NCBI RefSeq assembly: GCF_002886185.1
Contig: NZ_KZ614146.1
Location: 2,402,930-2,466,929, forward strand
Source of the DNA: Salipaludibacillus neizhouensis
GTDB taxonomy: Bacteria; Bacillota; Bacilli; Bacillales; Salisediminibacteriaceae
DNA length: 64,000 nucleotides
Reading direction: 5' to 3'
Position 1 is the stretch's first letter; every line of letters starts with the position of its first letter. The notes under the pieces are model-generated. The model made no database searches, had not been told where the DNA came from, and saw only the letters and a program-made list of their open reading frames with translations. Shown here in pieces: positions 1 through 64,000 of this stretch. A program made the position numbers and the translations under genes.

Positions 1-1082
1 GCTCCAACTTCTGTCCGAACTGTTTCGGCAATATCTGTAGGGATGCTCTGTTCAAACATTACGTAATTAATCTTATTAGTACCCATAAAATCGATTACAT
101 CCTGAATTTGTTGAATCGACGGTTCGTTTGTTGATGAAAGACCGGAAATAGCAGATTGTTTAATACCATAACGCTCTTCCCAGTACCCGTAACCAGCGTG
201 AGAAACAATAATTGTATCTTGAGTTATTTCATTAGCCATTTGTTGAAAGGAATCATCTAATTCTTCTAACTCCAATTTAAGTTCTTCAAAATTCCCGGTA
301 AATTCTTCTTCCATTTCTGGATTAATTTCCACTAAAGCGTCTTTAATATTTTCTGCAAGCTGGATTGAACGGATTGGATCCAACCAAACATGAGGATCTT
401 CTTCCCCATGAGCATGCTCCGTGCTTTCAGTGTCTGTTTCATTATTTTCATGTGCATGATTATTCTCTTCGTTGCCCTCATGTGCATGATTGTTCTCTTC
501 GTTGCTCTCATGTGAGTGATTGTTCTCTTCATTGTTTTCATGTGCATGATTGTTCTCTTCGTTGCTCTCATGTGCATGATTGTTTTCTTCGTTGCTCTCA
601 TGTGCATGATTGTTCTCTTCGTTGCTCTCATGTGCATGATTGTTTTCTTCCTCATGGCTTGCTTCATCATGACTATGATCAAACCCAATTAGATCTATTC
701 CGTCTGAAGCAGCTAGTATTTTCACTTCTTGAGAGTCAACCGCATCCTTAATACTATCTGCAAATCCCTCGAAATCTGCACCATTATAAATAAATAAATC
801 CGATTCAGCAATTTCGATCATTTGATTAGCAGTAGGCTCAAACGTATGTGCATCTGCTCCAACTGGGACGATGTTATTCACATTTACGTGCTCACCGCCA
901 ATGCGGTTTGTAAACTCTTCTAGAGGGAATAACGTAGTCATAATCTCTATCGTTTCGGTAGATTCATTTGCTTCGTCTTCCCCATTGTTGTTTGAATTCA
1001 CAGTGTTTTGGCTATCTCCACAGGCGGATAACATCACTGCTGTAACTAAAAGAACAGAAAAAATAATCATTCGTTTCTTCAT
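1..1082 (-). CDS. znuA: Zinc ABC transporter substrate-binding lipoprotein (ZnuA/AdcA type), C terminus outside the window
   Basis: Captures extracellular zinc for an ABC importer; anchored to the outer face of the membrane. The frame opens at 1082 with a lipoprotein signal (MKKRMIIFSVLLVTAVMLSA, then Cys 21). The core carries the metal-site motif DAHTFEP, then a very long His-rich loop built from seven 10-residue units of the type NNHAHESNEE, then HVWLDP and HAGYGYW, both typical zinc-ligand segments of cluster A-I binding proteins. The frame is still open at base 1. The upstream sequence has a Zur-like box at 1157-1177, so zinc repression is likely. The number of histidine units is far above the usual loop length. 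Family assignment is firm; zinc rather than manganese is inferred from the His loop and the Zur box. Confidence 0.9.
   Translation of the reverse strand, partial: MKKRMIIFSVLLVTAVMLSACGDSQNTVNSNNNGEDEANESTETIEIMTTLFPLEEFTNRIGGEHVNVNNIVPVGADAHTFEPTANQMIEIAESDLFIYNGADFEGFADSIKDAVDSQEVKILAASDGIDLIGFDHSHDEASHEEENNHAHESNEENNHAHESNEENNHAHESNEENNHAHENNEENNHSHESNEENNHAHEGNEENNHAHENNETDTESTEHAHGEEDPHVWLDPIRSIQLAENIKDALVEINPEMEEEFTGNFEELKLELEELDDSFQQMANEITQDTIIVSHAGYGYWEERYGIKQSAISGLSSTNEPSIQQIQDVIDFMGTNKINYVMFEQSIPTDIAETVRTEVG
448..657. repeat. Seven tandem 30-bp repeats encoding the His-rich loop
   Basis: Seven 30-bp units follow each other from 448 to 657, each starting with TCATGTGCATGATTGTTCTC or a 1-3 base variant. 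On the minus strand each unit encodes ten residues (NNHAHESNEE). Units differ by a few substitutions, and the last one diverges at its end. Multiples of 3 keep the frame, so unit number can change by slippage or recombination without breaking the protein. Confidence 0.95.
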
Positions 1083-1156
1083 TTCCTTCCCCTTTCGTAA
1101 CTATTACGTTTTGTTTTATTCACAAACAGAAGTATATCGTACAAATTACGATTTGT

Positions 1157-1177
1157 AAATAATAATGATTACGATTC
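1157..1177 (-). promoter_or_regulatory. Zur-like operator
   Basis: The segment AAATAATAATGATTACGATT plus one base matches the B. subtilis Zur box (AAATCGTAATnATTACGATTT) at about 17 of 21 positions, with the right half ATTACGATT exact. It lies 75 bp upstream of the zinc-binding protein start. A second ATTACGATTT half-site lies at 1144-1153. Binding by Zur is inferred. Confidence 0.7.
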
Positions 1178-1298
1178 ATGATTGAATATGTATTCCTTAT
1201 TTATGAAGTCCAAGAACAATAAAATAACACACAGAAAGATACGCTTCTCGCGCTCATTCTATGCGTTATTAAAACACTCTATTGAATCTTTCAATTTT

Positions 1299-2594
1299 TT
1301 ACATATTTAATGTATTCTCATTCATATTCTCTAATACATATTTAATGTGCCCCATAAATTTACCGGAGATTAAACCATCCAATACACGATGATCTAATGA
1401 CATGCATAAATTCACCATATGACGAATAGCTATCGCATCATTTTCCAGAACAACTGGACGCTTAACAATCGATTCCACCGAAAGAATCGCTGCTTGAGGT
1501 GAGTTTATAATTGGCTGTGATTGAATCGAACCGAAGGAACCTGTGTTATTTAAAGTAAATGTTCCATCTTGCACATCTTCTTGCTTCAATAAATTGTTTC
1601 GCGCTTTTTTGGCAATGTCATTCAATTCACGGGCAAGCCCTTTGATGTTCTTTTCATCAGCGTGTTTAATGACAGGCACAAACAATCCGTTATCAGTAGC
1701 AACGGCCATGGAAAGATGAACATCCTTATATTGAATGATTTTATCTCCTGCCCATTTCGAATTTACTTCAGGATATTTTTTTAACGCATCTATTGTGGCT
1801 TTCATAAAAAACGGTAAAAAAGTTAATTTAATTCCTTCATTTTTTAAAAAATCACCTTTTATTTTTTCCCGATAGCGCACAAGGTTCGTTACATCTACTT
1901 CGATCATCATCCATGCATGAGGTGCCTCATGTTTGGATTTGACCATATTTTCAGCAATTGTTTTACGAACCCCGCTTACGGGAACCTCGATTACCCTATC
2001 GTCAGAAGAAGTAGCTGACTTTTTATAGTTCGAAATTTCAGCGTCAGCAACACTGTCTCTTGCAGACAGTTTAGCAGCGGTTGAAGATTCGGATATTTCG
2101 TTTGATTCTGGCGTAAAACCTTTCTCAATAAGCGCAAGCAGATCTTTTCTGGTCACTCTGCCGCCTTTTCCTGAGCCATTGACTTCAGTGAGATCAATAC
2201 CATGTTCTTGTGATAATCGAAGCACAGCGGGTGAATAACGCTTTTTATGAGAGGAATCTTCAACCTCCTGTGAGGAACTAGTTTGTTCCTGAACAGCATC
2301 TGATGTTTTTTTATCTTCAGAGGAGGGACTATCTTCTTCCTGTTTCACAGTTTGTCCTTCTACATCCATATAACAAATAACTTTCCCAACATCAATTTTT
2401 TCATCTTCTTGTGCAATTAATTCTTTAATAACCCCCGTGTATGAGGAAGGAACCTCTGCATTGACTTTGTCTGTCATTACTTCCGCAAGAGGATCATATT
2501 TATTCACTTTATCTCCTGGCTTCACAAGCCATTTTGTAATCGTTCCTTCTGTAACACTCTCACCTAATTGAGGCATTGTAATTTCTGTTACCAT
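1299..2594 (-). CDS. bkdB: Branched-chain alpha-keto acid dehydrogenase E2 (dihydrolipoyl acyltransferase)
   Basis: Transfers branched acyl groups from the E1-bound thiamine intermediate to CoA in the cytoplasmic BCKDH complex, giving primers for branched-chain fatty acids. Residues 1-78 form a lipoyl domain with the lipoylated lysine K43 in MTDKVNAEV. A charged linker (80-118) leads to a peripheral subunit-binding domain at about 119-157 (RYSPAVLRLSQEHGIDL). The catalytic acetyltransferase domain ends in DHRVLDG with H402 and D406. Its 431 residues match BkdB. It is the last gene of lpdV-bkdAA-bkdAB-bkdB, 17 bp behind bkdAB. PdhC-type E2 is the alternative, but operon context favours BkdB. 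Confidence 0.95.
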   Translation of the reverse strand: MVTEITMPQLGESVTEGTITKWLVKPGDKVNKYDPLAEVMTDKVNAEVPSSYTGVIKELIAQEDEKIDVGKVICYMDVEGQTVKQEEDSPSSEDKKTSDAVQEQTSSSQEVEDSSHKKRYSPAVLRLSQEHGIDLTEVNGSGKGGRVTRKDLLALIEKGFTPESNEISESSTAAKLSARDSVADAEISNYKKSATSSDDRVIEVPVSGVRKTIAENMVKSKHEAPHAWMMIEVDVTNLVRYREKIKGDFLKNEGIKLTFLPFFMKATIDALKKYPEVNSKWAGDKIIQYKDVHLSMAVATDNGLFVPVIKHADEKNIKGLARELNDIAKKARNNLLKQEDVQDGTFTLNNTGSFGSIQSQPIINSPQAAILSVESIVKRPVVLENDAIAIRHMVNLCMSLDHRVLDGLISGKFMGHIKYVLENMNENTLNM

Positions 2595-2611
2595 CTATAT
2601 AACCTCCTATT

Positions 2612-3595
2612 CTAGTACTCCGCTAAATCCCGCATAGCTTTTTCCACTTTCTCAGGATTAATCATAAAGTTTTTCTCCAATGGAGGTGCGTAGGCCATTG
2701 CAGGAATATCTGCTCCCGCTAATCTTTTTATTGGTGCATCTAATTCAAATAAACAATTCTCAGCGATAATAGCTGCTACTTCACTAATAATACTTCCCTC
2801 TTTATTATCTTCCGTAATCAAAAGAACTTTACCTGTCTTTTTAGCTGCATTTATAATAGCTTCTTGATCTAAGGGGTAAACTGTTCGAAGATCTAATACA
2901 TGTGCTTCATATCCATCTTCAGCCAGACTTTCTGCTGCTTGCAATGCAAAATGAACACAAAGACCGTAAGTAATAACTGTGATGTCTTCTCCTTCACGTT
3001 TTATATCTGCTTTCCCGATTGGCAGCGTGTAATCCTCGTCTGGTACTTCTCCTTTTATTAATCGGTACGCTCGTTTATGCTCCAAAAATAAGATTGGATC
3101 GTCTGAACGAATAGAAGCTTTTAATAAACCCTTCGCGTCATAAGGAGTCGAAGGCATAACTATTTTCAAACCAGGGACATTTGCAAACATCGCTTCAATC
3201 GATTGTGAATGATATAGTGCACCATGAACACCACCACCGTAAGGAGCACGGAAAGTAATCGGACACGTCCAATCGTTATTTGACCGATAACGAATCTTCG
3301 CTGCTTCTGAAACAATTTGGTTCACTGCAGGCATAATAAAATCTGCAAATTGCATTTCTGCAATAGGACGCAATCCATACATGGCTGCACCAATTGCAAC
3401 TCCAGCAATTGCTGATTCTGCTAAAGGCGTATCCATCACACGGCTTTCTCCGAACTGATCATAGAGTCCAGCTGTTGCCCTGAAGACTCCCCCGTGTTTG
3501 CCAATATCTTCTCCAAGCACAAAGACATTTTCATCTCGTTCCATTTCTTCTTTCATTGCTCTAGTTATTGATTCGATATACGATATTACTGGCAT
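2612..3595 (-). CDS. bkdAB: Branched-chain alpha-keto acid dehydrogenase E1 beta subunit
   Basis: Beta subunit of the thiamine-diphosphate E1 that decarboxylates the keto acids of Val, Leu and Ile. The 327-residue protein has the transketolase pyrimidine-binding domain (FVLGEDIGKHGGVFRAT near residue 25-40; DTPLAESAIAGVAIGAA near 55-72) and the transketolase C-terminal domain (DLRTVYPLD near 236). Four bases separate it from the bkdAA stop, so the two are translationally linked, as expected for an alpha2-beta2 enzyme. Confidence 0.95.
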   Translation of the reverse strand: MPVISYIESITRAMKEEMERDENVFVLGEDIGKHGGVFRATAGLYDQFGESRVMDTPLAESAIAGVAIGAAMYGLRPIAEMQFADFIMPAVNQIVSEAAKIRYRSNNDWTCPITFRAPYGGGVHGALYHSQSIEAMFANVPGLKIVMPSTPYDAKGLLKASIRSDDPILFLEHKRAYRLIKGEVPDEDYTLPIGKADIKREGEDITVITYGLCVHFALQAAESLAEDGYEAHVLDLRTVYPLDQEAIINAAKKTGKVLLITEDNKEGSIISEVAAIIAENCLFELDAPIKRLAGADIPAMAYAPPLEKNFMINPEKVEKAMRDLAEY

Positions 3596-3599
3596 ATAA

Positions 3600-4595
3600 T
3601 CACTCCTCTCCGTAAACGTGGTTCATCATCGATTCAGGTTCAGCATAAGGCGCCTTTTCTGCATAATCCGCTGCCTCGTCAATTTCAATACGAAATTTAG
3701 CACGAATCGCTTCTTCTTTCTCTTTTGTTAATAAGCCAATTTCTGTTAAATATGCTCCAAAAGTGTGAATCGAATCTTGTTCTTTTGCTGTATCTACTTC
3801 TGTTTTTTCACGGTACTTACTATCATCATCATCACTCGAGTGCGGTGTTAAACGGTATGTAACCGTCTCAATAAGCGAAGGGCCTTCACCCTTTACAGCC
3901 CGTTCTCTTGCTTTGAAAATCGCTTCATAGACGGCGATAGGATCATTGCCGTCTACTGATTCTCCATGGATACCATATCCTGCTGCGCGATCGGAAACTT
4001 TATCAATGTTCAGCTGTTTATCTAGCGGAACTGAGATAGCATATTTATTATTCTCGCACATAAAAATAACCGGAAGATCGTGCACACTGGCAAAATTAAT
4101 GCCTTCATGAAAATCTCCTTGATTTGAAGAACCTTCTCCGAATGTGGTAAAAGCGACGAAATCTTCTTTTTTCATTTTAGCGGCCAGTCCAAATCCAACT
4201 GCATGCGGGACTTGCGTCGTTACAGGGGACGATCCAGTTACAATCCGATTTTTCCTTTGACCAAAATGTCCAGGCATTTGTCGACCTCCTGAATTAGGAT
4301 CCTCTGCTCTCGCAAAGCTGGAAAGCATCAAGTCTTTTGCAGTCATTCCAAAATGAAGAACGATCCCCATGTCACGGTAATATGGCAATATATAGTCTTT
4401 CTTTTTATCTAATGCCATTGCGGCTCCGACTTGCGCTGCCTCCTGCCCTTGGCAAGATATAACAAAGGGAATTTTCCCTGCTCGGTTTAATAACCACATT
4501 CGTTCATCGATCATTCGTGCTAAAAGCATCGTTTCATACATTTTCAAAACTTCTTCATCAGTTAATCCAGCTTTATGGTGTTGAAGTTCACTCAT
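3600..4595 (-). CDS. bkdAA: Branched-chain alpha-keto acid dehydrogenase E1 alpha subunit
   Basis: Binds the diphosphate of thiamine in E1. The ThDP motif runs from GEGSSNQGDF at 153-162 to ENN at 181-183. The conserved loop YRLTPHSSDDDDS near 247-259 corresponds to the phosphorylation loop of mitochondrial E1 alpha. Start at 4595 is supported by GGGGAGGT ahead of ATG. It lies between lpdV (85-bp gap) and bkdAB. Confidence 0.95.
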   Translation of the reverse strand: MSELQHHKAGLTDEEVLKMYETMLLARMIDERMWLLNRAGKIPFVISCQGQEAAQVGAAMALDKKKDYILPYYRDMGIVLHFGMTAKDLMLSSFARAEDPNSGGRQMPGHFGQRKNRIVTGSSPVTTQVPHAVGFGLAAKMKKEDFVAFTTFGEGSSNQGDFHEGINFASVHDLPVIFMCENNKYAISVPLDKQLNIDKVSDRAAGYGIHGESVDGNDPIAVYEAIFKARERAVKGEGPSLIETVTYRLTPHSSDDDDSKYREKTEVDTAKEQDSIHTFGAYLTEIGLLTKEKEEAIRAKFRIEIDEAADYAEKAPYAEPESMMNHVYGEE

Positions 4596-4680
4596 AAGAA
4601 CTACCTCCCCTTGTTTTTAAAAGTTATCTATTTTTTGTCGTCTGTTTACATGAGAATCCATTACGCATTCCAATTGTTTA

Positions 4681-6105
4681 TTAACCGTGTATTTCTTTTC
4701 CGTCTACCGCCAGCGCAGCTTCTCCCATAATCTCTGATAAACTTGGATGGGGATGAATAGTTGAAGCTACTTCCCAGTGCGTGGCATCCAGGACTTTTGC
4801 TAATGCAGCTTCTGAAATCAGATCAGTCACATGCGCACCTATCATATGAACTCCGAGTAAATCCTCTGTTTTAGAATCGGATACAAATTTTACAAAACCT
4901 GAACTATCCCCATTAACAAGCGACTTGCCAATTGATTTAAACAGGAACTTACCGGTCTTCACTTTAAAGCCACGTTCTATTGCAGTCCGCTCCGTTAACC
5001 CGATACTTGCTACTTCAGGAGATGAGTATGTACATTTTGCAACGAACTCTTCTATGACAGGGTGTGCTTCTTCTCCAGCCATGTGTTCAATAGCAGCGAT
5101 ACCTTCATGTGAAGCTACATGAGCTAGTTGTAGTCCACCAATCACGTCACCAATTGCGTATATGTGAGATTCTTTCGTTTGGTATTTTTTATTCACTGCG
5201 ATGACATCATTTTTCACTTGGATGTCTGTATTCTCTAGACCAATATCCTTTATGTTAGCAGAACGTCCAACAGAGACCAAAGCTTTCTCGGCTTTGACAG
5301 TTTTCTTTTTTCCATCGTGTTCGAAAGTTACAAGGACTTGTCCATCTGTTATCGTTACTTCTTCAGATAACACCTTCGCAGCGGTTAAGACGTTGACTCC
5401 CTTTTTCTTTAATGCTCGCTCCATCTCTTGAGATATGTCTTCATCTTCTAATGGAAGAATGCGGTCAACATATTCAAGTACCGTGACTTCTACGCCGAAG
5501 TCTGCAAACATCGAAGCCCACTCTACTCCAATAACCCCTCCGCCAATGATTGTAATTGTCTCTGGCAGCTTTTCTAAACGCAGAGCACCTTCTGAAGAAA
5601 GTATATGTTCTTCATCCATCGTCAAACCTGGAAGTGACTTTGGATGACTTCCGGTTGCAATCAACACATTTTTTGGAATGAGCATGTCATTCTCAGAACC
5701 ACTATTATTTTCAACTGAAATTGTTCCTGCTGAAGGTGAAAATATTGATGGCCCTAAGATCCTGCCGAATCCTTCAAAAATATCGATTTTACCTTTTTTC
5801 ATAAGATATTGAACACCTTTATATAGTTGTTCAACAACTGCGGCTTTTCTTTCTTGCACCTTTAAAAAATTCAACGAAGTATTTTCTGTCATAACACCGA
5901 ATTCTTCTGCATTCTGGACAGTTTTAAATACTTCAGCACTTCGTAATAAAGCTTTACTTGGGATACACCCTTGATGTAAACATGTACCACCGAGTTTTTC
6001 TTTTTCAACTACCGCTACCTTCAAACCAAGCTGACTAGCACGTATAGCAGCAACATAACCACCTGTACCAGCTCCTAATATGACCAGATCATATTCTTTA
6101 GTCAT
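4681..6105 (-). CDS. lpdV: Dihydrolipoamide dehydrogenase (E3) of the branched-chain keto acid complex
   Basis: FAD enzyme that reoxidises the lipoyl arm of BkdB with NAD+. It has the N-terminal FAD site GAGTGGYVAA at 11-20, the redox-active pair C42/C47 in GGTCLHQGCIPSK, the NAD-binding GGGVIGVEWA near residue 190, the second FAD motif YAIGDVIGG, and the catalytic HPHPSLSE at 451-458. Length of 474 matches LpdV. It heads the catalytic part of the operon, downstream of bcd and the buk wreck. Confidence 0.95.
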   Translation of the reverse strand: MTKEYDLVILGAGTGGYVAAIRASQLGLKVAVVEKEKLGGTCLHQGCIPSKALLRSAEVFKTVQNAEEFGVMTENTSLNFLKVQERKAAVVEQLYKGVQYLMKKGKIDIFEGFGRILGPSIFSPSAGTISVENNSGSENDMLIPKNVLIATGSHPKSLPGLTMDEEHILSSEGALRLEKLPETITIIGGGVIGVEWASMFADFGVEVTVLEYVDRILPLEDEDISQEMERALKKKGVNVLTAAKVLSEEVTITDGQVLVTFEHDGKKKTVKAEKALVSVGRSANIKDIGLENTDIQVKNDVIAVNKKYQTKESHIYAIGDVIGGLQLAHVASHEGIAAIEHMAGEEAHPVIEEFVAKCTYSSPEVASIGLTERTAIERGFKVKTGKFLFKSIGKSLVNGDSSGFVKFVSDSKTEDLLGVHMIGAHVTDLISEAALAKVLDATHWEVASTIHPHPSLSEIMGEAALAVDGKEIHG

Positions 6106-6282
6106 GATAAACCCCCATTCTTTATTTTGACAAGATAAAAGAATAGTATTGATAAAATATTATATTAACCGAAGTGCAGAGAGATAATGAAAATTCTTAT
6201 GACCCCTTACACATTCGGTCTTATGATCAATAGAATTCAAAAAAAGATTTGTATTCACTGATTTTACCAATAAATATGATGT

Positions 6283-6562
6283 TTATACAATGGAATAATC
6301 TTTTGTTTCTTCAAATCCTCGTAAAACTCTTAACATACCTGGGATTAAAGCCTGCATTTCATTCTCACCTGGTTTTACAATTACCTTGATAACCATTCTA
6401 CACGAGAGATGATTTTATAGACAAATTCTTTTCCATAGGCTGCGACTAATCCGCCTAAATTCAATGCACCTGTCCCGAAAATTCGTCTCTAAGATCCTTT
6501 AACATTAAAGCATTTACTTTGTATGTATCAACTGGAATTGGACGGAGTAGACCACCCCGCCT
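6283..6562 (-). pseudogene. buk: Wreck of butyrate kinase (buk) with internal deletion and frameshifts
   Basis: No intact frame exists, but the minus strand reads as two scrambled pieces of butyrate kinase. Bases 6562-6470 encode GRRGGLLRPIPVDTYKVNAL then MLKDLRDEF, matching the family segment GRGGLL(K/R)PI..GTY.VN..ML.DLR. From about 6460 to the stop at 6283 the frame gives LNLGGLVAAYGKEFV, then RVEWLS and PGENEMQALIPGMLRVLRG, which is the enzyme's C terminus. About two thirds of the gene is missing. Its place directly after bcd is exactly where B. subtilis keeps buk. Family recognition is from memory of conserved motifs. Confidence 0.8.
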
Positions 6563-6570
6563 TCCATTAT

Positions 6571-7671
6571 CTATCCTCTTCCACGACTAAGCACATTCAT
6601 TTCATTGGATAAGAATTGTCTTCTCGATTTCCTCATTGTTTCAATTCTTTCTTCAGCCATTCGGTTGGCTGCCACGTATGAAGGAATACGGTCACGCTTG
6701 GAAATCTCAAATATTTTAGAAATACTATCATAAATTGTTTCAACTTTTTTCATCGCTCTGTCACGATTGTATCCAATTAATTCATCCGCTACGTTTATTA
6801 CCCCACCCGAATTAATGACATAATCAGGAGCATAGACAATCCCGTTTGCTTGAATAATATCCCCATGACGATTTTCTTTCAATTGATTATTGGCAGCTCC
6901 AGCAATTACTTTAGCTTTGAGTTGAGGAATCGTTTTATCGTTAATCGTTGCCCCTAATGCACAAGGAGAATAAACATCACAATCTACTGAATAAATATCA
7001 TTAATATCAACTGCTTCGGCTCCAAATTCTTCAACTACTCGGTTTACAGCTGCCTTGTTGATATCTGTGACAATAAGCTTTGCTCCTTCTTCATGAAGAT
7101 GTTTACAAAGATTATAAGCCACATTTCCTACACCTTGTACAGCAACCGTTTTCCCTTCTAATGAATCATCTCCAAATGCCTCCTTAACAGCTGCTTTCAT
7201 CCCCACGTAAACGCCATATGCAGTCACAGGTGAAGGATTACCAGAAGACCCAAACGCCGGTGAAATACCTGTTACATAATCTGTTTCCTGATATACAAGA
7301 TCCATATCTTCCACAGTAGTACCGACATCTTCTGCCGTAATGTAACGTCCGTTTAGACCTTGTATAAATCTTCCGAAAGCTCGAAACATCGCTTCATTCT
7401 TATCTGTTCTTGGATCACCGATAATTACGGCCTTCCCTCCACCCAAATTAAGTCCTGCCGCCGCATTTTTGTACGTCATCCCCTTCGATAATCGTAAGGC
7501 ATCTTCAAAGGCAGCTTCTTCAGAATCGTATGTCCACATTCTAGTTCCACCTAAAGCAGGACCTAACGTTGTATCATGAATAGATATAATTGCTTTTAGT
7601 CCCGACTCTTTATCTTGACATACGACAACCTGCTCGTAATCATACGATTCCATATACTTAAATAATTCCAT
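6571..7671 (-). CDS. bcd: Leucine dehydrogenase (branched-chain amino acid dehydrogenase)
   Basis: NAD-dependent oxidative deamination of Leu, Val and Ile to the keto acids consumed by BCKDH. The 366-residue protein has the Glu/Leu/Phe/Val dehydrogenase dimerisation domain with the catalytic-lysine segment [19 protein letters not shown] near 73-91, and the NAD-binding Rossmann domain with GVGNVAY near 180. The 271-bp upstream region holds a sigma-54 promoter and a palindrome, so expression should depend on BkdR. The 465 bp downstream contain the buk remnant. Confidence 0.96.
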
Positions 7672-7826
7672 TTTATTTTCCCCCTACTGGTATTTTTTGA
7701 ATTTTTAACAGGATGATGAAAAATCATTCGCTTTCAAAGCTTTTCTGCAGCATCTATCATTATCATTACCTGTCCGGGTCAATAAAGACGCTTTGCGTTT
7801 TATTAAGAATCCACACTTAGCTTTAA

Positions 7827-7843
7827 TGCAATTATTATGCCAA
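7827..7843 (-). promoter_or_regulatory. Sigma-54 (-24/-12) promoter of the bcd-bkd operon
   Basis: The minus strand reads TTGGCATAATAATTGCA, with GG and GC exactly 10 bases apart as SigL promoters require (consensus TGGCAC-N5-TTGCA). It lies 156 bp upstream of bcd and downstream of the gene for the sigma-54 activator BkdR, as in B. subtilis. Confidence 0.88.
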
Positions 7844-7916
7844 CTCTGATTCAAAAGAGAATCGTTCACATAATCTTAAATTCTTTAAAAAAGTTGTGCA
7901 AAAAAGTGCATTGTCT

Positions 7917-7942
7917 GCAATAATTTGCACGCAAATTATTGC
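7917..7942. promoter_or_regulatory. Palindromic upstream activating site, probable BkdR target
   Basis: GCAATAATTTGC, the two bases AC, then GCAAATTATTGC form a perfect inverted repeat with 12-bp arms. Its centre is about 95 bp upstream of the -12 element, a normal enhancer distance for sigma-54 activators. It directly abuts the bkdR stop codon and could also act as a weak stem-loop for that gene, but no T-run follows it. Confidence 0.72.
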
Positions 7943-10009
7943 CTATTTGATTCCATATTTATCAAGTTTATAATAAAGATTTCTAATTGAAATACCTAAC
8001 ATTTTTGCAGTATTTGTTTTATTTCCACTGTTATGATTTAAAGCATTTAATAAAATCTTTTCTTCCTGCTTGTCCATCATGTGTTGCAATGTTTGTTTTT
8101 CTTGGAATTCAATATTCACTGTTTCTTGTTGATGATTTGGTTGTATTTCTTCTTTGAACAAAATGGGTAGATGAGCCTCTGTAATGTTTAGCTCGGTGTA
8201 GCCCATGTGGATGATTGCCCTACCTAAAATATTTTCTAATTCTCTTATATTACCCGGCCATTCATATTGCATTAGCTTTTCTAACGCTTCCATTGTCATT
8301 CCAACTATATTTCTACCGTAATCCTGGTTTAACTTGGAAATTAAATACAAGGATAATTTATATAAATCATTCTTCCGTTCACGTAAGGAGGGAATAAAAA
8401 TAGGCATTCTATTTAAACGGTAAAATAAATCTGCTCTGAAAGTTTGGTTTATCATCTTCATTTCTATATTTACATTGGTGGCCGCAATAATTCGGACATC
8501 AATTGGAATAGGTGTTGTACCACCAACTCGAACAATTTCTTGCTCTTGTAATACACGAAGAAGTTTTGCTTGCATATTAGCAGAAACCTCCCCTATTTCA
8601 TCAAGAAAGATACTTCCTTGATCCGCCTCTTGAAATAATCCTTTCTTGCCTCCGCGCTTTGCTCCCGAAAATGCCCCGTCTTCATAGCCAAATAATTCAC
8701 TCTCTAGCAGAGTCTCAGAGATAGCGGCACAATTTACTCGAATAAACTTATTATACTTTCGATTACTTTCATTATGTATCGCATGGGCAAATAACTCTTT
8801 ACCGGTGCCACTTTCCCCCCTAAGAAGAATAGTAGCAGGTGTTATTGCTGCTAGTTTCGCTTGTTCGATTGCAAATTGAAGTTCAGCAGAATCACCAATA
8901 ATATCTTTAAAAGTATATTTTGCTTCTAACGTTCGAATAATCCGTTTTGCTTTTTCCAATTTATATGTCAATTCCTGCATTTCAGACATATCATGAATGA
9001 CTGCTACACTTCCTTTTAATTGATTGTCGACGATAACAGGCGCAACATTTACGATGACATCTTTTCGAAGGGGACCCACTTTCATTTTTGTTCCTCGGAT
9101 TGCCTCTGTGCGCTTAAGAACTTTCATATGCACACTTTCACCTTCGGAAATATCAGTACTTGCTGGCATCCCTACTACTTGATCCTTGGTTAAGCCGGTA
9201 ATTCTAGTGTAGGCTGGATTAATCATTACCCCTTTACCGCTCTCATCTACCACCGAAATAGCATCATTTGAAGAATGAATAATTGCTTCCAGCATCGTTT
9301 GAATACTTTTAAGACTAGTTACTTCTTCCGCCATTTTTTCAATTTCTGTAATATCTTTAAATACTGCCAATGCACCAATTAATTCCTTTCCATTAAACAT
9401 CGGTACTCTTGTTGTAACAATTGTAAGGTCCTTGGAAATTATCTGTTTGCGGTTTGTTTCTATTTTCTTTGTTTTCAATACTCTCGGTAACTCGCTAGAA
9501 CGAAGAATGTTATTAATTTTCACCCCTAATACTTGTTCCTCGCTAAATCCCGTTATTTCTTCTGCTCGTTTATTTAATAATGTAAATTTTTCCTCTATAT
9601 CTATCGCGATCATTCCATCATGGGTTGACTGTAAAATACTATTTATTTTTTCGTTATGAGTTTTAACTTCTTTAATCAATCCTTCTTTTTCTTCTAATAA
9701 ATAAAATAGAATCGATGCTATTGAACTTGGAATAACAGTCACAGGTTCATCTTTTACATACTTTCGTATCTCTTCCAATAATTCATAATCACCTGTCGCT
9801 TCTATCACCACATCAATAGAAGCAAGTTTTTCCAACGCCACTTCCCATTTTGCAAATTGAAGAATCCCTGCTCTTTCACACTTATTTCCACCTTGATAAA
9901 CAGGATTTTTGTCAACGACACCAATAACCTGTAATTGATTGGTTTTAGCTAAAACTTCTAGAAGAGCAGTCCCTTCCTTACCACCACCGATGATAACAAC
10001 TTTTTTCAT
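7943..10009 (-). CDS. bkdR: Sigma-54-dependent transcriptional activator of the bkd operon
   Basis: Enhancer-binding activator that remodels SigL RNA polymerase. The N terminus has a glycine-rich nucleotide-binding start ([13 protein letters not shown]), then two PAS domains at about 120-230 and 240-350. The AAA+ domain has Walker A GESGTGKE, the sigma-54 contact loop as GAFSGA (usually GAFTGA) and Walker [13 protein letters not shown] Fis-type HTH fills the last 45 residues ([20 protein letters not shown]). The 688 residues match B. subtilis BkdR. The adjacent sigma-54 promoter identifies the target operon. Confidence 0.94.
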
Positions 10010-10182
10010 ATATATTCAGCTCCTTAAATTCTTTCTTTCTGATTAAGGTATGCAATTTTTTTCATTATCCCCCACTACTATACACCAATTTATTCTTTTA
10101 AAATATTTACTCAAGAGTTTGCCTAGAAGGAGATAATCAGATAAAATAGATTAGTAAGTGTCTATTAGGAAGGATTGGAACC

Positions 10183-10428
10183 ATGACTATTCAACGATTT
10201 ATCGCTCTTGTTATTTTACTAATTCCCATTTTCATTGCCGGGTATGGCATTAAATTAATGAGAGATACATTATTTCAAATATTAAACTGGCCATATGGAA
10301 CACACTACTTACAATTTTTTGTTGGCATTATTGCTTTAGTTGTCGGAGTCTGGTTCATTGGAGGATTTATTCTTCATCGGGACAGAAAAAATAATAAAGT
10401 AGCACCGCGCTTTCAAAAAAAAGCGTAA
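10183..10428 (+). CDS. yqzF: DUF2627 small membrane protein YqzF
   Basis: 81 residues with two hydrophobic segments (about 7-27 and 46-67) and a basic C-terminal tail (RDRKNNKVAPRFQKKA). The sequence and position, between bkdR and spo0A, match the DUF2627 family represented by B. subtilis YqzF. Function unknown. It is a lone plus-strand gene with GGAAGG 9 bp before ATG and its own bidirectional terminator. Confidence 0.85.
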   Translation: MTIQRFIALVILLIPIFIAGYGIKLMRDTLFQILNWPYGTHYLQFFVGIIALVVGVWFIGGFILHRDRKNNKVAPRFQKKA

Positions 10429-10432
10429 AAAA

Positions 10433-10457
10433 AAAAGAGCCACTCGGCTCTTTTTTT
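10433..10457. terminator. Bidirectional terminator between yqzF and spo0A
   Basis: AAAAGAGCC, loop ACTC, GGCTCTTTT. A-runs and T-runs on both sides allow termination of yqzF on the plus strand and of spo0A on the minus strand. Confidence 0.9.
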
Positions 10458-10505
10458 AATGTTTTTTAAGCTATTGAAAAAGTACTGAAACACTATACAA
10501 TCATC

Positions 10506-11303
10506 CTAGTTTGCATGCGTACTAATATTATGTTCAATACGTAACTTGTCAGCAACCATTGCGATAAATTCTGAATTAGTTGGCTTTGCTTTAGATACAC
10601 TTACTGTGTAACCAAACATTTTAGATATAGAATCAATATTACCGCGACTCCAAGCTACTTCAATCGCATGACGAATAGCCCTTTCCACTCTACTGGCAGT
10701 AGTGTTAAAATGTTTCGCTATCTCTGGGTAGAGTACTTTAGTAATCGAACCGAGCAATTCAATATCTTTATACACCATCGTAATGGCCTCTCTTAAGTAC
10801 ATATAACCCTTGATATGTGCTGGTACACCGATTTCATGGATAATACTTGTTATACTCGCGTCTAAATTCATCGGTTTATTTTCCCTTTTATATTCATTAG
10901 CCATAGAATTTCTTGTATAAGGTGTTCCCTGACCGGACACATCTCTAATTTTATTCATCAATGTATCCATATCAAAAGGCTTTAATACGTAGTAAGCCGC
11001 TCCCAATTCCACTGCCTTTTTCGTTACATCTTCTTGTCCAAAAGCAGTTAACATAATAATATTTGGGCGCTTCTCAAGTTGACGATCATTCAGCTTTTCC
11101 AATACAGCAAGTCCATCTAAATGTGGCATTATAATATCAAGGATTAGTACATCCGGCTGAGCCTCTTCAACTAATTCCAAACATTCTTGACCATTGTATG
11201 CAGTCCCCACCACATCCATATCTTCTTGAGACTGTATGAAATCCTCAAGTAAATTCACCAGTTCACGATTATCATCTGCAACGCACACTTTCACTTTTTC
11301 CAA
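10506..11303 (-). CDS. spo0A: Sporulation master response regulator Spo0A
   Basis: Phosphorelay-activated transcription factor that commits the cell to sporulation and controls biofilm and competence. The receiver domain (1-125) has the acidic pair D10/D11, phosphoacceptor D56 in LILDIIMP, and K108-type KPFD. A linker rich in N and K leads to the Spo0A effector domain (about 145-265) with the recognition helix segment [20 protein letters not shown]. The start is TTG at 11303 with GAGGAGG 8 bp upstream. 0A boxes upstream suggest autoregulation. Confidence 0.98.
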
Positions 11304-11363
11304 AATTATTTCCTCCTCGATCTTAATTTGTAATGGATGTTTTATATCTTCCTCTTTGACATA

Positions 11364-11370
11364 TTCGACA
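11364..11370 (-). promoter_or_regulatory. Spo0A box (0A box) upstream of spo0A
   Basis: The minus strand has TGTCGAA, a perfect 0A box, about 60 bp upstream of the spo0A start. A close variant, AGTCGAA, occurs at 11454-11460. Confidence 0.65.
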
Positions 11371-11493
11371 GAGCTTTAACGATCCCTTTAATTTTTTTCG
11401 ATTTTTTTGCTTAAATCTTACGTATTCTCTTGATTAATCATTAATGCTACCTTATTCGACTTCATTCGATTTTAAAAGTGTGATTTCTCACCG

Positions 11494-11503
11494 TTTGTCG
11501 AAT
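11494..11503 (+). promoter_or_regulatory. Spo0A box (0A box), distal
   Basis: TTTGTCGAAT contains the complete 0A core TGTCGAA, here on the plus strand, about 195 bp upstream of spo0A. With the proximal box it suggests Spo0A autoregulation, as known in B. subtilis. A further related TCGTTCGACGAA motif lies near 11565-11576. The rest of the 421-bp spo0A-spoIVB intergenic region holds a repeat fragment and the spoIVB terminator. Confidence 0.6.
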
Positions 11504-11621
11504 AATCTTTATTTTAATTATACCAAAAAAAGCAGACAATGTCGGACCTCGGATTCGATCCTCTTCGTTCGACGAAAACAACAATTTCTAAATAACCAAT
11601 AATTTTATTAATTATCTTGTA

Positions 11622-11653
11622 AGAAAAACGGATAGCCGTCTTTTAAATACAGC
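11622..11653 (-). repeat. Fragment of dispersed structured repeat (terminator-like hairpin part)
   Basis: AAGAAAAACGGATAGCCGTC followed by TTTTAAATACAGC nearly repeats 54859-54893. On the minus strand it is a small hairpin, ACGG-CTAT-CCGT, followed by a T-run. Only the 3' part of the longer element near comGA is present here. Confidence 0.6.
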
Positions 11654-11654
11654 A

Positions 11655-11696
11655 AAAAAGAGCACTGAAAAAGTTCAAAACAACCTTTTTCAGTGC
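11655..11696 (-). terminator. Terminator of spoIVB
   Basis: On the minus strand GCACTGAAAAAG pairs with CTTTTTCAGTGC (12 bp, 11-base loop) followed by TCTTTTTT, 29 bp after the spoIVB stop. Confidence 0.88.
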
Positions 11697-11724
11697 CCTT
11701 TCACTCCATCTATCCAATTTTCGT

Positions 11725-13005
11725 TTAACTTGCTTCGTTCAACTCCGATTTATTATCAAGTGATATATCTGCATCCCGAAGCATCCATTCAATATGGCAA
11801 CCGTAACCTGACGATGGATCGTTCACAAAAACATGTGTGACCGCTCCTATTATTCGATCGTTTTGAATAATTGGACTTCCGCTCATACCCTGAACAATAC
11901 CACCTGTCTTATTCAAGAGATCCTCATCCGTAACTTTAATGACCATTCCCTTTGTAGCAGGACCCTTTTGTGGAGTGCTACTGACTATTTCAATATCAAA
12001 TCTTTGTACTTCTTCCCCATCAACTACGGTTAAAATTTCTGCCGGACCTTCTTTTACTTGCTGAGCAAGCCCAACTTCCATAGGTTCCATATTTTGATTA
12101 CTTCTTATATCCCCATGAAGCTTGCCAAATATTCCAAAATCCGTGTTATTGGTAATATTCCCTAATATATGTGAGTCCTTTGAAAACCTAGCTAGTTTTT
12201 CTCCCGGTTCACCTGTAAGTCCTTTTTCTATAGAGGTCACATCCGAATAAATAATCTCTCCGTCCGAGACTTCAATTGGTTCTTTTGTTTCCATATCCGA
12301 AATGACATGACCTAAAGCACCATATTTTTTCGATTTTGGTTCGTAAAATGTTAGCGTTCCTACACCTGCAGCAGAATCCCGTATATAGAGACCTAATTGA
12401 TAATTTTCATCATCGTCTCTTTTTATAGGTTTCAGTTTTTTTTCAATCGTTTTTCCATCACGCTTAATTTCAAATAAGATTGATTCATTATTTTCACCAG
12501 CTTTTTGGACTAATGGTTGAATCTCTTTTATTTCCGATATATTTAATCCATCCATTTTTAAAATTGCATCTCCCACTTGTATTCCAGATTCTTCTCCTGG
12601 AGATTTCTTTCCTGCATTTGTATCCAAAATATGATGACCTACTACTAATACTCCATTTGTTTGAACACGAACTCCGATTGACTGCCCACTAGGAATTACT
12701 TTTAGTTCAGGATGGACTGTAACATCAACTGAGCGGAAGGGTATTCCATTAGCGCCCAGGACCAACTCACTTTTTGATGCCGACTTCCCAGTCAATAATT
12801 GCGATGAAGCTGCTTCTGTTTCAATGGAATCATTGTCCATTTTCAATACGGAGACTGATGAAGGAACTTCGAAAGACTGTCCCTCAAAAACAGCGACCTC
12901 GTCTGGTATTTGGACATAGTTTTGTATAGGTGGATAAAATGCAGCAGAGAATAGTATTGCAAGGAGAAGTATCCCCACTGTCTTTCGTATGATGCGATAA
13001 CTCAC
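11725..13005 (-). CDS. spoIVB: SpoIVB serine peptidase (S55), sigma-K checkpoint signal
   Basis: Forespore-secreted protease that cleaves SpoIVFA and so triggers pro-sigma-K processing in the mother cell. It has an N-terminal membrane anchor (9-24), a PDZ domain at about 105-195, and the S55 catalytic domain with H233 in GALGHVISD and the nucleophile S377 in GMSGSPI. The 426 residues and these positions match B. subtilis SpoIVB. The start is GTG at 13005 behind GAGGAGAG. It lies between recN and spo0A, as in other Bacilli. Confidence 0.96.
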
Positions 13006-13097
13006 TTTTTCACTCTCCTCGTTTGAAACCTTCCACCTCCACCATGGCTGTAATACTAATTTTGCCTTGAACGGTCACATTTATAACCTGAGAACAA

Positions 13098-13127
13098 TAA
13101 AAAAACTAACCTCATTTGGTTAGTTTT
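13098..13127 (-). terminator. Terminator of recN
   Basis: AACTAACC and GGTTAGTT pair around TCATTT; on the minus strand a T-run follows (TTTTTTTATT). It is 46 bp after the recN stop. Confidence 0.88.
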
Positions 13128-13172
13128 ATCATCCTACACCGCTCTAGTGTTATACATAGACAAACTTAAAAA

Positions 13173-14897
13173 TTATTTCATATTTTGGGCTTGACTTAAC
13201 AATTCCTTCGCATGTTGTCTCGTCAAATCAGTAATTTCTACTCCTGAGATCATTCTTGAAATTTCCTCTGTCTGTTCTCTATAAGCTAATGCATCTACAT
13301 TCGTGCTCGTTCGGCCCTTTTTTTCATCTTTAGAGATGAATAAATGCGTATCGGCCATTGCCGCTACTTGAGGCAAATGCGTAATGCACAGTACCTGAGA
13401 TCCTTGGGAAATCGTATATATTTTCTCTGCAATCGCTTGGGCAACCCGACCACTAACTCCTGAATCAACCTCATCAAATATAAGTGACGTTACTCCTTCA
13501 TGTCTTGCTAATATTGATTTTAAAGCAAGAATCATCCTAGATATTTCTCCACCTGATGCAACTTTTGCTAGTGACTTCAATGGTTCACCCTTATTGGTCG
13601 CCACCATAAAAGAAACGTGATCCATACCGGTCCGGTGAAAAGGTGAAGACTTTATTAAATTTTGAGCGGTCATATCTGGTACTGTTTTATTCGAAAAATC
13701 AACTTCGAATACCGTATCTTTCATATATAAATCCTCTAGTTGTTTCTGGATTGCAGCTTTAAGTTTTTTTGACTCAGACTTTCTTATTTCGGTTAAGTGA
13801 TTTCCCTCAACCACCAAATCTTCCGCAAAAGCCACTAATTCTTCTTCCCACTGCACGACCCGCTGTTCACGATTAGTCAGGGTATCTATTTCACCTTCTA
13901 AATTAGCTGCAAATTCCAGGATGTCATCGACAGATTCTCCATACTTACGTTTTAATTGATTAATCTCACTCAAGCGTGCTTCAATTTCATTCAAACGATT
14001 AGGGTCAAATGCAATATCCTCATAATAGTCCCTTAAAGAAAACGAAGCCTCTTCTAACATATAATAAGAGTTAGCGATCGATTCATGAAGATTATGTAAT
14101 TCTGGATCAAGCGTGGCGGCCTCTTCCATTTGATTCATAGCTGCCATTACCCACTCTAATCCCTTTCCATCTCCGTAAAGCGACTCATAGGTACCGTGAA
14201 CTGTTCTGTAAAGGTCTTCACTATTATCTAAGCGGTGCTTTTCCTCTAATAATTCCTTATCTTCGTTTGGTATTAACTCTGCTTCATTTATTTCTTTAAA
14301 CTGATACTGTATTAGATCCAATCTTTGTGCCATTTTTTGTTCATTATCACTTAATTGTAAAAGTTGTTCTCGCTTCTTGGTGAATTGTCGAAATAACTTA
14401 TCATATTCTGTCCTTGTATTATGAAGCGAAGTTTCTGCAAATCTGTCTAGAAATAATAAGTGTTTGTCAGTCTGAAGTAACTTTTGATGTTCGTGCTGTC
14501 CGTGGATATCCACTAATGATTGGCCAACTTCTCTTAACACAGCTAATGTAATTAGTTTCCCGTTAGCCCGGCATATACTTTTCCCCTGTTTCGTAATTTC
14601 CCTTCGTAAAACCATTGTTTCCTCTTCATCAACTGCTATTCCCAGTTCTTCAAAAAAGACTAACAAATCATGATTTGATGATTTTTCTATCGAAAACAAG
14701 CCTTCTATTTCAGCTCTTTTTGAACCATGCCTCACAAAATCTACAGAACCCCGTCCTCCAATAAGTAATCCAATTGCATCAATGATAATTGATTTCCCTG
14801 CACCAGTTTCTCCTGTTAAAACGGTTAAACCTTCTTCAAAAGAAATTGTCGTTTCCTCAATAATTGCAAAATTTCGAATGGATAGTTCCATTAACAA
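13173..14897 (-). CDS. recN: DNA repair protein RecN (SMC-like ATPase)
   Basis: Early double-strand-break repair factor that gathers DNA ends. Walker A is GETGAGKSIIIDA near residue 30, a long coiled coil spans about 150-370, and the C-terminal ABC signature ASGGEISRMILALK and Walker B SLIFDEVDSG follow. The start is placed at TTG 14897 because GGAGG lies 9 bp upstream and the resulting N terminus (M-L-M-E-L-S-I-R-N-F) aligns with B. subtilis RecN. A longer frame opens at 14915, but its first codons contain that Shine-Dalgarno. Confidence 0.95.
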   Translation of the reverse strand: MLMELSIRNFAIIEETTISFEEGLTVLTGETGAGKSIIIDAIGLLIGGRGSVDFVRHGSKRAEIEGLFSIEKSSNHDLLVFFEELGIAVDEEETMVLRREITKQGKSICRANGKLITLAVLREVGQSLVDIHGQHEHQKLLQTDKHLLFLDRFAETSLHNTRTEYDKLFRQFTKKREQLLQLSDNEQKMAQRLDLIQYQFKEINEAELIPNEDKELLEEKHRLDNSEDLYRTVHGTYESLYGDGKGLEWVMAAMNQMEEAATLDPELHNLHESIANSYYMLEEASFSLRDYYEDIAFDPNRLNEIEARLSEINQLKRKYGESVDDILEFAANLEGEIDTLTNREQRVVQWEEELVAFAEDLVVEGNHLTEIRKSESKKLKAAIQKQLEDLYMKDTVFEVDFSNKTVPDMTAQNLIKSSPFHRTGMDHVSFMVATNKGEPLKSLAKVASGGEISRMILALKSILARHEGVTSLIFDEVDSGVSGRVAQAIAEKIYTISQGSQVLCITHLPQVAAMADTHLFISKDEKKGRTSTNVDALAYREQTEEISRMISGVEITDLTRQHAKELLSQAQNMK

Positions 14898-14929
14898 AAT
14901 TTTCCACCTCCACAACTTTCATTAAACGC

Positions 14930-15379
14930 TTAAAGCATTCCTAAAAAACGTTCTGTGATTGGTCCTGCATCTTCTTCTGTACGACAGATTATAAGGATCG
15001 TATCGTCTCCACAAATATTACCCATTACTTCATGCCAATCTAAATTGTCAATTAAAACAGCAACAGCATTGGCGTTGCCCGGTAATGTCTTTAACACGAT
15101 CATATTTTTTGTAGAATCAATGGATACAAAGCTATCCATCAGTGCACGTTTTAATTTTTGCAACGGATTGAATCTTTGATCTGATGGCAAGCTATATTTA
15201 TATCTTCCATCCATCATTGGAACTTTCACTAAATGCAATTCTTTAATATCACGACTAACGGTTGCTTGTGTAACATTAAAACCTGACGTACGAAGTTGCG
15301 TCACTAAATCGTCTTGAGTTTCTATTTCCTGGTTCGCGATAATATCTCTTATCTTAATATGTCTTTGTCCCTTGTTCAC
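14930..15379 (-). CDS. argR: Arginine repressor/activator ArgR (AhrC)
   Basis: Hexameric arginine-dependent regulator that represses biosynthesis and activates catabolism. A winged-helix domain at 1-65 ([18 protein letters not shown]) is followed by the arginine-binding and oligomerisation domain with [10 protein letters not shown] near 122-131. The 149 residues are typical. The start is GTG with GGAGGAG upstream. The usual tlyA-argR-recN order is kept. An AT-rich ARG-box-like segment (TGAATAAACATT) lies near 15448-15459, so autoregulation is possible. Confidence 0.95.
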
Positions 15380-15510
15380 TTATACTCCTCCAATACCGTT
15401 CTTTTCTTTCATTCATTATAAACGATTACTTATATTTATACAATAAATGAATAAACATTAGAATTTTGGAGAAGAACATATGAAATAATGGTTTTTATTC
15501 TCACCTAATA

Positions 15511-15541
15511 AAAAAGAAACAGATTAACTTACATCTGTTTC
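15511..15541 (-). terminator. Terminator overlapping the tlyA stop codon
   Basis: GAAACAGAT (15516-15524) pairs with ATCTGTTTC (15533-15541); the minus strand then has TTTTTTA. The stem begins inside the tlyA stop codon. It separates tlyA from argR, so argR probably has its own promoter. Confidence 0.82.
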
Positions 15542-16353
15542 TAATCTTTTATTGGAGTGTGAGCAGCCTTTACTACCTCATCCGCCTCATCTGACGAAAA
15601 AGGTATATTTCGTTTCTCACCTAATGTTAAATGCATGAGAAATTCAATATTTCCTTCTCCTCCTTTTATAGGTGAGGGTGCAAGTCCACTTACTACAAAC
15701 CCTAACTGCTCTGCAAAGTCGACCATTTCTTGAACTACTTTCAGATGAATTTTTTTATCTCTAATAATCCCTTTTTTACCGACATCATCTCTTCCAGCTT
15801 CAAACTGAGGTTTAATTAATACAGAAACATGACCATCTTCTGTAATGATTGTTTTCAGAACCGGCAGAATTAACTTGATTGAAATAAAAGATACATCAAT
15901 CGTCGCAAAATTTGGCTTACCCTTTGTAAAATTTTCTTTAGTCGCGTAACGGAAATTTGTCCGTTCCATGACTTCCACCCTGCTGTCCTCTCGAAGTTTC
16001 CATGCAAGCTGATTGTAACCTACATCGAGCGCATATACGAGACGTGCACCTTCTTGTAAAGAACAATCCGTAAAGCCGCCAGTGGAAGCTCCAATATCCA
16101 ACACAATCTTATCCTGAAGATCCAATTCAAATACTTCAATGGCTTTCTTGAGCTTTAATCCACCCCGGCTTACATATGGGATCGCGTGACCTTTCAACTT
16201 AAGTTCAGCATCAACTGCAACTTTAGCACCTGGCTTATCTATGCGTTCCCCATTAGCTAGAACAAGTCCGGCCATAACATTTCGTTTTGCTTTTTCTCTT
16301 GTTTCCACAAGTCCATTTTCTACTAATAATACATCAATTCGTTCTTTCTTCAT
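15541..16353 (-). CDS. yqxC: TlyA family 2'-O-ribose rRNA methyltransferase / hemolysin-like protein (YqxC)
   Basis: An N-terminal S4 RNA-binding domain (4-62; RIDVLLVENGLVETREKAKR) is joined to an FtsJ/RrmJ-like Rossmann methyltransferase (about 80-245) with the SAM motif LDIGASTGGFTDCSLQEGA near 84-102 and the KPQFE segment. TlyA relatives methylate 16S and 23S rRNA at cytidine 2'-O; the activity here is inferred. 270 residues, 3 bp downstream of the dxs stop, so co-transcribed with dxs. Confidence 0.92.
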   Translation of the reverse strand: MKKERIDVLLVENGLVETREKAKRNVMAGLVLANGERIDKPGAKVAVDAELKLKGHAIPYVSRGGLKLKKAIEVFELDLQDKIVLDIGASTGGFTDCSLQEGARLVYALDVGYNQLAWKLREDSRVEVMERTNFRYATKENFTKGKPNFATIDVSFISIKLILPVLKTIITEDGHVSVLIKPQFEAGRDDVGKKGIIRDKKIHLKVVQEMVDFAEQLGFVVSGLAPSPIKGGEGNIEFLMHLTLGEKRNIPFSSDEADEVVKAAHTPIKD

Positions 16354-16356
16354 CTG

Positions 16357-18246
16357 TTATGCCCGTTGCCTCTTTCTTGGTAAAATCTGTTGAACAGTAG
16401 CCGCAACGTTTGATGCCGTTAACCCTATTTCCTCTAATAATTCTGGAACACTTCCATGTTCAATATAACGATCAGGAATTCCCATTCTTTCAACTACCAT
16501 CGTATGGTAATGGTTCTCATGATAATGTTCCAGCACTGCACTGCCAAAACCTCCTAATAACGCTGTTTCTTCCAACGTCAGTATAGGACGATTATTATCA
16601 GCTAACTCTTTTAGCTTCTCTGCATCGAGTGGTTTAATGGAACGCGCATTGACAACCTCTACATTAATTCCTAATTTCGTCAGAATTTCTGAGGCTTCCA
16701 TCGCAACAGGAATCATTGTTCCAAAGGCTAAAATGGATAAATCTGTTCCTTCTTTTAGATTTTCCCACTTCCCTATCGGAAGAACCTTTAACTCTTTATC
16801 CATATGAACGCCGAATCCACCGCCACGAGGGTACCTTACTGCGATAGGTCCACCGTCATACTGTGTTGCTGTATAAATCATATGTTGCATTTCATTTTCA
16901 TCTTTTGGACTTAAAATTTTCATGTTTGGCAAATGCCGTAAATACGAGATATCGAACACACCTTGGTGTGTTTCCCCGTCCGCACCGACCAAACCTGCTC
17001 TGTCTATCGCAAAAAAGACATTTAGATTTTGTCTGCATACGTCATGAACTAATTGATCATAAGCTCGCTGTAAAAACGTTGAATATACAGCAAACACCGG
17101 TTTCATCCCTTGTGTTGCAAGCCCGGCTGCCATTGTTGTTGCATGCTGTTCTGCTATCCCAACGTCAAACATACGGCCAGGGAATTCTTTAGCGAACTTG
17201 TCCAAACCGGTACCACCTGGCATCGCTGCAGTGATCGCGACAATTCTCTCATCATCTTTTGCAATACGTTTAAGGGTGTCGGTAAAAACTCCACTATAAC
17301 TTGGAGGACCAGGTTTTTTAACTACTTCACCTGATTCAATTTTATACGGCCCTAACCCGTGCCAAGTTCCTTTTGCATCATTTTCAGCAGGTGCATACCC
17401 TTTACCCTTTTTCGTGATAACATGAACGAGAACAGGTCCCTTTGTTTTTCTAGCATAGGTAATATTTTTCTTTAAATCATCTAAATCATGACCATCAACT
17501 GGACCTAAGTAAGTAAACCCCATTTCCTCAAAAAACATTCCGGAAACAAGCAGATATTTTAAACTATCCTTTACTCTTTCAGCAGTTGCTGCAAGTCTAC
17601 CCCCAAAGGCTGGTATTTTTTTAATTAGCATTTCCAGCTCTTCTTTAGCTTTATTATATTTCCCCGCTGTTCTCATCCGGCCTAACATCGAATGAAGAGC
17701 CCCAACGTTCGGCGCAATCGACATTTCATTGTCGTTTAAAATAACAACAACATCTGTTTGCTCATGACCAATATGATTAAGCGCTTCCAACGCCATTCCT
17801 CCGGTCAGTGCACCGTCTCCGATTACTGGTATGACTGTTTCATCAGTACCTTTAAGATCTCTAGCTAATGCCATACCCATGGCAGCAGAAAGAGACGTCG
17901 AACTGTGTCCCGCTTCCCAAACATCGTGCTTGCTTTCAGAACTTTTAGGGAATCCACAAAGTCCTTTGTATTGTCTTAATGTATCAAATTGATCTGCTCG
18001 ACCCGTTAGAATTTTATGAACATAAGCTTGGTGACCAACGTCCCATAGAAATTTATCTTTAGGACTATCAAATAATTGGTGCAGAACGATGGTAAGTTCC
18101 ACTACTCCTAAATTAGGACCCAAATGTCCACCAGTAACAGATAAATTTTCTATTAAAAAATTTCTAATGTCTTCAGCAAGGTCTTCTAGATCTTCATTGC
18201 TGCATTCTCTTAAAAATGTAGGTTCTTTTATGCTTAGCAAATCCAA
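16357..18246 (-). CDS. dxs: 1-deoxy-D-xylulose-5-phosphate synthase
   Basis: Thiamine-diphosphate enzyme that condenses pyruvate and glyceraldehyde 3-phosphate in the first step of the MEP isoprenoid pathway. The 629-residue protein has [16 protein letters not shown] and [12 protein letters not shown] in the ThDP site (near 145-185), DVGIAEQHA near 365, and a transketolase C-terminal domain (DRYIEHGSV). The start is TTG at 18246 with GTGAGGG upstream. Nine bases separate it from oapA. It supplies IPP/DMAPP for ispA across the OLE RNA. Confidence 0.97.
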
Positions 18247-18255
18247 GAAAAACCC

Positions 18256-18870
18256 TCACTTTCTCTTATTATTATTGGTATTCTTTTTTTTACGCTTCTT
18301 TCCTTTAAATATTGTTATTTTCAATTTTACCTCTATTAAGTAAAATAATCTACCCACTTGATAGATGATTTCTGTCGAAAAAGTTATCGCTATTGTTTTC
18401 CCAACTGATTTACCGCCGACAGTTAGTGCTGCAACTATACTAGTAAATAATATTGAAATTCCAAACTGAACAGAGCTGCCATCCGTGTGTCCCATTTGTA
18501 ATGCCAGTTGCAGGACAACATACGCGGAAGCTGTACCACTTATAATACCAGCAATGTCACCGATTACATCATTTGTGAAGTTAGAAAATCTGTCTGCATT
18601 CCGTGTAATCAAAACGGCATGTCTAGCTCCTGGAAGCTTTTCAGCAGCCATTGCATGAAAGGGTCTTTCATTAGCAGCAGTTGCCGCTACCCCTATAGTA
18701 TCAGATAACACCCCTAATAATACAATCAATAAAACAATGACCATTCCAATTCCCCAATTAACACCACTTAAAACAGCTGTTGAGACAACGGAAAAAATAG
18801 CCGCCAGCACCAAAGTGACAGCCGCTATTATCAGACTCCAGTTTAATGATTTCTTCACAGATTCTTTCAT
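18256..18870 (-). CDS. oapA: OLE-associated membrane protein OapA
   Basis: Integral membrane protein of 204 residues with about four hydrophobic segments (10-32, 36-64, 103-126, 133-156) and a DUF21/CNNM-like feel (LSDTIGVAATAANERPFHAM). OapA of Halalkalibacterium halodurans has the same size and lies directly downstream of OLE RNA; it anchors the RNA to the membrane and affects Mg2+ and ethanol tolerance (established for that species). Here the gene follows the OLE RNA and precedes dxs, the same arrangement. The last 16 residues are almost only K, R and N, which could aid RNA binding or be low-complexity drift. The Shine-Dalgarno before 18870 is weak. Confidence 0.88.
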   Translation of the reverse strand: MKESVKKSLNWSLIIAAVTLVLAAIFSVVSTAVLSGVNWGIGMVIVLLIVLLGVLSDTIGVAATAANERPFHAMAAEKLPGARHAVLITRNADRFSNFTNDVIGDIAGIISGTASAYVVLQLALQMGHTDGSSVQFGISILFTSIVAALTVGGKSVGKTIAITFSTEIIYQVGRLFYLIEVKLKITIFKGKKRKKKNTNNNKRK

Positions 18871-18944
18871 AATCTAATCCAAACTTTCAAGTTACTCATA
18901 ATATCTATGATTTATATGTAAGGAGTGGTCATTCAAAGAGTAAA

Positions 18945-19496
18945 AACTGTGTCATAGGTCCAGTTGGTTTTCCCAAGCGAGTATCACAGCGTCGCCGCTA
19001 TGACGGTTTCCCTTTAAACTCACCTTGCCGTTGTCGCCATACGTCAGACTGGATTACCACTTAGAACACACTATAATCCTCTTTAAATGTCAAGTAGAAC
19101 AGTCTAGGAGTTTTCCCCAACAGCTCTTAAAACAATCTCTATCCTCTTTTGCAGAGAAGATTTCATATGGATGATTCCATTTACAACCTAGCAACCATAA
19201 TCCCCTCTATCTCCACTCAAGGCAGGCTACGCTGCTCACGGATCCCCATCCGCAAAGCAGGTTCATACCCTAACACATAGGTAACGCATATAACGAACCC
19301 ACATGCTAGGGCCTCCGCGGCTGCAGGGTCATCGCCCACATGCCATTGTGGATCGCCCTACAACCTTTACTCCCAGTCAGGACCCAAAGCTGGGCGCCTC
19401 AAGCCAAGACTAGGAACTTCATCGATATGCCCTTTAGCGGATTTTTAGACCCGCCTTCGAGAAAGTAGAACCGACTAGAATACTGCACCACTCTCT
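18945..19496 (-). ncRNA. ole: OLE RNA (ornate, large, extremophilic)
   Basis: About 550 nt of non-coding sequence, clearly richer in G+C than its neighbours, lies between ispA and oapA on the minus strand. No frame is open through it on either strand. Local hairpins are visible, for example GCGG/CCGC around 19437-19454, CCACA/TGTGG at 19336-19351 and AGCG/CGCT near 19000. The place between ispA and an OapA/DUF21 gene, next to dxs, and the length of about 0.6 kb are diagnostic of OLE RNA. The 5' end is set from the promoter at 19503-19532. The 3' end, before the AT-rich oapA leader, is approximate. Confidence 0.9.
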
Positions 19497-19502
19497 TAAG
19501 TT

Positions 19503-19532
19503 ATTATAGCATGAGATGATTAAAACAGACAA
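19503..19532 (-). promoter_or_regulatory. Sigma-A promoter of the OLE RNA
   Basis: The minus strand has TTGTCT, an 18-base spacer, then TATAAT with the extended -10 TGC in front. It fires into the OLE RNA about 35 bp after the ispA stop, giving a predicted 5' end near 19495. Confidence 0.78.
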
Positions 19533-19567
19533 TAATTATCATTAGCAACTTTGCGAATGATTTCCAA

Positions 19568-20458
19568 TTATGCTGTTCTGTTTTTTATAAAGTCTGCGAT
19601 CTCTTCTAAAAGGCCAAACTCATAAGGCAAGTTACTTAAATGCGATTTTGCTGCATCTATATGATAATCTAGTTTTTCTTTAGCTTCTTCGAGTCCGAGT
19701 ATGCTTGGGTAAGTATTTTTATCACTTTCTGCATCACTGCCTACAGGCTTTCCAATACTTTCTTCATCACCTTCAACATCTAACACATCATCCTTTATTT
19801 GAAACGCCAATCCAATATGTTTACCAAAAGCGCTTAATTCAGCAATTGTTTCCATTGACGCTGAACCTAAAATCGCACCACATTCCAAAGAAACTCCTAG
19901 TAAGTCACCTGTTTTTCGATGATGTATTTGTTCAAGTTCATCAAGGGAAAGAATTTTACCTTCTCCTTCCATATCAGCTACTTGTCCTGCTACCATTCCG
20001 GATGGTCCTGCAGCTTCTGATATTCGTTGCAACAATTGAATCTTAGTAGCATCAGAAATATCCTCTAATCTGGATATTATATTAAAACTATGAGTGAGTA
20101 GACCATCACCGGCTAATATTGCCAGTGCCTCACCAAAAACTTTATGATTTGTCGGCTTCCCTCTTCGTAAGTCATCGTCATCCATTGCCGGTAAATCATC
20201 GTGAACGAGGGAATACGTATGAATCATCTCAATCGCACAGGCTACATCATAGCCTAGTTGCAAGGGCTTATTTAATCCTTGCAAAGTTGCTAGCAACAAA
20301 ATCGGTCGTATCCTTTTACCGCCAGCCTGAAGAGAATAATCGATCGCATCTAATAGAGATTGCGGTCCTGTGAGAGTCTCGACTATACTTTTAAGTCTAG
20401 CTTCAATATGCTGGCGTTCTTCAAGAAAAAAGTGTTCTATCATTGCTTGTGATTTCAC
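19568..20458 (-). CDS. ispA: Farnesyl diphosphate synthase (geranyltranstransferase)
   Basis: Condenses IPP with DMAPP and GPP to make farnesyl diphosphate for undecaprenyl phosphate, quinones and carotenoids. The first Asp-rich motif is DDLPAMD at 87-93, the second QIKDDVLDVEGD near 226-237, and GGKRIRP at 47-53 binds substrate. The 296 residues are normal. GTG start with GAGGAG upstream; only 3 bp after xseB, so part of folD-xseA-xseB-ispA. Confidence 0.97.
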   Translation of the reverse strand: MKSQAMIEHFFLEERQHIEARLKSIVETLTGPQSLLDAIDYSLQAGGKRIRPILLLATLQGLNKPLQLGYDVACAIEMIHTYSLVHDDLPAMDDDDLRRGKPTNHKVFGEALAILAGDGLLTHSFNIISRLEDISDATKIQLLQRISEAAGPSGMVAGQVADMEGEGKILSLDELEQIHHRKTGDLLGVSLECGAILGSASMETIAELSAFGKHIGLAFQIKDDVLDVEGDEESIGKPVGSDAESDKNTYPSILGLEEAKEKLDYHIDAAKSHLSNLPYEFGLLEEIADFIKNRTA

Positions 20459-20461
20459 GGT

Positions 20462-20695
20462 TTACTTCTCCTCTTCTATATCAAATGTACTGATTTCCCC
20501 GTCCTCAGACAAAACTTCAGTCATCTGTTTTTCTACATGCTGTAAACGATCGTGACAATTCTTTGATAGTTTCATCCCTTCTTGAAACATCGTAATTGCT
20601 TCTTCAAGAGGTACATCACCTTGCTCTAATTTTTCTACAATATTTTCCAAATCATTCATTGATTGCTCAAATGATTGCTTTTTCTCTTCTGCCAT
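20462..20695 (-). CDS. xseB: Exodeoxyribonuclease VII small subunit
   Basis: 77 residues, mainly helical, with the family segment [26 protein letters not shown]. It binds XseA to form the single-strand nuclease used in repair and mismatch correction. It follows xseA by 11 bp and has a strong GGCGGGAA site upstream. Confidence 0.96.
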
Positions 20696-20706
20696 GTTCC
20701 CGCCTC

Positions 20707-22059
20707 CTATGAATTTTCGCTTCGCTTCACGTGGTTTTCAACTCTGCAAACAAGCTGACCATCTTGTAACTGAACAGTCAGAGAAGTTTTTAACGGTGCT
20801 TCTTCCATATGTTTCACTAACTTGTTGTCTTCATTATATACAAGGCTGTAACCCCTATCCATTAGTTTTAATGGACTTAAAAGTTCTAATTTAGATATTT
20901 GTATCGACAATTGATGCCTTTTTTCTTTCATAACTTCAGTCATCCCTCGTTTTACAGCATTCTCAGAAAGAGCGAGACGATCTAACTCCTTTTTGATTCT
21001 CTCTTGAGGATGAAGAGACGATAATCGCCTTTCCCAAGATAGAGTTTGCTCTTTGTATCTTTCTATTAAACGAGCATACTCCCGCTTCAGAGTATCCTGT
21101 AACCGATCTAGTTCCTGCTCTTTTTGTTCAACTAATTGCTTTGGATACCGAAAAGCATAGGATTTATCTAACGAGGCAAGCCGTTCTCGCTTTTGTGTAA
21201 GTTTAGCTTCCATTACTCGAATTAATCTAGCTTTACGTTCAAAAATAGTAGTTAATAAATCTTGGATATTCGGTACAGCAAGTTCTGCCGCTGCTGTAGG
21301 TGTTGGTGCTCGTAAATCTGCTATAAAATCACTGATTGTAATATCTGTTTCATGACCTACAGCAGAAATGACGGGGACAGTTGATCGAAAAATCGCCTCT
21401 GCAACACTTTCTTCATTAAAGGCCCATAATTCTTCTATTGACCCTCCACCCCGTCCAGCAATGATAACATCGAACCTATTCGCTTCATTGGCTTGAATGA
21501 TTGCCCTTGTGATCGAAGCAGGAGCGTCTGGCCCTTGAACGAGGACAGGTAATAATGTGACCTTTACTAACGGGTAACGGCGAGTTAATGTCGTAATAAT
21601 ATCCCTTACAGCAGCTCCTGTGGGTGAAGTTATTACTGCAATAGATTGCGGCATTTTCGGAAGAGATTTTTTATTTTCCTCTGCAAAATACCCTGCCATA
21701 TCCAGACGTCGTTTTAAGTCTTCAAACGCTAAATACAAATTACCGATACCGTCTGGTTGCATTTCTTTCACATAAAATTGATATTGTCCGAACGGTTCAT
21801 AAATAGAAATATCTCCTCTGACTAGCACGCTCATACCGTTGTCCGGCAGGAATTTCAAATATTGATTATGTCCTGCAAACATCACGCATTGCACTCTAGA
21901 GTTAGGATCTTTTAATGTGAAATACATGTGGCCCCTACTATGACGCTTAAAATTAGAGATTTCCGCCCGTAACCAAACATTTTGTAACTGGGAATCCTGA
22001 TCCACGAGTTGTTTAATTTTTTTAGTCAGTGCACTTACGCTTAAAAAATTCTCAGTCAT
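20707..22059 (-). CDS. xseA: Exodeoxyribonuclease VII large subunit
   Basis: Catalytic subunit. It has an N-terminal OB-fold ([20 protein letters not shown] near 24-43), the nuclease core with [21 protein letters not shown] near 178-198 and [20 protein letters not shown] near 213-232, then a long coiled-coil region to about 380. Its 450 residues match the family. Located between folD and xseB. Confidence 0.97.
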
Positions 22060-22071
22060 CAGTAAAACCCC

Positions 22072-22923
22072 TTAGTTTACTAATCTTCGGGCAGAAATAA
22101 TTGTATTGTGAAGCAGCATAGTTATCGTCATTGGACCTACTCCACCTGGAACAGGAGTTAAATAGGATGCTTTTTCCTTTGCCGTTTCGAATTCCACATC
22201 TCCGACAAGTTTTCCAGCACTGTTTCGGTTTACCCCAACGTCTATCACAACTGCACCTTTTTTTATGTAATCACCATTTATAAAGTTTTCCCGTCCTACA
22301 GCTACTACAAGAATATCTGCTGATGTCGTAATTTCTTGCATATTTTTTGTCCGGGAATGGCAATAGGTTACTGTTGCATTCTCATTTAAAAACAGTTGAC
22401 CGACAGGCTTCCCGACAATATTGCTCCGTCCAACTACGACAACATGTTTCCCTTCAATTTCAATACTTTTGGATTTAACCATTTCAATAATTCCAGCAGG
22501 TGTACAAGGGGAAAATGCATCTTGTCCCGTCATCATTCTACCGATATTTATTGGATGAAAACCATCTACATCTTTATCCGGACTAATCGTCTCCACCACT
22601 TTTTTCTCCGATATATGATCTGGTAAAGGTAGTTGAACAAGAATACCATGTATATGAGATGCCATATTTAAATCTTCAATTTTCTTTAGTAATTCTTCCT
22701 CGGAAATTGACGTGGGTACAATGTCTAATTCAGAATGGATTCCTGTTTCTTCACAAGCTCTTGCTTTTGCTTTTACATAGGATTGTGAAGCTGGGTCTTC
22801 TCCTACAAGGATCACTGCCAAACCAGGCGTCATTCCTTTTTCTTTTAACACTTCAACTTCTTTCTTCATTTCTAGCCTTTTTTGTGCTGCTAATTCTTTT
22901 CCGGAAATAATCGTTGCTGACAT
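22072..22923 (-). CDS. folD: Methylenetetrahydrofolate dehydrogenase / cyclohydrolase
   Basis: Bifunctional enzyme interconverting 5,10-methylene-, methenyl- and 10-formyl-THF. It has SYVKAKARACEETGI with the catalytic lysine near residue 55, LVQLPLPDHI near 96, DVDGFHP near 120, and the NADP site VVVGRSNIVGKP near 160. A TTG-ATG pair opens the frame; the ATG at 22923 is chosen because GGGGGA lies 7 bp before it. It follows nusB by 41 bp. Confidence 0.96.
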   Translation of the reverse strand: MSATIISGKELAAQKRLEMKKEVEVLKEKGMTPGLAVILVGEDPASQSYVKAKARACEETGIHSELDIVPTSISEEELLKKIEDLNMASHIHGILVQLPLPDHISEKKVVETISPDKDVDGFHPINIGRMMTGQDAFSPCTPAGIIEMVKSKSIEIEGKHVVVVGRSNIVGKPVGQLFLNENATVTYCHSRTKNMQEITTSADILVVAVGRENFINGDYIKKGAVVIDVGVNRNSAGKLVGDVEFETAKEKASYLTPVPGGVGPMTITMLLHNTIISARRLVN

Positions 22924-22963
22924 CAAAAATCCCCCTTTTAATGGTCTTACTGATTTATTGGTA

Positions 22964-23365
22964 TTATGAGTTTTTCAACACATTCGCTACATTTGAGAGA
23001 ACTCCGTTTACAAATTTCCCTGATTCTTCTTCGCCGATAAAACCTTTTGCTAAATCAATCGCCTCATTTAAACTTACATTTATCGGAATATCGTCTACAT
23101 ACTTCATTTCATACACAGCCATTCGTAAAATAGCCCTCTCTATTCTCGAAATCCTCTCAAGGGACCAATGCTCTAATGCACCATGGAGAAACGAATCGAT
23201 TTCATCCGTATACTTTAACGTTCCATTGACGAGTGAATCTAAAAAATCGTCTTGCTTGTCCCCCTTTTCCAGTACGGATTCGATTGCCATAGAAGGATCA
23301 ATATCTGTCATTTCAACTTGGTAAAGTGCTTGTATCGTTCTAATTCTTGCTAATCTGCGGTTCAT
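22964..23365 (-). CDS. nusB: Transcription antitermination factor NusB
   Basis: Helical RNA-binding protein that with NusE promotes antitermination in rRNA operons. The 133 residues carry the family start RRLARIRTIQALYQVEMTD, ERISRIERAILRMAVYEM near 93-110 and the conserved INVSLNEAIDLAKGF segment. Upstream, 280 bp without a gene separate it from yqhY. Confidence 0.95.
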   Translation of the reverse strand: MNRRLARIRTIQALYQVEMTDIDPSMAIESVLEKGDKQDDFLDSLVNGTLKYTDEIDSFLHGALEHWSLERISRIERAILRMAVYEMKYVDDIPINVSLNEAIDLAKGFIGEEESGKFVNGVLSNVANVLKNS

Positions 23366-23545
23366 GATTTTCTATCTCCTTTTATATCTTGCTAGTTTGA
23401 TTAAACAAACTACATACATCCTCCCCTTTTTATGAGGAGTTATTCTATTTTTATCCACTCTAAATCATAGCATAACTTCCCGTTGGAAAACAGGAGTGAT
23501 ACAAGGTTATCATGTATCTTGAGGCAATTATTTTGCATCCGTCGA

Positions 23546-23572
23546 GACAACTCGAAGCTTCTTCGAGTTTTT
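23546..23572. repeat. Decayed intergenic repeat with hairpin (nusB-yqhY gap)
   Basis: Around 23549-23569, AACTCGAAG, CTT, CTTCGAGTT forms a 9-bp hairpin with a T-run on the plus strand, although no plus-strand gene precedes it. The surrounding GC-richer patch (GCATCCGTCGAGAC, TCCCAGAAG) resembles pieces of the dispersed element at 37154-37280. The rest of the 280-bp gap is AT-rich and featureless. Confidence 0.4.
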
Positions 23573-23604
23573 CCCAGAAGAACAAGGTTTACTTAAACAA
23601 TATT

Positions 23605-23638
23605 AAAATAAGAAAAAGCCAAAGATTATCTTTGGCTT
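23605..23638 (-). terminator. Terminator of accB-accC-yqhY
   Basis: AAGCCAAAG pairs with CTTTGGCTT around ATTAT; the minus strand continues TTTTTCTTATTTT. It lies 8 bp after the yqhY stop. Confidence 0.87.
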
Positions 23639-23645
23639 AGAGTCC

Positions 23646-24056
23646 TTAATCTTTCTTGCTAGGTTCAAGATCGCCTTTGCCTTCGAAATGCACTCCTACG
23701 ACATGAACGTCTACCTGCAGTACTTTAATCGCGATCATATTTTTCAATGTTTGAATAATATTTTCTTGCATTTTTTGGCAAACATCAGGAATGGAGACAC
23801 CGTAATTAGTAATAACATAAACCTCAAGTGATACCCCGGCGTCCTTAAGGTCTACTTTTACTCCTTTGCCATGAGAACTTTTTCTTCCGAATCGCTCTGC
23901 AACACCGGAAGCAAAATTACCCCGCAGCATTCCAACACCTTCAATTTCCAACGCAGCCAAGCCCGTTATAACTTCGATAACTTCTGGCGAAATTTCTATT
24001 TTGCCTAATCCATTGTTATCTTCTGCCATATGAACGACCTTATTTTCCGACATCAT
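23646..24056 (-). CDS. yqhY: Asp23/Gls24 family protein YqhY
   Basis: 136-residue member of the Asp23/Gls24 envelope-stress family (IEISPEVIEVITGLAALEIEGV, then VDLKDAGVSLEVYVITNYGVSIPDVCQKMQ). In B. subtilis YqhY acts with AccB-AccC and its loss disturbs acetyl-CoA carboxylase regulation. It follows accC by 11 bp, so a link to fatty-acid synthesis is likely here as well. GGAGGAA precedes the start. Confidence 0.92.
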   Translation of the reverse strand: MMSENKVVHMAEDNNGLGKIEISPEVIEVITGLAALEIEGVGMLRGNFASGVAERFGRKSSHGKGVKVDLKDAGVSLEVYVITNYGVSIPDVCQKMQENIIQTLKNMIAIKVLQVDVHVVGVHFEGKGDLEPSKKD

Positions 24057-24067
24057 AAATTCCTCCT

Positions 24068-25432
24068 TTATTCGTTAGGATCCTCTGTCATTATCGAATA
24101 TGTTTCCAAGAATTTCGTGTTGAAATCCCCACCCTTAAATACATCATGATCTAACAAACGTAAATGAAAAGGAATCGTCGTATGGACACCTTCTATGATA
24201 AATTCCTCTAGTGCTCGTTTCATCTTTGCCATTGCCTCATCGCGATCTTTTCCATAAGTGATGACTTTAGCGATCATCGAGTCGTAATAAGGTGAAATAG
24301 TATAACCTGGAAAAACTGCACTATCAACTCTTACACCTAAACCGCCAGGAGGCAAGTACATTTCAATCTTGCCAGGTGATGGCATGAAGTTCTTGCTAGG
24401 GTTTTCCGCGTTTATCCGGCATTCCATCGACCAGCCTTCAAATCTTACTTCCTCTTGAGTATAGGAAAGCTTTTTACCAGAAGCAACTAAGATTTGTTCT
24501 TTAATTAAATCAATGCCAGTTACCATTTCGGTTACGGGATGCTCTACCTGGATCCTGGTATTCATTTCCATGAAATAGAAGTTCTTCTGATGGTGATCGT
24601 AAATAAATTCAATAGTTCCAGCGCCTGTATACTCTACTGCTTCAGCAGCTTTAACAGAAGCTTCCCCCATTTGTTCTCTGATTTTTTCATCAAGGGCCGG
24701 GGACGGACTTTCTTCTACCAACTTCTGCAACCTGCGCTGAATGGTACAATCTCTTTCACCAAGATGAATGACATTTCCGTAATTATCCGCTAATACTTGT
24801 ATTTCGACATGACGGAAATCTTCTATATACTTTTCCAAGTAAACACCTGGATTACCAAAGTTGGCTTGTGCCTCTTTTTGCGTAATCGATATTCCTTTAT
24901 GAAGTTCGTCTTCATTACGTGCTACCCGAATCCCTTTTCCTCCGCCGCCTGCTGTGGCTTTGATGATAACAGGGTAACCAATACTTCCGGCTACTTTGGC
25001 ACCTTCTTCAGGAGACTGAATGATCCCCTTTGAACCCGGTACAACGGGAACACCTGCTTTTTCCATTGTAGTCCTGGCTACATCCTTTGTACCCATTTGA
25101 TTAATTGCCCAAGGACTTGGACCAATAAAAGTGATATTACACGCCCCACAAATTTCCGCAAAGTCGGCATTTTCAGAAAGAAAACCATATCCAGGATGAA
25201 TACCGTCTACTTCTGTTAATGTGGCCACACTCATGATATTCGTGAAATTTAAATAACTGTCTGTGGAAGAAACAGGCCCAATACAATAGGCTTCATCCGC
25301 GATTCTTACATGAAGCGCGTCGTGGTCAGCCTCAGAAAAAACGGCAACTGTTTTTATATTCAGTTCTTTACACGCTCGAATTATTCGAACAGCAATTTCT
25401 CCCCGATTTGCTACAAGAATTTTCTTTAACAT
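24068..25432 (-). CDS. accC: Acetyl-CoA carboxylase, biotin carboxylase subunit
   Basis: ATP-dependent carboxylation of the biotin on AccB, the first half-reaction of malonyl-CoA synthesis. It has the biotin carboxylase N domain (ILVANRGEIAVRIIRAC), an ATP-grasp domain with KATAGGGGKGIRVAR near 155-170, and FMEMNTRIQVEHPVTE near 285. An ATG at 25441 is directly abutted by GGAG; the ATG at 25432 has GGAG 9 bp upstream and gives the usual N terminus, so it is preferred. 454 residues. Confidence 0.96.
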   Translation of the reverse strand: MLKKILVANRGEIAVRIIRACKELNIKTVAVFSEADHDALHVRIADEAYCIGPVSSTDSYLNFTNIMSVATLTEVDGIHPGYGFLSENADFAEICGACNITFIGPSPWAINQMGTKDVARTTMEKAGVPVVPGSKGIIQSPEEGAKVAGSIGYPVIIKATAGGGGKGIRVARNEDELHKGISITQKEAQANFGNPGVYLEKYIEDFRHVEIQVLADNYGNVIHLGERDCTIQRRLQKLVEESPSPALDEKIREQMGEASVKAAEAVEYTGAGTIEFIYDHHQKNFYFMEMNTRIQVEHPVTEMVTGIDLIKEQILVASGKKLSYTQEEVRFEGWSMECRINAENPSKNFMPSPGKIEMYLPPGGLGVRVDSAVFPGYTISPYYDSMIAKVITYGKDRDEAMAKMKRALEEFIIEGVHTTIPFHLRLLDHDVFKGGDFNTKFLETYSIMTEDPNE

Positions 25433-25444
25433 TGCTGTCATCTC

Positions 25445-25966
25445 CTATTCAGGCTTCACTAAGAAAAGTTCTTGCCCATACTCAACTAGTTGTCCGTTTT
25501 CTACGAGAACTTCTACGATTTCCCCTTTTATTTCCGCCTCGATTTCATTCATAAGTTTCATGGCTTCGATAATACAAACAACACTCTCATTATTTACTTG
25601 ATCGCCTGACTTAACGTAAACTGGAGAGTCAGGTGATGCGGCCTCGTAAAATGTTCCGACCATTGGTGATGTAATCGTATGTAAACCAGCATTTGTATTT
25701 ACGGATTTTTCCTCTTCGTTACCCATTACTAGGGACTGTTGCTCGCTGTCCGAATCAGTAGCTGGTGGCCTCTCAGATTGGACCTCTGATGATTCCTGGG
25801 AAATCACCCTTGAATTTGCTTCGTCATTCACCTGCGACGACTGCATTTTTCCATAGATGTTTTTTCTCATCGTTACTTTAGAGCCATTTTGCTCAAATTT
25901 AAATTCATTAATGCTAGATTCATCAATTAACTTAATTAGTTCACGAATTTCTTGAATCTTCAACAT
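25445..25966 (-). CDS. accB: Acetyl-CoA carboxylase biotin carboxyl carrier protein
   Basis: Carries the biotin prosthetic group. A Pro/Ser/Glu-rich linker (about 40-95) joins an N-terminal dimerisation helix to the biotinyl domain, whose target lysine is K137 in [13 protein letters not shown]. The ATG at 25966 ([10 protein letters not shown]) is preferred over an in-frame GTG at 25975 because GGAG stands 8 bp before it. It starts the accB-accC-yqhY operon. Confidence 0.96.
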
Positions 25967-26114
25967 TCCTTCCACTCCATTCTTTTTTTCTCATCATATA
26001 AATAAAAGTTAATTTTATAATTGCAGTTTTTTTTATGACTTAGTCCTAAAAAATATGCTACCTTAAAAAAGACTAAAAGGGAACCTTTTTTTCTGGTCCT
26101 ATGTATAAATTGAA

Positions 26115-26158
26115 CAGATAAAAAACCTTCCTTCGAAGGTTAGCCATGGCGAGGAAGG
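26115..26158 (-). terminator. Terminator downstream of the 26.2-26.5 kb gene
   Basis: On the minus strand AACCTTC, loop GAAG, GAAGGTT, then TTTTTATC. The sequence AACCTTCCTCGCC just before it could form an alternative stem. Confidence 0.72.
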
Positions 26159-26172
26159 TTTAATCAGTGCAA

Positions 26173-26496
26173 TTATTCAGCTGTGTTTTTATAGTCACGA
26201 AATATTGGGAAGTCTGATAAGTTATCCGGAATTTTCTCATCTACTAATAAAATTAGTTTGACGATATTTTTATTTTTTGCCATATGATACTTATCTCCAT
26301 AGTTATTCTCTTCCACGAATTTCTTTAAACTCTGGTAATCTTCTTCCTTGATGGATACAGGTTCTCCATCTCCTGCTTCTTCTTCCGTTTGAACAAAACC
26401 AACTTCAAATTCTACAATTTGGATTTTATCATTTTTTATGTTTCTAGTTTGTTCCAAAACTGCTTTCGCACCCTCAGTTAACTCGGACCATTCCAT
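26173..26496 (-). CDS. Conserved-looking hypothetical protein, 107 aa
   Basis: Not recognised. The protein is acidic, has no signal or membrane segment, and reads as a small alpha/beta fold (ILLVDEKIPDN and FEVGFVQTEEEA look like strands). The start at 26496 is chosen because AGAGGGAGAG lies 7 bp upstream; the longer frame from 26532 has no ribosome site. It is a single-gene unit between spoIIIAH and accB, with a terminator behind it. Good Shine-Dalgarno and normal codon use support a real gene. Confidence 0.75.
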   Translation of the reverse strand: MEWSELTEGAKAVLEQTRNIKNDKIQIVEFEVGFVQTEEEAGDGEPVSIKEEDYQSLKKFVEENNYGDKYHMAKNKNIVKLILLVDEKIPDNLSDFPIFRDYKNTAE

Positions 26497-26687
26497 TAAA
26501 AATCTCTCCCTCTGTAAAGCATATTGTTCCATAAATGATTACAATAGGGTATTATACCACCACTGAAAGTAAAAATCATGTATTACTATTATTTCATACT
26601 CCGCTTTAATTATATACCTATATAAACAAAGAAAAACGCACCCTCTTTTTTAAAAATGCCTTCTTAACCTTTATATTTTTTAAAAAG

Positions 26688-26780
26688 ATCGAAGTAGCGA
26701 AGGTGGTGACTCGGGAAAAGCAATAGCTGAAGAAGTTGACCGTGGAAAGCGTCCGCCTAGAGCGGATGCAAAACACCTCT
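26688..26780. repeat. Degenerate copy of a dispersed Bacillaceae intergenic element
   Basis: Segments such as GAAGTAGCGAAGGTGGTGAC, TCGGGAAAAGCAATAGCTGA and GGAAAGCGTCCGCCTAGAGC follow the order of a widespread Bacillaceae intergenic repeat, with indels. The GGAAAGCGTCC core occurs again at 59543-59553. The remaining gap up to 26532 holds nothing I can identify. Confidence 0.5.
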
Positions 26781-26785
26781 TTTCG

Positions 26786-26811
26786 AAAAAAAAAAGGAGC
26801 ATATAGCTCCT
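26786..26811 (-). terminator. Terminator of the spoIIIA operon
   Basis: AGGAGC, loop, GCTCCT with a 10-base A-run on the plus strand, i.e. a T-run after the stem on the minus strand. It is 3 bp past the spoIIIAH stop. Confidence 0.9.
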
Positions 26812-26814
26812 CCT

Positions 26815-27429
26815 TTAATTACCTGGTTGAAATCCTACGCGCACTGTCTCTATGCCTAAGTGTTCATAAGCTAACTGGTTAATTTCTACAACCTCTTCTT
26901 TAGATAGCTCATTTGCTCTAACGTAAATGTTAACCTGGTTTTCATCAGACATAACAAGAACATCTTCATATCCCTGCGAACGAATAATCGTTTCTACCAT
27001 TTCTTCTTGCTGTGACATTTTTTGAAGTGATTCCACTTTTTCCATTGCTTCTACTTGAATCTCCGGATTGGTTTCTGCAGCTGCTATCACGCTAACGTAC
27101 TCTTCATTTAACTTGCTGCGCGCATCTTGCCGTTGTAACTTAATCGTATCGAACATTTCTGCTGCACTCATATCACCGGAAACATTTCCGATAACATCTT
27201 CTGCCTCTTCTAACTCGATAAATGTTTCTTCATCGCCTTCTAACCATTCTATCTCCAACTCGTCCGTTAGTTTATCTAGATCCATATCCTCTATCGAATT
27301 AACTTCTTCTACCTCTTCAATGGATGCTTGCTGGTTTTCAATTCGATCCATTGAAATATAATATACAGACAGTACAATAATTAAACTTAACATCGTCAAT
27401 AACCACACCGTTTGTCTTTTTAAAATCAT
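26815..27429 (-). CDS. spoIIIAH: Stage III sporulation protein AH
   Basis: Mother-cell channel protein that crosses into the intermembrane space and binds forespore SpoIIQ. It has one N-terminal membrane helix (8-26), an acidic linker with many Glu (30-80), and a C-terminal ring-building-motif domain (residues about 110-204) of the YscJ/FliF type. 204 residues. Last gene of the operon. Confidence 0.96.
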   Translation of the reverse strand: MILKRQTVWLLTMLSLIIVLSVYYISMDRIENQQASIEEVEEVNSIEDMDLDKLTDELEIEWLEGDEETFIELEEAEDVIGNVSGDMSAAEMFDTIKLQRQDARSKLNEEYVSVIAAAETNPEIQVEAMEKVESLQKMSQQEEMVETIIRSQGYEDVLVMSDENQVNIYVRANELSKEEVVEINQLAYEHLGIETVRVGFQPGN

Positions 27430-28103
27430 GTTGTATCCTCCTTTTGTTTTCTTGGCATGACAGATACTCTGTGTGATGGTATATCAAGCACTCTACTTAC
27501 AGCTTCTACCACCCATGTCTTTACTTGAATATTGTCTACACCGTTTGCCACAATCAAAACACCTTTAATATCCGGCTTATTCGACTGAACGAGAAGCGGT
27601 TCTTCTTTATCACCATTGCGTATGATCACAACTTCTTCGTCCTTCGTGGAGTCCCTTACGTCTCTTGTCCCCCCTTCACGATCCGTCTCCTCTGTCTGCT
27701 GTTCTTTCGACTGTGTATTTTTTTCGAAAATATGTGTTTCAGTCCCAGAAACAGTTACCATAACAGAAACGTTCGTTACCCCTTTCATTTGTTCTAATGC
27801 ATTTTTCAATTGATCTTCTAAATGTCTCTCATGCTTTTCATCTTGTTCTGGATCTTGATCCTGCTCCTTATCGCCTGATCGGAAAACTGGCTCGATATCT
27901 TCTCCCTCCTTATCCTCAAGTTCTTCCGTTTCAAGAGACATGGAAGGTTGTGACGGGTCATCGTTTTGAAAAAAGCTGCCTAAGAGCATAAAAGTGACTC
28001 CTAGAAATACTAATACAACGAGATAAGTTAGTCGGACTTTCTTTCCTTTATTATTTAAAGAAAAGGAGGCGAACAATGATTTTGGGTTAGGTTTTTTAAT
28101 CAA
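27426..28103 (-). CDS. spoIIIAG: Stage III sporulation protein AG
   Basis: Ring-forming component of the SpoIIIA-SpoIIQ feeding-tube complex. It has a single membrane helix (25-45), a charged linker, and a C-terminal domain with ALEQMKGVTNVSVMVTVSGTE and GVLIVANGVDN. The start is TTG at 28103 with AAAGGAGAG upstream. It overlaps spoIIIAF by 8 bp and spoIIIAH by 4 bp. Confidence 0.95.
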   Translation of the reverse strand: MIKKPNPKSLFASFSLNNKGKKVRLTYLVVLVFLGVTFMLLGSFFQNDDPSQPSMSLETEELEDKEGEDIEPVFRSGDKEQDQDPEQDEKHERHLEDQLKNALEQMKGVTNVSVMVTVSGTETHIFEKNTQSKEQQTEETDREGGTRDVRDSTKDEEVVIIRNGDKEEPLLVQSNKPDIKGVLIVANGVDNIQVKTWVVEAVSRVLDIPSHRVSVMPRKQKEDTT

Positions 28104-28749
28104 CGAGGCTCTCTCCTTTATCTTGAATTGTTATTTTTTCTACTGGTACTTGCCATATTTCTGAAAGACGATCTATCATTTGGATTTGTCCCTCCAATTC
28201 CTCTTCTGCTGCCTCTGTCTCGAAACTTTCAGAGTCCCGTTTAATTTCAATCCGCTCCACATGAATCTCGTTATTCTTACTTTCCTCATCCACTTGAATC
28301 TTTTGTGAATCTTCGAGGATGACATGAAGATTATTAAGATTGTCCGTTTCTTCTGTTGCATGCAATGCTTCAAACGAAACCTCGATCGAAACTATTTGCT
28401 TGTCAAACTCCTCTAGCATAAAAGTTTCTGCATCAGCTTTTAGTTGGACAGCCACTTTTTCAGAAATATATGCAAGTGATTCTGATTCTATATCTGTTTT
28501 TTCTAATTCTTTAAGAATTGATTGATCTTCTTCGACTCCAGTTTCAAATTGAACAAGTTCTTCTAAAACTTTTTCTGGATCTTCTTGGAAAATAGAGATA
28601 ACTGGTTGCAGCATTGCTACAAGTATCATTAACCCTATAACAAGCTTGACGTAACGGTGAGTAGATGAATTAGGTAACATTAACTCTAAAATAGTAGCAA
28701 ATAAAATCAACAATATGATATTTGCTATCCAACTGTTTATAAGTGCCAC
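28096..28749 (-). CDS. spoIIIAF: Stage III sporulation protein AF
   Basis: Two membrane helices (6-25 and about 35-53; LVIGLMILVAMLQPVISIF) are followed by a soluble domain to residue 217. The start is placed at GTG 28749 (MALINSWIANIILL), which has AAGAGGTG 8 bp upstream and aligns with family N termini. The open frame extends to 28989, but that extension lies inside spoIIIAE and is not coding. Confidence 0.93.
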   Translation of the reverse strand: MALINSWIANIILLILFATILELMLPNSSTHRYVKLVIGLMILVAMLQPVISIFQEDPEKVLEELVQFETGVEEDQSILKELEKTDIESESLAYISEKVAVQLKADAETFMLEEFDKQIVSIEVSFEALHATEETDNLNNLHVILEDSQKIQVDEESKNNEIHVERIEIKRDSESFETEAAEEELEGQIQMIDRLSEIWQVPVEKITIQDKGESLVD

Positions 28750-28766
28750 TCGCACATCACCTCTTA

Positions 28767-29957
28767 TTACCTCATCATGATGGATAGATTTCCGGATATT
28801 ACAATGATCGTAATAGATAAAAAAAACATTAATGAAACTGCTGCTAAAGCTGCAAAAATCAATAACACATTTTTTCCTATGATAGATAAACATTCGATGA
28901 TCGGACCCCCGCCAAGCGGTTGTAATACAGCTGCTGAAAAAGAATAGATCATTCCTAACGCCAAGACTTTCAAAGCGGGAAAAATGCAAACGAGTAACAG
29001 CATCACCAAACCGAGCACCCCGATTGTATTTTTCAATAATAACGAAGCTCCCATTACAGTATCTGCTGCATCCGTAAACATCCTTCCTACTACTGGAATG
29101 AAATTTCCTGTAACGAATTTAGCTGTCCGAATCGCTATCCCATCTGCAACAGCGGCTGTCGCACCTTGCACAGATAAAACTCCTAGAAATACAGTAAGGA
29201 AAATCCCCAGACTCCCAATCGATATATTTCTTAAAAGGACAGCCAGTTTAGACACTTTATAATGCTCCGTCATCGTACTAACGATCGAAAGTAACGTTGA
29301 TAAAAGTAGAAGAGGTAATACAAAATACTGCACAAATAAACCAGTCGTGTGAACGATAAACATGATGATCGGATGAAAAAGAGCAACGGACGTGACGCTT
29401 CCAACCGAGGCCATCAAAACTAATATGAGAGGGATAATCGCCATCATGAAATTGCTCATCGTAGAAATTGTTGTTTCCGCTAATTCCATCGCTAAATAAA
29501 AACTATTTAAGGCAATGATGATTAATACCATGTACGTAACCGCATAGGCGACTTTGCTAATTTGATGTTTTTCAAAAGCTTGCTGAAGTTGGACAAGGAT
29601 CATACTGAATACAGTGAGCAAGATTAAGGTTCCAAGTAGTTTTCCTTGCGCTACTATTTCATGAAGAAAATAGGAAGCGAACCCGGTTAACCAGCCTTTG
29701 AATGATAAATTATCAGTGTTTCCGATTAAGTCCTTAAGATTATCTCTTTCAATTTCCGGTAAAAAACCTCCATACTCATCCTGAAGACTGTCCCAAAAAT
29801 TCATTACCTCACTAATATCTAACGAACCTAACTGCTTTTCCACCATCTCTTCTTCTGTTATTGGAGTTGTTTCTTCCTCTGCAAAGACAATACTTGTCCA
29901 ACCTTCACTCAGAAGAAAAATAATCGCACATCCTAACATAGCGAATAAATATTTCAT
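28767..29957 (-). CDS. spoIIIAE: Stage III sporulation protein AE
   Basis: Multi-spanning membrane protein of the mother-cell channel (396 residues, about eight segments) with a signal-like N terminus and SFYLAMELAETTISTMSNFM and GNFIPVVGRMFTDAADTVMG segments typical of the family. It starts 1 bp inside the spoIIIAD stop region, so translation is coupled. Confidence 0.96.
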   Translation of the reverse strand: MKYLFAMLGCAIIFLLSEGWTSIVFAEEETTPITEEEMVEKQLGSLDISEVMNFWDSLQDEYGGFLPEIERDNLKDLIGNTDNLSFKGWLTGFASYFLHEIVAQGKLLGTLILLTVFSMILVQLQQAFEKHQISKVAYAVTYMVLIIIALNSFYLAMELAETTISTMSNFMMAIIPLILVLMASVGSVTSVALFHPIIMFIVHTTGLFVQYFVLPLLLLSTLLSIVSTMTEHYKVSKLAVLLRNISIGSLGIFLTVFLGVLSVQGATAAVADGIAIRTAKFVTGNFIPVVGRMFTDAADTVMGASLLLKNTIGVLGLVMLLLVCIFPALKVLALGMIYSFSAAVLQPLGGGPIIECLSIIGKNVLLIFAALAAVSLMFFLSITIIVISGNLSIMMR

Positions 29958-30361
29958 TAAACGTCCCCCATGGCCGACGGAATAAGCGTTAATATCGTAT
30001 CAATAATGACACTGATAATTGGGATTGCCATAACCAATATGAGTATTTTCCCAGCCAATTCTATTTTAGAGGCGATGGAACCTTGATCAGCGTCCCGAGC
30101 GATCTGAGCAGCAAACTCTGCGATATATGCAATTCCAATAATCTTAAAGATAGTCTGGACGTAAATCATATTTACATTTGAATTCTCCGCCAATTCTTCC
30201 AGCGTTTGAAAAAGAACTGCTATTTTATCGATCAGAAAAATAAAGATTATTGCTCCTGTGAAGACGGTAATAAGAAGAGCAAACACCGGTTTCTGCTCTT
30301 TGACGATGATAGCTAGGAAGGTGGCAATCATTCCTAAACCTACTATTTGAATGATTTCCAT
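29957..30361 (-). CDS. spoIIIAD: Stage III sporulation protein AD
   Basis: 134-residue membrane protein with four hydrophobic segments and the family sequence IGIAYIAEFAAQIARDADQG, thought to form part of an export-gate-like assembly with AC and AE. Located 15 bp after spoIIIAC. Confidence 0.96.
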   Translation of the reverse strand: MEIIQIVGLGMIATFLAIIVKEQKPVFALLITVFTGAIIFIFLIDKIAVLFQTLEELAENSNVNMIYVQTIFKIIGIAYIAEFAAQIARDADQGSIASKIELAGKILILVMAIPIISVIIDTILTLIPSAMGDV

Positions 30362-30376
30362 CCCACTACCTCCCTC

Positions 30377-30583
30377 CTAACTTTGAAATAAAAACACAGA
30401 GCGGATTTTCGTAAACAAATCATCAATCACTGTTGCCACCATGTAAAGAACAAGGACAAATGCGATCAGCGTCACCCAATTCGCAATTTCTTCCTTCCCC
30501 ATCTGTTTTAATACGGTATGAATCATGGCAACAACGATTCCAACCCCGGCTATCTGAAATATTAGACCTACATCATTGGCCAT
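30377..30583 (-). CDS. spoIIIAC: Stage III sporulation protein AC
   Basis: 68 residues with two hydrophobic helices (GLIFQIAGVGIVVAMIHTV; WVTLIAFVLVLYMVATVI), matching SpoIIIAC in size and sequence. It resembles small export-apparatus proteins. Confidence 0.96.
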   Translation of the reverse strand: MANDVGLIFQIAGVGIVVAMIHTVLKQMGKEEIANWVTLIAFVLVLYMVATVIDDLFTKIRSVFLFQS

Positions 30584-30608
30584 TGGACTTCCCCCTCACT
30601 GCTTTCCA

Positions 30609-31121
30609 TTACAGCAACATAATTACTAACAGTAATCCGCCTAAAAAACCTAAACTCCGATACATAGACTGATATGTCTTCTGAGAGTCAACTGCCACTT
30701 GCTCTCTATGCGTCAAGTAAGATTGGGTAAGCTGAATTTGCTTACGCTGCCCCTCTAAATCTTGTTTTCCTAATGTCTGACCGAATTGCCTTATTACTTC
30801 AATATCCTGGTTATTTAGATCAATATTTTTTTTCCATAAATCAAGTTCTTCTTCCCAGATCTCCACAACAGATCCCCTGTTTTCGCCTATCCGTTCGCCG
30901 ACACTAAACAAAAATTGCTTCGCGGGGTCTGGTAATTGCCGAGAAATTTGAATAAGCGCTTCAGATAATGGCATCATTGCAAATGCTACTTCTGTATCAA
31001 AGGTTTCTAAAGCAACCTTCATATGCCTTAGTAACAACGTTCTTCTTTCCAACCTTTTTGATAGTTCCATGCCTATCAGTGCTGAAGCCAAAACAATAAA
31101 TATTGCTCCTATCCATATCAT
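30609..31121 (-). CDS. spoIIIAB: Stage III sporulation protein AB
   Basis: 170 residues with membrane helices at both ends (2-18 and 152-168) and a helical central part, distantly similar to type II secretion GspF-like proteins. It overlaps spoIIIAA by 4 bp. Confidence 0.95.
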   Translation of the reverse strand: MIWIGAIFIVLASALIGMELSKRLERRTLLLRHMKVALETFDTEVAFAMMPLSEALIQISRQLPDPAKQFLFSVGERIGENRGSVVEIWEEELDLWKKNIDLNNQDIEVIRQFGQTLGKQDLEGQRKQIQLTQSYLTHREQVAVDSQKTYQSMYRSLGFLGGLLLVIMLL

Positions 31122-32032
31122 CTTGAGATGACTCCAGGTTCCGTTTTATCTAGATATTTGAATACACCTTTTTTGCCTACAGCCGAAATTTCAATAATTG
31201 TTTCAAAAGCCGATTCTTCCAACAAGGCCTTTATAGTAGGACGTTTTTTAACATTTTCTAACGTCGTTCCATGAACAGTTGAAATAACAGTGACTCCTGC
31301 ATAAATAGCTTCCATCATTGCTCTTCCATCTTCTTCTCTGCCTATCTCATCGACAACCAGTACATCCGGACTCATGGAGCGAATCATCATCATCATCCCT
31401 TCAGCTTTAGGGCACGCATCCAACACATCTACTTTCGTACCGAAATGATGTTGAGGAATACCATGAATACAACCAGCTATTTCAGATCTTTCATCGACAA
31501 TGGCAACATTTTTAGCTGGAATCCCTATTTGAGGCATGCCTAGACTTATTTTCCTGGCTAAATCTCGTAATAATGTTGTCTTTCCAGTCTTCGGAGGCCC
31601 TATTATTAACGTGTTTGTCCAGTGATTTCTCCTGTATAATTCACGGATATAATCATCACTCACACCTTGTTTTTCTTTTGCAATTCGAATATTATAGGAA
31701 CCAATTTCACGCAATCCTTTTACATGTCCTTTATCCATGACCACTCTTCCGGCAATTCCAACGCGATGGCCTCCGGGAATAGTTATATAGCCTCTTTTTA
31801 ATTCTTCCTCTAATCGATATAAGGAGTGCTGACTTAATAAAGACATCATTTGAGAAGCATCCTTTTCTGTGAAAATTGGAGGATGATTCTTAGTTTTACT
31901 TTTCAAACCCACAATCTCAACTGGTCTGCCTATTCGTAAGCGAATTTCTTCCATATTTTCTCTGTCTTCCGCAGGATACCTTTCCACATAATCTTTTATG
32001 ATTGTTGGTAGAATATGAAATATTTCTCTCAT
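31118..32032 (-). CDS. spoIIIAA: Stage III sporulation protein AA (ATPase)
   Basis: Secretion-type ATPase thought to power the SpoIIIA channel. It has IREL then GPPKTGKTTLLRDL as Walker A near 145-158, VDERSEIAG, and VLVVDEIGRE as Walker B near 225. The 304 residues are typical. It is the first gene of the eight-gene operon; a sigma-E promoter is expected upstream, but I could not place it confidently. The small yqhV gene found here in B. subtilis is missing. Confidence 0.96.
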   Translation of the reverse strand: MREIFHILPTIIKDYVERYPAEDRENMEEIRLRIGRPVEIVGLKSKTKNHPPIFTEKDASQMMSLLSQHSLYRLEEELKRGYITIPGGHRVGIAGRVVMDKGHVKGLREIGSYNIRIAKEKQGVSDDYIRELYRRNHWTNTLIIGPPKTGKTTLLRDLARKISLGMPQIGIPAKNVAIVDERSEIAGCIHGIPQHHFGTKVDVLDACPKAEGMMMMIRSMSPDVLVVDEIGREEDGRAMMEAIYAGVTVISTVHGTTLENVKKRPTIKALLEESAFETIIEISAVGKKGVFKYLDKTEPGVISR

Positions 32033-32169
32033 TGCGACATTTCCTTTCTATACCTAAAAATTTTCCTTCGTGTCTATAATGAAATATATGAATCCTTGTC
32101 CTAATTATTACAACAATAAAAAGACAAACCTCGATTACAAGAAATTTGTCTGCCTGAGTAGCAGACAAC

Positions 32170-32219
32170 AAAAAAAAGACTGCGTATCCAGGGCGTTTAA
32201 GCCGGATACGCAGTCTTTT
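32170..32219. terminator. Strong terminator of efp (bidirectional form)
   Basis: AAAAGACTGCGTATCC and GGATACGCAGTCTTTT form a 16-bp perfect stem with a 14-base loop, flanked by A and T runs. It sits 73 bp after the efp stop, in the 259-bp gap before spoIIIAA. Confidence 0.92.
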
Positions 32220-32291
32220 GTAAATAACACTATCTTGTTTTTTTATACTTCCCCTCAAACAAAGAGAAAGCCTAATGTCAGCTTCTTTTAA

Positions 32292-32849
32292 CTAACCTCT
32301 TGAAACATATTTCCCTTCACGTGTATCAATAATTAACGTGTCGCCTTCGTTTACAAAGAATGGCACTTGAACCGTCAATCCTGTTTCTACAGTAGCTGGT
32401 TTTGTACCGCCCGAAGCTGTATCGCCTTTTACTCCTGGTTCAGTATCCGTAACTTTTAATTCAACGGTATTAGGAACTTCCACACCTAAGATTTCATCAC
32501 CATAGGTTAGAATTTGCACTTCCATATTTTCTATTAAATACCTTAACTGATGGCGAATTTGATCTGATGATAATTCCAACTGTTCATAAGAAGATGTATC
32601 CATAAATGTATGAACATCTCCACTTGAATATAAATACGACATTTTACTGTTTTCCAAATGAGCTTTTTCAACTTTCTCACCCGCACGGAATGTCTTTTCC
32701 TGAATATTACCGCTTCGCATACTTCGAAGTTTCGAACGAACAAATGCCGCCCCTTTACCTGGCTTCACATGTTGGAACTCTACTACTGACCAAATATCAT
32801 TATCCACTTCAATTGTTAATCCTGTTTTAAATTCGTTTACTGAGATCAT
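32292..32849 (-). CDS. efp: Translation elongation factor P
   Basis: Rescues ribosomes stalled at polyproline. The 185 residues show KOW-like domain I ([22 protein letters not shown]), the modification-loop segment [14 protein letters not shown] with K near 32, and OB domains II and III ([15 protein letters not shown]). It follows the peptidase gene by 22 bp. Confidence 0.98.
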
Positions 32850-32871
32850 TTTTTTCCTCCTAAGTATTAAG

Positions 32872-33942
32872 CTACTCGCCTAAAATGAGTAGTTCCTTGG
32901 TAGATTTTGATAAAATATCATTTCCACTTTCAGTAATAACAATGTCATCTTCAATTCTTGTGCCACCGATACCCGCAACGTAAATACCAGGCTCTACGGT
33001 GACAACCATGCCTGGCTCTAATACTTTATCTGATTTATAAGATAAACCAGGTCCTTCATGAACTTCCATACCCATGCCATGACCAGTGGAATGGCCAAAG
33101 TACTGTCCGTATCCCTGTTCTGTTATATAGTCACGGGTTAATGCATCCGCTTCTTTACCAGTCATACCCGGCTTAATTCCATTTACACCACGTATTTGTG
33201 CTTCAAGCACTGTTTGATATATTTTTCTTAGTTCTTCATTTGGATCACCTATGGCTACTGTTCGAGTAATATCAGAACAATATCCTTTGTAATAAGCGCC
33301 AAAGTCTAACGTTACAAGTTCACCCTTCTCAATAACTTTAGAACTTGCAACCCCGTGGGGAAGTGCAGAACGTTGTCCAGATGCTACAATTATATCAAAT
33401 GAAGAGGATACTGCCCCATGTTTTCTCATAAAAAATTCAAGTTCAGTTGAAATATCAATCTCTTTTACACCGGCACGAAGGTAAGCTTGAATGTGTGAAA
33501 ATGCTGCATCTGCAATATCAACAGCTTCTTGAATAATGCTCAATTCTTTGGAATCTTTAATTAAGCGCATCTGCTCGACCATACCGCTTACAGGCATAAA
33601 TTCTGCTGATCCTAGCACTTTTTTATATGTATCATATTCACTATAGGTAAGTTGGTCTTTTTCGAATCCTAACCTGGTAATTCCCATTTCCTTGACTTGA
33701 TTCGCTACTTCTTCGTGTATCGGGGTTGTATGTTGAACGATATTAAATCCATTAATTTGACTTTCTGCTTGCTCAACATATCGAAAATCCGTGATAAAAG
33801 TTGCTTTATTCTCTGAAATGACCGCTACTCCTGCGGTCCCGGTAAAGCCAGTAAGGTAACGACGATTCGTGTCACTGGCAATGATTAAACCGTCTATATT
33901 TTTCTCGGAAAATTGATTTCGTAATTGATCCAGTTTTTTCAT
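32872..33942 (-). CDS. papA: Xaa-Pro peptidase, M24 family (YqhT/PapA)
   Basis: Cleaves Xaa-Pro bonds. A creatinase-like N domain (1-125) precedes the pita-bread catalytic domain with metal ligands in [17 protein letters not shown] (two Asp), HSTGHGMG (His), EPGIY and GGTRIEDD (two Glu). The start at 33942 (MKKLDQLRN) is chosen because AAGGAGG lies 8 bp upstream; the frame extends to 33966 without a site. 356 residues. B. subtilis aroQ, normally beside this gene, is absent. Confidence 0.95.
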
Positions 33943-34027
33943 CCTTTCGTCCTCCTTGCAAACCATGCGATTCTGATAAGAAATTGTAAATCATCGAAAG
34001 ACCTGAGCATACAGGCATTTTTTAGAC

Positions 34028-34058
34028 AAAAAAATAGAATGTTCCATAGAACATTCTA
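34028..34058 (-). terminator. Terminator of yqhR
   Basis: TAGAATGTTC and GAACATTCTA form a 10-bp stem with loop CATA; the minus strand then has TTTTTTT. 10 bp past the yqhR stop. Confidence 0.9.
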
Positions 34059-34068
34059 CCACAGGAGC

Positions 34069-34566
34069 TTATTCTTGGATAGACTCACCCTCATGAACTG
34101 TGCGTTCGTGGTACTCGTATGAAACGGAATACCCTATAAACAAGCCATAAACTACATAAAGCGATATAGAGGTTGTTAAAGTATTACGATTCATTTCGGT
34201 AATAGGGTCTATGGTATTAAACAAGGGATGCAATACTACAAATACAACAAGCCATAACACAAAACCAAAAACGATTCCAGGCCATATAGAATTAAATTTT
34301 GCAAGTAAAACTCTATATAAAAATGCTACACCAATCGATATTATAGCAATGGCCAAAATACCCAACCATTGTCCTAAAGTTCCAGTCTTCCAATCTCCTA
34401 ATGCCCACGGCTCTAAAATGACTGCAGGTCCGAATGGAATAAACTTAAACGTATAGGCGAAGTAAGCCACTAAACTCCATAATGCTCCACCTACAAAACC
34501 TATTACAGCAACTGTAGAAATAAAAGATTGACTTGCTTCTTGTTCATTTTGTTCTAATTTTCCCAT
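34069..34566 (-). CDS. yqhR: Conserved membrane protein YqhR
   Basis: 165 residues with four hydrophobic segments (about 17-38, 65-86, 94-112, 133-152) and the conserved FIPFGPAVILEPWALGDWK loop. The start at 34566 (MGKLEQNE) has GAGGTG 6 bp upstream; the longer frame from 34596 does not. Function unknown. It is divergent from yqhP; the 248 bp between them hold no other feature that I recognise. Confidence 0.9.
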   Translation of the reverse strand: MGKLEQNEQEASQSFISTVAVIGFVGGALWSLVAYFAYTFKFIPFGPAVILEPWALGDWKTGTLGQWLGILAIAIISIGVAFLYRVLLAKFNSIWPGIVFGFVLWLVVFVVLHPLFNTIDPITEMNRNTLTTSISLYVVYGLFIGYSVSYEYHERTVHEGESIQE

Positions 34567-34814
34567 TGACTTCACCTCGAAAATTAGTGTATCCATTTAG
34601 GGAATAATTTATCAGCAAAACAATATTAGGTGTAATTCAACTTCAATATGGGAATAGTTATATAATAATTAATATTTTTAATAAGATCTTTATATTTAGA
34701 TGGTTAGAATTCGTTTTCTAATGTAAAATAGAAAGAAAGTGTAAGCGGTCGAAAGCAACGAGGAATAGAATAAAGAAAAGTTTCATCCATAATATTGAAT
34801 AGAGGTGTTGAGAC

Positions 34815-35192
34815 ATGTTCCGTCGTTCTTTTCATCCGATCATCCTAGTGATTATTGGGTTTGCCATCTTTGGTATAGGAATGCAACTATTTACAAATCC
34901 AACTCAATTTTTCACTCAAATTTTAGTGACGGTCGGTATTGTTGCAATACTTCTCCTAGTGATGAAGAAATTTATAATTCCAAGACTTATGGGTAACCAA
35001 GCTTCTTTCACGCAACAAAGAAGCCAGCAAATCAAGCAAACCCAAAGCCGTAAACCAACTGCGTCCTTCAAGAAGAAGCAAAAAGAAAAGAAAAAGTCCA
35101 TCTCTCGCCCGTTAGTTAAACGTCAGTCTGATGTTAAGTTAACTGTTATTGAAGGTAAAAAGAACAAAAAAAAGAGCCGAGCTTTATTTTAA
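34815..35192 (+). CDS. yqhP: SA1362 family membrane protein YqhP
   Basis: 125 residues with two membrane helices (9-26 and 36-53) followed by a strongly basic tail rich in Lys, Gln and Ser (about 60-125). This two-helix plus basic-tail design and the position beside yqhO match the SA1362 family represented by YqhP. Function unknown. GAGGTG lies 7 bp before ATG. It is probably co-transcribed with the next gene 68 bp downstream. Confidence 0.85.
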   Translation: MFRRSFHPIILVIIGFAIFGIGMQLFTNPTQFFTQILVTVGIVAILLLVMKKFIIPRLMGNQASFTQQRSQQIKQTQSRKPTASFKKKQKEKKKSISRPLVKRQSDVKLTVIEGKKNKKKSRALF

Positions 35193-35260
35193 TGCTTGGT
35201 TTTTTTCTTTATCATTTTTCATTTTTTCGCAAATTATTATTGGAAAGGGGACTGGGATAA

Positions 35261-36070
35261 ATGATTCCTCCATTTTCAAGCCCTTTTTTAATTCACAGTG
35301 TCTGGTCTGAGTGGTTATTGATTAGTTTTCTTGTACTGGTAGGTATTATATATTGGACAATAAGTAAAAAGATCGGTTTTCAAGCCTTATATTTAACTAT
35401 ATTCTCGCTTTCGCTGGGTTATATCATCACGATGTATCTCCCTTACTTGTATACTAATGACCAATTACTCCCGTTAACTCACCCGCACATACAAGCAGTT
35501 ATGACATTATTCTCGATATTTATTCCACTAGTGAGAAGACAAGTGGAGATAATTATGTGTTTAATACCACCTTTGTTCATTAGTGTCATCTATTTGCTTC
35601 TTCAAGGTACTCCAGTGTTCTCCATTGTAGGAGGAATATTAATAGGCGGTTTTATTAGTTATATGTATTACCGAAGTTTTGATTGGATAGAAGCAATGCC
35701 TGAACGATATGTTTTTGGGTTCGCTATTATTGTTCCTATCTTTATAGGTATCCTGATTTATCCGCAGAATGATTTTCTTATATTACCCGGTTTACTTCTT
35801 GGGTCGGGCATCGGGATTGCTCTTGAACAATATAAATTAAGAATTAGCATTACAACCAGTTCAGGGATGAGCAAACTGATTGCGTTAATGATTGGATCAT
35901 CAGGTTTGATTTTGTCTCACTTATTTTTCTTATTCAATCCTGTTATTTTCACCTTGTATTATTCACTCTTAGGTTTTCTAGCAGGATTATGGATAACTTT
36001 TCTCATTCCACTCCTCCTTTTTAGCACAAAACTTTATGGCCAGCAAAGTAAGAGAGGAGATACTGCCTAA
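35261..36070 (+). CDS. Polytopic membrane protein, degenerate PAP2-like fold
   Basis: 269 residues with about eight hydrophobic segments. The C-terminal half (VGGILIGGFISYMYYRSF, later LPGLLLGSGIGIALEQYKLR) resembles the tail of Bacillaceae membrane PAP2 phosphatases, where DVLGGLLIG and LGF.LGYLLE occur. The PAP2 catalytic motifs are missing: the PSGH position reads LTHPHIQA and no SR...GVH..D is present. If related, it is a pseudoenzyme. The relation is inferred from pattern only. AAAGGGG precedes the ATG. Confidence 0.75.
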   Translation: MIPPFSSPFLIHSVWSEWLLISFLVLVGIIYWTISKKIGFQALYLTIFSLSLGYIITMYLPYLYTNDQLLPLTHPHIQAVMTLFSIFIPLVRRQVEIIMCLIPPLFISVIYLLLQGTPVFSIVGGILIGGFISYMYYRSFDWIEAMPERYVFGFAIIVPIFIGILIYPQNDFLILPGLLLGSGIGIALEQYKLRISITTSSGMSKLIALMIGSSGLILSHLFFLFNPVIFTLYYSLLGFLAGLWITFLIPLLLFSTKLYGQQSKRGDTA

Positions 36071-36093
36071 GTCTTTTTATAAACTGATTTCTT

Positions 36094-36984
36094 CTAATAC
36101 GACCATTTAGCCAGAAATTTTCGGGTTGATTCAGCTCCAAGCTGAATTAACCTGTCTTTTTCTTCATCGGACATTTTAAATTGTGTTGCCGTTATTTCAT
36201 TGACCGGGATAAATATAATATCTTTTGCATGAAACTTAGAAACATATCGTTGATCATGGGCCTTTCTCATCGTATCAAACATTGAAGTCAGCATAGATAG
36301 ACCGTTTGGTATTTCTTTAGGTGGCGACTGATCAAATTCAGGAGAAAGTTTCATTCCTAATACAGGGCGTTCCGCTTTCATCCCTTTCCTCACGAATAAC
36401 CATAACGGAAAATTACTTAACACCCCTCCGTCTACAATTAACGATTCTTTTCCGTCTTCTCCTTTTAATTTAACTGGTTCGAAAAAGAAAGGCAGACTAC
36501 AGCTCATTCTCACAGCTTTTGCGATAGAAAACGTTACCGGGTCTATTCCGTAACGCGGCAAATCATCTGGCAAAACGATAAATCTTCCATTTGTTAAATC
36601 CGAGGCAACCAACTTCAAAGTTCCCGATGGCAGATCACCGAAAGTTCTAATTCCTTTCTCATACAAAGCACTAGCGACCCAGTCTTCAAATACTTTCCCT
36701 TTATATAGACCCATACGTTTGTATAACTGAATCCACCGTAGAAATGGAAAGACGGTGCTAAAAGGATTTTGGTCAAGAAATTGGTTCATATCCAATTGGG
36801 TAAAGAGCTGATACATTTCATCATTTGTATAATTAGCTTTAACAAACGCCGCTGTTAGAGCACCTGCACTAGTTCCAGCAACCCGATTTATGTGTATCCC
36901 CTTTTGTTCTAATGTACCTAATGCACCAACAAAAGCCATTGCTTTTATACCGCCACCAGCAAAAACTGCGTCTACTTGAGTCAT
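36094..36984 (-). CDS. yqhO: Patatin-like phospholipase family protein YqhO
   Basis: Predicted serine lipid acyl hydrolase. It has the oxyanion loop GGGIKAMAFVG at 10-20, the nucleophile S39 in GTSAGAL, and the DGG motif (IVDGGVLSNFP near 185-195) giving the Ser-Asp dyad. 296 residues, cytoplasmic. Substrate unknown. The 431-bp region upstream contains a dispersed repeat and the mntR terminator. Confidence 0.93.
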   Translation of the reverse strand: MTQVDAVFAGGGIKAMAFVGALGTLEQKGIHINRVAGTSAGALTAAFVKANYTNDEMYQLFTQLDMNQFLDQNPFSTVFPFLRWIQLYKRMGLYKGKVFEDWVASALYEKGIRTFGDLPSGTLKLVASDLTNGRFIVLPDDLPRYGIDPVTFSIAKAVRMSCSLPFFFEPVKLKGEDGKESLIVDGGVLSNFPLWLFVRKGMKAERPVLGMKLSPEFDQSPPKEIPNGLSMLTSMFDTMRKAHDQRYVSKFHAKDIIFIPVNEITATQFKMSDEEKDRLIQLGAESTRKFLAKWSY

Positions 36985-37153
36985 TGGAGGATTCCTCCTT
37001 TTAGTTTAAGTGTATTTTATTAAGTGAATAAAATGACAAAAAAACTTGAGGTTCCTAATGCGATTTTAAATTTGAATTGTTACAACATTTCGTTAGAAAT
37101 TAATAATTTGTATTATCAAACTTGGTGAATTAGTTGATTTATTATCACGGAGG

Positions 37154-37280
37154 GTTGTTTGGAAGAATTACCGCTCGCTTTCCGTGGATGATCCGCGAGC
37201 CTCCTCGAGCAAACGAATGCTCTGCGGGGTCTCTCTTGAATCATTCTTCCACAGGAGTCTCACGGATTCTGCCAAACAAC
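37154..37280. repeat. Intergenic repeat with terminal inverted repeats
   Basis: The element starts with GTTGTTTGGAAGAATTACCG and ends with GCCAAACAAC, so its ends are inverted (GTTGTTTGG / CCAAACAAC). Inside are GCTTTCCGTGGATG, GATCCGCGAGCCTCCTCGAG, CTCTGCGGGGTCTC and CCACAGGAGTCTCACG, typical of a dispersed Bacillaceae intergenic repeat. A shorter relative is at 55099-55150. The rest of the yqhO-mntR gap (36985-37153, 37281-37370) is AT-rich with no feature seen. Confidence 0.75.
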
Positions 37281-37370
37281 ATCTTTTTATACAGGCAGTT
37301 TAGGTAACCGTTATTGTTTCTGATGAGAGGCTTGAAAAATAACAGAAAGTTAAATAAATTCATCATTCAA

Positions 37371-37411
37371 AAAAACTGGACTATTGAATGTTTCACTTCA
37401 ATAAGTCCAGT
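37371..37411 (-). terminator. Terminator of mntR
   Basis: ACTGGACT-ATTGAA pairs with TTCAAT-AAGTCCAGT; the minus strand ends in a T-run (37370-37374 complement). It lies 5 bp after the mntR stop. Confidence 0.87.
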
Positions 37412-37415
37412 CTCG

Positions 37416-37841
37416 TTATTTAATCTCATTATTTTGTTTTTCAATGCTTCTTAAATCATCTACCCGCTTTGACTTTTCTTCAAAATATTGTACTAAGTCT
37501 CCGATACGGTCAATAGCATCCCAACTTAGATGATGTTCAATTCCTTCTACGTCGCCATAAATGTTTTTTTCATCCACACCGATAACCCGCATGAAATCCT
37601 CTAATAGTTCGTGGCGATACACAAGGCGTTTGCCGATTTTTTTTCCTTTAGCAGTCAGCACCAATCCTCGGTATTTTTCATAGATCAAATACTCGTTGAG
37701 ATCTAATTTTTGCACCATCTTCGTTACCGATGAGGGATGAACCTGAAGGGCATCTGCTATATCGGACACTCGAGCATATCCTTTTTCTTCTATTAGTATA
37801 TATATTCGTTCTAAATAATCTTCCATACTAGGCGTTGGCAT
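37416..37841 (-). CDS. mntR: Manganese-responsive repressor MntR (DtxR family)
   Basis: Represses Mn(II) uptake genes when manganese is bound. A winged helix (1-70; [19 protein letters not shown]) is followed by the dimerisation domain. The MntR metal ligands are at the expected places: D8 and E11 at the N terminus, H77 in YRHELLEDF and E99/E102/H103 in [10 protein letters not shown]. 141 residues. Confidence 0.96.
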
Positions 37842-38088
37842 TAAGGTCCCTCCAAAATCTTAAGTTGCGATATACTCTAAAGCTAAGATAATTATACTAT
37901 AAATAAAACCGACTCTCCATACAAACCCCTAAAAAGGTGCTTTTCACGTTGCTAGAGAATACATAATAAATACACGTGATGACTTTTTTTCTATTATGTT
38001 GCTTTTGTAATTATTAAGGTTTGAAAGAATTCTAGCAAAAAAAAGTCCCAAGGGTTTTATTTAACCCTTAGAACCTTTAATTCTTTCC

Positions 38089-40656
38089 TTATAATCCACA
38101 CTTTAGTTGAGCCGAACAATTCGTACACGTATTACAACCGCCGATGTCTTCTACTGTCCCTTTACGGCATACGGGACAAGTATCTCCGACTTCACTTCCA
38201 AATGTTACAGAAGTAGATCGTAAATCAGAGATTGTTTCTACTAAGACAACTGGTTTTTTATGTTGTTCATCTTCAGCTTCGCCACCAGTTAAATCAACTG
38301 TATAATCATCGTTATCCTCAGCTTTTAATGTCAGCACTTGTGAATCTCGGCTACCATCCACGTAAACAGTACCACCTTTTGCTCCGCCTTTATAAAGTCG
38401 TTCATAGACACTTTTCACTTGATCAACAGTGTAACCCTTAGGCGCATTTACTGTTTTACTTAATGAACTATCGACCCATTTCTGAATGATACACTGAACA
38501 TCCGCGTGGGCTTCGGGACTCAATTCCATACTGGAAATGAACCATTCCGGTAAATTGTTTGGGTCCACCTCCGGATGTCTATCTAAATAATCTTCAAGAA
38601 TTTTTGCTTTTACCTCAATAAACTTTCCTAAACGTCCACTTCGGAAATAAGAAAAAGAGAAATATGGCTCCAGTCCCGTTGATACACCGACCATCGTTCC
38701 TGTTGATCCAGTTGGAGCTACTGTCAAAAGATGAGAATTTCTAATTCCATGCTCTTTAACCCCTTCAAGAATATCTTCTGGCATTTTTTTCATGTAACCA
38801 GTTTGAGTATACTTTTGCCGTAAAAAGTTCGTTTCATTTTCAGAAGAACCTTCTAAAAACGGAAAGCTTCCTTTTTCTTTTGCAAGCTCGATACTTGTCC
38901 GATAAGCAGTGGTAGCAATTGTTTCAAAAACTTTATCAACCAAAGCATTACCTTCTTCTGAACCGTAAACTGTTTCCGTATTGATAAGTAAATCATGAAG
39001 CCCCATTACCCCTAGACCAACACGACGCTCACCTTTAGCTTGCTTTGTATTATCCTCTAAAAAATAAGGGGTTGCATCAATCACGTTGTCTTGAATTCGA
39101 ACTCCAGTAGCTACTGTTTGTTCAAGTTTCTTGAAATCGACAACTTTTTGATCTATATCGGCCATCTCTGCAAGGTTCACAGCTGCAAGGTTACACACGG
39201 AATATGGAGCAAGTGGTTGCTCTCCGCATGGATTAGTAGCGACTACCTTTTGCCCGTATGCCTGTGCATTTGTCATTTCATTGGCGTTATCAATAAAGAA
39301 TATTCCCGGTTCTGCAGAATAAGTGGCACAAATGTTAATTAGATTCCAAAGCTCTTTTGCTTTGATTTTTCGATACGTACGAACACCAAAACCTAATGCT
39401 TCCCACTCTCTAACATCACCATATTCATGCCAATCACGATTATAGGCTTCCATCTCATCTTTAGTATAATTTTCTACGTCAGGAAAACGCAGTTCATATT
39501 CCTGATCATTCTCAACAGCTTCCATGAATTCTTTTGTAATACAAACAGAAATATTTGCACCTGTCAGGAATTCAGAATTGTTCACCGAGTAGTTCCCGCC
39601 TGCGCGCAGCTTTGATTCAGCTTCAGCAATTATTTTACGGTCGAAACCACCTTGGCCTTCGATGTTTTTATAATTAGCAATACTTTGATACATCGCTTCT
39701 TCTATTTCGGATAAAGGTGTGAATTTTAATTTTTCTTGAATCAGACGTTTTATTTGCACATCTTCACTATTTTCAGACAAATAACGTAAAATCCGCGGAT
39801 TTTGCATCTTAGAGATAATAAATTCCAATATATCCGGGTGCCAATCAGACAACATGATCATTTGAGCTCCACGTCTGCTTCCACCTTGTTCAACAAGGTG
39901 TGTCAGCTTAGCGATATCATCTAACCATGAGACTGACCCTGAAGATTTTCCATTTACCCCTCTGGCCAATGTATTACGAGGGCGCAGTGTTGAACCATTC
40001 GTCCCAACCCCGCCTCCGCGACTCATAATCTCCATCACTTGTTTCCGGTGTTCAGAAATACCTTCTCTTGAATCCGCTACAAATGGCATAACGTAACAAT
40101 TAAAGTAAGTTACATCCGTGCCAGATCCTGCACCATACAAAACTCTGCCCGCTGGAACAAAATTCATATTTACTAACTCGTAATAAAACTTTTCAAAGGA
40201 TTCATCCCGTTTTTGAGGATCGACTTCTACATTAGAGAGGCCACGCGCATTTCTCTTAGCTATTTGTTCATAATATACTTCCAATGGTTTATCAATCGTA
40301 TCTAACGACCTGTCCACAATTCCGGTTTGTTTTTCTTCCTCATCTAAGACACCTAAAAATTCTTCTTCAACTGAAATTTTAGCTCGGCTTTCTTCCCAGT
40401 TTAACTCGACAACATATCCATAACCTCTTGCTGGAAACTTTGGATCTGCTTTCACTGTTAAAACAACAAAATCTCCTACTTTCAACGTCTTTTTCTCTGT
40501 ATCTTTGAATGTGTAACGATCTAACATGACTAAACGTGAGACACCGCTTTGTTTTAATTTCATGTCAGGGGTGATTGGGAACACTTGTGGAAATTGCTCG
40601 ATATCACGGTTCAATTCCTCCACATTAATCCCTTTGTTCGACATAAATGTTGTCAC
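38089..40656 (-). CDS. nrdJ: Adenosylcobalamin-dependent (class II) ribonucleoside reductase
   Basis: Reduces ribonucleotides with a B12-generated thiyl radical, needing no oxygen or partner subunit. The 855-residue protein has the NrdJ-type catalytic barrel with NPCGEQPLAPYSVCNLAAVNL near 475-495 and a PTGSTGTMVGVSTGLEPYFSF segment near 660. The C terminus is a zinc-like Cys cluster (CPVCRKGT...CNTCTNC...LKCGL) that carries the re-reducing cysteines. The start is GTG 40656, with GGAG 9 bp upstream. Paired NrdR boxes precede it. It occupies the lipM position of B. subtilis. Confidence 0.95.
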   Translation of the reverse strand: MTTFMSNKGINVEELNRDIEQFPQVFPITPDMKLKQSGVSRLVMLDRYTFKDTEKKTLKVGDFVVLTVKADPKFPARGYGYVVELNWEESRAKISVEEEFLGVLDEEEKQTGIVDRSLDTIDKPLEVYYEQIAKRNARGLSNVEVDPQKRDESFEKFYYELVNMNFVPAGRVLYGAGSGTDVTYFNCYVMPFVADSREGISEHRKQVMEIMSRGGGVGTNGSTLRPRNTLARGVNGKSSGSVSWLDDIAKLTHLVEQGGSRRGAQMIMLSDWHPDILEFIISKMQNPRILRYLSENSEDVQIKRLIQEKLKFTPLSEIEEAMYQSIANYKNIEGQGGFDRKIIAEAESKLRAGGNYSVNNSEFLTGANISVCITKEFMEAVENDQEYELRFPDVENYTKDEMEAYNRDWHEYGDVREWEALGFGVRTYRKIKAKELWNLINICATYSAEPGIFFIDNANEMTNAQAYGQKVVATNPCGEQPLAPYSVCNLAAVNLAEMADIDQKVVDFKKLEQTVATGVRIQDNVIDATPYFLEDNTKQAKGERRVGLGVMGLHDLLINTETVYGSEEGNALVDKVFETIATTAYRTSIELAKEKGSFPFLEGSSENETNFLRQKYTQTGYMKKMPEDILEGVKEHGIRNSHLLTVAPTGSTGTMVGVSTGLEPYFSFSYFRSGRLGKFIEVKAKILEDYLDRHPEVDPNNLPEWFISSMELSPEAHADVQCIIQKWVDSSLSKTVNAPKGYTVDQVKSVYERLYKGGAKGGTVYVDGSRDSQVLTLKAEDNDDYTVDLTGGEAEDEQHKKPVVLVETISDLRSTSVTFGSEVGDTCPVCRKGTVEDIGGCNTCTNCSAQLKCGL

Positions 40657-40717
40657 AGGCTTTCGCTCCTTTATATATAATGCAATGTATGTATACATCT
40701 AGATGTTTACTTCAATC

Positions 40718-40753
40718 AAGAACGAGGTATCCAAAGTTAGATACCTCGTTCTT
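40718..40753. other. 14-bp hairpin in the nrdJ leader, terminator-like on the opposite strand
   Basis: AAGAACGAGGTATC pairs perfectly with GATACCTCGTTCTT. Read on the plus strand it is followed by TTCCTTTTT, as in an intrinsic terminator, though no plus gene precedes it. On the minus strand it would form a stem-loop at the very 5' end of the nrdJ transcript, since the predicted start is near 40757. Confidence 0.7.
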
Positions 40754-40763
40754 TTCCTTTTTC

Positions 40764-40792
40764 AATATATCATAGCATCTTTATTTTATCAA
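40764..40792 (-). promoter_or_regulatory. nrdJ promoter
   Basis: On the minus strand TTGATA, a 17-base spacer and TATATT form a sigma-A-type promoter. The -35 hexamer lies inside the first NrdR box. Confidence 0.65.
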
Positions 40793-40835
40793 TATATAGT
40801 GTGGTTTATTTTGTAGGTAACACCATATATAGACG
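40787..40835 (-). promoter_or_regulatory. Pair of NrdR boxes
   Basis: The minus strand of 40787-40802 begins ACACTATATATTGATA, matching the NrdR consensus ACACwATATATwGTGT at 13 positions. A second box, ACACCATATATAGACG, is at 40820-40835. Centres are 33 bp apart, about three helical turns, the usual paired geometry. NrdR control of nrdJ is inferred. The rest of the nrdJ-yqhL gap up to 41090 holds only the yqhL ribosome site. Confidence 0.82.
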
Positions 40836-41090
40836 TGTGGGTTTCTTTTATTCATTTTGTCAACTTTATAAAACTCTATAAAAAAGAGGAAACTCAAGCT
40901 ATCGAGACATAATATTCGATAATATGACAATAACCAAAAAATTTGGGGTTTGCATTCTTTTACCTTCTATCAGGTTATTCTTTTATTCTTTTTCTTAAAA
41001 TCAAACGGAATCGTTTGCCAATTCACCAAATTACGTTTATCATTTATAAAGGAAACCATCCAGCGAACTAAAAGGAGTGGCAATTTTAAC

Positions 41091-41471
41091 ATGGATATGA
41101 GTATTTGGCTATTAATTGCAGTAACTGTTGTACTAGTAGTAATCATAGTGCTTCGTACTAAGAAACCGAAGTACCTAAAAACGCTCGATCAAGAAAAATT
41201 TAGAGAAAATTATCGAAAAGCGCAATTAATTGATGTCCGGGAAGAGAAAGAATTTCTAGGCGGACACATATTGGGCGCAAGAAATATTCCACTGTCCCAA
41301 ATGCGTCAAAGAGTAACAGAGATTCGTCCTGATAAACCAGTATACCTTTATTGTCAGAATGGAACGAGAACAGCTCAAGCTGCAAAAATTATCCGTAAAA
41401 AACGTGGAGCAGAAGATATCAACCAATTAAAAGGTGGATTTCGTCAATGGACTGGAAAAATTAAAAAATAA
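41091..41471 (+). CDS. yqhL: Membrane-anchored rhodanese-like protein YqhL
   Basis: 126 residues: one N-terminal membrane helix (4-21), then a single rhodanese domain with LIDVREEKEFLGGHILGARNIP and active-site C88 in YLYCQNGTRT. Likely sulfur transfer or thiol chemistry at the membrane; substrate unknown. The ATG at 41091 is preferred because the family begins there; GGAG is 13 bp upstream, slightly far. The frame upstream to 40950 is not coding-like. Confidence 0.9.
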   Translation: MDMSIWLLIAVTVVLVVIIVLRTKKPKYLKTLDQEKFRENYRKAQLIDVREEKEFLGGHILGARNIPLSQMRQRVTEIRPDKPVYLYCQNGTRTAQAAKIIRKKRGAEDINQLKGGFRQWTGKIKK

Positions 41472-41488
41472 CTTCCGGCTTATATAAA

Positions 41489-41536
41489 GATCGGCTACTC
41501 ATGGTGCTAAAGCTCCAGGTAGCCGGTCTTTTTTAA
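41489..41536 (+). terminator. Terminator of yqhL
   Basis: GATCGGCTAC pairs with GTAGCCGGTC (one G-T pair) and is followed by TTTTTT. It also lies opposite the gcvPB 3' region. Confidence 0.87.
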
Positions 41537-41557
41537 TAGAATAGCGTATATACTCCT

Positions 41558-41685
41558 TCAAACTAAGGGACTCTTCAGATTCCTCGGGAAAAGGCCATGT
41601 CTCTGCCTTCGCCATCGACGCTGAATCGACCATCCACCGAAACATTCAGTTGTTGTTTGAGCTTCCCGCTCTAAAATTCCTGGCA
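41558..41685. repeat. GC-richer intergenic remnant between yqhL and gcvPB
   Basis: GGGACTCTTCAGATTCCTCG and GGGAAAAGGCCATGTC recall pieces of the same dispersed family seen at 26688-26780. The match is patchy and the assignment weak. No gene or terminator for gcvPB was clear here. Confidence 0.3.
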
Positions 41686-41694
41686 ATTACTTCT

Positions 41695-43158
41695 TCAAGC
41701 TTCAGTGATATATCTTAAAATTGGTTTTCTTGCTGCTGTTGTTTCATCTAAACGATCAATGACTGTATGATGTGGAGCTTCTTGAACGACTTCCGGCGTT
41801 TCTTCAACTTCTTTTGTAATTTGGATCATTGCATCACAAAATTCGTCCAGTGTTTCTTTCGATTCCGTTTCGGTAGGTTCGATCATCATGCACTCTTCCA
41901 CGTTAAGCGGAAAGTAGATGGTTGGTGGGTGATATCCGAAATCCAACAATCTTTTAGCGATATCTAACGTCCTTACGCCTAGTTTTTTCTGACGCTTACC
42001 GGATATAACAAATTCATGTTTACAATGTTGCTTATACGGCGTCTCAAAATAAGGTTCAAGTCTTCGAAGCATATAATTTGCGTTAAGAACCGCATATTCA
42101 GATACCTTTCTTAATCCTATAGGTCCCATCGTCCGGATATACGTATAGGCACGAACATTAATTCCAAAATTACCATAGAATGGTTTCACCCTCCCGATCG
42201 ACTCAGGAATGTCAAACTCCAAACGATATGTTTCCCCATCTTTCATTACTAATGGTGTTGGCAGATAAGGAACGAGATCGCTTTTAACTCCCACTGGGCC
42301 TGATCCCGGACCGCCACCCCCATGAGGTGTAGTGAACGTTTTATGAAGATTTAAATGTACTACATCAAATCCCATATCACCTGGTCGTGTTATTCCTAAA
42401 ATAGCATTCGAGTTTGCCCCATCGTAATAAATTTTACCGCCTACCTCGTGAATGATTTCTGTCATTTCAACGATTTGTTCTTCAAACAATCCAAGTGTAT
42501 TAGGATTAGTAAGCATCAGGGCGGCAGTATCATCCCCAGCCAATTCTCGTAAATGATCCAAATCTACAAGACCTTGATCATTGGATTTTACTGTGACCGA
42601 TTCAAATCCAGCCACTACTGCTGAAGCAGGATTTGTACCATGGGCAGAATCAGGTACAATGACTTTTGTCCGTTTATGATCGCCATTAGCTTCATGATAA
42701 GCTCTAATGAGCATTAAACCTGTCCATTCACCATGAGCACCTGCTGCTGGTTGTAATGTCACCTGATCCATGCCTGTAATCTCTTCTAAGGAGCGTTGGA
42801 GCTTGTACATGAGTTCTAATGCACCTTGTATTGTAGACTCATCCTGATATGGATGTAAATGTGCAAACCCTGGGAACCTGGCTACATCTTCATTAATTTT
42901 AGGATTATACTTCATTGTGCATGATCCTAGTGGATAAAAACCTGAATCCAACCCGTGATTTCGTTTCGAAAGTGCTGTATAATGTCTAACAATTTGTAGC
43001 TCGGAAACCTCAGGCAATTCAGGACTTTCTTGCCGTTGAAATTTTTTTGGTATGAGTTTACTGAGTTCTATATCTTCAATGTCAAGCTCGGGTAGACTGT
43101 ACCCAATTCTGTCCTCTTTACTTAATTCAAAAATCAATGCTTGATTTTTGTTGTTCAT
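41695..43158 (-). CDS. gcvPB: Glycine dehydrogenase (decarboxylating) subunit 2, P-protein
   Basis: PLP subunit of the two-part P-protein of the glycine cleavage system, transferring aminomethyl to lipoyl-GcvH. The PLP lysine is K273 in [20 protein letters not shown], and [11 protein letters not shown] and [10 protein letters not shown] bind the cofactor. 487 residues. Start overlaps the gcvPA stop (ATGA). Confidence 0.97.
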
Positions 43159-44501
43159 TTGACTCCCCCCAATACTGACGCAAATTGATCCATTTCCTCT
43201 TTCGTTCTTAACTCTGTAACAGCCACTAACATCAAGTTTTCTTTCTCTTTATAGAACCTGGATAAGTCCAAACCACCGATGATACCGTGATCAAGAAGTT
43301 CTTTGTTTACGTCTTTTATGGCTTTTGGTAGCTTAATTACAAACTCATTGAAGAAAGGTTGGTCTGTTATCACCTCAACTCCTTCTTCTTGCAACTTATT
43401 TTTAGCATAGTGGGCTTTTTGAACATTCTGAGTTGCCATATGCTTGATTCCTTTTTTTCCGATTGCACTCATTGCTATCGAAGCTCCGAGCGCATTTAAT
43501 GCTTGGTTTGAACAAATGTTACTTGTCGCTTTATCGCGTCTTATATGCTGCTCTCTAGCCTGTAAGGTAAGTACAAAACCACGTTGCCCGTGATCATCCG
43601 TTGTTTGACCGACTAATCTTCCTGGAACTTTCCTCATTAATTTCTTTGTTACCGCAAAATATCCACAATGAGGACCACCTAATTGTGTTGGAATTCCGAA
43701 CGGTTGTGCATCCCCTACAACAACATCCGCGCTGTAGTTGCCAGGCGGCTGAAGCACACCTAAGCTTAATGGATTGGAAGAAACAACAAACAATGCCTTT
43801 TTCTGGTGAGTAATCTTTTCAATCGTTTCAAGATCTTCTATTTGCCCAAAGAAGTTGGGATATTGGACAATCACTGATGCAGTATCGTCATTATATTCTG
43901 CTTTTAGATGCTCTAAATCCGTCATCCCGTCCTTGTCATCAATTTCAATTACCTCAAGGTTTTGTCCTTTTGCACTTGTCTTTAACACTTGACGTGCTTC
44001 GGGATGAACGGTTTTAGAAACAAGTATTTTCTTCTTTTTTGTTTGCGCTGCACTCATCATCGCCGCTTCGGCTAAAGCTGTTGGGCCGTCATACATCGAT
44101 GAATTCGCCACCTCCATGCCCGTTAACTCACAAATCATCGTTTGAAACTCAAAAATCCCTTGAAGTTCTCCCTGTGAGATTTCCGGCTGATATGGTGTGT
44201 AAGCAGTATAGAATTCGGAGCGAAGAAGCATATGGTTAACGACGGTCGGAATATAATGCTCATATACGCCTGCTCCTAAAAAAGATGGATATTCTTTTAT
44301 ATTTTTATTCTTAGTTGCCAATCTTGTCATTTCTTTAATTAAACTTATTTCATCCAAGCCTTTTTCAATGTTTAAATCACCTTTAAATCGCACTTCTACC
44401 GGTATATCTTGAAAAAGTTCTTCCACTTGACTAACACCGATTGTATCAAGCATGTCGCGCTGATCCTTCTCCGTCATTGGTAAATAACGAAATTTTTCCA
44501 T
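43155..44501 (-). CDS. gcvPA: Glycine dehydrogenase (decarboxylating) subunit 1, P-protein
   Basis: Structural partner of GcvPB in the heterotetrameric P-protein. The 448 residues have the family start [15 protein letters not shown] and the [19 protein letters not shown] and [18 protein letters not shown] motifs. Lies 22 bp after gcvT with GGGGGA before its ATG. Confidence 0.97.
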
Positions 44502-44523
44502 CTTCTTATCCCCCTTCGTTACA

Positions 44524-45618
44524 TTAAGACCGTTTATAAAACGGCGTACTTACAACCTTAGCCTTTAAACGACGCTTCCTTACTTGTACTTCCACTTCTG
44601 TGCCTAATTCTTTATATTCAGAGTCAATCAAGGCCAATCCGATATTTTTCTGAAGCGTTGGAGATTGTGTTCCAGTTGTAATAAAACCAATCTTTTTCTC
44701 CTTATAAAATACCTCATAGTCCGTTCTTGGAATTCCTTTATCCATCATCTCAAGTCCAACCAGTTTTCTTTTAGCACCTAGCTCTTTCTGCCTTTTCAAT
44801 ACGTTTTTACCGAGAAAGTTTTCCTCTTTATCTGTTTTCACTGCAAAACCTATTCCAGCTTCTACAGGCGTAATCGATTTCGATAATTCTTGGCCATATA
44901 GTGCAAGCTTTGCTTCAAAACGCAATGTATCCCGAGCTCCAAGTCCACAAGGTAAAAGCCCTTCTGACTCCCCGGCGCTTAGAATACTCCTCCATAAGTG
45001 GACGGCATCATTTGGAGAACAATAGATTTCAAATCCATCTTCACCTGTGTAGCCGGTTCTGGAGATCAAAACCAATTTATTAGCAAAATTTACTTCTGAC
45101 TTAAACCTAAAAAATGTTATCTCGGATAAATCCGTCTTTGTTAACTTTTGAGCAACATTTTCTGCGAGTGGCCCTTGAATCGCTAACTGGGCAAAGTGCT
45201 CTGATTCATTTTCCACCTTTACATCAGTGTTAGCATGTTGCTTCAGCCACTCAAAATCTTTCTCAATATTAGAAGCATTCACAACGAGCAGAACTTCTTC
45301 CTCGGAAAACTTATAGATAACAAGGTCATCTACCGTCCCACCATCTTCATAACACATGGCATTATACTGACAAGCACCAATTTTCGCTCTTTTCACATTA
45401 TTAGTTAAGATTGTTTGCAAATAGTCCATGGTTCCTTTTCCTGTGACACGAATCTCTCCCATATGAGAAACGTCGAAAAGACCAGCCTTTGAACGTACCG
45501 CATGATGCTCTTCTTTAATACTGGAAAATTGAACTGGAAGATCCCATCCACCAAAATCAATTGTCTTTCCATTTGATTCTTTATACTCCGCAAATAGCGG
45601 CGTTTGTTTTCCTGCCAA
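44524..45618 (-). CDS. gcvT: Aminomethyltransferase (T-protein)
   Basis: Releases ammonia and makes methylene-THF from aminomethyl-lipoyl-GcvH. Conserved [19 protein letters not shown] near 23-41, [10 protein letters not shown] and the folate-site Asp in [13 protein letters not shown]. The start is TTG at 45618 since GGAGG lies 8 bp upstream and the product then matches the family; the ATG at 45633 overlaps that site. First gene of the riboswitch-controlled gcvT-gcvPA-gcvPB operon. Confidence 0.96.
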
Positions 45619-45651
45619 TGCTAGCACCTCCATTTAATTCTTTAAAAATTA

Positions 45652-45925
45652 AACATACAAAAAAAGACAGAAACATGCCTGTAAGCAACATGTCCCTGTC
45701 TTGTGTACCTGAGAGTTTCGTTTTATTTAATATCGCTGTGTGCTAGAAACGTACTAGCAAACGGCTTATAAAAGTGTCCCCATGGGTGTTCTGCCTTGAG
45801 CAGATTCTTTCCAGAGCTGCGTCCAATAAGAGTCTTTTTGCCTGAGAGATTCACGTCAAAGACGCTTGCTCCTTCGGCGATGGTCCGTTCATTTACGTAC
45901 GGAACATTCTCTCCCCATATTTTCA
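45652..45925 (-). promoter_or_regulatory. Tandem glycine riboswitch with terminator upstream of gcvT
   Basis: On the minus strand the first aptamer has GGGGAGAGAA, GCCGAAGGAGCAAGC and CTCTCAGGCAAAAAGAC; the second has CTGGAAAGAATC, CACCCATGGGGAC and AACTCTCAGGTACACAAGAC. These are the conserved blocks of the two cooperative glycine aptamers. A rho-independent stem (GACAGGGACATG / CATGTTTCTGTC plus TTTTTTT at 45656-45700) overlaps the end of aptamer 2 and forms the expression platform. In the B. subtilis homologue glycine switches transcription on. Confidence 0.95.
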
Positions 45926-46108
45926 TTCGCAATTATTGGATTGTATGATTCATGAAACAAACACATTTTGTTCATACTAGGAAACAGACATCTTTCAATA
46001 ACTTTACTCTATATTAACACTTTTCTTTTTTTCATGGCAATAGTCATTATAATATTACAATTTTTCACACGTTTAAATAGGTACTTTATATGAGAAAGGA
46101 AGATTGCT

Positions 46109-47785
46109 ATGGACGTAATGATACAGCGAGACCATCAATGGGGCGAACAATTTTCTGAAGCCCTCTCTCAGCCAGGGTCACTTTCTACTTGGAAACACTA
46201 TAATATGGGAGTACAAGTAATGAAAGAAATGGTTATTTCCGATTTCAAAGGATTAGTTACTCCAAAGCACCTTCCTCATGTTACTTTTCATGACTATCAA
46301 ATGGAGACTGCCAAAAAAGTGATGGAAGAGATGCATGGAAAAGCTATTCTTGCTGATGAAGTAGGGTTAGGAAAAACAATTGAAGCTGGCTTAATTCTTA
46401 AAGAATATATGATTCGAGGACTAGTATCAAAGGTACTCATTCTCTCTCCAGCCTCCCTTGTGACACAATGGTGTCAGGAATTAAATGAAAAATTTTTCAT
46501 ACCTGCTGTGGAGCAGCGTAAGAAACCTCAGTGGGAATCCGTAGATGTTATGGTGACGTCTATTGACACTGCGAAAAAGGAACCACATGCAGAAACGATC
46601 AAAACAATTGATTACGATATGATTATTATTGATGAAGCTCATAAGTTGAAAAATAAACGCACAAAAAATTACCAATTTGCCAGGCAACTGAATAATAAAT
46701 TCTGCCTATTGTTAACAGCAACTCCGATTCAAAATAAATTGTCGGAAATTTACTATTTGATCTCTTTGTTAAAACCAGGTTATTTAGGTTCTGAAGAAAC
46801 GTTTTCTTCTCTTTATAAATCTGGCAATAAAAATGATGAGCTCCAGCAGCTTATTCAAAAAGTGATGGTACGTAACAGACGTGAAACAACCAATATGAAG
46901 TGGACAAAACGTATTGTAAAAACAATCCCTATTGAATTTTCTGAAGCAGAAAGAAAGGTTTATGACTCGATTACGAATTTGAAAACACCGTTAAAAGAAG
47001 AATCCAATCCGCTACAGGGTGGTTTGCTCACGTTAACGATGCAAAGGGAACTCTGTTCAAGTAGAGAGGCTGCTTTTATGACACTCAAACAAACACTTGA
47101 AAAAATGGATTCTCCTTCGCCAACTATTGTAGAAGAAATGCAATCCATCATGGTCGCTTTACATGAGCTTCCGGCTCACCCTAAAGCAGTAAAAGTCGTT
47201 GATTTAATTAACTCATGGGAAGAGGATGAAAAAGTCGTCATTTTCACGGAATATCGAGCTACGCAACTGTATCTTCAATGGTACTTATCGCAAAATGGTA
47301 TCACTTCTGTGCCATTCCGGGGTGGTTTTAAAAGAGGGAAAAAAGACTGGATGAAACAACTCTTTAAAAACCATGCAAGAGTTTTGATTGCAACAGAAGC
47401 CGGTGGAGAAGGGATCAATCTTCAATTTTGCCACCGAATTATTAATTACGATCTCCCATGGAATCCGATGAGAATTGAACAAAGAATAGGAAGATTACAC
47501 CGTTTAGGACAAGAGAGTGATGTATACATTTACCATCTTGCCATCCAAAATACGATAGAAAATCATATTTTACAGTTACTCTACAAAAAAATTGGATTAT
47601 TCGAAGGTGTTATTGGAGAATTAGATCATATTTTAGAGAAGTTTAATCAGCAAAGTGTTCAAGAGTACCTTTCATCTACCTTTTCTTCCTCCGAGACGGA
47701 AGGAGAAATACGGATAAAGATGGAACATCTTGCTTCTTTAATGCTAGAAAAAAATGAAGGAGAGAATCGCCATGCAACAAGCTGA
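46109..47785 (+). CDS. yqhH: SNF2 family DEAD/DEAH helicase YqhH
   Basis: Predicted ATP-driven nucleic-acid translocase. Motif I is ADEVGLGKTIEAG at 82-94 (K89), motif II IIIDEAHKLKN near 171-181, motif III LLLTATPIQN, and the C-terminal lobe has TEAGGEGINLQFC and IEQRIGRLHRLGQ. 558 residues. Target unknown. AAAGGAAG stands ahead of ATG 46109. It overlaps yqhG by 14 bp and diverges from the gcv operon. Confidence 0.94.
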   Translation: MDVMIQRDHQWGEQFSEALSQPGSLSTWKHYNMGVQVMKEMVISDFKGLVTPKHLPHVTFHDYQMETAKKVMEEMHGKAILADEVGLGKTIEAGLILKEYMIRGLVSKVLILSPASLVTQWCQELNEKFFIPAVEQRKKPQWESVDVMVTSIDTAKKEPHAETIKTIDYDMIIIDEAHKLKNKRTKNYQFARQLNNKFCLLLTATPIQNKLSEIYYLISLLKPGYLGSEETFSSLYKSGNKNDELQQLIQKVMVRNRRETTNMKWTKRIVKTIPIEFSEAERKVYDSITNLKTPLKEESNPLQGGLLTLTMQRELCSSREAAFMTLKQTLEKMDSPSPTIVEEMQSIMVALHELPAHPKAVKVVDLINSWEEDEKVVIFTEYRATQLYLQWYLSQNGITSVPFRGGFKRGKKDWMKQLFKNHARVLIATEAGGEGINLQFCHRIINYDLPWNPMRIEQRIGRLHRLGQESDVYIYHLAIQNTIENHILQLLYKKIGLFEGVIGELDHILEKFNQQSVQEYLSSTFSSSETEGEIRIKMEHLASLMLEKNEGENRHATS

Positions 47786-48584
47786 TATCCATTTATTTTT
47801 ATCTGACTTTTTTCAAGAAAACAGATGCTCCATTCAGCCCCTCTCCTCCACAGCTTTTGAGGTGCAGTTATCGAATGAAATTGATAAAGAAATAATGAAT
47901 CGTCCTTTTTATTGGCATTACATTGAAAAAATGAACGGACAACCGAGTCCTTTTAAACTAAAGATTGAAACTGATTCGTCAAAAATGAACGATGATAAAA
48001 AAACTGAGTTTATACATTATGGCTCTCCTAGGCTTAGACAGCTATTTTCACTCGCCATCCAAAAAGGGAAATTCGGCCGTTTCTATGAACAAGTGCAGCC
48101 GGAACTACAGTCTGTTCCTTTGAAACCGTGGCTTTGTTTGAACGGATTTATCAACTATCACAGCCATCTCAAAAAAAATCGTTTTTTTTCTATCGGATTA
48201 AGTTTAATTACGGGAGAAATGTTAAACGACTTTCATGATCTAGTTCAGAATTGGAAAATTGACAGTCAGTTGCCTCATTACACATTTACTTTATCACCTT
48301 TGGTGAAAGAATCTTCTGGCATTGAGCGAATACAGCACTATCTTGTGTCCAGTGTCGAAAAAGAAACACATCATTGGGCAGATGAGGCCATAACAAAAAT
48401 GAATGTTGATTTAAAACTTCTTGAACAATTTTACACTAGTGAAACATCAAGTAATGAAACCTATGAGAAAGAAAAACAAACGATTAGTGAACAATTTCAG
48501 CCCTATGTCACTTTATCCATTGAAAATGGCGCCATGTTTTACTTAAACAGTCATCCAGTGAACTACCCACCACTTAAATTCTAA
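47772..48584 (+). CDS. yqhG: Conserved protein YqhG, C terminus rewritten by an IS end
   Basis: 270 residues, soluble, family of unknown function found beside yqhH in Bacilli. The start at 47772 (MQQADIHLFLSDFF) has GGAG 9 bp upstream; an earlier in-frame codon at 47754 lacks a site. The last seven codons (NYPPLKF and stop) lie in the right-end sequence of the adjacent tnpB element, whose hairpin begins at about 48561. The original C terminus has therefore been replaced; length is near normal, so the protein is probably still functional. Confidence 0.88.
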   Translation: MQQADIHLFLSDFFQENRCSIQPLSSTAFEVQLSNEIDKEIMNRPFYWHYIEKMNGQPSPFKLKIETDSSKMNDDKKTEFIHYGSPRLRQLFSLAIQKGKFGRFYEQVQPELQSVPLKPWLCLNGFINYHSHLKKNRFFSIGLSLITGEMLNDFHDLVQNWKIDSQLPHYTFTLSPLVKESSGIERIQHYLVSSVEKETHHWADEAITKMNVDLKLLEQFYTSETSSNETYEKEKQTISEQFQPYVTLSIENGAMFYLNSHPVNYPPLKF

Positions 48585-48682
48585 CGAATGTTGAAGTGGG
48601 GGCTTCTCGAATAATAGGTGCTTTTATTAGCCACCCAAATTGACCGAGCTATCCCCGCTGAACCAGCGGCTCCATCTATTAT
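48585..48682 (-). ncRNA. Probable right-end guide (omega/re) RNA scaffold of the tnpB element
   Basis: The 98 bp from the tnpB stop to the right end are structured on the minus strand: GAGCCGCTGGTTCAGCGGGG contains CCGCTG-GTT-CAGCGG, and GAAGCCCCCACTTC closes the end. TnpB nucleases are known to use an RNA that overlaps the tnpB 3' end and the right end. That this one is made and used is inference. Confidence 0.5.
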
Positions 48683-49807
48683 TTAGGCTATTTTTGTTTC
48701 AGAAAGGAGTCTTTTTCCTTCGTTTTTAATATTCTTTGCCGCATTTTCGTCACGGTCAGATTCGTTCCCACATGAACATGTATAAGTCCTTTCTGAAAGA
48801 AATAGCGTTTCTTTCACTTCCCCACATTCGGAACACATCTTCGAAGAAGGGAACCATTTGTCAATTTTGACAAATGACTTCCCATGGTCTTCGAACTTGT
48901 ATTGTAAGAAAGTTGTAAACCTACCCCAACCATTATCAGATACGCTTTTCCCGAATGTAAGAGACTTAGACATGCCTTTCATATCAAGGTCTTCGATAGC
49001 GACAGCATCGTACTTATTTGCCAACGCATAACTCTTTTTATGAAGGAAATCACGACGTTGATGAGTCGTTTTTTCTTGTAACTTTGCCACTTTCCGTTTC
49101 TGTTTGTACCAACGATTCGAACCCTTTTTACGGCGTGACAAAACTCGCTGTTCTTTCGCTAGTTTTTCAAGAGATTGACGATAAAATCGAGGGTAATTGC
49201 CTTTCTCACCATCGCTTGTCACGTACAATTCACTCATAGAAAAATCAAGTCCAACAACGTTATTTGGTTCAACTGGTTTCGTTGCTTCTTCAAATTCCGT
49301 TAGAATCGAAGCGTAGATTTTCCCAGAACCAGTCATCGAGATGGTAACAGACTTCAAACGATGTGTTTCTGGAATGTCTCTATGTTGCGTTAACTTTACC
49401 CATTTCAATTTAGGCAACTTGATATGACCATCCAAAATTTCTATATTTCCATTCACAAGATTGGTCGTATAGGATTGCTTATGTTTCTTGCTTTTGAATG
49501 TTGGAAACTTGGTATTCTTTTTGAAGAAAGATTTATACGCTTTATCTAAGTTCATTTGAGCATTCGCTAAAGAAAGACTATCCACTTCTTTCAGAAACGG
49601 ATAATCCGTTTTGTATTTAGCTGGAGTCGGGTGCTTTTGTTTCAACAACATCTCTTTGTTATCCTTGAATCTCTCATACGTATCCATTCTATCTTTCAGC
49701 ATTTTGTTGTACGTAAAACGTACACAACCAAATGTTTTCTTCACTAAGTGAAGTTGTGCAATTGATGGGTATAAACGAAATTTGAATGCCTTGTTCTTTT
49801 TGGTCAT
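48683..49807 (-). CDS. tnpB: RNA-guided endonuclease TnpB, IS200/IS605 family
   Basis: 374 residues from ATG 49807, which has GGAGGTGG 6 bp upstream; the frame extends to 49927 but has no site there. It has an N-terminal HTH/OrfB domain, RuvC motif I with D188 (VGLDFSMSE), RuvC II with E272 (AIEDLDMKGM), a zinc finger with C325, C328, C344 and C346, and RuvC III DRDENAAKNI (D351/D353). All catalytic positions are intact, so the nuclease may be active. Minus strand, downstream end facing yqhG. Confidence 0.93.
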   Translation of the reverse strand: MTKKNKAFKFRLYPSIAQLHLVKKTFGCVRFTYNKMLKDRMDTYERFKDNKEMLLKQKHPTPAKYKTDYPFLKEVDSLSLANAQMNLDKAYKSFFKKNTKFPTFKSKKHKQSYTTNLVNGNIEILDGHIKLPKLKWVKLTQHRDIPETHRLKSVTISMTGSGKIYASILTEFEEATKPVEPNNVVGLDFSMSELYVTSDGEKGNYPRFYRQSLEKLAKEQRVLSRRKKGSNRWYKQKRKVAKLQEKTTHQRRDFLHKKSYALANKYDAVAIEDLDMKGMSKSLTFGKSVSDNGWGRFTTFLQYKFEDHGKSFVKIDKWFPSSKMCSECGEVKETLFLSERTYTCSCGNESDRDENAAKNIKNEGKRLLSETKIA

Positions 49808-50008
49808 ATCAAGCCACCTCCAAACATTTGTTCGTAGGTTTATTTTACCAAACCACTGTCTATTTGTCTTTGTTTTTTCTTTTTTATTTTCTGGGAAAAA
49901 GATAAAAAAGAGCCATTTATCTCCCACCTAAAATTCTACCAAATTTTTGAGGAAGGAGACTTCTGGCTATAGATCGTTAAATTAATCAAAATCCACTTAT
50001 TTTCTTAA

Positions 50009-50125
50009 CTACAGCGTGAGCTTTCGCCACCCCAAAAAACACTTCTGTACTTCGTGTAGGTGCTCGAAAGAAGGATGTGGTTCCCTTTATACGTGTGACG
50101 TAAAGAGAGCTGTCATCTTATATTT
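50009..50125 (-). repeat. Dispersed structured repeat, copy 1 (beside tnpB)
   Basis: TACAGCGTGAGCTTTCGCCA at one end and GGTTCCCTTTATACGTGTGA, then AAGAGAGCTGTC at the other parallel copy 2 at 54889-54970. On the minus strand ACAGC at the 5' end pairs with GCTGT at the 3' end, and CGAAAGC has a partner, so the element folds on itself. The interior (TTTCGAGCACCTACACGAAG) is longer than in copy 2. The flanks (49966-50008) hold nothing else I can name. Confidence 0.55.
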
Positions 50126-50134
50126 TCATACCTA

Positions 50135-50174
50135 TTAAAAAAAGCATCATGAGTGTTTTTCACTCTTGATGCTT
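50135..50174 (-). terminator. Terminator of the comG-yqzE unit, overlapping the yqzE 3' end
   Basis: AAGCATCATGAGTG pairs with CACTCTTGATGCTT (one mismatch), and the minus strand then has TTTTTTTAAT. The stem includes the last codons and stop of yqzE. Confidence 0.85.
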
Positions 50175-50350
50175 CTTCTCCGTTCTTTAGCTATACTGAA
50201 AGCGATGGGTATCAACCCAAATAATCGAAATGACATGGGAGCTTTGTATTCTTTTTTTTCCGCTTTTATCGCTTTGCGTACATCTCTTGGTTGATCAACA
50301 TACGAAACCAATTGCTCTGTCATGTACTTTACGTAATCATTAGTTTTCAT
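50147..50350 (-). CDS. yqzE: YqzE family protein
   Basis: 67 residues with the family N terminus MKTNDYVKYMTEQLVSYVDQ and one central hydrophobic stretch (FRLFGLIPIAFSIAK). YqzE follows comGG in Bacilli, as here. The start at 50350 is used because GAGAGG lies 8 bp upstream and the family starts there; the frame extends to 50398. Function unknown. Confidence 0.88.
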   Translation of the reverse strand: MKTNDYVKYMTEQLVSYVDQPRDVRKAIKAEKKEYKAPMSFRLFGLIPIAFSIAKERRRSIKSEKHS

Positions 50351-50436
50351 CGAATTTTCCTCTCTATCCATACTTAGCTTAGGATAGACGAACTTCAAAC
50401 ATTTTATTCTTACTGAGGCATCTAATACAAGTGTTT

Positions 50437-50817
50437 TTAAATATTTCCTTCTATCCAGCCGCTAATATTTTTAGTATTCTTATCATAATTATACTTCACC
50501 CTTTTTTGTCGACTTCTGATAGTAATTACTTCAAGTATAATTTCCATATTTGAGTTGCTTCCTTCTATTTCATACTTTACCACCCCCTCTAAATAAGAAA
50601 GTTCGCCTTTCATTAGTGTTACTTGCTCAACTTCATCAATCTGTTTCTGAATCTCCACCACGCCATTGAAAATTAACTGCTCCATTCTATACTGATCTTG
50701 CTCCATCTCTAGAAATCTTTTTTCATTCTCATATAACACCAAAAAATGAATAAATAACATTGACGATAAAGAAAGAATCATTAATACAAGGAAGAGTGAA
50801 AAACCTCTTTCGTTCAC
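50437..50817 (-). CDS. comGG: Competence minor pseudopilin ComGG
   Basis: 126 residues with an N-terminal hydrophobic helix (GFSLFLVLMILSLSSMLFIHF) and no strong prepilin glycine-Phe-Thr site, as usual for ComGG. GTG start, 4-bp overlap with comGF. Part of the transformation pseudopilus. Confidence 0.88.
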   Translation of the reverse strand: MNERGFSLFLVLMILSLSSMLFIHFLVLYENEKRFLEMEQDQYRMEQLIFNGVVEIQKQIDEVEQVTLMKGELSYLEGVVKYEIEGSNSNMEIILEVITIRSRQKRVKYNYDKNTKNISGWIEGNI

Positions 50818-51311
50818 TGTTCTTCCCCCTCTTCATAAGTAACCATCGGTATATATGTAGACGGATGAGTTAAAACTTTTTTATACGTATTTTCATTTGC
50901 CTCAATTTCAATGACCACTCCATATGGTATCTCCTGAACATGAAAGGAGTTGATTCGCTGTAAAAAAACTTCATGCCCCCCCTCACTTACCTGACGACGG
51001 ATTTTATCTTGATACTGTTCATAATGTACAATATTTTGATCTTCAGGACGGTCAAAGTAAATTTTGTTGCTTTGGTTATTTAATGAGAAAACTGTACTTT
51101 TTCTAAAGTCTACTTGCAGTTGAGTAGTGAAAATTACGAATTCCTCATAAGAAAACGAGTTCTGATCTGGTATTGTATCCGCCCACAATCCGGAAATAGG
51201 AGGGACTAGAGATACTATTAGCAGAAAAATACTTAGACTAATCAACGTACCAATCAATGTAAAACCACTTTTATTCCTTATTTGGCGTTGAAATACACCA
51301 ATTTTGCTCAC
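50814..51311 (-). CDS. comGF: Competence minor pseudopilin ComGF
   Basis: 165 residues. The prepilin-type segment GFTLIGTLISLSIFLLIVSL follows a short basic leader (MSKIGVFQRQIRNKS), so ComC should cleave before Phe. GTG 51311 with GGGGAG 8 bp upstream is the chosen start; the frame runs to 51401 inside comGE. The start overlaps comGE by 41 bp. Confidence 0.87.
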   Translation of the reverse strand: MSKIGVFQRQIRNKSGFTLIGTLISLSIFLLIVSLVPPISGLWADTIPDQNSFSYEEFVIFTTQLQVDFRKSTVFSLNNQSNKIYFDRPEDQNIVHYEQYQDKIRRQVSEGGHEVFLQRINSFHVQEIPYGVVIEIEANENTYKKVLTHPSTYIPMVTYEEGEEQ

Positions 51312-51615
51312 GATGATTACTCCCCTCCCAAGAAAGACAAAGATCTTTAGCGTTACCATAGTACGATGAAGTAACCAAGAGCGTATATTCTTGCTTCTCA
51401 CTGGTTATTTGAGATGGAAAAATTGAGGCATCCTCATACATATGGAGAAATGCAAATTCTTGCAATAGCATCATCGCCTCTTGCTGTTCTCTAATTGTTA
51501 ATCTCTCGTGTTGAACAATAACAAAATAAGGAAGAAAACAAATCGTAATTACCATCAGAATCAGAAGTGCGATCATTCCCTCATAAAGCAGAAATCCCTT
51601 ACTAGAATTTTTCAA
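51271..51615 (-). CDS. comGE: Competence minor pseudopilin ComGE
   Basis: 114 residues. TTG start with GAGGGAGG 7 bp upstream, overlapping comGD by 14 bp. The leader MKNSSKGF is followed by a hydrophobic helix (LLYEGMIALLILMVITICFL) including the conserved Glu of type IV pilins. Confidence 0.88.
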   Translation of the reverse strand: MKNSSKGFLLYEGMIALLILMVITICFLPYFVIVQHERLTIREQQEAMMLLQEFAFLHMYEDASIFPSQITSEKQEYTLLVTSSYYGNAKDLCLSWEGSNHREQNWCISTPNKE

Positions 51616-52045
51616 AATAGAACCTCCCTCGAACTAGTTGAAAAATTAGATGGCACCTTTCATCATTAAACTGAATCTCAATTATTCCAGCTTTCGAAAT
51701 ATTTCCATTAGGTAGAAATCTTAATTCATTTAACAATAAAGTTCGAGGTAGAAAGGCTGTTCCATCAGGAGTTTCTTTTTTAAATAAGACATTTAACCCG
51801 TCCATGACTTGATAAGTTGAACCATCGGTTGCAAAATTAAAGCGAATGCCCTTTCCATTTGTCATGGCATACATTTGGTAGTAATGAAGATCTTGTTCCA
51901 TTTCCTTTAGGAAATACTCAAATTCAGTTTCCTCCATAGCTCCTTGAAAAGTTGGCAAGCTTATTAAAAGTAAAAGCGATATAATCACTAAGACAATGAG
52001 CATTTCTATGAATGTAAAACCATTTTTCATCGAATTATATACCAT
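51602..52045 (-). CDS. comGD: Competence minor pseudopilin ComGD
   Basis: 147 residues with a class 3 prepilin signal (NGFTFIEMLIVLVIISLLLL). The Glu after the cleavage site is present. The start at 52045 has AGGTG very close; ATG 52030 (MKNGFTF) is an alternative. Cleaved by ComC before Phe. Confidence 0.9.
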   Translation of the reverse strand: MVYNSMKNGFTFIEMLIVLVIISLLLLISLPTFQGAMEETEFEYFLKEMEQDLHYYQMYAMTNGKGIRFNFATDGSTYQVMDGLNVLFKKETPDGTAFLPRTLLLNELRFLPNGNISKAGIIEIQFNDERCHLIFQLVRGRFYFEKF

Positions 52046-52050
52046 TTCAC

Positions 52051-52368
52051 CTATTCATCTCTCGTAATTTCGTCACCATTTAATGTTAGACTAGTACCAT
52101 CAGGGCAAGTTACACTCTTTACATAGTTCTCGGTTTGTAGATCGTTTAATGACGTTGGACGTTTATTGTGTTCAATTTCATAAGCAACAACTTGTGTTTT
52201 AAGAAGCTCAATTGTTGCGTCACAACCTTTATTACTCGCCATTTCCTGATTCTTCGTTAAATTTGGTAAAACGATTAATAGTAATATTGAAATAATTACT
52301 AACACAATCATCATTTCAATAAGAGTAAAAGCACTTTCTGATTTTAAAGTTCGGATAATTTTTTTCAT
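52051..52368 (-). CDS. comGC: Major competence pseudopilin ComGC
   Basis: 105 residues; prepilin signal AFTLIEMMIVLVIISILLLI and two Cys (KGCDAT, VTCPDG) as in ComGC, where they can form a disulfide. The ATG at 52368 has AAGGA 10 bp upstream; an in-frame GTG at 52377 lies too near it. Unlike the usual compact operon, 368 bp separate it from comGB. Confidence 0.93.
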   Translation of the reverse strand: MKKIIRTLKSESAFTLIEMMIVLVIISILLLIVLPNLTKNQEMASNKGCDATIELLKTQVVAYEIEHNKRPTSLNDLQTENYVKSVTCPDGTSLTLNGDEITRDE

Positions 52369-52450
52369 CTCATTCACATCCTTTATATTGTTTGTAAAGA
52401 TATCGAAAAGAATATCGAAATTTTCTATTAATTATTTTACAGTTCGGGTA

Positions 52451-52456
52451 TAATTC
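52451..52456 (+). promoter_or_regulatory. -10 element for the small plus-strand gene
   Basis: TATAAT lies 49 bp before the TTG start of the 51-codon gene. The region 17 bp upstream gives only a weak -35 (TTAATT). Confidence 0.5.
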
Positions 52457-52505
52457 GTAGATAGGATTCATATACGTGAGTTAATTGATATAGGGAGGTA
52501 TTTTT

Positions 52506-52661
52506 TTGTCAGCACTGTCTAAACACATAGCCGAGGCTCACACAAAAACAATAACGTTAGAATTAGGAAGATTGTTAACACAAAAGGAAAAGGATTTCAT
52601 ATACTGGTTCAGTAAAAAACAGTCTTTAGAGGATTTTCAAAAAGCGAACAGAGAAACATGA
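52506..52661 (+). CDS. Small protein of 51 aa, opposite strand inside the comG operon
   Basis: Not recognised. TTG start with GGGAGGT 6 bp upstream, then MSALSKHIAEAHTKTITLEL to a stop at 52661. The sequence is charged and helical with an aromatic patch (DFIYWFSKKQ), no membrane segment. A TATAAT upstream and a perfect terminator directly behind the stop make it a complete transcription unit. It could be a small regulator, but nothing in the sequence tells which. Confidence 0.72.
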   Translation: MSALSKHIAEAHTKTITLELGRLLTQKEKDFIYWFSKKQSLEDFQKANRET

Positions 52662-52663
52662 GG

Positions 52664-52685
52664 CCTTGCATTTGCAGGGTTTTTT
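52664..52685 (+). terminator. Terminator of the 51-aa gene
   Basis: CCTTGC, loop ATTT, GCAGGG, then TTTTTT; begins 3 bp after the stop codon. Confidence 0.87.
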
Positions 52686-52736
52686 GCTGTACTTTAGATA
52701 ATTTTACGTGGATTGTAAGTAGAATTTTATATTTTC

Positions 52737-53759
52737 TCACCAACCTTCAAGGATTGAAAAAATAGGTAACATCATAGACAGGAATAAGAATAGGATCATA
52801 ACCCCGATCACACATAAGAATATTGGTTGAAAATAACCTATATAACGGAACATTTTCTCATGCATGTGTTGAAATAAAAATGTGGAAAAGCGCTCTAATT
52901 CGTCTCCTAATCGTCCTTTCGATTCTCCAAGCGCAATAACGGAGGATAATTGATCTAGATAGACATTCTTTTTCTGTATCAATTCTGGGAATGATTCACC
53001 AGCTTGAAGTCCAAAAGAGATTGCTTGAGCATCATATCTAAAAAAATCTAAATAAGAATCTTTTTCTATCATTCTCAAAGCATCGTGTAATGAAAGACCA
53101 TTCTTTAACATCGGCGCTAATTGGGAAGTTAAATAATATGTTAAGAGGTGTCTCAAGTAATTATTAAGCAAGGGGACTTTAAGCAGAGTTTGAACTTGTT
53201 CTAGTAGAGGTTTACGTCGTAGCCAATAAATTAATAAAAATATACTCAGAGCTATTACCAGAATCAGCGGTATTTTTACCCATTCGGAAAAAATTAATAA
53301 TACTTTAGTCATTAATGGTAGCTCTTGATCCATTGTTTCAAAAAAAGTTTCAAATCTGGGCAGCACACCTTCTATCATCAAGGATCCTAACATAACAAAA
53401 CCCAAAAATAGAAAACAAGGATAATGTAAGATTTTTTTTGTCTTTTGTTTTAAATCATGGCGTTTCTTTAAAATAACAGATGCTTGCAATAATCCTTTTT
53501 GGAAATCCCCAAAACGTTCAATAAACAACAAATAACTGACTAGTTCTTTTGAAAATGATGCATCTAAAAGTTGGTCAGAAAAACTTTCTCCGACTATCAA
53601 CTGGCCATATAGTCCTTCCAGCCATTCTTTTTTACTTCCTGCTGTAAAAGCCGTATATAATTGAATTGTTTCAGAGAGTGCATAACCTTCCTTTAACAAA
53701 GCTGATAGTTGAAATAAAAAGTCTCCACGCTCACCATCATGACGAAATGCTTTTTTCAC
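52737..53759 (-). CDS. comGB: Competence pilus assembly membrane protein ComGB
   Basis: GspF/PilC-type platform protein of 340 residues with two GspF domains and three membrane helices (about 115-137, 164-185, 310-332). The second domain has the family segment APMLKNGLSLHDALRMIE and ALGESKGRLGDELERF. GTG start overlaps the comGA stop by 4 bp. Confidence 0.93.
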   Translation of the reverse strand: MKKAFRHDGERGDFLFQLSALLKEGYALSETIQLYTAFTAGSKKEWLEGLYGQLIVGESFSDQLLDASFSKELVSYLLFIERFGDFQKGLLQASVILKKRHDLKQKTKKILHYPCFLFLGFVMLGSLMIEGVLPRFETFFETMDQELPLMTKVLLIFSEWVKIPLILVIALSIFLLIYWLRRKPLLEQVQTLLKVPLLNNYLRHLLTYYLTSQLAPMLKNGLSLHDALRMIEKDSYLDFFRYDAQAISFGLQAGESFPELIQKKNVYLDQLSSVIALGESKGRLGDELERFSTFLFQHMHEKMFRYIGYFQPIFLCVIGVMILFLFLSMMLPIFSILEGW

Positions 53760-54826
53760 GTTTCATATCCACCTTTCCCTCGCCGCGTCCATTCGGCTGC
53801 AGGAAGATATCCCAGAGATATTCCTTTTCTTAGCCAACTATTTAATTTTAATCGCGGTACAGTCAATTCCCCTTCAGTGCCTAATATTCTCATCGCTGTT
53901 TTCAGTTCATCATCAACAAGTAATTCATAAATCGCCCCCCTTCGTCGTTTTCGTCTTTTACGGCAATAAATTTGACATTCCTCTCCACAATATGGACACA
54001 TCAAATCCACTAGTCGTTGTGCCACAATTCCATGGAGTGTTTCCTCTAAATCTGTAAGACTGACTCCTAAATCCAAAAGCCTCTTTAAAGCCCCCGTCGT
54101 CGAACTGCTATGTAATGTTGTTACCACTAAATGACCAGAAAGTGACGCCCGTATCGCCATTTTTGCAGTTTCAGGGTCTCTAATCTCACCTAACATAATT
54201 AGATCGGGATCATGTCTTAACAGGCTTTTTAATCCACTGGCATATGTTATTCCTGCCTTTTCATTAATCTCCATTTGCAAAAAATTAGTTTGTTTCTGCT
54301 CTACCGGATCTTCAAGCGTAATAATATTTTCATGGGATTCTTTGACTCTTTTTGTGAGTAATGAATATAGAGTGGTTGTTTTTCCAGCCCCGGTAGGACC
54401 ACATAGGATAATTAATCCTTGTTTTACTTTCATTAGTTCTAGTAGCTCTTTCGTTTGAGTTGGAAATAAGGATAATTGAAGTATTTCTTTTTCACTTTCA
54501 AGGGGGAACAAGCGGATAACCAAACTTTCCATAGCAGAGGATGGAAATGTTGAGAGTCTCATAAATACCTTTTGATTGTTAACGATTAACTCTAATCCTT
54601 GATTTTGGGGTCGACGTCTCTCACCGATATCCATACCGGATACAAATTTCAAGTGTGAAATCATTCTCTTCATAAATATTTCTGGCATTGTTTCCATATC
54701 CACTAATCGCCCATCTACTCGAAACCGTAACATTCCTCCTAGTTTATCGGGGACTACATGAATGTCTGAAGCACCATATTGAAGAGCTCGCTCGACAATC
54801 TTTCTTGTTTTCTGTTCAATATCCAT
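53756..54826 (-). CDS. comGA: Competence pilus ATPase ComGA
   Basis: GspE/PilB-type ATPase that drives pseudopilus assembly. Walker A LCGPTGAGKTT with K149, the Asp box TLEDPVEQKQ, Walker B DLIMLGEIRDPETAK and the His box HLVVTTLHSSS are all present; a CxxC pair (MCPYCGEEC) sits near 275. 356 residues. Expected to be ComK-dependent; AT-rich possible half-boxes lie near 55036-55080, but none is clean. Confidence 0.94.
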   Translation of the reverse strand: MDIEQKTRKIVERALQYGASDIHVVPDKLGGMLRFRVDGRLVDMETMPEIFMKRMISHLKFVSGMDIGERRRPQNQGLELIVNNQKVFMRLSTFPSSAMESLVIRLFPLESEKEILQLSLFPTQTKELLELMKVKQGLIILCGPTGAGKTTTLYSLLTKRVKESHENIITLEDPVEQKQTNFLQMEINEKAGITYASGLKSLLRHDPDLIMLGEIRDPETAKMAIRASLSGHLVVTTLHSSSTTGALKRLLDLGVSLTDLEETLHGIVAQRLVDLMCPYCGEECQIYCRKRRKRRRGAIYELLVDDELKTAMRILGTEGELTVPRLKLNSWLRKGISLGYLPAAEWTRRGKGGYET

Positions 54827-54858
54827 CAGTTCTTACCACATCCTTTTCAAGTTTTCTG

Positions 54859-54970
54859 AGAAAAACGGCATAGCCGTCTTTTGTTAAATACAGCGTCAGC
54901 TTCCACCGCCATCTTTTAAGTATCAGGGGTGGGTTTCCCTTGATACGCGCGGCGTGAAGGTAGCTGCTAA
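54859..54970 (-). repeat. Dispersed structured repeat, copy 2, in the comGA leader
   Basis: Minus-strand RNA would fold as CAGCT...AGCTG (outer), with GCC/GGC inside, and a hairpin GTATCA-A-GGG / CCC-TGATAC, then GTTAAATA spacing and a terminator-like hairpin ACGGC-TAT-GCCGT followed by TTTTT, ending 33 bp before the comGA start. Relatives are at 50009-50125 (body) and 11622-11653 (3' hairpin). The rest of the comGA-ytxH gap is covered by a TIR repeat and a terminator. Confidence 0.65.
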
Positions 54971-55098
54971 TTTTATAAATTCTTAACCCTGTAAAACATA
55001 CATTCGACACAAAATGATTAATTCCTTCTTTATTATTAAATAATTTTTTTAAGATAAACTAATCTTTTTATTTAATTAGTTACTTTGTTATCTCGTAG

Positions 55099-55150
55099 GT
55101 TGTTTAGAAGAATTACCTCCACCATACCGCGGATTTTCCAAACAAGCAAC
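55099..55150. repeat. Short copy of the TIR repeat at 37154-37280
   Basis: GTTGTTTAGAAGAATTACC at one end and TTTTCCAAACAAGCAAC at the other match the ends of the 127-bp element; nearly all of the middle is missing (only CCGCGGAT remains). Looks like an internal-deletion derivative. Confidence 0.68.
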
Positions 55151-55180
55151 AATCTCTAAAAACCGGAAAATTTTAGTATA

Positions 55181-55232
55181 AAAAAAAGATGTACCAATTT
55201 GTCATAAGTGACCATTTGGTACATCTTTTTTA
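55181..55232. terminator. Bidirectional terminator downstream of the YtxH gene
   Basis: AAAAAGATGTACCAA and TTGGTACATCTTTTT form a 15-bp stem flanked by A and T runs, 4 bp after the ytxH-like gene stop on the minus strand. Confidence 0.9.
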
Positions 55233-55235
55233 TTT

Positions 55236-55727
55236 TTATTGGTCTTTATTTTCATTTTCTTTAAGTTCATTAACATCATTTTGAATTCGCTCTTTTGTAT
55301 CTTCAATTTCTTTTACAACTTGATCTGCCAATTTTTTACCTTCAGTTTTTTCCGTTTCCATAATCTCTTTTACATCCGACGCTAAATCGTCACCCATATC
55401 ACTAGCTTTCTCTGTAACACTAGTTGTTTTGTCAGCAACTCTTTCCCAAGAATCTTTTGCTAACTTAGAAATATTATCTGACTTTTCTTTAGCAAGTTGT
55501 GTCCACTCATCGGATTTCTCTTTAGCAAATTGACTATATTCGGTACCTTTTTCCTTAGCTGCAGTTGAAAACTCTACTGTTAAATCCTTAGCAACTGTTG
55601 CTTTATCATTAATGTCCGACCGTAATTCACTTCCGGACTTGGGAGCTAAAAGCATTGCAGCTGAAGCCCCAACAATACCTCCAATAATAGCACCTATTGC
55701 AAAATCTTTTGTATCCATCTTACTCAT
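55236..55727 (-). CDS. YtxH domain protein (general stress-type)
   Basis: 163 residues. A glycine-rich hydrophobic N terminus (FAIGAIIGGIVGASAAMLLA) with PKSGSELR defines the YtxH family; the rest is a long Lys/Glu/Asp-rich coiled-coil region (VAKDLTVEFSTAAKEKGTEY and on), LEA-like. Often sigma-B controlled in Bacillus. Start 55727 has GGGAGG 9 bp upstream; a second in-frame ATG lies at 55733. Confidence 0.88.
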   Translation of the reverse strand: MSKMDTKDFAIGAIIGGIVGASAAMLLAPKSGSELRSDINDKATVAKDLTVEFSTAAKEKGTEYSQFAKEKSDEWTQLAKEKSDNISKLAKDSWERVADKTTSVTEKASDMGDDLASDVKEIMETEKTEGKKLADQVVKEIEDTKERIQNDVNELKENENKDQ

Positions 55728-55977
55728 AATCATCTTCCTCCCTTAGTTTATATTATGTAATGATTCTAGGCTATATATCTTATTCCTTCTTTTAGAAGGA
55801 AATAAACCTCTAATTTCATACCACTAATTTCCTATGCTCTTCCTTAAACAAAAAAAGACAGTCAAAAAACTTTACTAAATTAGTCACATCTTTATCTATA
55901 ATGACCATTATAATATACTCCTCTGTATTATAATATACTTAGACGAAAGTTTAAATGAAGTGAGGAGTGAATTTGTC

Positions 55978-56442
55978 ATGGTTGAGCAAACTCTCAAAAT
56001 TACTGGCGTCCTTTCAGATCCAACTAGATTTTCAATTTATCAGTTTATCGCTCGTCTTCATTGTGAAGTCACTGTCCAGGAAATTGCTGAAAGTTTTCAT
56101 ATCCATCCAAATGTTGCCCGTCTTCACTTAACCAAGCTGGAAGACGTTAACATGCTAGTATCTTGCACGAAAAAAACTGGCGAAAGTGGTCGTCCAAGCC
56201 GTTCTTATCAACTTTCTGATGAACTAGTCAGTCTACAATTTCCTTACAGAGATTATCAACGATTAGCGGAAATTGCTATCAATTATTTGTCTTCTCTAGG
56301 TGAAGCAGGAGAGAAGGCATTGGTAGACACAGGTCACCGTTTTGGATTTGAAGTTGCACGTGACTTTGTTTTGAGTTTCGATGAAAATATAGATCTAATG
56401 AATACCACAAAAAAATTAATTTCATTGAAAACATTGCCCTAA
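55978..56442 (+). CDS. HTH transcriptional regulator (COG2345/SufR-like), N-terminal part before a frameshift
   Basis: 154 residues from ATG 55978 with GGAG 10 bp upstream. A winged HTH (about 5-85; SDPTRFSIYQFIARLHCEVT, then IHPNVARLHLTKLEDVNML) is followed by the dimer linker (GRPSRSYQLSDE). The reading frame then leaves the family sequence just after a run of seven A at 56408-56414 and ends 28 bp later. The family continues in the -1 frame. It precedes yqgY. Confidence 0.85.
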   Translation: MVEQTLKITGVLSDPTRFSIYQFIARLHCEVTVQEIAESFHIHPNVARLHLTKLEDVNMLVSCTKKTGESGRPSRSYQLSDELVSLQFPYRDYQRLAEIAINYLSSLGEAGEKALVDTGHRFGFEVARDFVLSFDENIDLMNTTKKLISLKTLP

Positions 56443-56687
56443 ATCAAGGCTTGAATCCAGAAATTCATTTTAATGAAGACACGAGTGAACTGGTTTTCCG
56501 GATTTTTAATTGTACTTTTAAGGAGCTAGCGCCTAAAAATAATGCAGTATGCCAAATGCACCATGCACTTATCTATGGTATATTCAGTTATTTTTTCGCA
56601 GATATTCACATTACTGAAAAATCAACTATGCTTGAGAAAAACCAAAAGGCATGTGCGTATACAACTATCATTTTAGACAAACAATAA
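56411..56687 (+). pseudogene. C-terminal part of the same HTH regulator in the -1 frame
   Basis: From the A-run the -1 frame reads KKINFIENIALNQGLNPEIHF and continues to a stop at 56687, including NCTFKELAPKNNAVCQMHHA, the C-terminal Cys/His segment (N-C-P-F..., V-C-x-x-H) of the SufR-like family. No ribosome site or start fits separate translation; the ATG-like codon at 56451 lacks a site. Either a sequencing error, a true lesion, or slippage joins the parts. Confidence 0.75.
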
Positions 56688-56836
56688 AATTATTATAACG
56701 TAAATGTAACTATATATTAAAAGGTTCCCTAAAATTGATTCCTATAGATTGTTTACAAAAAACGATGTTCGATTTATAATAGGGTGAACCTACATACGTT
56801 CATAATAGTTCTATTTGACATAAGGAGGGATAAGTC

Positions 56837-57079
56837 TTGGATCGCATGTTTAGAGTTTTAGGTTTTTGGACTGGTATTTTCGCTGTGCTTTTCATGGTTG
56901 GAGATATGCATTCAGCCGCCATTTTATTTTTTGCACAGACAGGCATATTTGTTGCAGTTAGTTATTTAAAGTTAACAGAAAGAGTTTATATTTACATCTT
57001 CGGTGCGTACTTAACAGTATTTTTTGTTGGTTTTACTTATTACACAACGTTCATTATGCAACCTTCATTTGGACATTAA
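56837..57079 (+). CDS. yqgY: DUF2626 membrane protein YqgY
   Basis: 80 residues with three hydrophobic segments, start TTG 56837 with AGGAGGG 7 bp upstream. Sequence MDRMFRVLGFWTGIFAVLF matches the DUF2626 family (YqgY). Function unknown. CCTCGTCGG-like hairpin and a T-run (57091-57120) follow. Confidence 0.9.
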   Translation: MDRMFRVLGFWTGIFAVLFMVGDMHSAAILFFAQTGIFVAVSYLKLTERVYIYIFGAYLTVFFVGFTYYTTFIMQPSFGH

Positions 57080-57089
57080 GACTTCCTGA

Positions 57090-57120
57090 ACCTCGTCGGA
57101 TGACCCGAACGGGGTTTTAT
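57090..57120 (+). terminator. Terminator of yqgY
   Basis: AACCTCGTC, GGATGACC, GAACGGGGTTTTATTTT: an imperfect stem (ACCTCGTcGG/CCgAACGGGGT) with a T-rich tail, between yqgY and the convergent methyltransferase. Confidence 0.55.
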
Positions 57121-57121
57121 T

Positions 57122-58258
57122 TTATTCTTCTATTTTATAAGAATCTTGTTTATTCAAAGCATAATCGAGCTGTTTCTCCAATCCTTTCTCTTGAATATTT
57201 ACCTGAAAAGCTGCACTAATCCCTCCAGGGTGGACAAATGCTTGAATAGCTTGATTTCTTTTAAATTGATCTGAAAAAGGATTTAATGTTCCATCAGCTG
57301 AAGTTTCTAGCAAAGAAAAGAGGCCTGCTTTAACTAGAAACTTATCTTGTCTCACATGCATCACTTCAGTTAATCCCACCTCCTCAGTAATCAGTCGGAA
57401 AGCATCCCACTGAACATGAGAAGTGATATCCATTTCACCCGGATTTTCCAAAGGGTTCCGGACCATCTTATGTTGTTTATATCCCCTGATAGAACCATCC
57501 TTTCTTTCTGGAAGCAGTAATTCACTGTTCTCATATCCATAATCCACTGTAAAAATTACTCCTTTGCGGAGCCAACTAGCTATTTTTTCTATCCACGTTT
57601 TCATCACCAGATTTATTTCCGTCCGGTAGTATTCAGGCAGTTGGGGACCGTATCTATCTATCCAATGAAGTATTTGTGGATTTTCACAAATTATTTCCTT
57701 CTCTACAAGCGCTCCATCTTCATTTAATTCAACTTGAATCTCATACAAGGATTGTCTTGTTTGCTTAATCAAATGAATAGGCATGGCATCAAGAAACTCA
57801 TTAGAGAAAATAATCCCTTGGAAACTAGTAAACTCACTCAGCATCTGTTCCATCGAGGCGAATATTTTCACGCTATCCGGGAATTGTGCTAATTGTTGTC
57901 TTAAAATTTCACGATGATAACTACTAGATTCAACGATTAGATAAGTAACATCTTCTAGGGAGTTATCTTTAATATAAGTTAATGTATTGCGAGCAAAGGA
58001 ACCGTCTCCGGCTCCGAACTCACAAATGGCTAAAGGCAGTTTTTCTTTTTCCACTATGTCCAGAAATGTCATTGCAAATGATTGAGAAAAAACTGGATGC
58101 ACATGATTACTTGTATAAAAGTCTCCATATTTCCCTAGTTTAATTCTATTATTCGAATAATATCCCACGTCTCGATCGTAAAGTGCTACACTCATAAATT
58201 TAGCATAGGTCCATGGAGGCGATGAAAAACTTTCTAACTTCTGTATGAATTTAGTCAT
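57122..58258 (-). CDS. MidA/NDUFAF7-type SAM-dependent methyltransferase (COG1565)
   Basis: 378 residues. The family entry motif YDRDVGYYSNNRIKLGKYGD and FYTSNHVHPVFSQSFA lie near 28-62, and the SAM loop ICEFGAGDGSFARNTL near 98-113; later FSNEFLDAMPIHL and TVDYGY are also typical. Human NDUFAF7 dimethylates an arginine of complex I; the bacterial substrate is unknown. GGGGG lies 7 bp before ATG. Confidence 0.9.
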   Translation of the reverse strand: MTKFIQKLESFSSPPWTYAKFMSVALYDRDVGYYSNNRIKLGKYGDFYTSNHVHPVFSQSFAMTFLDIVEKEKLPLAICEFGAGDGSFARNTLTYIKDNSLEDVTYLIVESSSYHREILRQQLAQFPDSVKIFASMEQMLSEFTSFQGIIFSNEFLDAMPIHLIKQTRQSLYEIQVELNEDGALVEKEIICENPQILHWIDRYGPQLPEYYRTEINLVMKTWIEKIASWLRKGVIFTVDYGYENSELLLPERKDGSIRGYKQHKMVRNPLENPGEMDITSHVQWDAFRLITEEVGLTEVMHVRQDKFLVKAGLFSLLETSADGTLNPFSDQFKRNQAIQAFVHPGGISAAFQVNIQEKGLEKQLDYALNKQDSYKIEE

Positions 58259-58361
58259 TTAAAAGCCCCCTACTACATTATTTAGCCTTGATATGGTATT
58301 GAAGCTTTAAATGAAAAACCAGTTTTTTTAGTCTTATGATCAGTCGGTTCCGCTTTTCTAC

Positions 58362-59003
58362 CTACCAACCGAATCCGTTAATAAAAGGGTTTGTTTCTTT
58401 TTCTTCAGTAATTGTTGTTTCGGGACCATGCCCGTTTGCTACGATTGTATCGTCAGGTAGTGTTAGCATTTTGTCGCGAATAGTTTCCATCAACACGTCA
58501 TGACTCCCTCCTGGAAGATCGGTTCTGCCAACACCTCCACGGAACAATACGTCCCCTGAAAAAATTATCTTTTCCTTTGGAAAGTAAAAAGATACACTTC
58601 CAGGAGAGTGACCTGGAGTTTCCAAAAGTTCACACTTAAAACTGCCAATCTCTAATATACCTTGTTTCATAAATGTTTTTTCAGCTTTATTGGCGACTAC
58701 TGACTCTATTCCTTGAAACAATCCCGATCCATTAAGTTCAGGTTGTGAAAGCCATTCTTTTTCTTTCTCATGAACGTATACAGGGCATTTATATTTCTCA
58801 CGTACTGCTTCTACTCCTCCAATATGATCAAAATGAGCATGAGTTAACAATATCGCTAGGATAGTTAAGTCTTCCTCTGCCAGCAATGTGAATAACTTGT
58901 CCTCATCCCCACCTGGATCAATCATTAAAGCTTCCTTAGATTCATTGTAAATGACAAAGCCATTTGTTTGTAAAGGTCCTAATGAGATACGTTTCCAGTT
59001 CAT
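58362..59003 (-). CDS. yqgX: Metallo-beta-lactamase fold hydrolase YqgX (glyoxalase II-like)
   Basis: 213 residues with the di-zinc motif HAHFDH at 55-60, a distal His in ETPGHSPGS, the Asp of FSGDVLFRGGVGR and a C-terminal GHGPETT. Likely thioester hydrolase of the glyoxalase II type; substrate not certain. GAAGGGG upstream. It is on the minus strand opposite yqgW; the 288 bp between them show only a probable plus-strand promoter area. Confidence 0.93.
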   Translation of the reverse strand: MNWKRISLGPLQTNGFVIYNESKEALMIDPGGDEDKLFTLLAEEDLTILAILLTHAHFDHIGGVEAVREKYKCPVYVHEKEKEWLSQPELNGSGLFQGIESVVANKAEKTFMKQGILEIGSFKCELLETPGHSPGSVSFYFPKEKIIFSGDVLFRGGVGRTDLPGGSHDVLMETIRDKMLTLPDDTIVANGHGPETTITEEKETNPFINGFGW

Positions 59004-59291
59004 GTATTATTTCCCCTTCCAATATTATATCTTCTTATTGTACTACGTTATTATATCCGTTTAAAAGCAGTCTTCCGACAGGGAAGAACTAAAGAATTAA
59101 AAGTAGTCTTCTTACTTTTACGATTCCCTCAATTTTATCAGTGTATTTCTTTCATATACTCGACAAATTCATAAAAAAAAAGTAAAATATAAGTGAACTT
59201 ATGTTTGTGAAGCGAAGAATAGGTAACAGGATAAAATGGATCAATTCTACATAAGATATTCCATATTTATTACGTTAAAGGAGGAAAAAAG

Positions 59292-59471
59292 ATGGTATTA
59301 GGAATTATCACTCTTTTAGTTGCGATATTTTCTTTATTGGGATTAATAAGCCAATTAAAAGTTAAAAACTTTTTCGGTGTCGGATTTGCAGCAATTTCAT
59401 TCGCTGTTTTTGGTTGGTTCTCTGTTCGAACACTCATTTCAGTGATTATCAGTAGTGGCGGAACAGTTTAA
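59292..59471 (+). CDS. yqgW: DUF2759 membrane protein YqgW
   Basis: 59 residues with two hydrophobic helices (3-19 and 28-53). ATG 59292 with AAAGGAGG 9 bp upstream. Size, composition and place between yqgX and yqgV match YqgW (DUF2759). Followed by a terminator. Confidence 0.82.
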   Translation: MVLGIITLLVAIFSLLGLISQLKVKNFFGVGFAAISFAVFGWFSVRTLISVIISSGGTV

Positions 59472-59487
59472 TCCGAAACTTATACTC

Positions 59488-59529
59488 AAAAACCGAGCAT
59501 TCGGGCATTTGCCAGAAGCTCGGTTTTTA
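59488..59529 (+). terminator. Terminator of yqgW
   Basis: AAAACCGAGC pairs with GCTCGGTTTT around a 19-base loop that has its own small stem (TCGGGCAT); T-run follows. Confidence 0.88.
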
Positions 59530-59534
59530 TTTAT

Positions 59535-59585
59535 TGCCTCGCGGAAAGCGTCCTTCTCGAGCAGATTCGAGTTTAAAACAAAGCC
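59535..59585. repeat. Small fragment of dispersed repeat
   Basis: GCCTCGCGGAAAGCGTCC then TTCTCGAGCAGA repeats the GGAAAGCGTCC core of the 26.7-kb element and the TCGAGC of the 37.2-kb element. Only about 50 bp remain. Confidence 0.4.
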
Positions 59586-59620
59586 ACCTATAAAAAGAAT
59601 TCCTACGTTCTAATACTCCT

Positions 59621-59929
59621 TTATTCCTCTCTTTTTTCATTAACCGAAGCTATTTTACCTTGCATAGAGGAAGGTTTATCTCGTCTTTCGTCTATCCTTA
59701 TATTCACCGCAACTCGTTGATGCCCCATGCTAAAAGGAACCTCTTGAATTTCTTGCAAAATCTGAAATATATCCTTCGTCTCCCCTTCAATAATTGTACT
59801 CATCGAAGTTAATTCATATTTAATAGGTAAAGACGTCTCTTCTAACAGTTGCTGAATCTTAGCAACAACATCTGACATACTTGTTGATTTTGAGCCCAAG
59901 GGCATAATCGTCACATCTGCAATAGCCAT
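59621..59929 (-). CDS. yqgV: MTH1187 family thiamine-binding protein YqgV (also C-terminal part of a fused frame)
   Basis: 102 residues from an internal ATG at 59929 with AAAGGAGA 8 bp upstream, so independent translation is likely. The sequence MAIADVTIMPLGSKSTSMSD, YELTSMSTIIEGET and NIRIDERRDKPSS matches YqgV/MTH1187, a ferredoxin-like fold that binds thiamine or HMP in relatives. The frame is continuous with the upstream membrane protein gene, with no stop between them. Confidence 0.85.
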   Translation of the reverse strand: MAIADVTIMPLGSKSTSMSDVVAKIQQLLEETSLPIKYELTSMSTIIEGETKDIFQILQEIQEVPFSMGHQRVAVNIRIDERRDKPSSMQGKIASVNEKREE

Positions 59930-60673
59930 TTTCTTCTCTCCTTTCTTCGTTTTCCTTAGTCGTAATTTTCCAGGGAATTCTTTCATAGCTAATCTTCGAT
60001 AAGAGCGTATCGCGGTTTTTACATGCTTTTCTTCTGGTTGTTCCGTTGTAATATTTCTTTGAAGCCAATAGGACATTTTCAGAAAGAATCGATGTACTTT
60101 CATTTCCCTTGTCCTATTAAGCCAGTATGTTGCGAACGGAAACACGACAAGAGCCGAGACCGTTCCCCATTGCAAAACGTCGGGAACGCTAATAAGCTTT
60201 AATCCTACGGTTAAACAAGGGACTAGCAGGAAGAAAAGTAAAATACCATTAGTAGAGCAAAATCTATTCGTTATTGTTGCCTCAGTAATTTCTTTTCGTT
60301 TTCTTACCGAAATAACACCATTATAGCTAAACACTTTGTGTTCAGCTCCATGATATTTTTTCAATTCTTTAGGAAACCAAAAATGTGTTCCTAATAAAAA
60401 ATAGATTAAACTATAGACTGGTAAACCATATACTCTGTCCATTCCAAATGCATTCATTACATAAGGAAGAATAATTAAAAGTCCCCACAAAAAGAAACAT
60501 ATATGATACCAAACAGGCATTGCTTTAAAGACCAACCAGCTAATGTACAACATATTTTTAGGCGAAGCAGGCTTTATCCATGTTTCTATTTTTTCTTTAT
60601 GATCATACGAACAAGCAATATATTTATTTCCAATAAATATTATTCCTTTTTGAAACGACAGTCCCTTAACCAT
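59621..60673 (-). CDS. DUF1385-like membrane protein fused in frame to YqgV
   Basis: One uninterrupted frame of 350 codons. Residues 1-248 have four to five hydrophobic segments and the core YHGAEHKVFSYNG near 106-118 with NRFCSTNGILLFFLL behind it, a decayed form of DUF1385 (YHGAEHKT...HPRCGTSFL). The N-terminal GGQAVIEGVMM of DUF1385 is missing. Residues 249-350 are YqgV. GGAG lies 12 bp before ATG 60673. Either a real two-domain protein, or two genes after loss of the first stop codon, with the internal site giving YqgV separately. Confidence 0.75.
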   Translation of the reverse strand: MVKGLSFQKGIIFIGNKYIACSYDHKEKIETWIKPASPKNMLYISWLVFKAMPVWYHICFFLWGLLIILPYVMNAFGMDRVYGLPVYSLIYFLLGTHFWFPKELKKYHGAEHKVFSYNGVISVRKRKEITEATITNRFCSTNGILLFFLLVPCLTVGLKLISVPDVLQWGTVSALVVFPFATYWLNRTREMKVHRFFLKMSYWLQRNITTEQPEEKHVKTAIRSYRRLAMKEFPGKLRLRKTKKGEKKMAIADVTIMPLGSKSTSMSDVVAKIQQLLEETSLPIKYELTSMSTIIEGETKDIFQILQEIQEVPFSMGHQRVAVNIRIDERRDKPSSMQGKIASVNEKREE

Positions 60674-60706
60674 TTAAAAATGAGACTCCTTTCGTAAAGC
60701 CACATT

Positions 60707-61276
60707 TTATAAATTACCTATTACGGACCAATAGCTTTGTATTTGCTCATCTATAAAACGGTCTTCCATGTTTATGCCATTATCTTCGTTAATCGTATGT
60801 TCCTCCCATGTATGGTAGTACCTCCACCGTAACTCAGTTGCTACATTTACATATTCAGGGAAGTGTAAAGTAACTTGCCCGGACGGACCTAAAATTTGTT
60901 CGTCTTGCATTTCATTTGGAATGGGTATAACAATTCCTTTATCAGATAAAAAAAACTCGGTACTTTCGTAAACAATTTGATTACCTTGCCATAAACTAAC
61001 TTCAATTCTTTCTATGACAGAGTTCAAGTTTTTTTCTCCTTCACTTAAAAACAATTCAATATAATCGTTTCCTTGAATTCCTTCTTCAGGAAAGTCTCCC
61101 CATTGCCAGTTAACCTCAACTGTATTTTCATTCATTTCAGTTGCTGTTATAGTGATTAACTGTTGTAAATCTTCATTTGTAATACTTTCCTTTTGAGAAA
61201 TGCTCATATAACCAAACAAAAAAAGACCAATCATCACGACAACAGGCAGGATAATTACAATTGCATTCCCTTTCAT
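60707..61276 (-). CDS. Membrane-anchored hypothetical protein, 189 aa
   Basis: Not recognised. One N-terminal membrane helix (6-26) is followed by an extracellular, acidic, beta-rich domain (TVEVNWQWGDFP, IERIEVSLWQGNQIVY, GQVTLHFPEYVNV). No catalytic motif seen. GGAAG precedes the ATG. It is 33 bp upstream of the DUF1385-like gene and probably co-transcribed with it. Confidence 0.78.
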   Translation of the reverse strand: MKGNAIVIILPVVVMIGLFLFGYMSISQKESITNEDLQQLITITATEMNENTVEVNWQWGDFPEEGIQGNDYIELFLSEGEKNLNSVIERIEVSLWQGNQIVYESTEFFLSDKGIVIPIPNEMQDEQILGPSGQVTLHFPEYVNVATELRWRYYHTWEEHTINEDNGINMEDRFIDEQIQSYWSVIGNL

Positions 61277-61592
61277 TTCAAACTTCCTTTCTTGATCTCC
61301 TAAAATGATAAGTTGCGTAAGAGTTGTTTAACACTTAAGAATAACGCATAGCGTTTTTATTGTACGTAAATCTATTATAAATCCCCTCATCTGTCTAAGC
61401 AACTTCACGAAGTAGAGTATTCATTTAATTTTGATCTCCATTTGCATATAATACTTTAAAATTCTTAACTCTCAAGTTAAAGAAGGTTGTGATACAAAGT
61501 GGTTTTTAACTTTGTATCACAACCTCTTAATCAACCATTAACCAACTAATAGTTAGATGTTTTAAAGTTATTATTAAGGTTTATATACTAAT
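61277..61592. other. Intergenic region with a 17-bp hairpin
   Basis: The 316 bp between glcK and the 189-aa gene hold one strong stem: AGGTTGTGATACAAAGT (61484-61500) and ACTTTGTATCACAACCT (61509-61525), 8-base loop. The T-rich tail is weak on both sides, so it may end glcK transcription poorly or protect an RNA end. No gene is seen. Confidence 0.7.
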
Positions 61593-62561
61593 TTAGTGAG
61601 CACTTTTTTGTTTCGCAAGCCATGCCGCTCCAATTACTCCTGCATCATTTCCTAGAGTTGCAATCTTTATTGTGGTAGATTTTGCGATAAGTGGAATCGC
61701 ATATTTATCAAAGGACTGCCTTATGTAATTAACTAATAGTGTACCGGCTCTCGATACACCTCCACCAATCACAATTATTTCCGGATTAAGAGCATTTGCT
61801 AAATTAGCCATTGCAAACCCTAAATGTTCTGTCGAATCCCTCACGATACTTAGTGACAGCTCATCACCTTGATTCGCTCCATCAAACACATCTTTCGCAG
61901 AGACGTTTCCATGTTCATCTAAGATACGTTTTAAATATCCTTGAGGCTTTGTATGCACTGATTCCATTGCCAGCCTCGCAATACCTGTCGCAGAAGCGAC
62001 CGTTTCCAGACAACCTGTTTTTCCACAATTGCAAGAAGCCCCGCCACTTTTTACTGAAGTGATATGACCAATCTCTCCAGCCATTCCTATTTCTCCATGA
62101 ACAATCTCTCCGCCAGCAATAACACCGCCTCCTACTCCTGTCCCGAGTGTAATTGCTAACAGATTATCTGCTCCGTTTCCAGCACCTTTCCACTTTTCCC
62201 CGGCGGCTGCGACATTCGCATCATTATCTATCACTGCTGGTAGTTGCAACCGATCTTCTAATTCCTTTTGAATAGGATAGTTCTTCCATCCCAAGTTGAC
62301 AGCCTCAATGATAACTCCATTTTCTACATCTATATAACCTGGCGCACCAACGCCAACAGCAAGAAGTTGACTTTTCTTAAATCCAAGTTCCTTGGCCTGA
62401 GTTAAAATTGATTCAGAGACATCACGTAAAATATATTTTCCTGCCTCTTCACGAGCCGTTTTTATCTCCCACTTATGTTGAATTGTCCCTATTTCATCAA
62501 TAAATGCCAACTTAACTGTTGTTCCACCAATGTCTACTCCCACGAATACATTTTTATTCAT
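61593..62561 (-). CDS. glcK: Glucokinase, ROK family
   Basis: ATP-dependent phosphorylation of glucose. The 322-residue protein begins MNKNVFVGVDIGGTTVK (phosphate 1 motif), has LGTGVGGGVIAGGEI, and the ROK zinc site CNCGKTGCLETVAS near 175-188. GGGVSRAG follows. The ATG at 62561 has AAGG 9 bp upstream; two earlier in-frame starts do not fit. yqgQ lies upstream. Confidence 0.95.
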   Translation of the reverse strand: MNKNVFVGVDIGGTTVKLAFIDEIGTIQHKWEIKTAREEAGKYILRDVSESILTQAKELGFKKSQLLAVGVGAPGYIDVENGVIIEAVNLGWKNYPIQKELEDRLQLPAVIDNDANVAAAGEKWKGAGNGADNLLAITLGTGVGGGVIAGGEIVHGEIGMAGEIGHITSVKSGGASCNCGKTGCLETVASATGIARLAMESVHTKPQGYLKRILDEHGNVSAKDVFDGANQGDELSLSIVRDSTEHLGFAMANLANALNPEIIVIGGGVSRAGTLLVNYIRQSFDKYAIPLIAKSTTIKIATLGNDAGVIGAAWLAKQKSAH

Positions 62562-62641
62562 TTCAATCATCCTTTTTAACATTTTTACAAAAGATAGTTC
62601 TTATTTATCGGACTATAAAAAAAGAAGTTGGCCAGGAGACC

Positions 62642-62821
62642 TTAATGTCTTTCTTTTCGAATAACTAATAAAGCCTTTATAAAGAAATCTTTCTCTATCA
62701 TCCCAAGTCTGTTTAATTCTTTTATTTCTTCTTCCATTAAATCTAAATCTGCTTGGCGGTCTCCTGTGTAAATAAACGTCTGATACGTCTTCAAAAACTG
62801 CAGTAACTCAAAGTAGGTCAT
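62642..62821 (-). CDS. yqgQ: YqgQ family protein
   Basis: 59 residues; MTYFELLQFLKTYQTFIYTG then DLMEEEIKELNRLGMI matches YqgQ, a small helical protein found just before glcK in Bacilli. ATG 62821 with GGAG 8 bp upstream is chosen; the frame reaches 62848. Function unknown. Confidence 0.9.
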   Translation of the reverse strand: MTYFELLQFLKTYQTFIYTGDRQADLDLMEEEIKELNRLGMIEKDFFIKALLVIRKERH

Positions 62822-62869
62822 TAAAAGATCTCCTTTTACCATGTCCAAACGTTATTTTCACTTTTCTTA

Positions 62870-63382
62870 TTATACCAGTTTTAGAAAAGCAAGGACGATA
62901 AAAAGAAAAATAGGAACGAAATGAATCAGTTTTAGAAAACGAAAATGAATGAGTAATTTATTCATAAGGATAAATCCAGCAAACATGCCTCCTGCAGCCC
63001 ATGGAATAACCAATAACAAAAACCATGCTGAAAAGCCATATGCAGCAAATTCAATCCCTAAAAGAAGATAAAAAAGAGAAATGATAATCCAGTGTTGGTG
63101 TCCTTGGTAAGGAAAATAACCAAAGGATGGGTGATACGCTTTAAAGAAATAGACAATAACCAATAATACAAATAAAAACAAACCAATTTTCATAAAGAAA
63201 ATTGGTAACCAGTAAAAAAACGCTGCTCCAATAATAATTCCAATTATTAAAGGTAAAATAGTAATAGTCAAAAGAAAAATATAAATAAAAGGAAAGGAAA
63301 GTCTTGCGTTTAAAGCAGGCATCGTCCCAATTGATAGCCCTGCAAGAAAAATACCTGTCATTACAATTAAAAAATTCATCAT
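62870..63382 (-). CDS. Polytopic membrane protein, 170 aa, unrecognised
   Basis: About six hydrophobic segments covering most of the protein; no conserved catalytic motif seen, and none of the rhomboid GASG/H residues of YqgP, which occupies this place in B. subtilis. ATG 63382 has GGAGGTG 7 bp upstream; the frame extends to 63439 but not with a site. Possibly a small-molecule transporter or an uncharacterised DUF. Confidence 0.75.
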   Translation of the reverse strand: MMNFLIVMTGIFLAGLSIGTMPALNARLSFPFIYIFLLTITILPLIIGIIIGAAFFYWLPIFFMKIGLFLFVLLVIVYFFKAYHPSFGYFPYQGHQHWIIISLFYLLLGIEFAAYGFSAWFLLLVIPWAAGGMFAGFILMNKLLIHFRFLKLIHFVPIFLFIVLAFLKLV

Positions 63383-63530
63383 TCTGTAACACCTCCTCTG
63401 GAAAGGATATGAAAAGAAGATGAATTTAAGGACAAACAATTGAGTTGTTGAACAACCTTTCCGTTGGTATACTTACAACTACAGTAAATTAATTTTTTGT
63501 GATGATTTCTGACAGAAAGAGGGAAATAGA

Positions 63531-63923
63531 ATGGCTAATGATAAATTAGATGAAATTCTAAAACAAGGTATTTACGGGAAACCTGAAATTCGACCCGAGG
63601 AACGCAAACTATTTTTAACTACAATTGCAGAAAGAATTTATCTTTATTTAACACATTCACAAGTGAGACATCAGGGATTCTATCCAGAAGCTGAAAAGAT
63701 AATGAAAGAGAAAAAGAATGCTCATTTATATTTAAATGGTCGGTTGAGTTACCAGTTTTACAGTAATTATATTCAATTGGCAAATAAACACTCTATTCCT
63801 TTCACCATTATCAATGACGGTCACGATACACCAGTAGGAATTGTTCTAGCAGCTGATCATGCGATAAATCAAGAAAGTAATATGTTTATTGACGACGAGT
63901 TGTATCAAGATGATATGAAATAA
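63531..63923 (+). CDS. yueI: YueI family protein (DUF1694)
   Basis: 130 residues. LKQGIYGKPEIRPEERKLFL and the central QLANKHSIPFTIINDG match the YueI family; predicted alpha/beta fold, function unknown. AGAGGGAAAT before ATG 63531. Single-gene unit with a perfect terminator. Confidence 0.9.
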   Translation: MANDKLDEILKQGIYGKPEIRPEERKLFLTTIAERIYLYLTHSQVRHQGFYPEAEKIMKEKKNAHLYLNGRLSYQFYSNYIQLANKHSIPFTIINDGHDTPVGIVLAADHAINQESNMFIDDELYQDDMK

Positions 63924-63952
63924 GATCGGGCATTCGCCCGATCTTATTTTTT
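63922..63952 (+). terminator. Terminator of yueI
   Basis: AAGATCGGGC, loop ATTC, GCCCGATCTT, then ATTTTTTC. 10-bp perfect stem starting at the stop codon. Confidence 0.92.
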
Positions 63953-63961
63953 CTTTCTATT

Positions 63962-64000
63962 CTATCTATCAGGATCTGCTGGATGAATGGCTCTAGGTCG
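63962..64000 (-). CDS. Possible C terminus of a gene entering from beyond the window
   Basis: The minus-strand frame ends RPRAIHPADPDR with a stop at 63962, 17 bp past the hairpin. Twelve codons are too few for recognition; the open frame at the very end and the nearby terminator are the only evidence. Confidence 0.35.
   Translation of the reverse strand, partial: RPRAIHPADPDR

Follow-up and report, generated by a model that had tools for sequence, protein, structure and literature searches.

An ole-oapA unit between ispA and dxs of Salipaludibacillus neizhouensis, a probably complete and ordinary member of the OLE RNA family whose OapA has a basic tail

OLE is a large bacterial RNA with a membrane partner protein named OapA. 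The DNA analysed here, 64,000 nucleotides of Salipaludibacillus neizhouensis, a salt-loving relative of Bacillus, is called the window in the following and contains a gene for this RNA downstream of ispA, followed by oapA and dxs (Table 1). The dxs gene starts with TTG, 9 nt past the stop codon of oapA.

Table 1. Positions of the genes and signals at the ole-oapA locus, in window coordinates.
Feature	Position	Strand	Characteristics
ispA (polyprenyl synthetase), upstream neighbour	19568..20458	-	PF00348, E 1.1e-62
ole promoter	19503..19532	-	-35 TTGTCT, 18-nt spacer, extended -10 TGC-TATAAT
OLE RNA gene, bounds by Rfam RF01071	18909..19507	-	First positions overlap the -10
oapA, 204 codons, ATG start	18256..18870	-	Long helices (predicted), DxxxD (D101, D105), predicted disordered basic tail from residue 188
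K/R/N-rich OapA tail codons, residues 188-204	18259..18309	-	pLDDT <50
dxs, downstream neighbour	16357..18246	-	PF13292, E 3.6e-119

In a covariance-model search of window positions 17500-20500, RF01071 matched 599 nt of the minus strand over model positions 1-616 of 616 with 501.7 bits (E 1.6e-145; gathering score 50), which rules out a chance or misannotated RNA. The score also exceeds the 390-bit line for "full-length" OLE RNAs given in the accessible part of PMC11332333, whose model differs. A preliminary description of this DNA had placed OLE RNA between ispA and dxs, proposed the RF01071 search, and named a missing RF01071 match or missing OapA homology as grounds for giving up the idea; both the match and the homology were found. 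Its non-coding stretch stands as well, whereas the length of "about 550 nt" has to be corrected to 590-600 nt. Since the RF01071 match starts within the -10, the true 5' end of the RNA is probably at about 19496. The genome contains a single copy of OLE. A match to BTH_s39 at 18606-18720 is sub-threshold (18.5 versus 77 bits, E 0.51) and was taken as chance. The only other Rfam match at gathering score in the whole window is an ordinary glycine riboswitch (RF00504, 45820-45926, minus strand, 61.3 bits), downstream of which lie genes that we take to be gcvT-like (44524-45633) and gcvPA-like.

The ole promoter, TTGTCT-18-TATAAT, matches the consensus at 10 of 12 positions and has a TG ahead of the -10. 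Taken alone it is not above chance, as four such sites are present in the stretch compared with a mean of 3.6 in shuffled sequence. However, in 97 of 101 distinct loci an extended -10 with at least 5/6 matches precedes a conserved GGTGCAG-type motif by 13-19 nt, whereas 200 dinucleotide shuffles gave a mean of 7.0 and a maximum of 15 of 101. A -35 that starts with TTG and has at least 4/6 matches is present in 25 of the 31 loci of the family group. The dedicated extended -10 promoter assumed in the preliminary description is thus conserved at the same place. Available text of PMC9723947 states that ole of B. halodurans (H. halodurans) has a promoter of its own although it lies within a large operon, so that the conserved promoter is a confirmation rather than news. 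Between ole and oapA a simple scan detected no intrinsic terminator on the minus strand, the single site found being on the opposite strand, and inspection by eye of 18871-18890 (minus strand) revealed no clear Shine-Dalgarno sequence before the oapA ATG.

For the RNA structure, the Rfam structure was projected onto a MAFFT alignment (sequence only) of 101 distinct OLE sequences, which remained from 110 OLE loci after the removal of nine duplicates; 143 consensus pairs were projected, and the count omits pairs within one 14-nt stretch. In the OLE sequence of the window 134 of these 143 pairs are canonical. Over all 101 sequences 91.5% of the cells are paired; shifting the 3' partner by 1-3 columns lowers this to 41-44%. 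Changes on both sides are seen in 96 of the 143 pairs, compared with 36-55 in the shifted controls. As judged from these alignments, the structure of OLE RNA is under selection in the clade of the host.

In all 128 distinct loci examined (140 loci, 60 found via OLE and 80 via OapA, with 12 duplicates removed), OLE is immediately followed on its own strand by a gene for a homolog of the 204-residue protein, which agrees with the earlier proposal that the 204-codon frame is oapA. Both aspartates of its DxxxD motif, D101-VIG-D105, are invariant in 43 of 43 aligned OapA sequences; in the part of PMC11332333 available, DxxxD is named as a distinctive feature of OapA. The frame gave no Pfam match at E 0.001 and no NCBIfam match at E 1. 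PF01595 (CNNM) is thus not matched either, while oapA of 12 relatives matches it at 19.7-24.4 bits, below the cut-off of 28.4 bits. The AlphaFold2 model (mean pLDDT 81.3, pTM 0.69) has long helices, including 3-34, 39-65, 92-125, 133-163 and 165-183; four of the helices in this predicted structure have at least 27 residues and are candidates for transmembrane helices. In a Foldseek search against the PDB, ranks 1-4 were all taken by the CNNM protein MtCorB (7m1t/7m1u) with a probability of 1.00, E values of 0.025-0.13 and TM values by query of 0.46-0.52, whereas the probability was at most 0.25 for the others among the 50 matches listed, and none of 100 matches reached E 0.001. According to the text of PMC11332333 at hand, MtCorB (7M1U) is also a top Dali match for OapA of H. 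halodurans, and the fold result for the window OapA agrees with this. The DUF21-like character proposed before is therefore upheld at the level of the predicted fold and without a Pfam or NCBIfam match. Because neither profile library matched and no Foldseek hit reached E 0.001, the assignment rests on synteny, motif and modelled fold, by which we identify the frame as OapA. Among named records the highest OapA identity was found for Salipaludibacillus daqingensis (82% over residues 1-189), the OLE sequence of which is identical to that of one genome of the same genus (L006 = L034).

The preliminary description had suggested a look for oapB and oapC elsewhere in the genome, and both genes were found. 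A 100-codon frame adjacent to infA encodes OapB; its match to PDB 7k9b, named "OLE-associated protein B", has an E value of 6e-31. OapC is encoded by an 82-codon YbxF homolog (E 4.4e-23 to 3v7e). From translations we take the other neighbor of oapB to be map, and those of oapC to be rpoC and rpsL. An apparent stop inside the match had raised the idea of a broken OapC, which is ruled out, since the 82-codon frame is uninterrupted up to its own stop codon. A second L7Ae-type gene is located elsewhere in the genome, and there is one gene for bS21 (65.4 bits). Furthermore, the host genome contains a gene for an MpfA-like CNNM protein, a 416-codon frame with 182 bits at genome position C1:1694831 (L031 1465-2715, plus strand).

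We assign a probability of about 97% to the reading that the locus represents the genome's only ole-oapA unit, complete and belonging to the known OLE ribonucleoprotein, as predicted from its sequence. Besides the lack of a profile match and of a Foldseek E value of 0.001 for OapA, the presence of the MpfA-like gene and the absence of an H. halodurans-type mimic in the RNA (see below) were counted against this reading. Accessible text of PMC11332333 describes the Mg2+ exporter MpfA as anticorrelated with OLE, and in only one of eight genomes of the genus, that of the host, does a CNNM match exceed the Pfam cut-off. This would suit a degenerate OLE relic that is held by its position in the operon, with a non-working ribonucleoprotein, the Mg2+ role of which has passed to the MpfA-like protein. 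Such a relic is very improbable, however, as 134 of 143 pairs are intact in the OLE sequence of the window, the promoter is conserved and the frames of oapA, oapB and oapC are open. Moreover, CNNM matches exceed the cut-off in 18 of the 35 family genomes, yet OLE is kept in all 35.

For the complete and working OLE unit the following course can be assumed. A SigA-type promoter before ole would give rise to an RNA of about 590-600 nt, and read-through from it would cover oapA and dxs. The RNA would adopt the OLE structure and could be bound in the membrane by OapA, together with OapB and OapC, whose genes sit in the ribosomal-protein region. Based on reports by others on H. halodurans, the complex may aid survival of cold, alcohols, excess Mg2+ and poor carbon sources. 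A membrane model, a cryo-EM dimer and stress phenotypes of OLE are covered by the sections of PMC12265935, PMC12286853 and PMC10898510 available.

OLE is present in 8/8 genomes of the genus and in all 35 genomes of the host's family, as well as in 250 of the 348 genomes of a phylum-wide draw that includes the host genome, and its presence here is thus ordinary. In this draw, for which stricter filters were used, none of the four same-order and none of the eight same-class genomes contained it, so OLE is patchy among the nearer relatives outside the family; 14 named control genomes were likewise negative (0/14). The locus is therefore confirmed and ordinary; its RNA belongs to a family already known, and it adds no new kind of system. 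OLE RNA and Salipaludibacillus are both mentioned in the part of PMC6704655 available.

In the available text of PMC12054373, the ribosomal protein bS21 is mapped to P6 of the H. halodurans OLE RNA, where a CCUCCU mimic of the anti-Shine-Dalgarno sequence is located. The constructs M1-M3, in which the mimic was altered and the conserved pairs were kept, still bound bS21, whereas mutants of the conserved pairs G151-C183 and G152-C182 showed weaker binding (PMC12054373). In the window the corresponding stretch of P6 (19319-19329, minus strand) reads ACCCUGCAGCC, and the CCUCC mimic is absent. By alignment columns CCUCC occurs in P6 of 2 of the 101 distinct OLE RNAs from the host family and other relatives; a pattern search on the hairpin found it in 2 of 82 readable sequences, 19 of the 101 being unreadable. 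The phylum draw added 2 of 30, these loci being the best 30 of 250 matches and, as several are near-identical, an uneven sample. In contrast to the mimic, which is found in 4 of 131 OLE RNAs in total, GGG (150-152) and CCC (180-182), numbered by the OLE sequence of the window, are invariant in 131 of 131, both counts including the best 30 of the 250 phylum matches. As far as these sequences can tell, it is the pairs that are a conserved part of the OLE family, and the anti-Shine-Dalgarno mimic is not.

The preliminary description had regarded the Lys/Arg/Asn-rich end of OapA as unusual for this host, which does not hold: a net charge of at least +8 in the last 20 residues is found in 29 of 30 distinct proteins of the host's family (mean +9.8). 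This group comprises the 30 of 35 family genomes for which loci were returned and ten named loci (L034-L043), nine of them placed by an OLE sequence identical to that of a family genome and Evansella tamaricis by its genus name. Other Bacillales and relatives have a mean of +4.5, with 4 of 69 at +8 or above, and the phylum draw one of +4.2, with 3 of 29, so that 7 of 98 proteins outside the family reach this value when both groups are pooled; the lowest charge in any group is +1. According to this comparison the long basic tail appears as a trait of the host's family, while a mildly basic end is general. Residues 188-204 are predicted by AlphaFold2 to be disordered, and the order of residues inside the tail is not conserved. 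Both would suit the explanation that the tail makes no RNA contact and stems from an A-rich coding sequence or from membrane topology (positive-inside anchoring), to which we give an even chance. Base shuffling of the last 18 codons likewise leaves a mean charge of +4.80; against this explanation, the observed mean is +9.47, and in 21 of the 30 distinct family proteins, though not in the other nine, fewer than 5% of shuffles reach the observed charge. As the relatives within the family are not independent, the excess is only suggestive of a charge beyond base composition. The tail would most likely be cytoplasmic, beside the RNA, and add unspecific charge-based affinity. In the OLE papers available we found no treatment of the C-terminal tail of OapA, and we do not claim its absence from print.

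These comparative results bear on the candidate role of the tail in RNA binding and on the dependence of bS21 on the mimic. A tentative and rather doubtful proposal combines both: OapA of this family of haloalkaliphiles may have gained its extended K/R tail as an extra anchor for OLE RNA, and bS21, if it binds, may read the invariant GGG/CCC of P6 and not the mimic. If this were true, the published mimic of H. halodurans would be incidental.

The OLE complex of H. halodurans, with which the likeness is drawn from published descriptions, shares with the locus a full-length OLE RNA, oapA directly downstream and an own promoter within a larger operon, as well as genes for OapB, OapC and bS21. It differs in P6, where the RNA of the window has CCUGCA instead of the CCUCC mimic, and in that the host has one MpfA-like gene, whereas H. 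halodurans is reported to be without mpfA in the accessible part of PMC11332333. With the CNNM/DUF21 transporters (MpfA, MtCorB; PF01595) OapA shares the predicted fold of the membrane domain, as indicated by the Foldseek probability of 1.00 to 7m1t/7m1u. However, the 204 residues of OapA are too few to hold the CBS and HlyC/CorC domains that MpfA is described as having, and OapA is set apart from the CNNM/DUF21 proteins by the DxxxD motif and, for the OapA of the window, by the lack of a PF01595 match.
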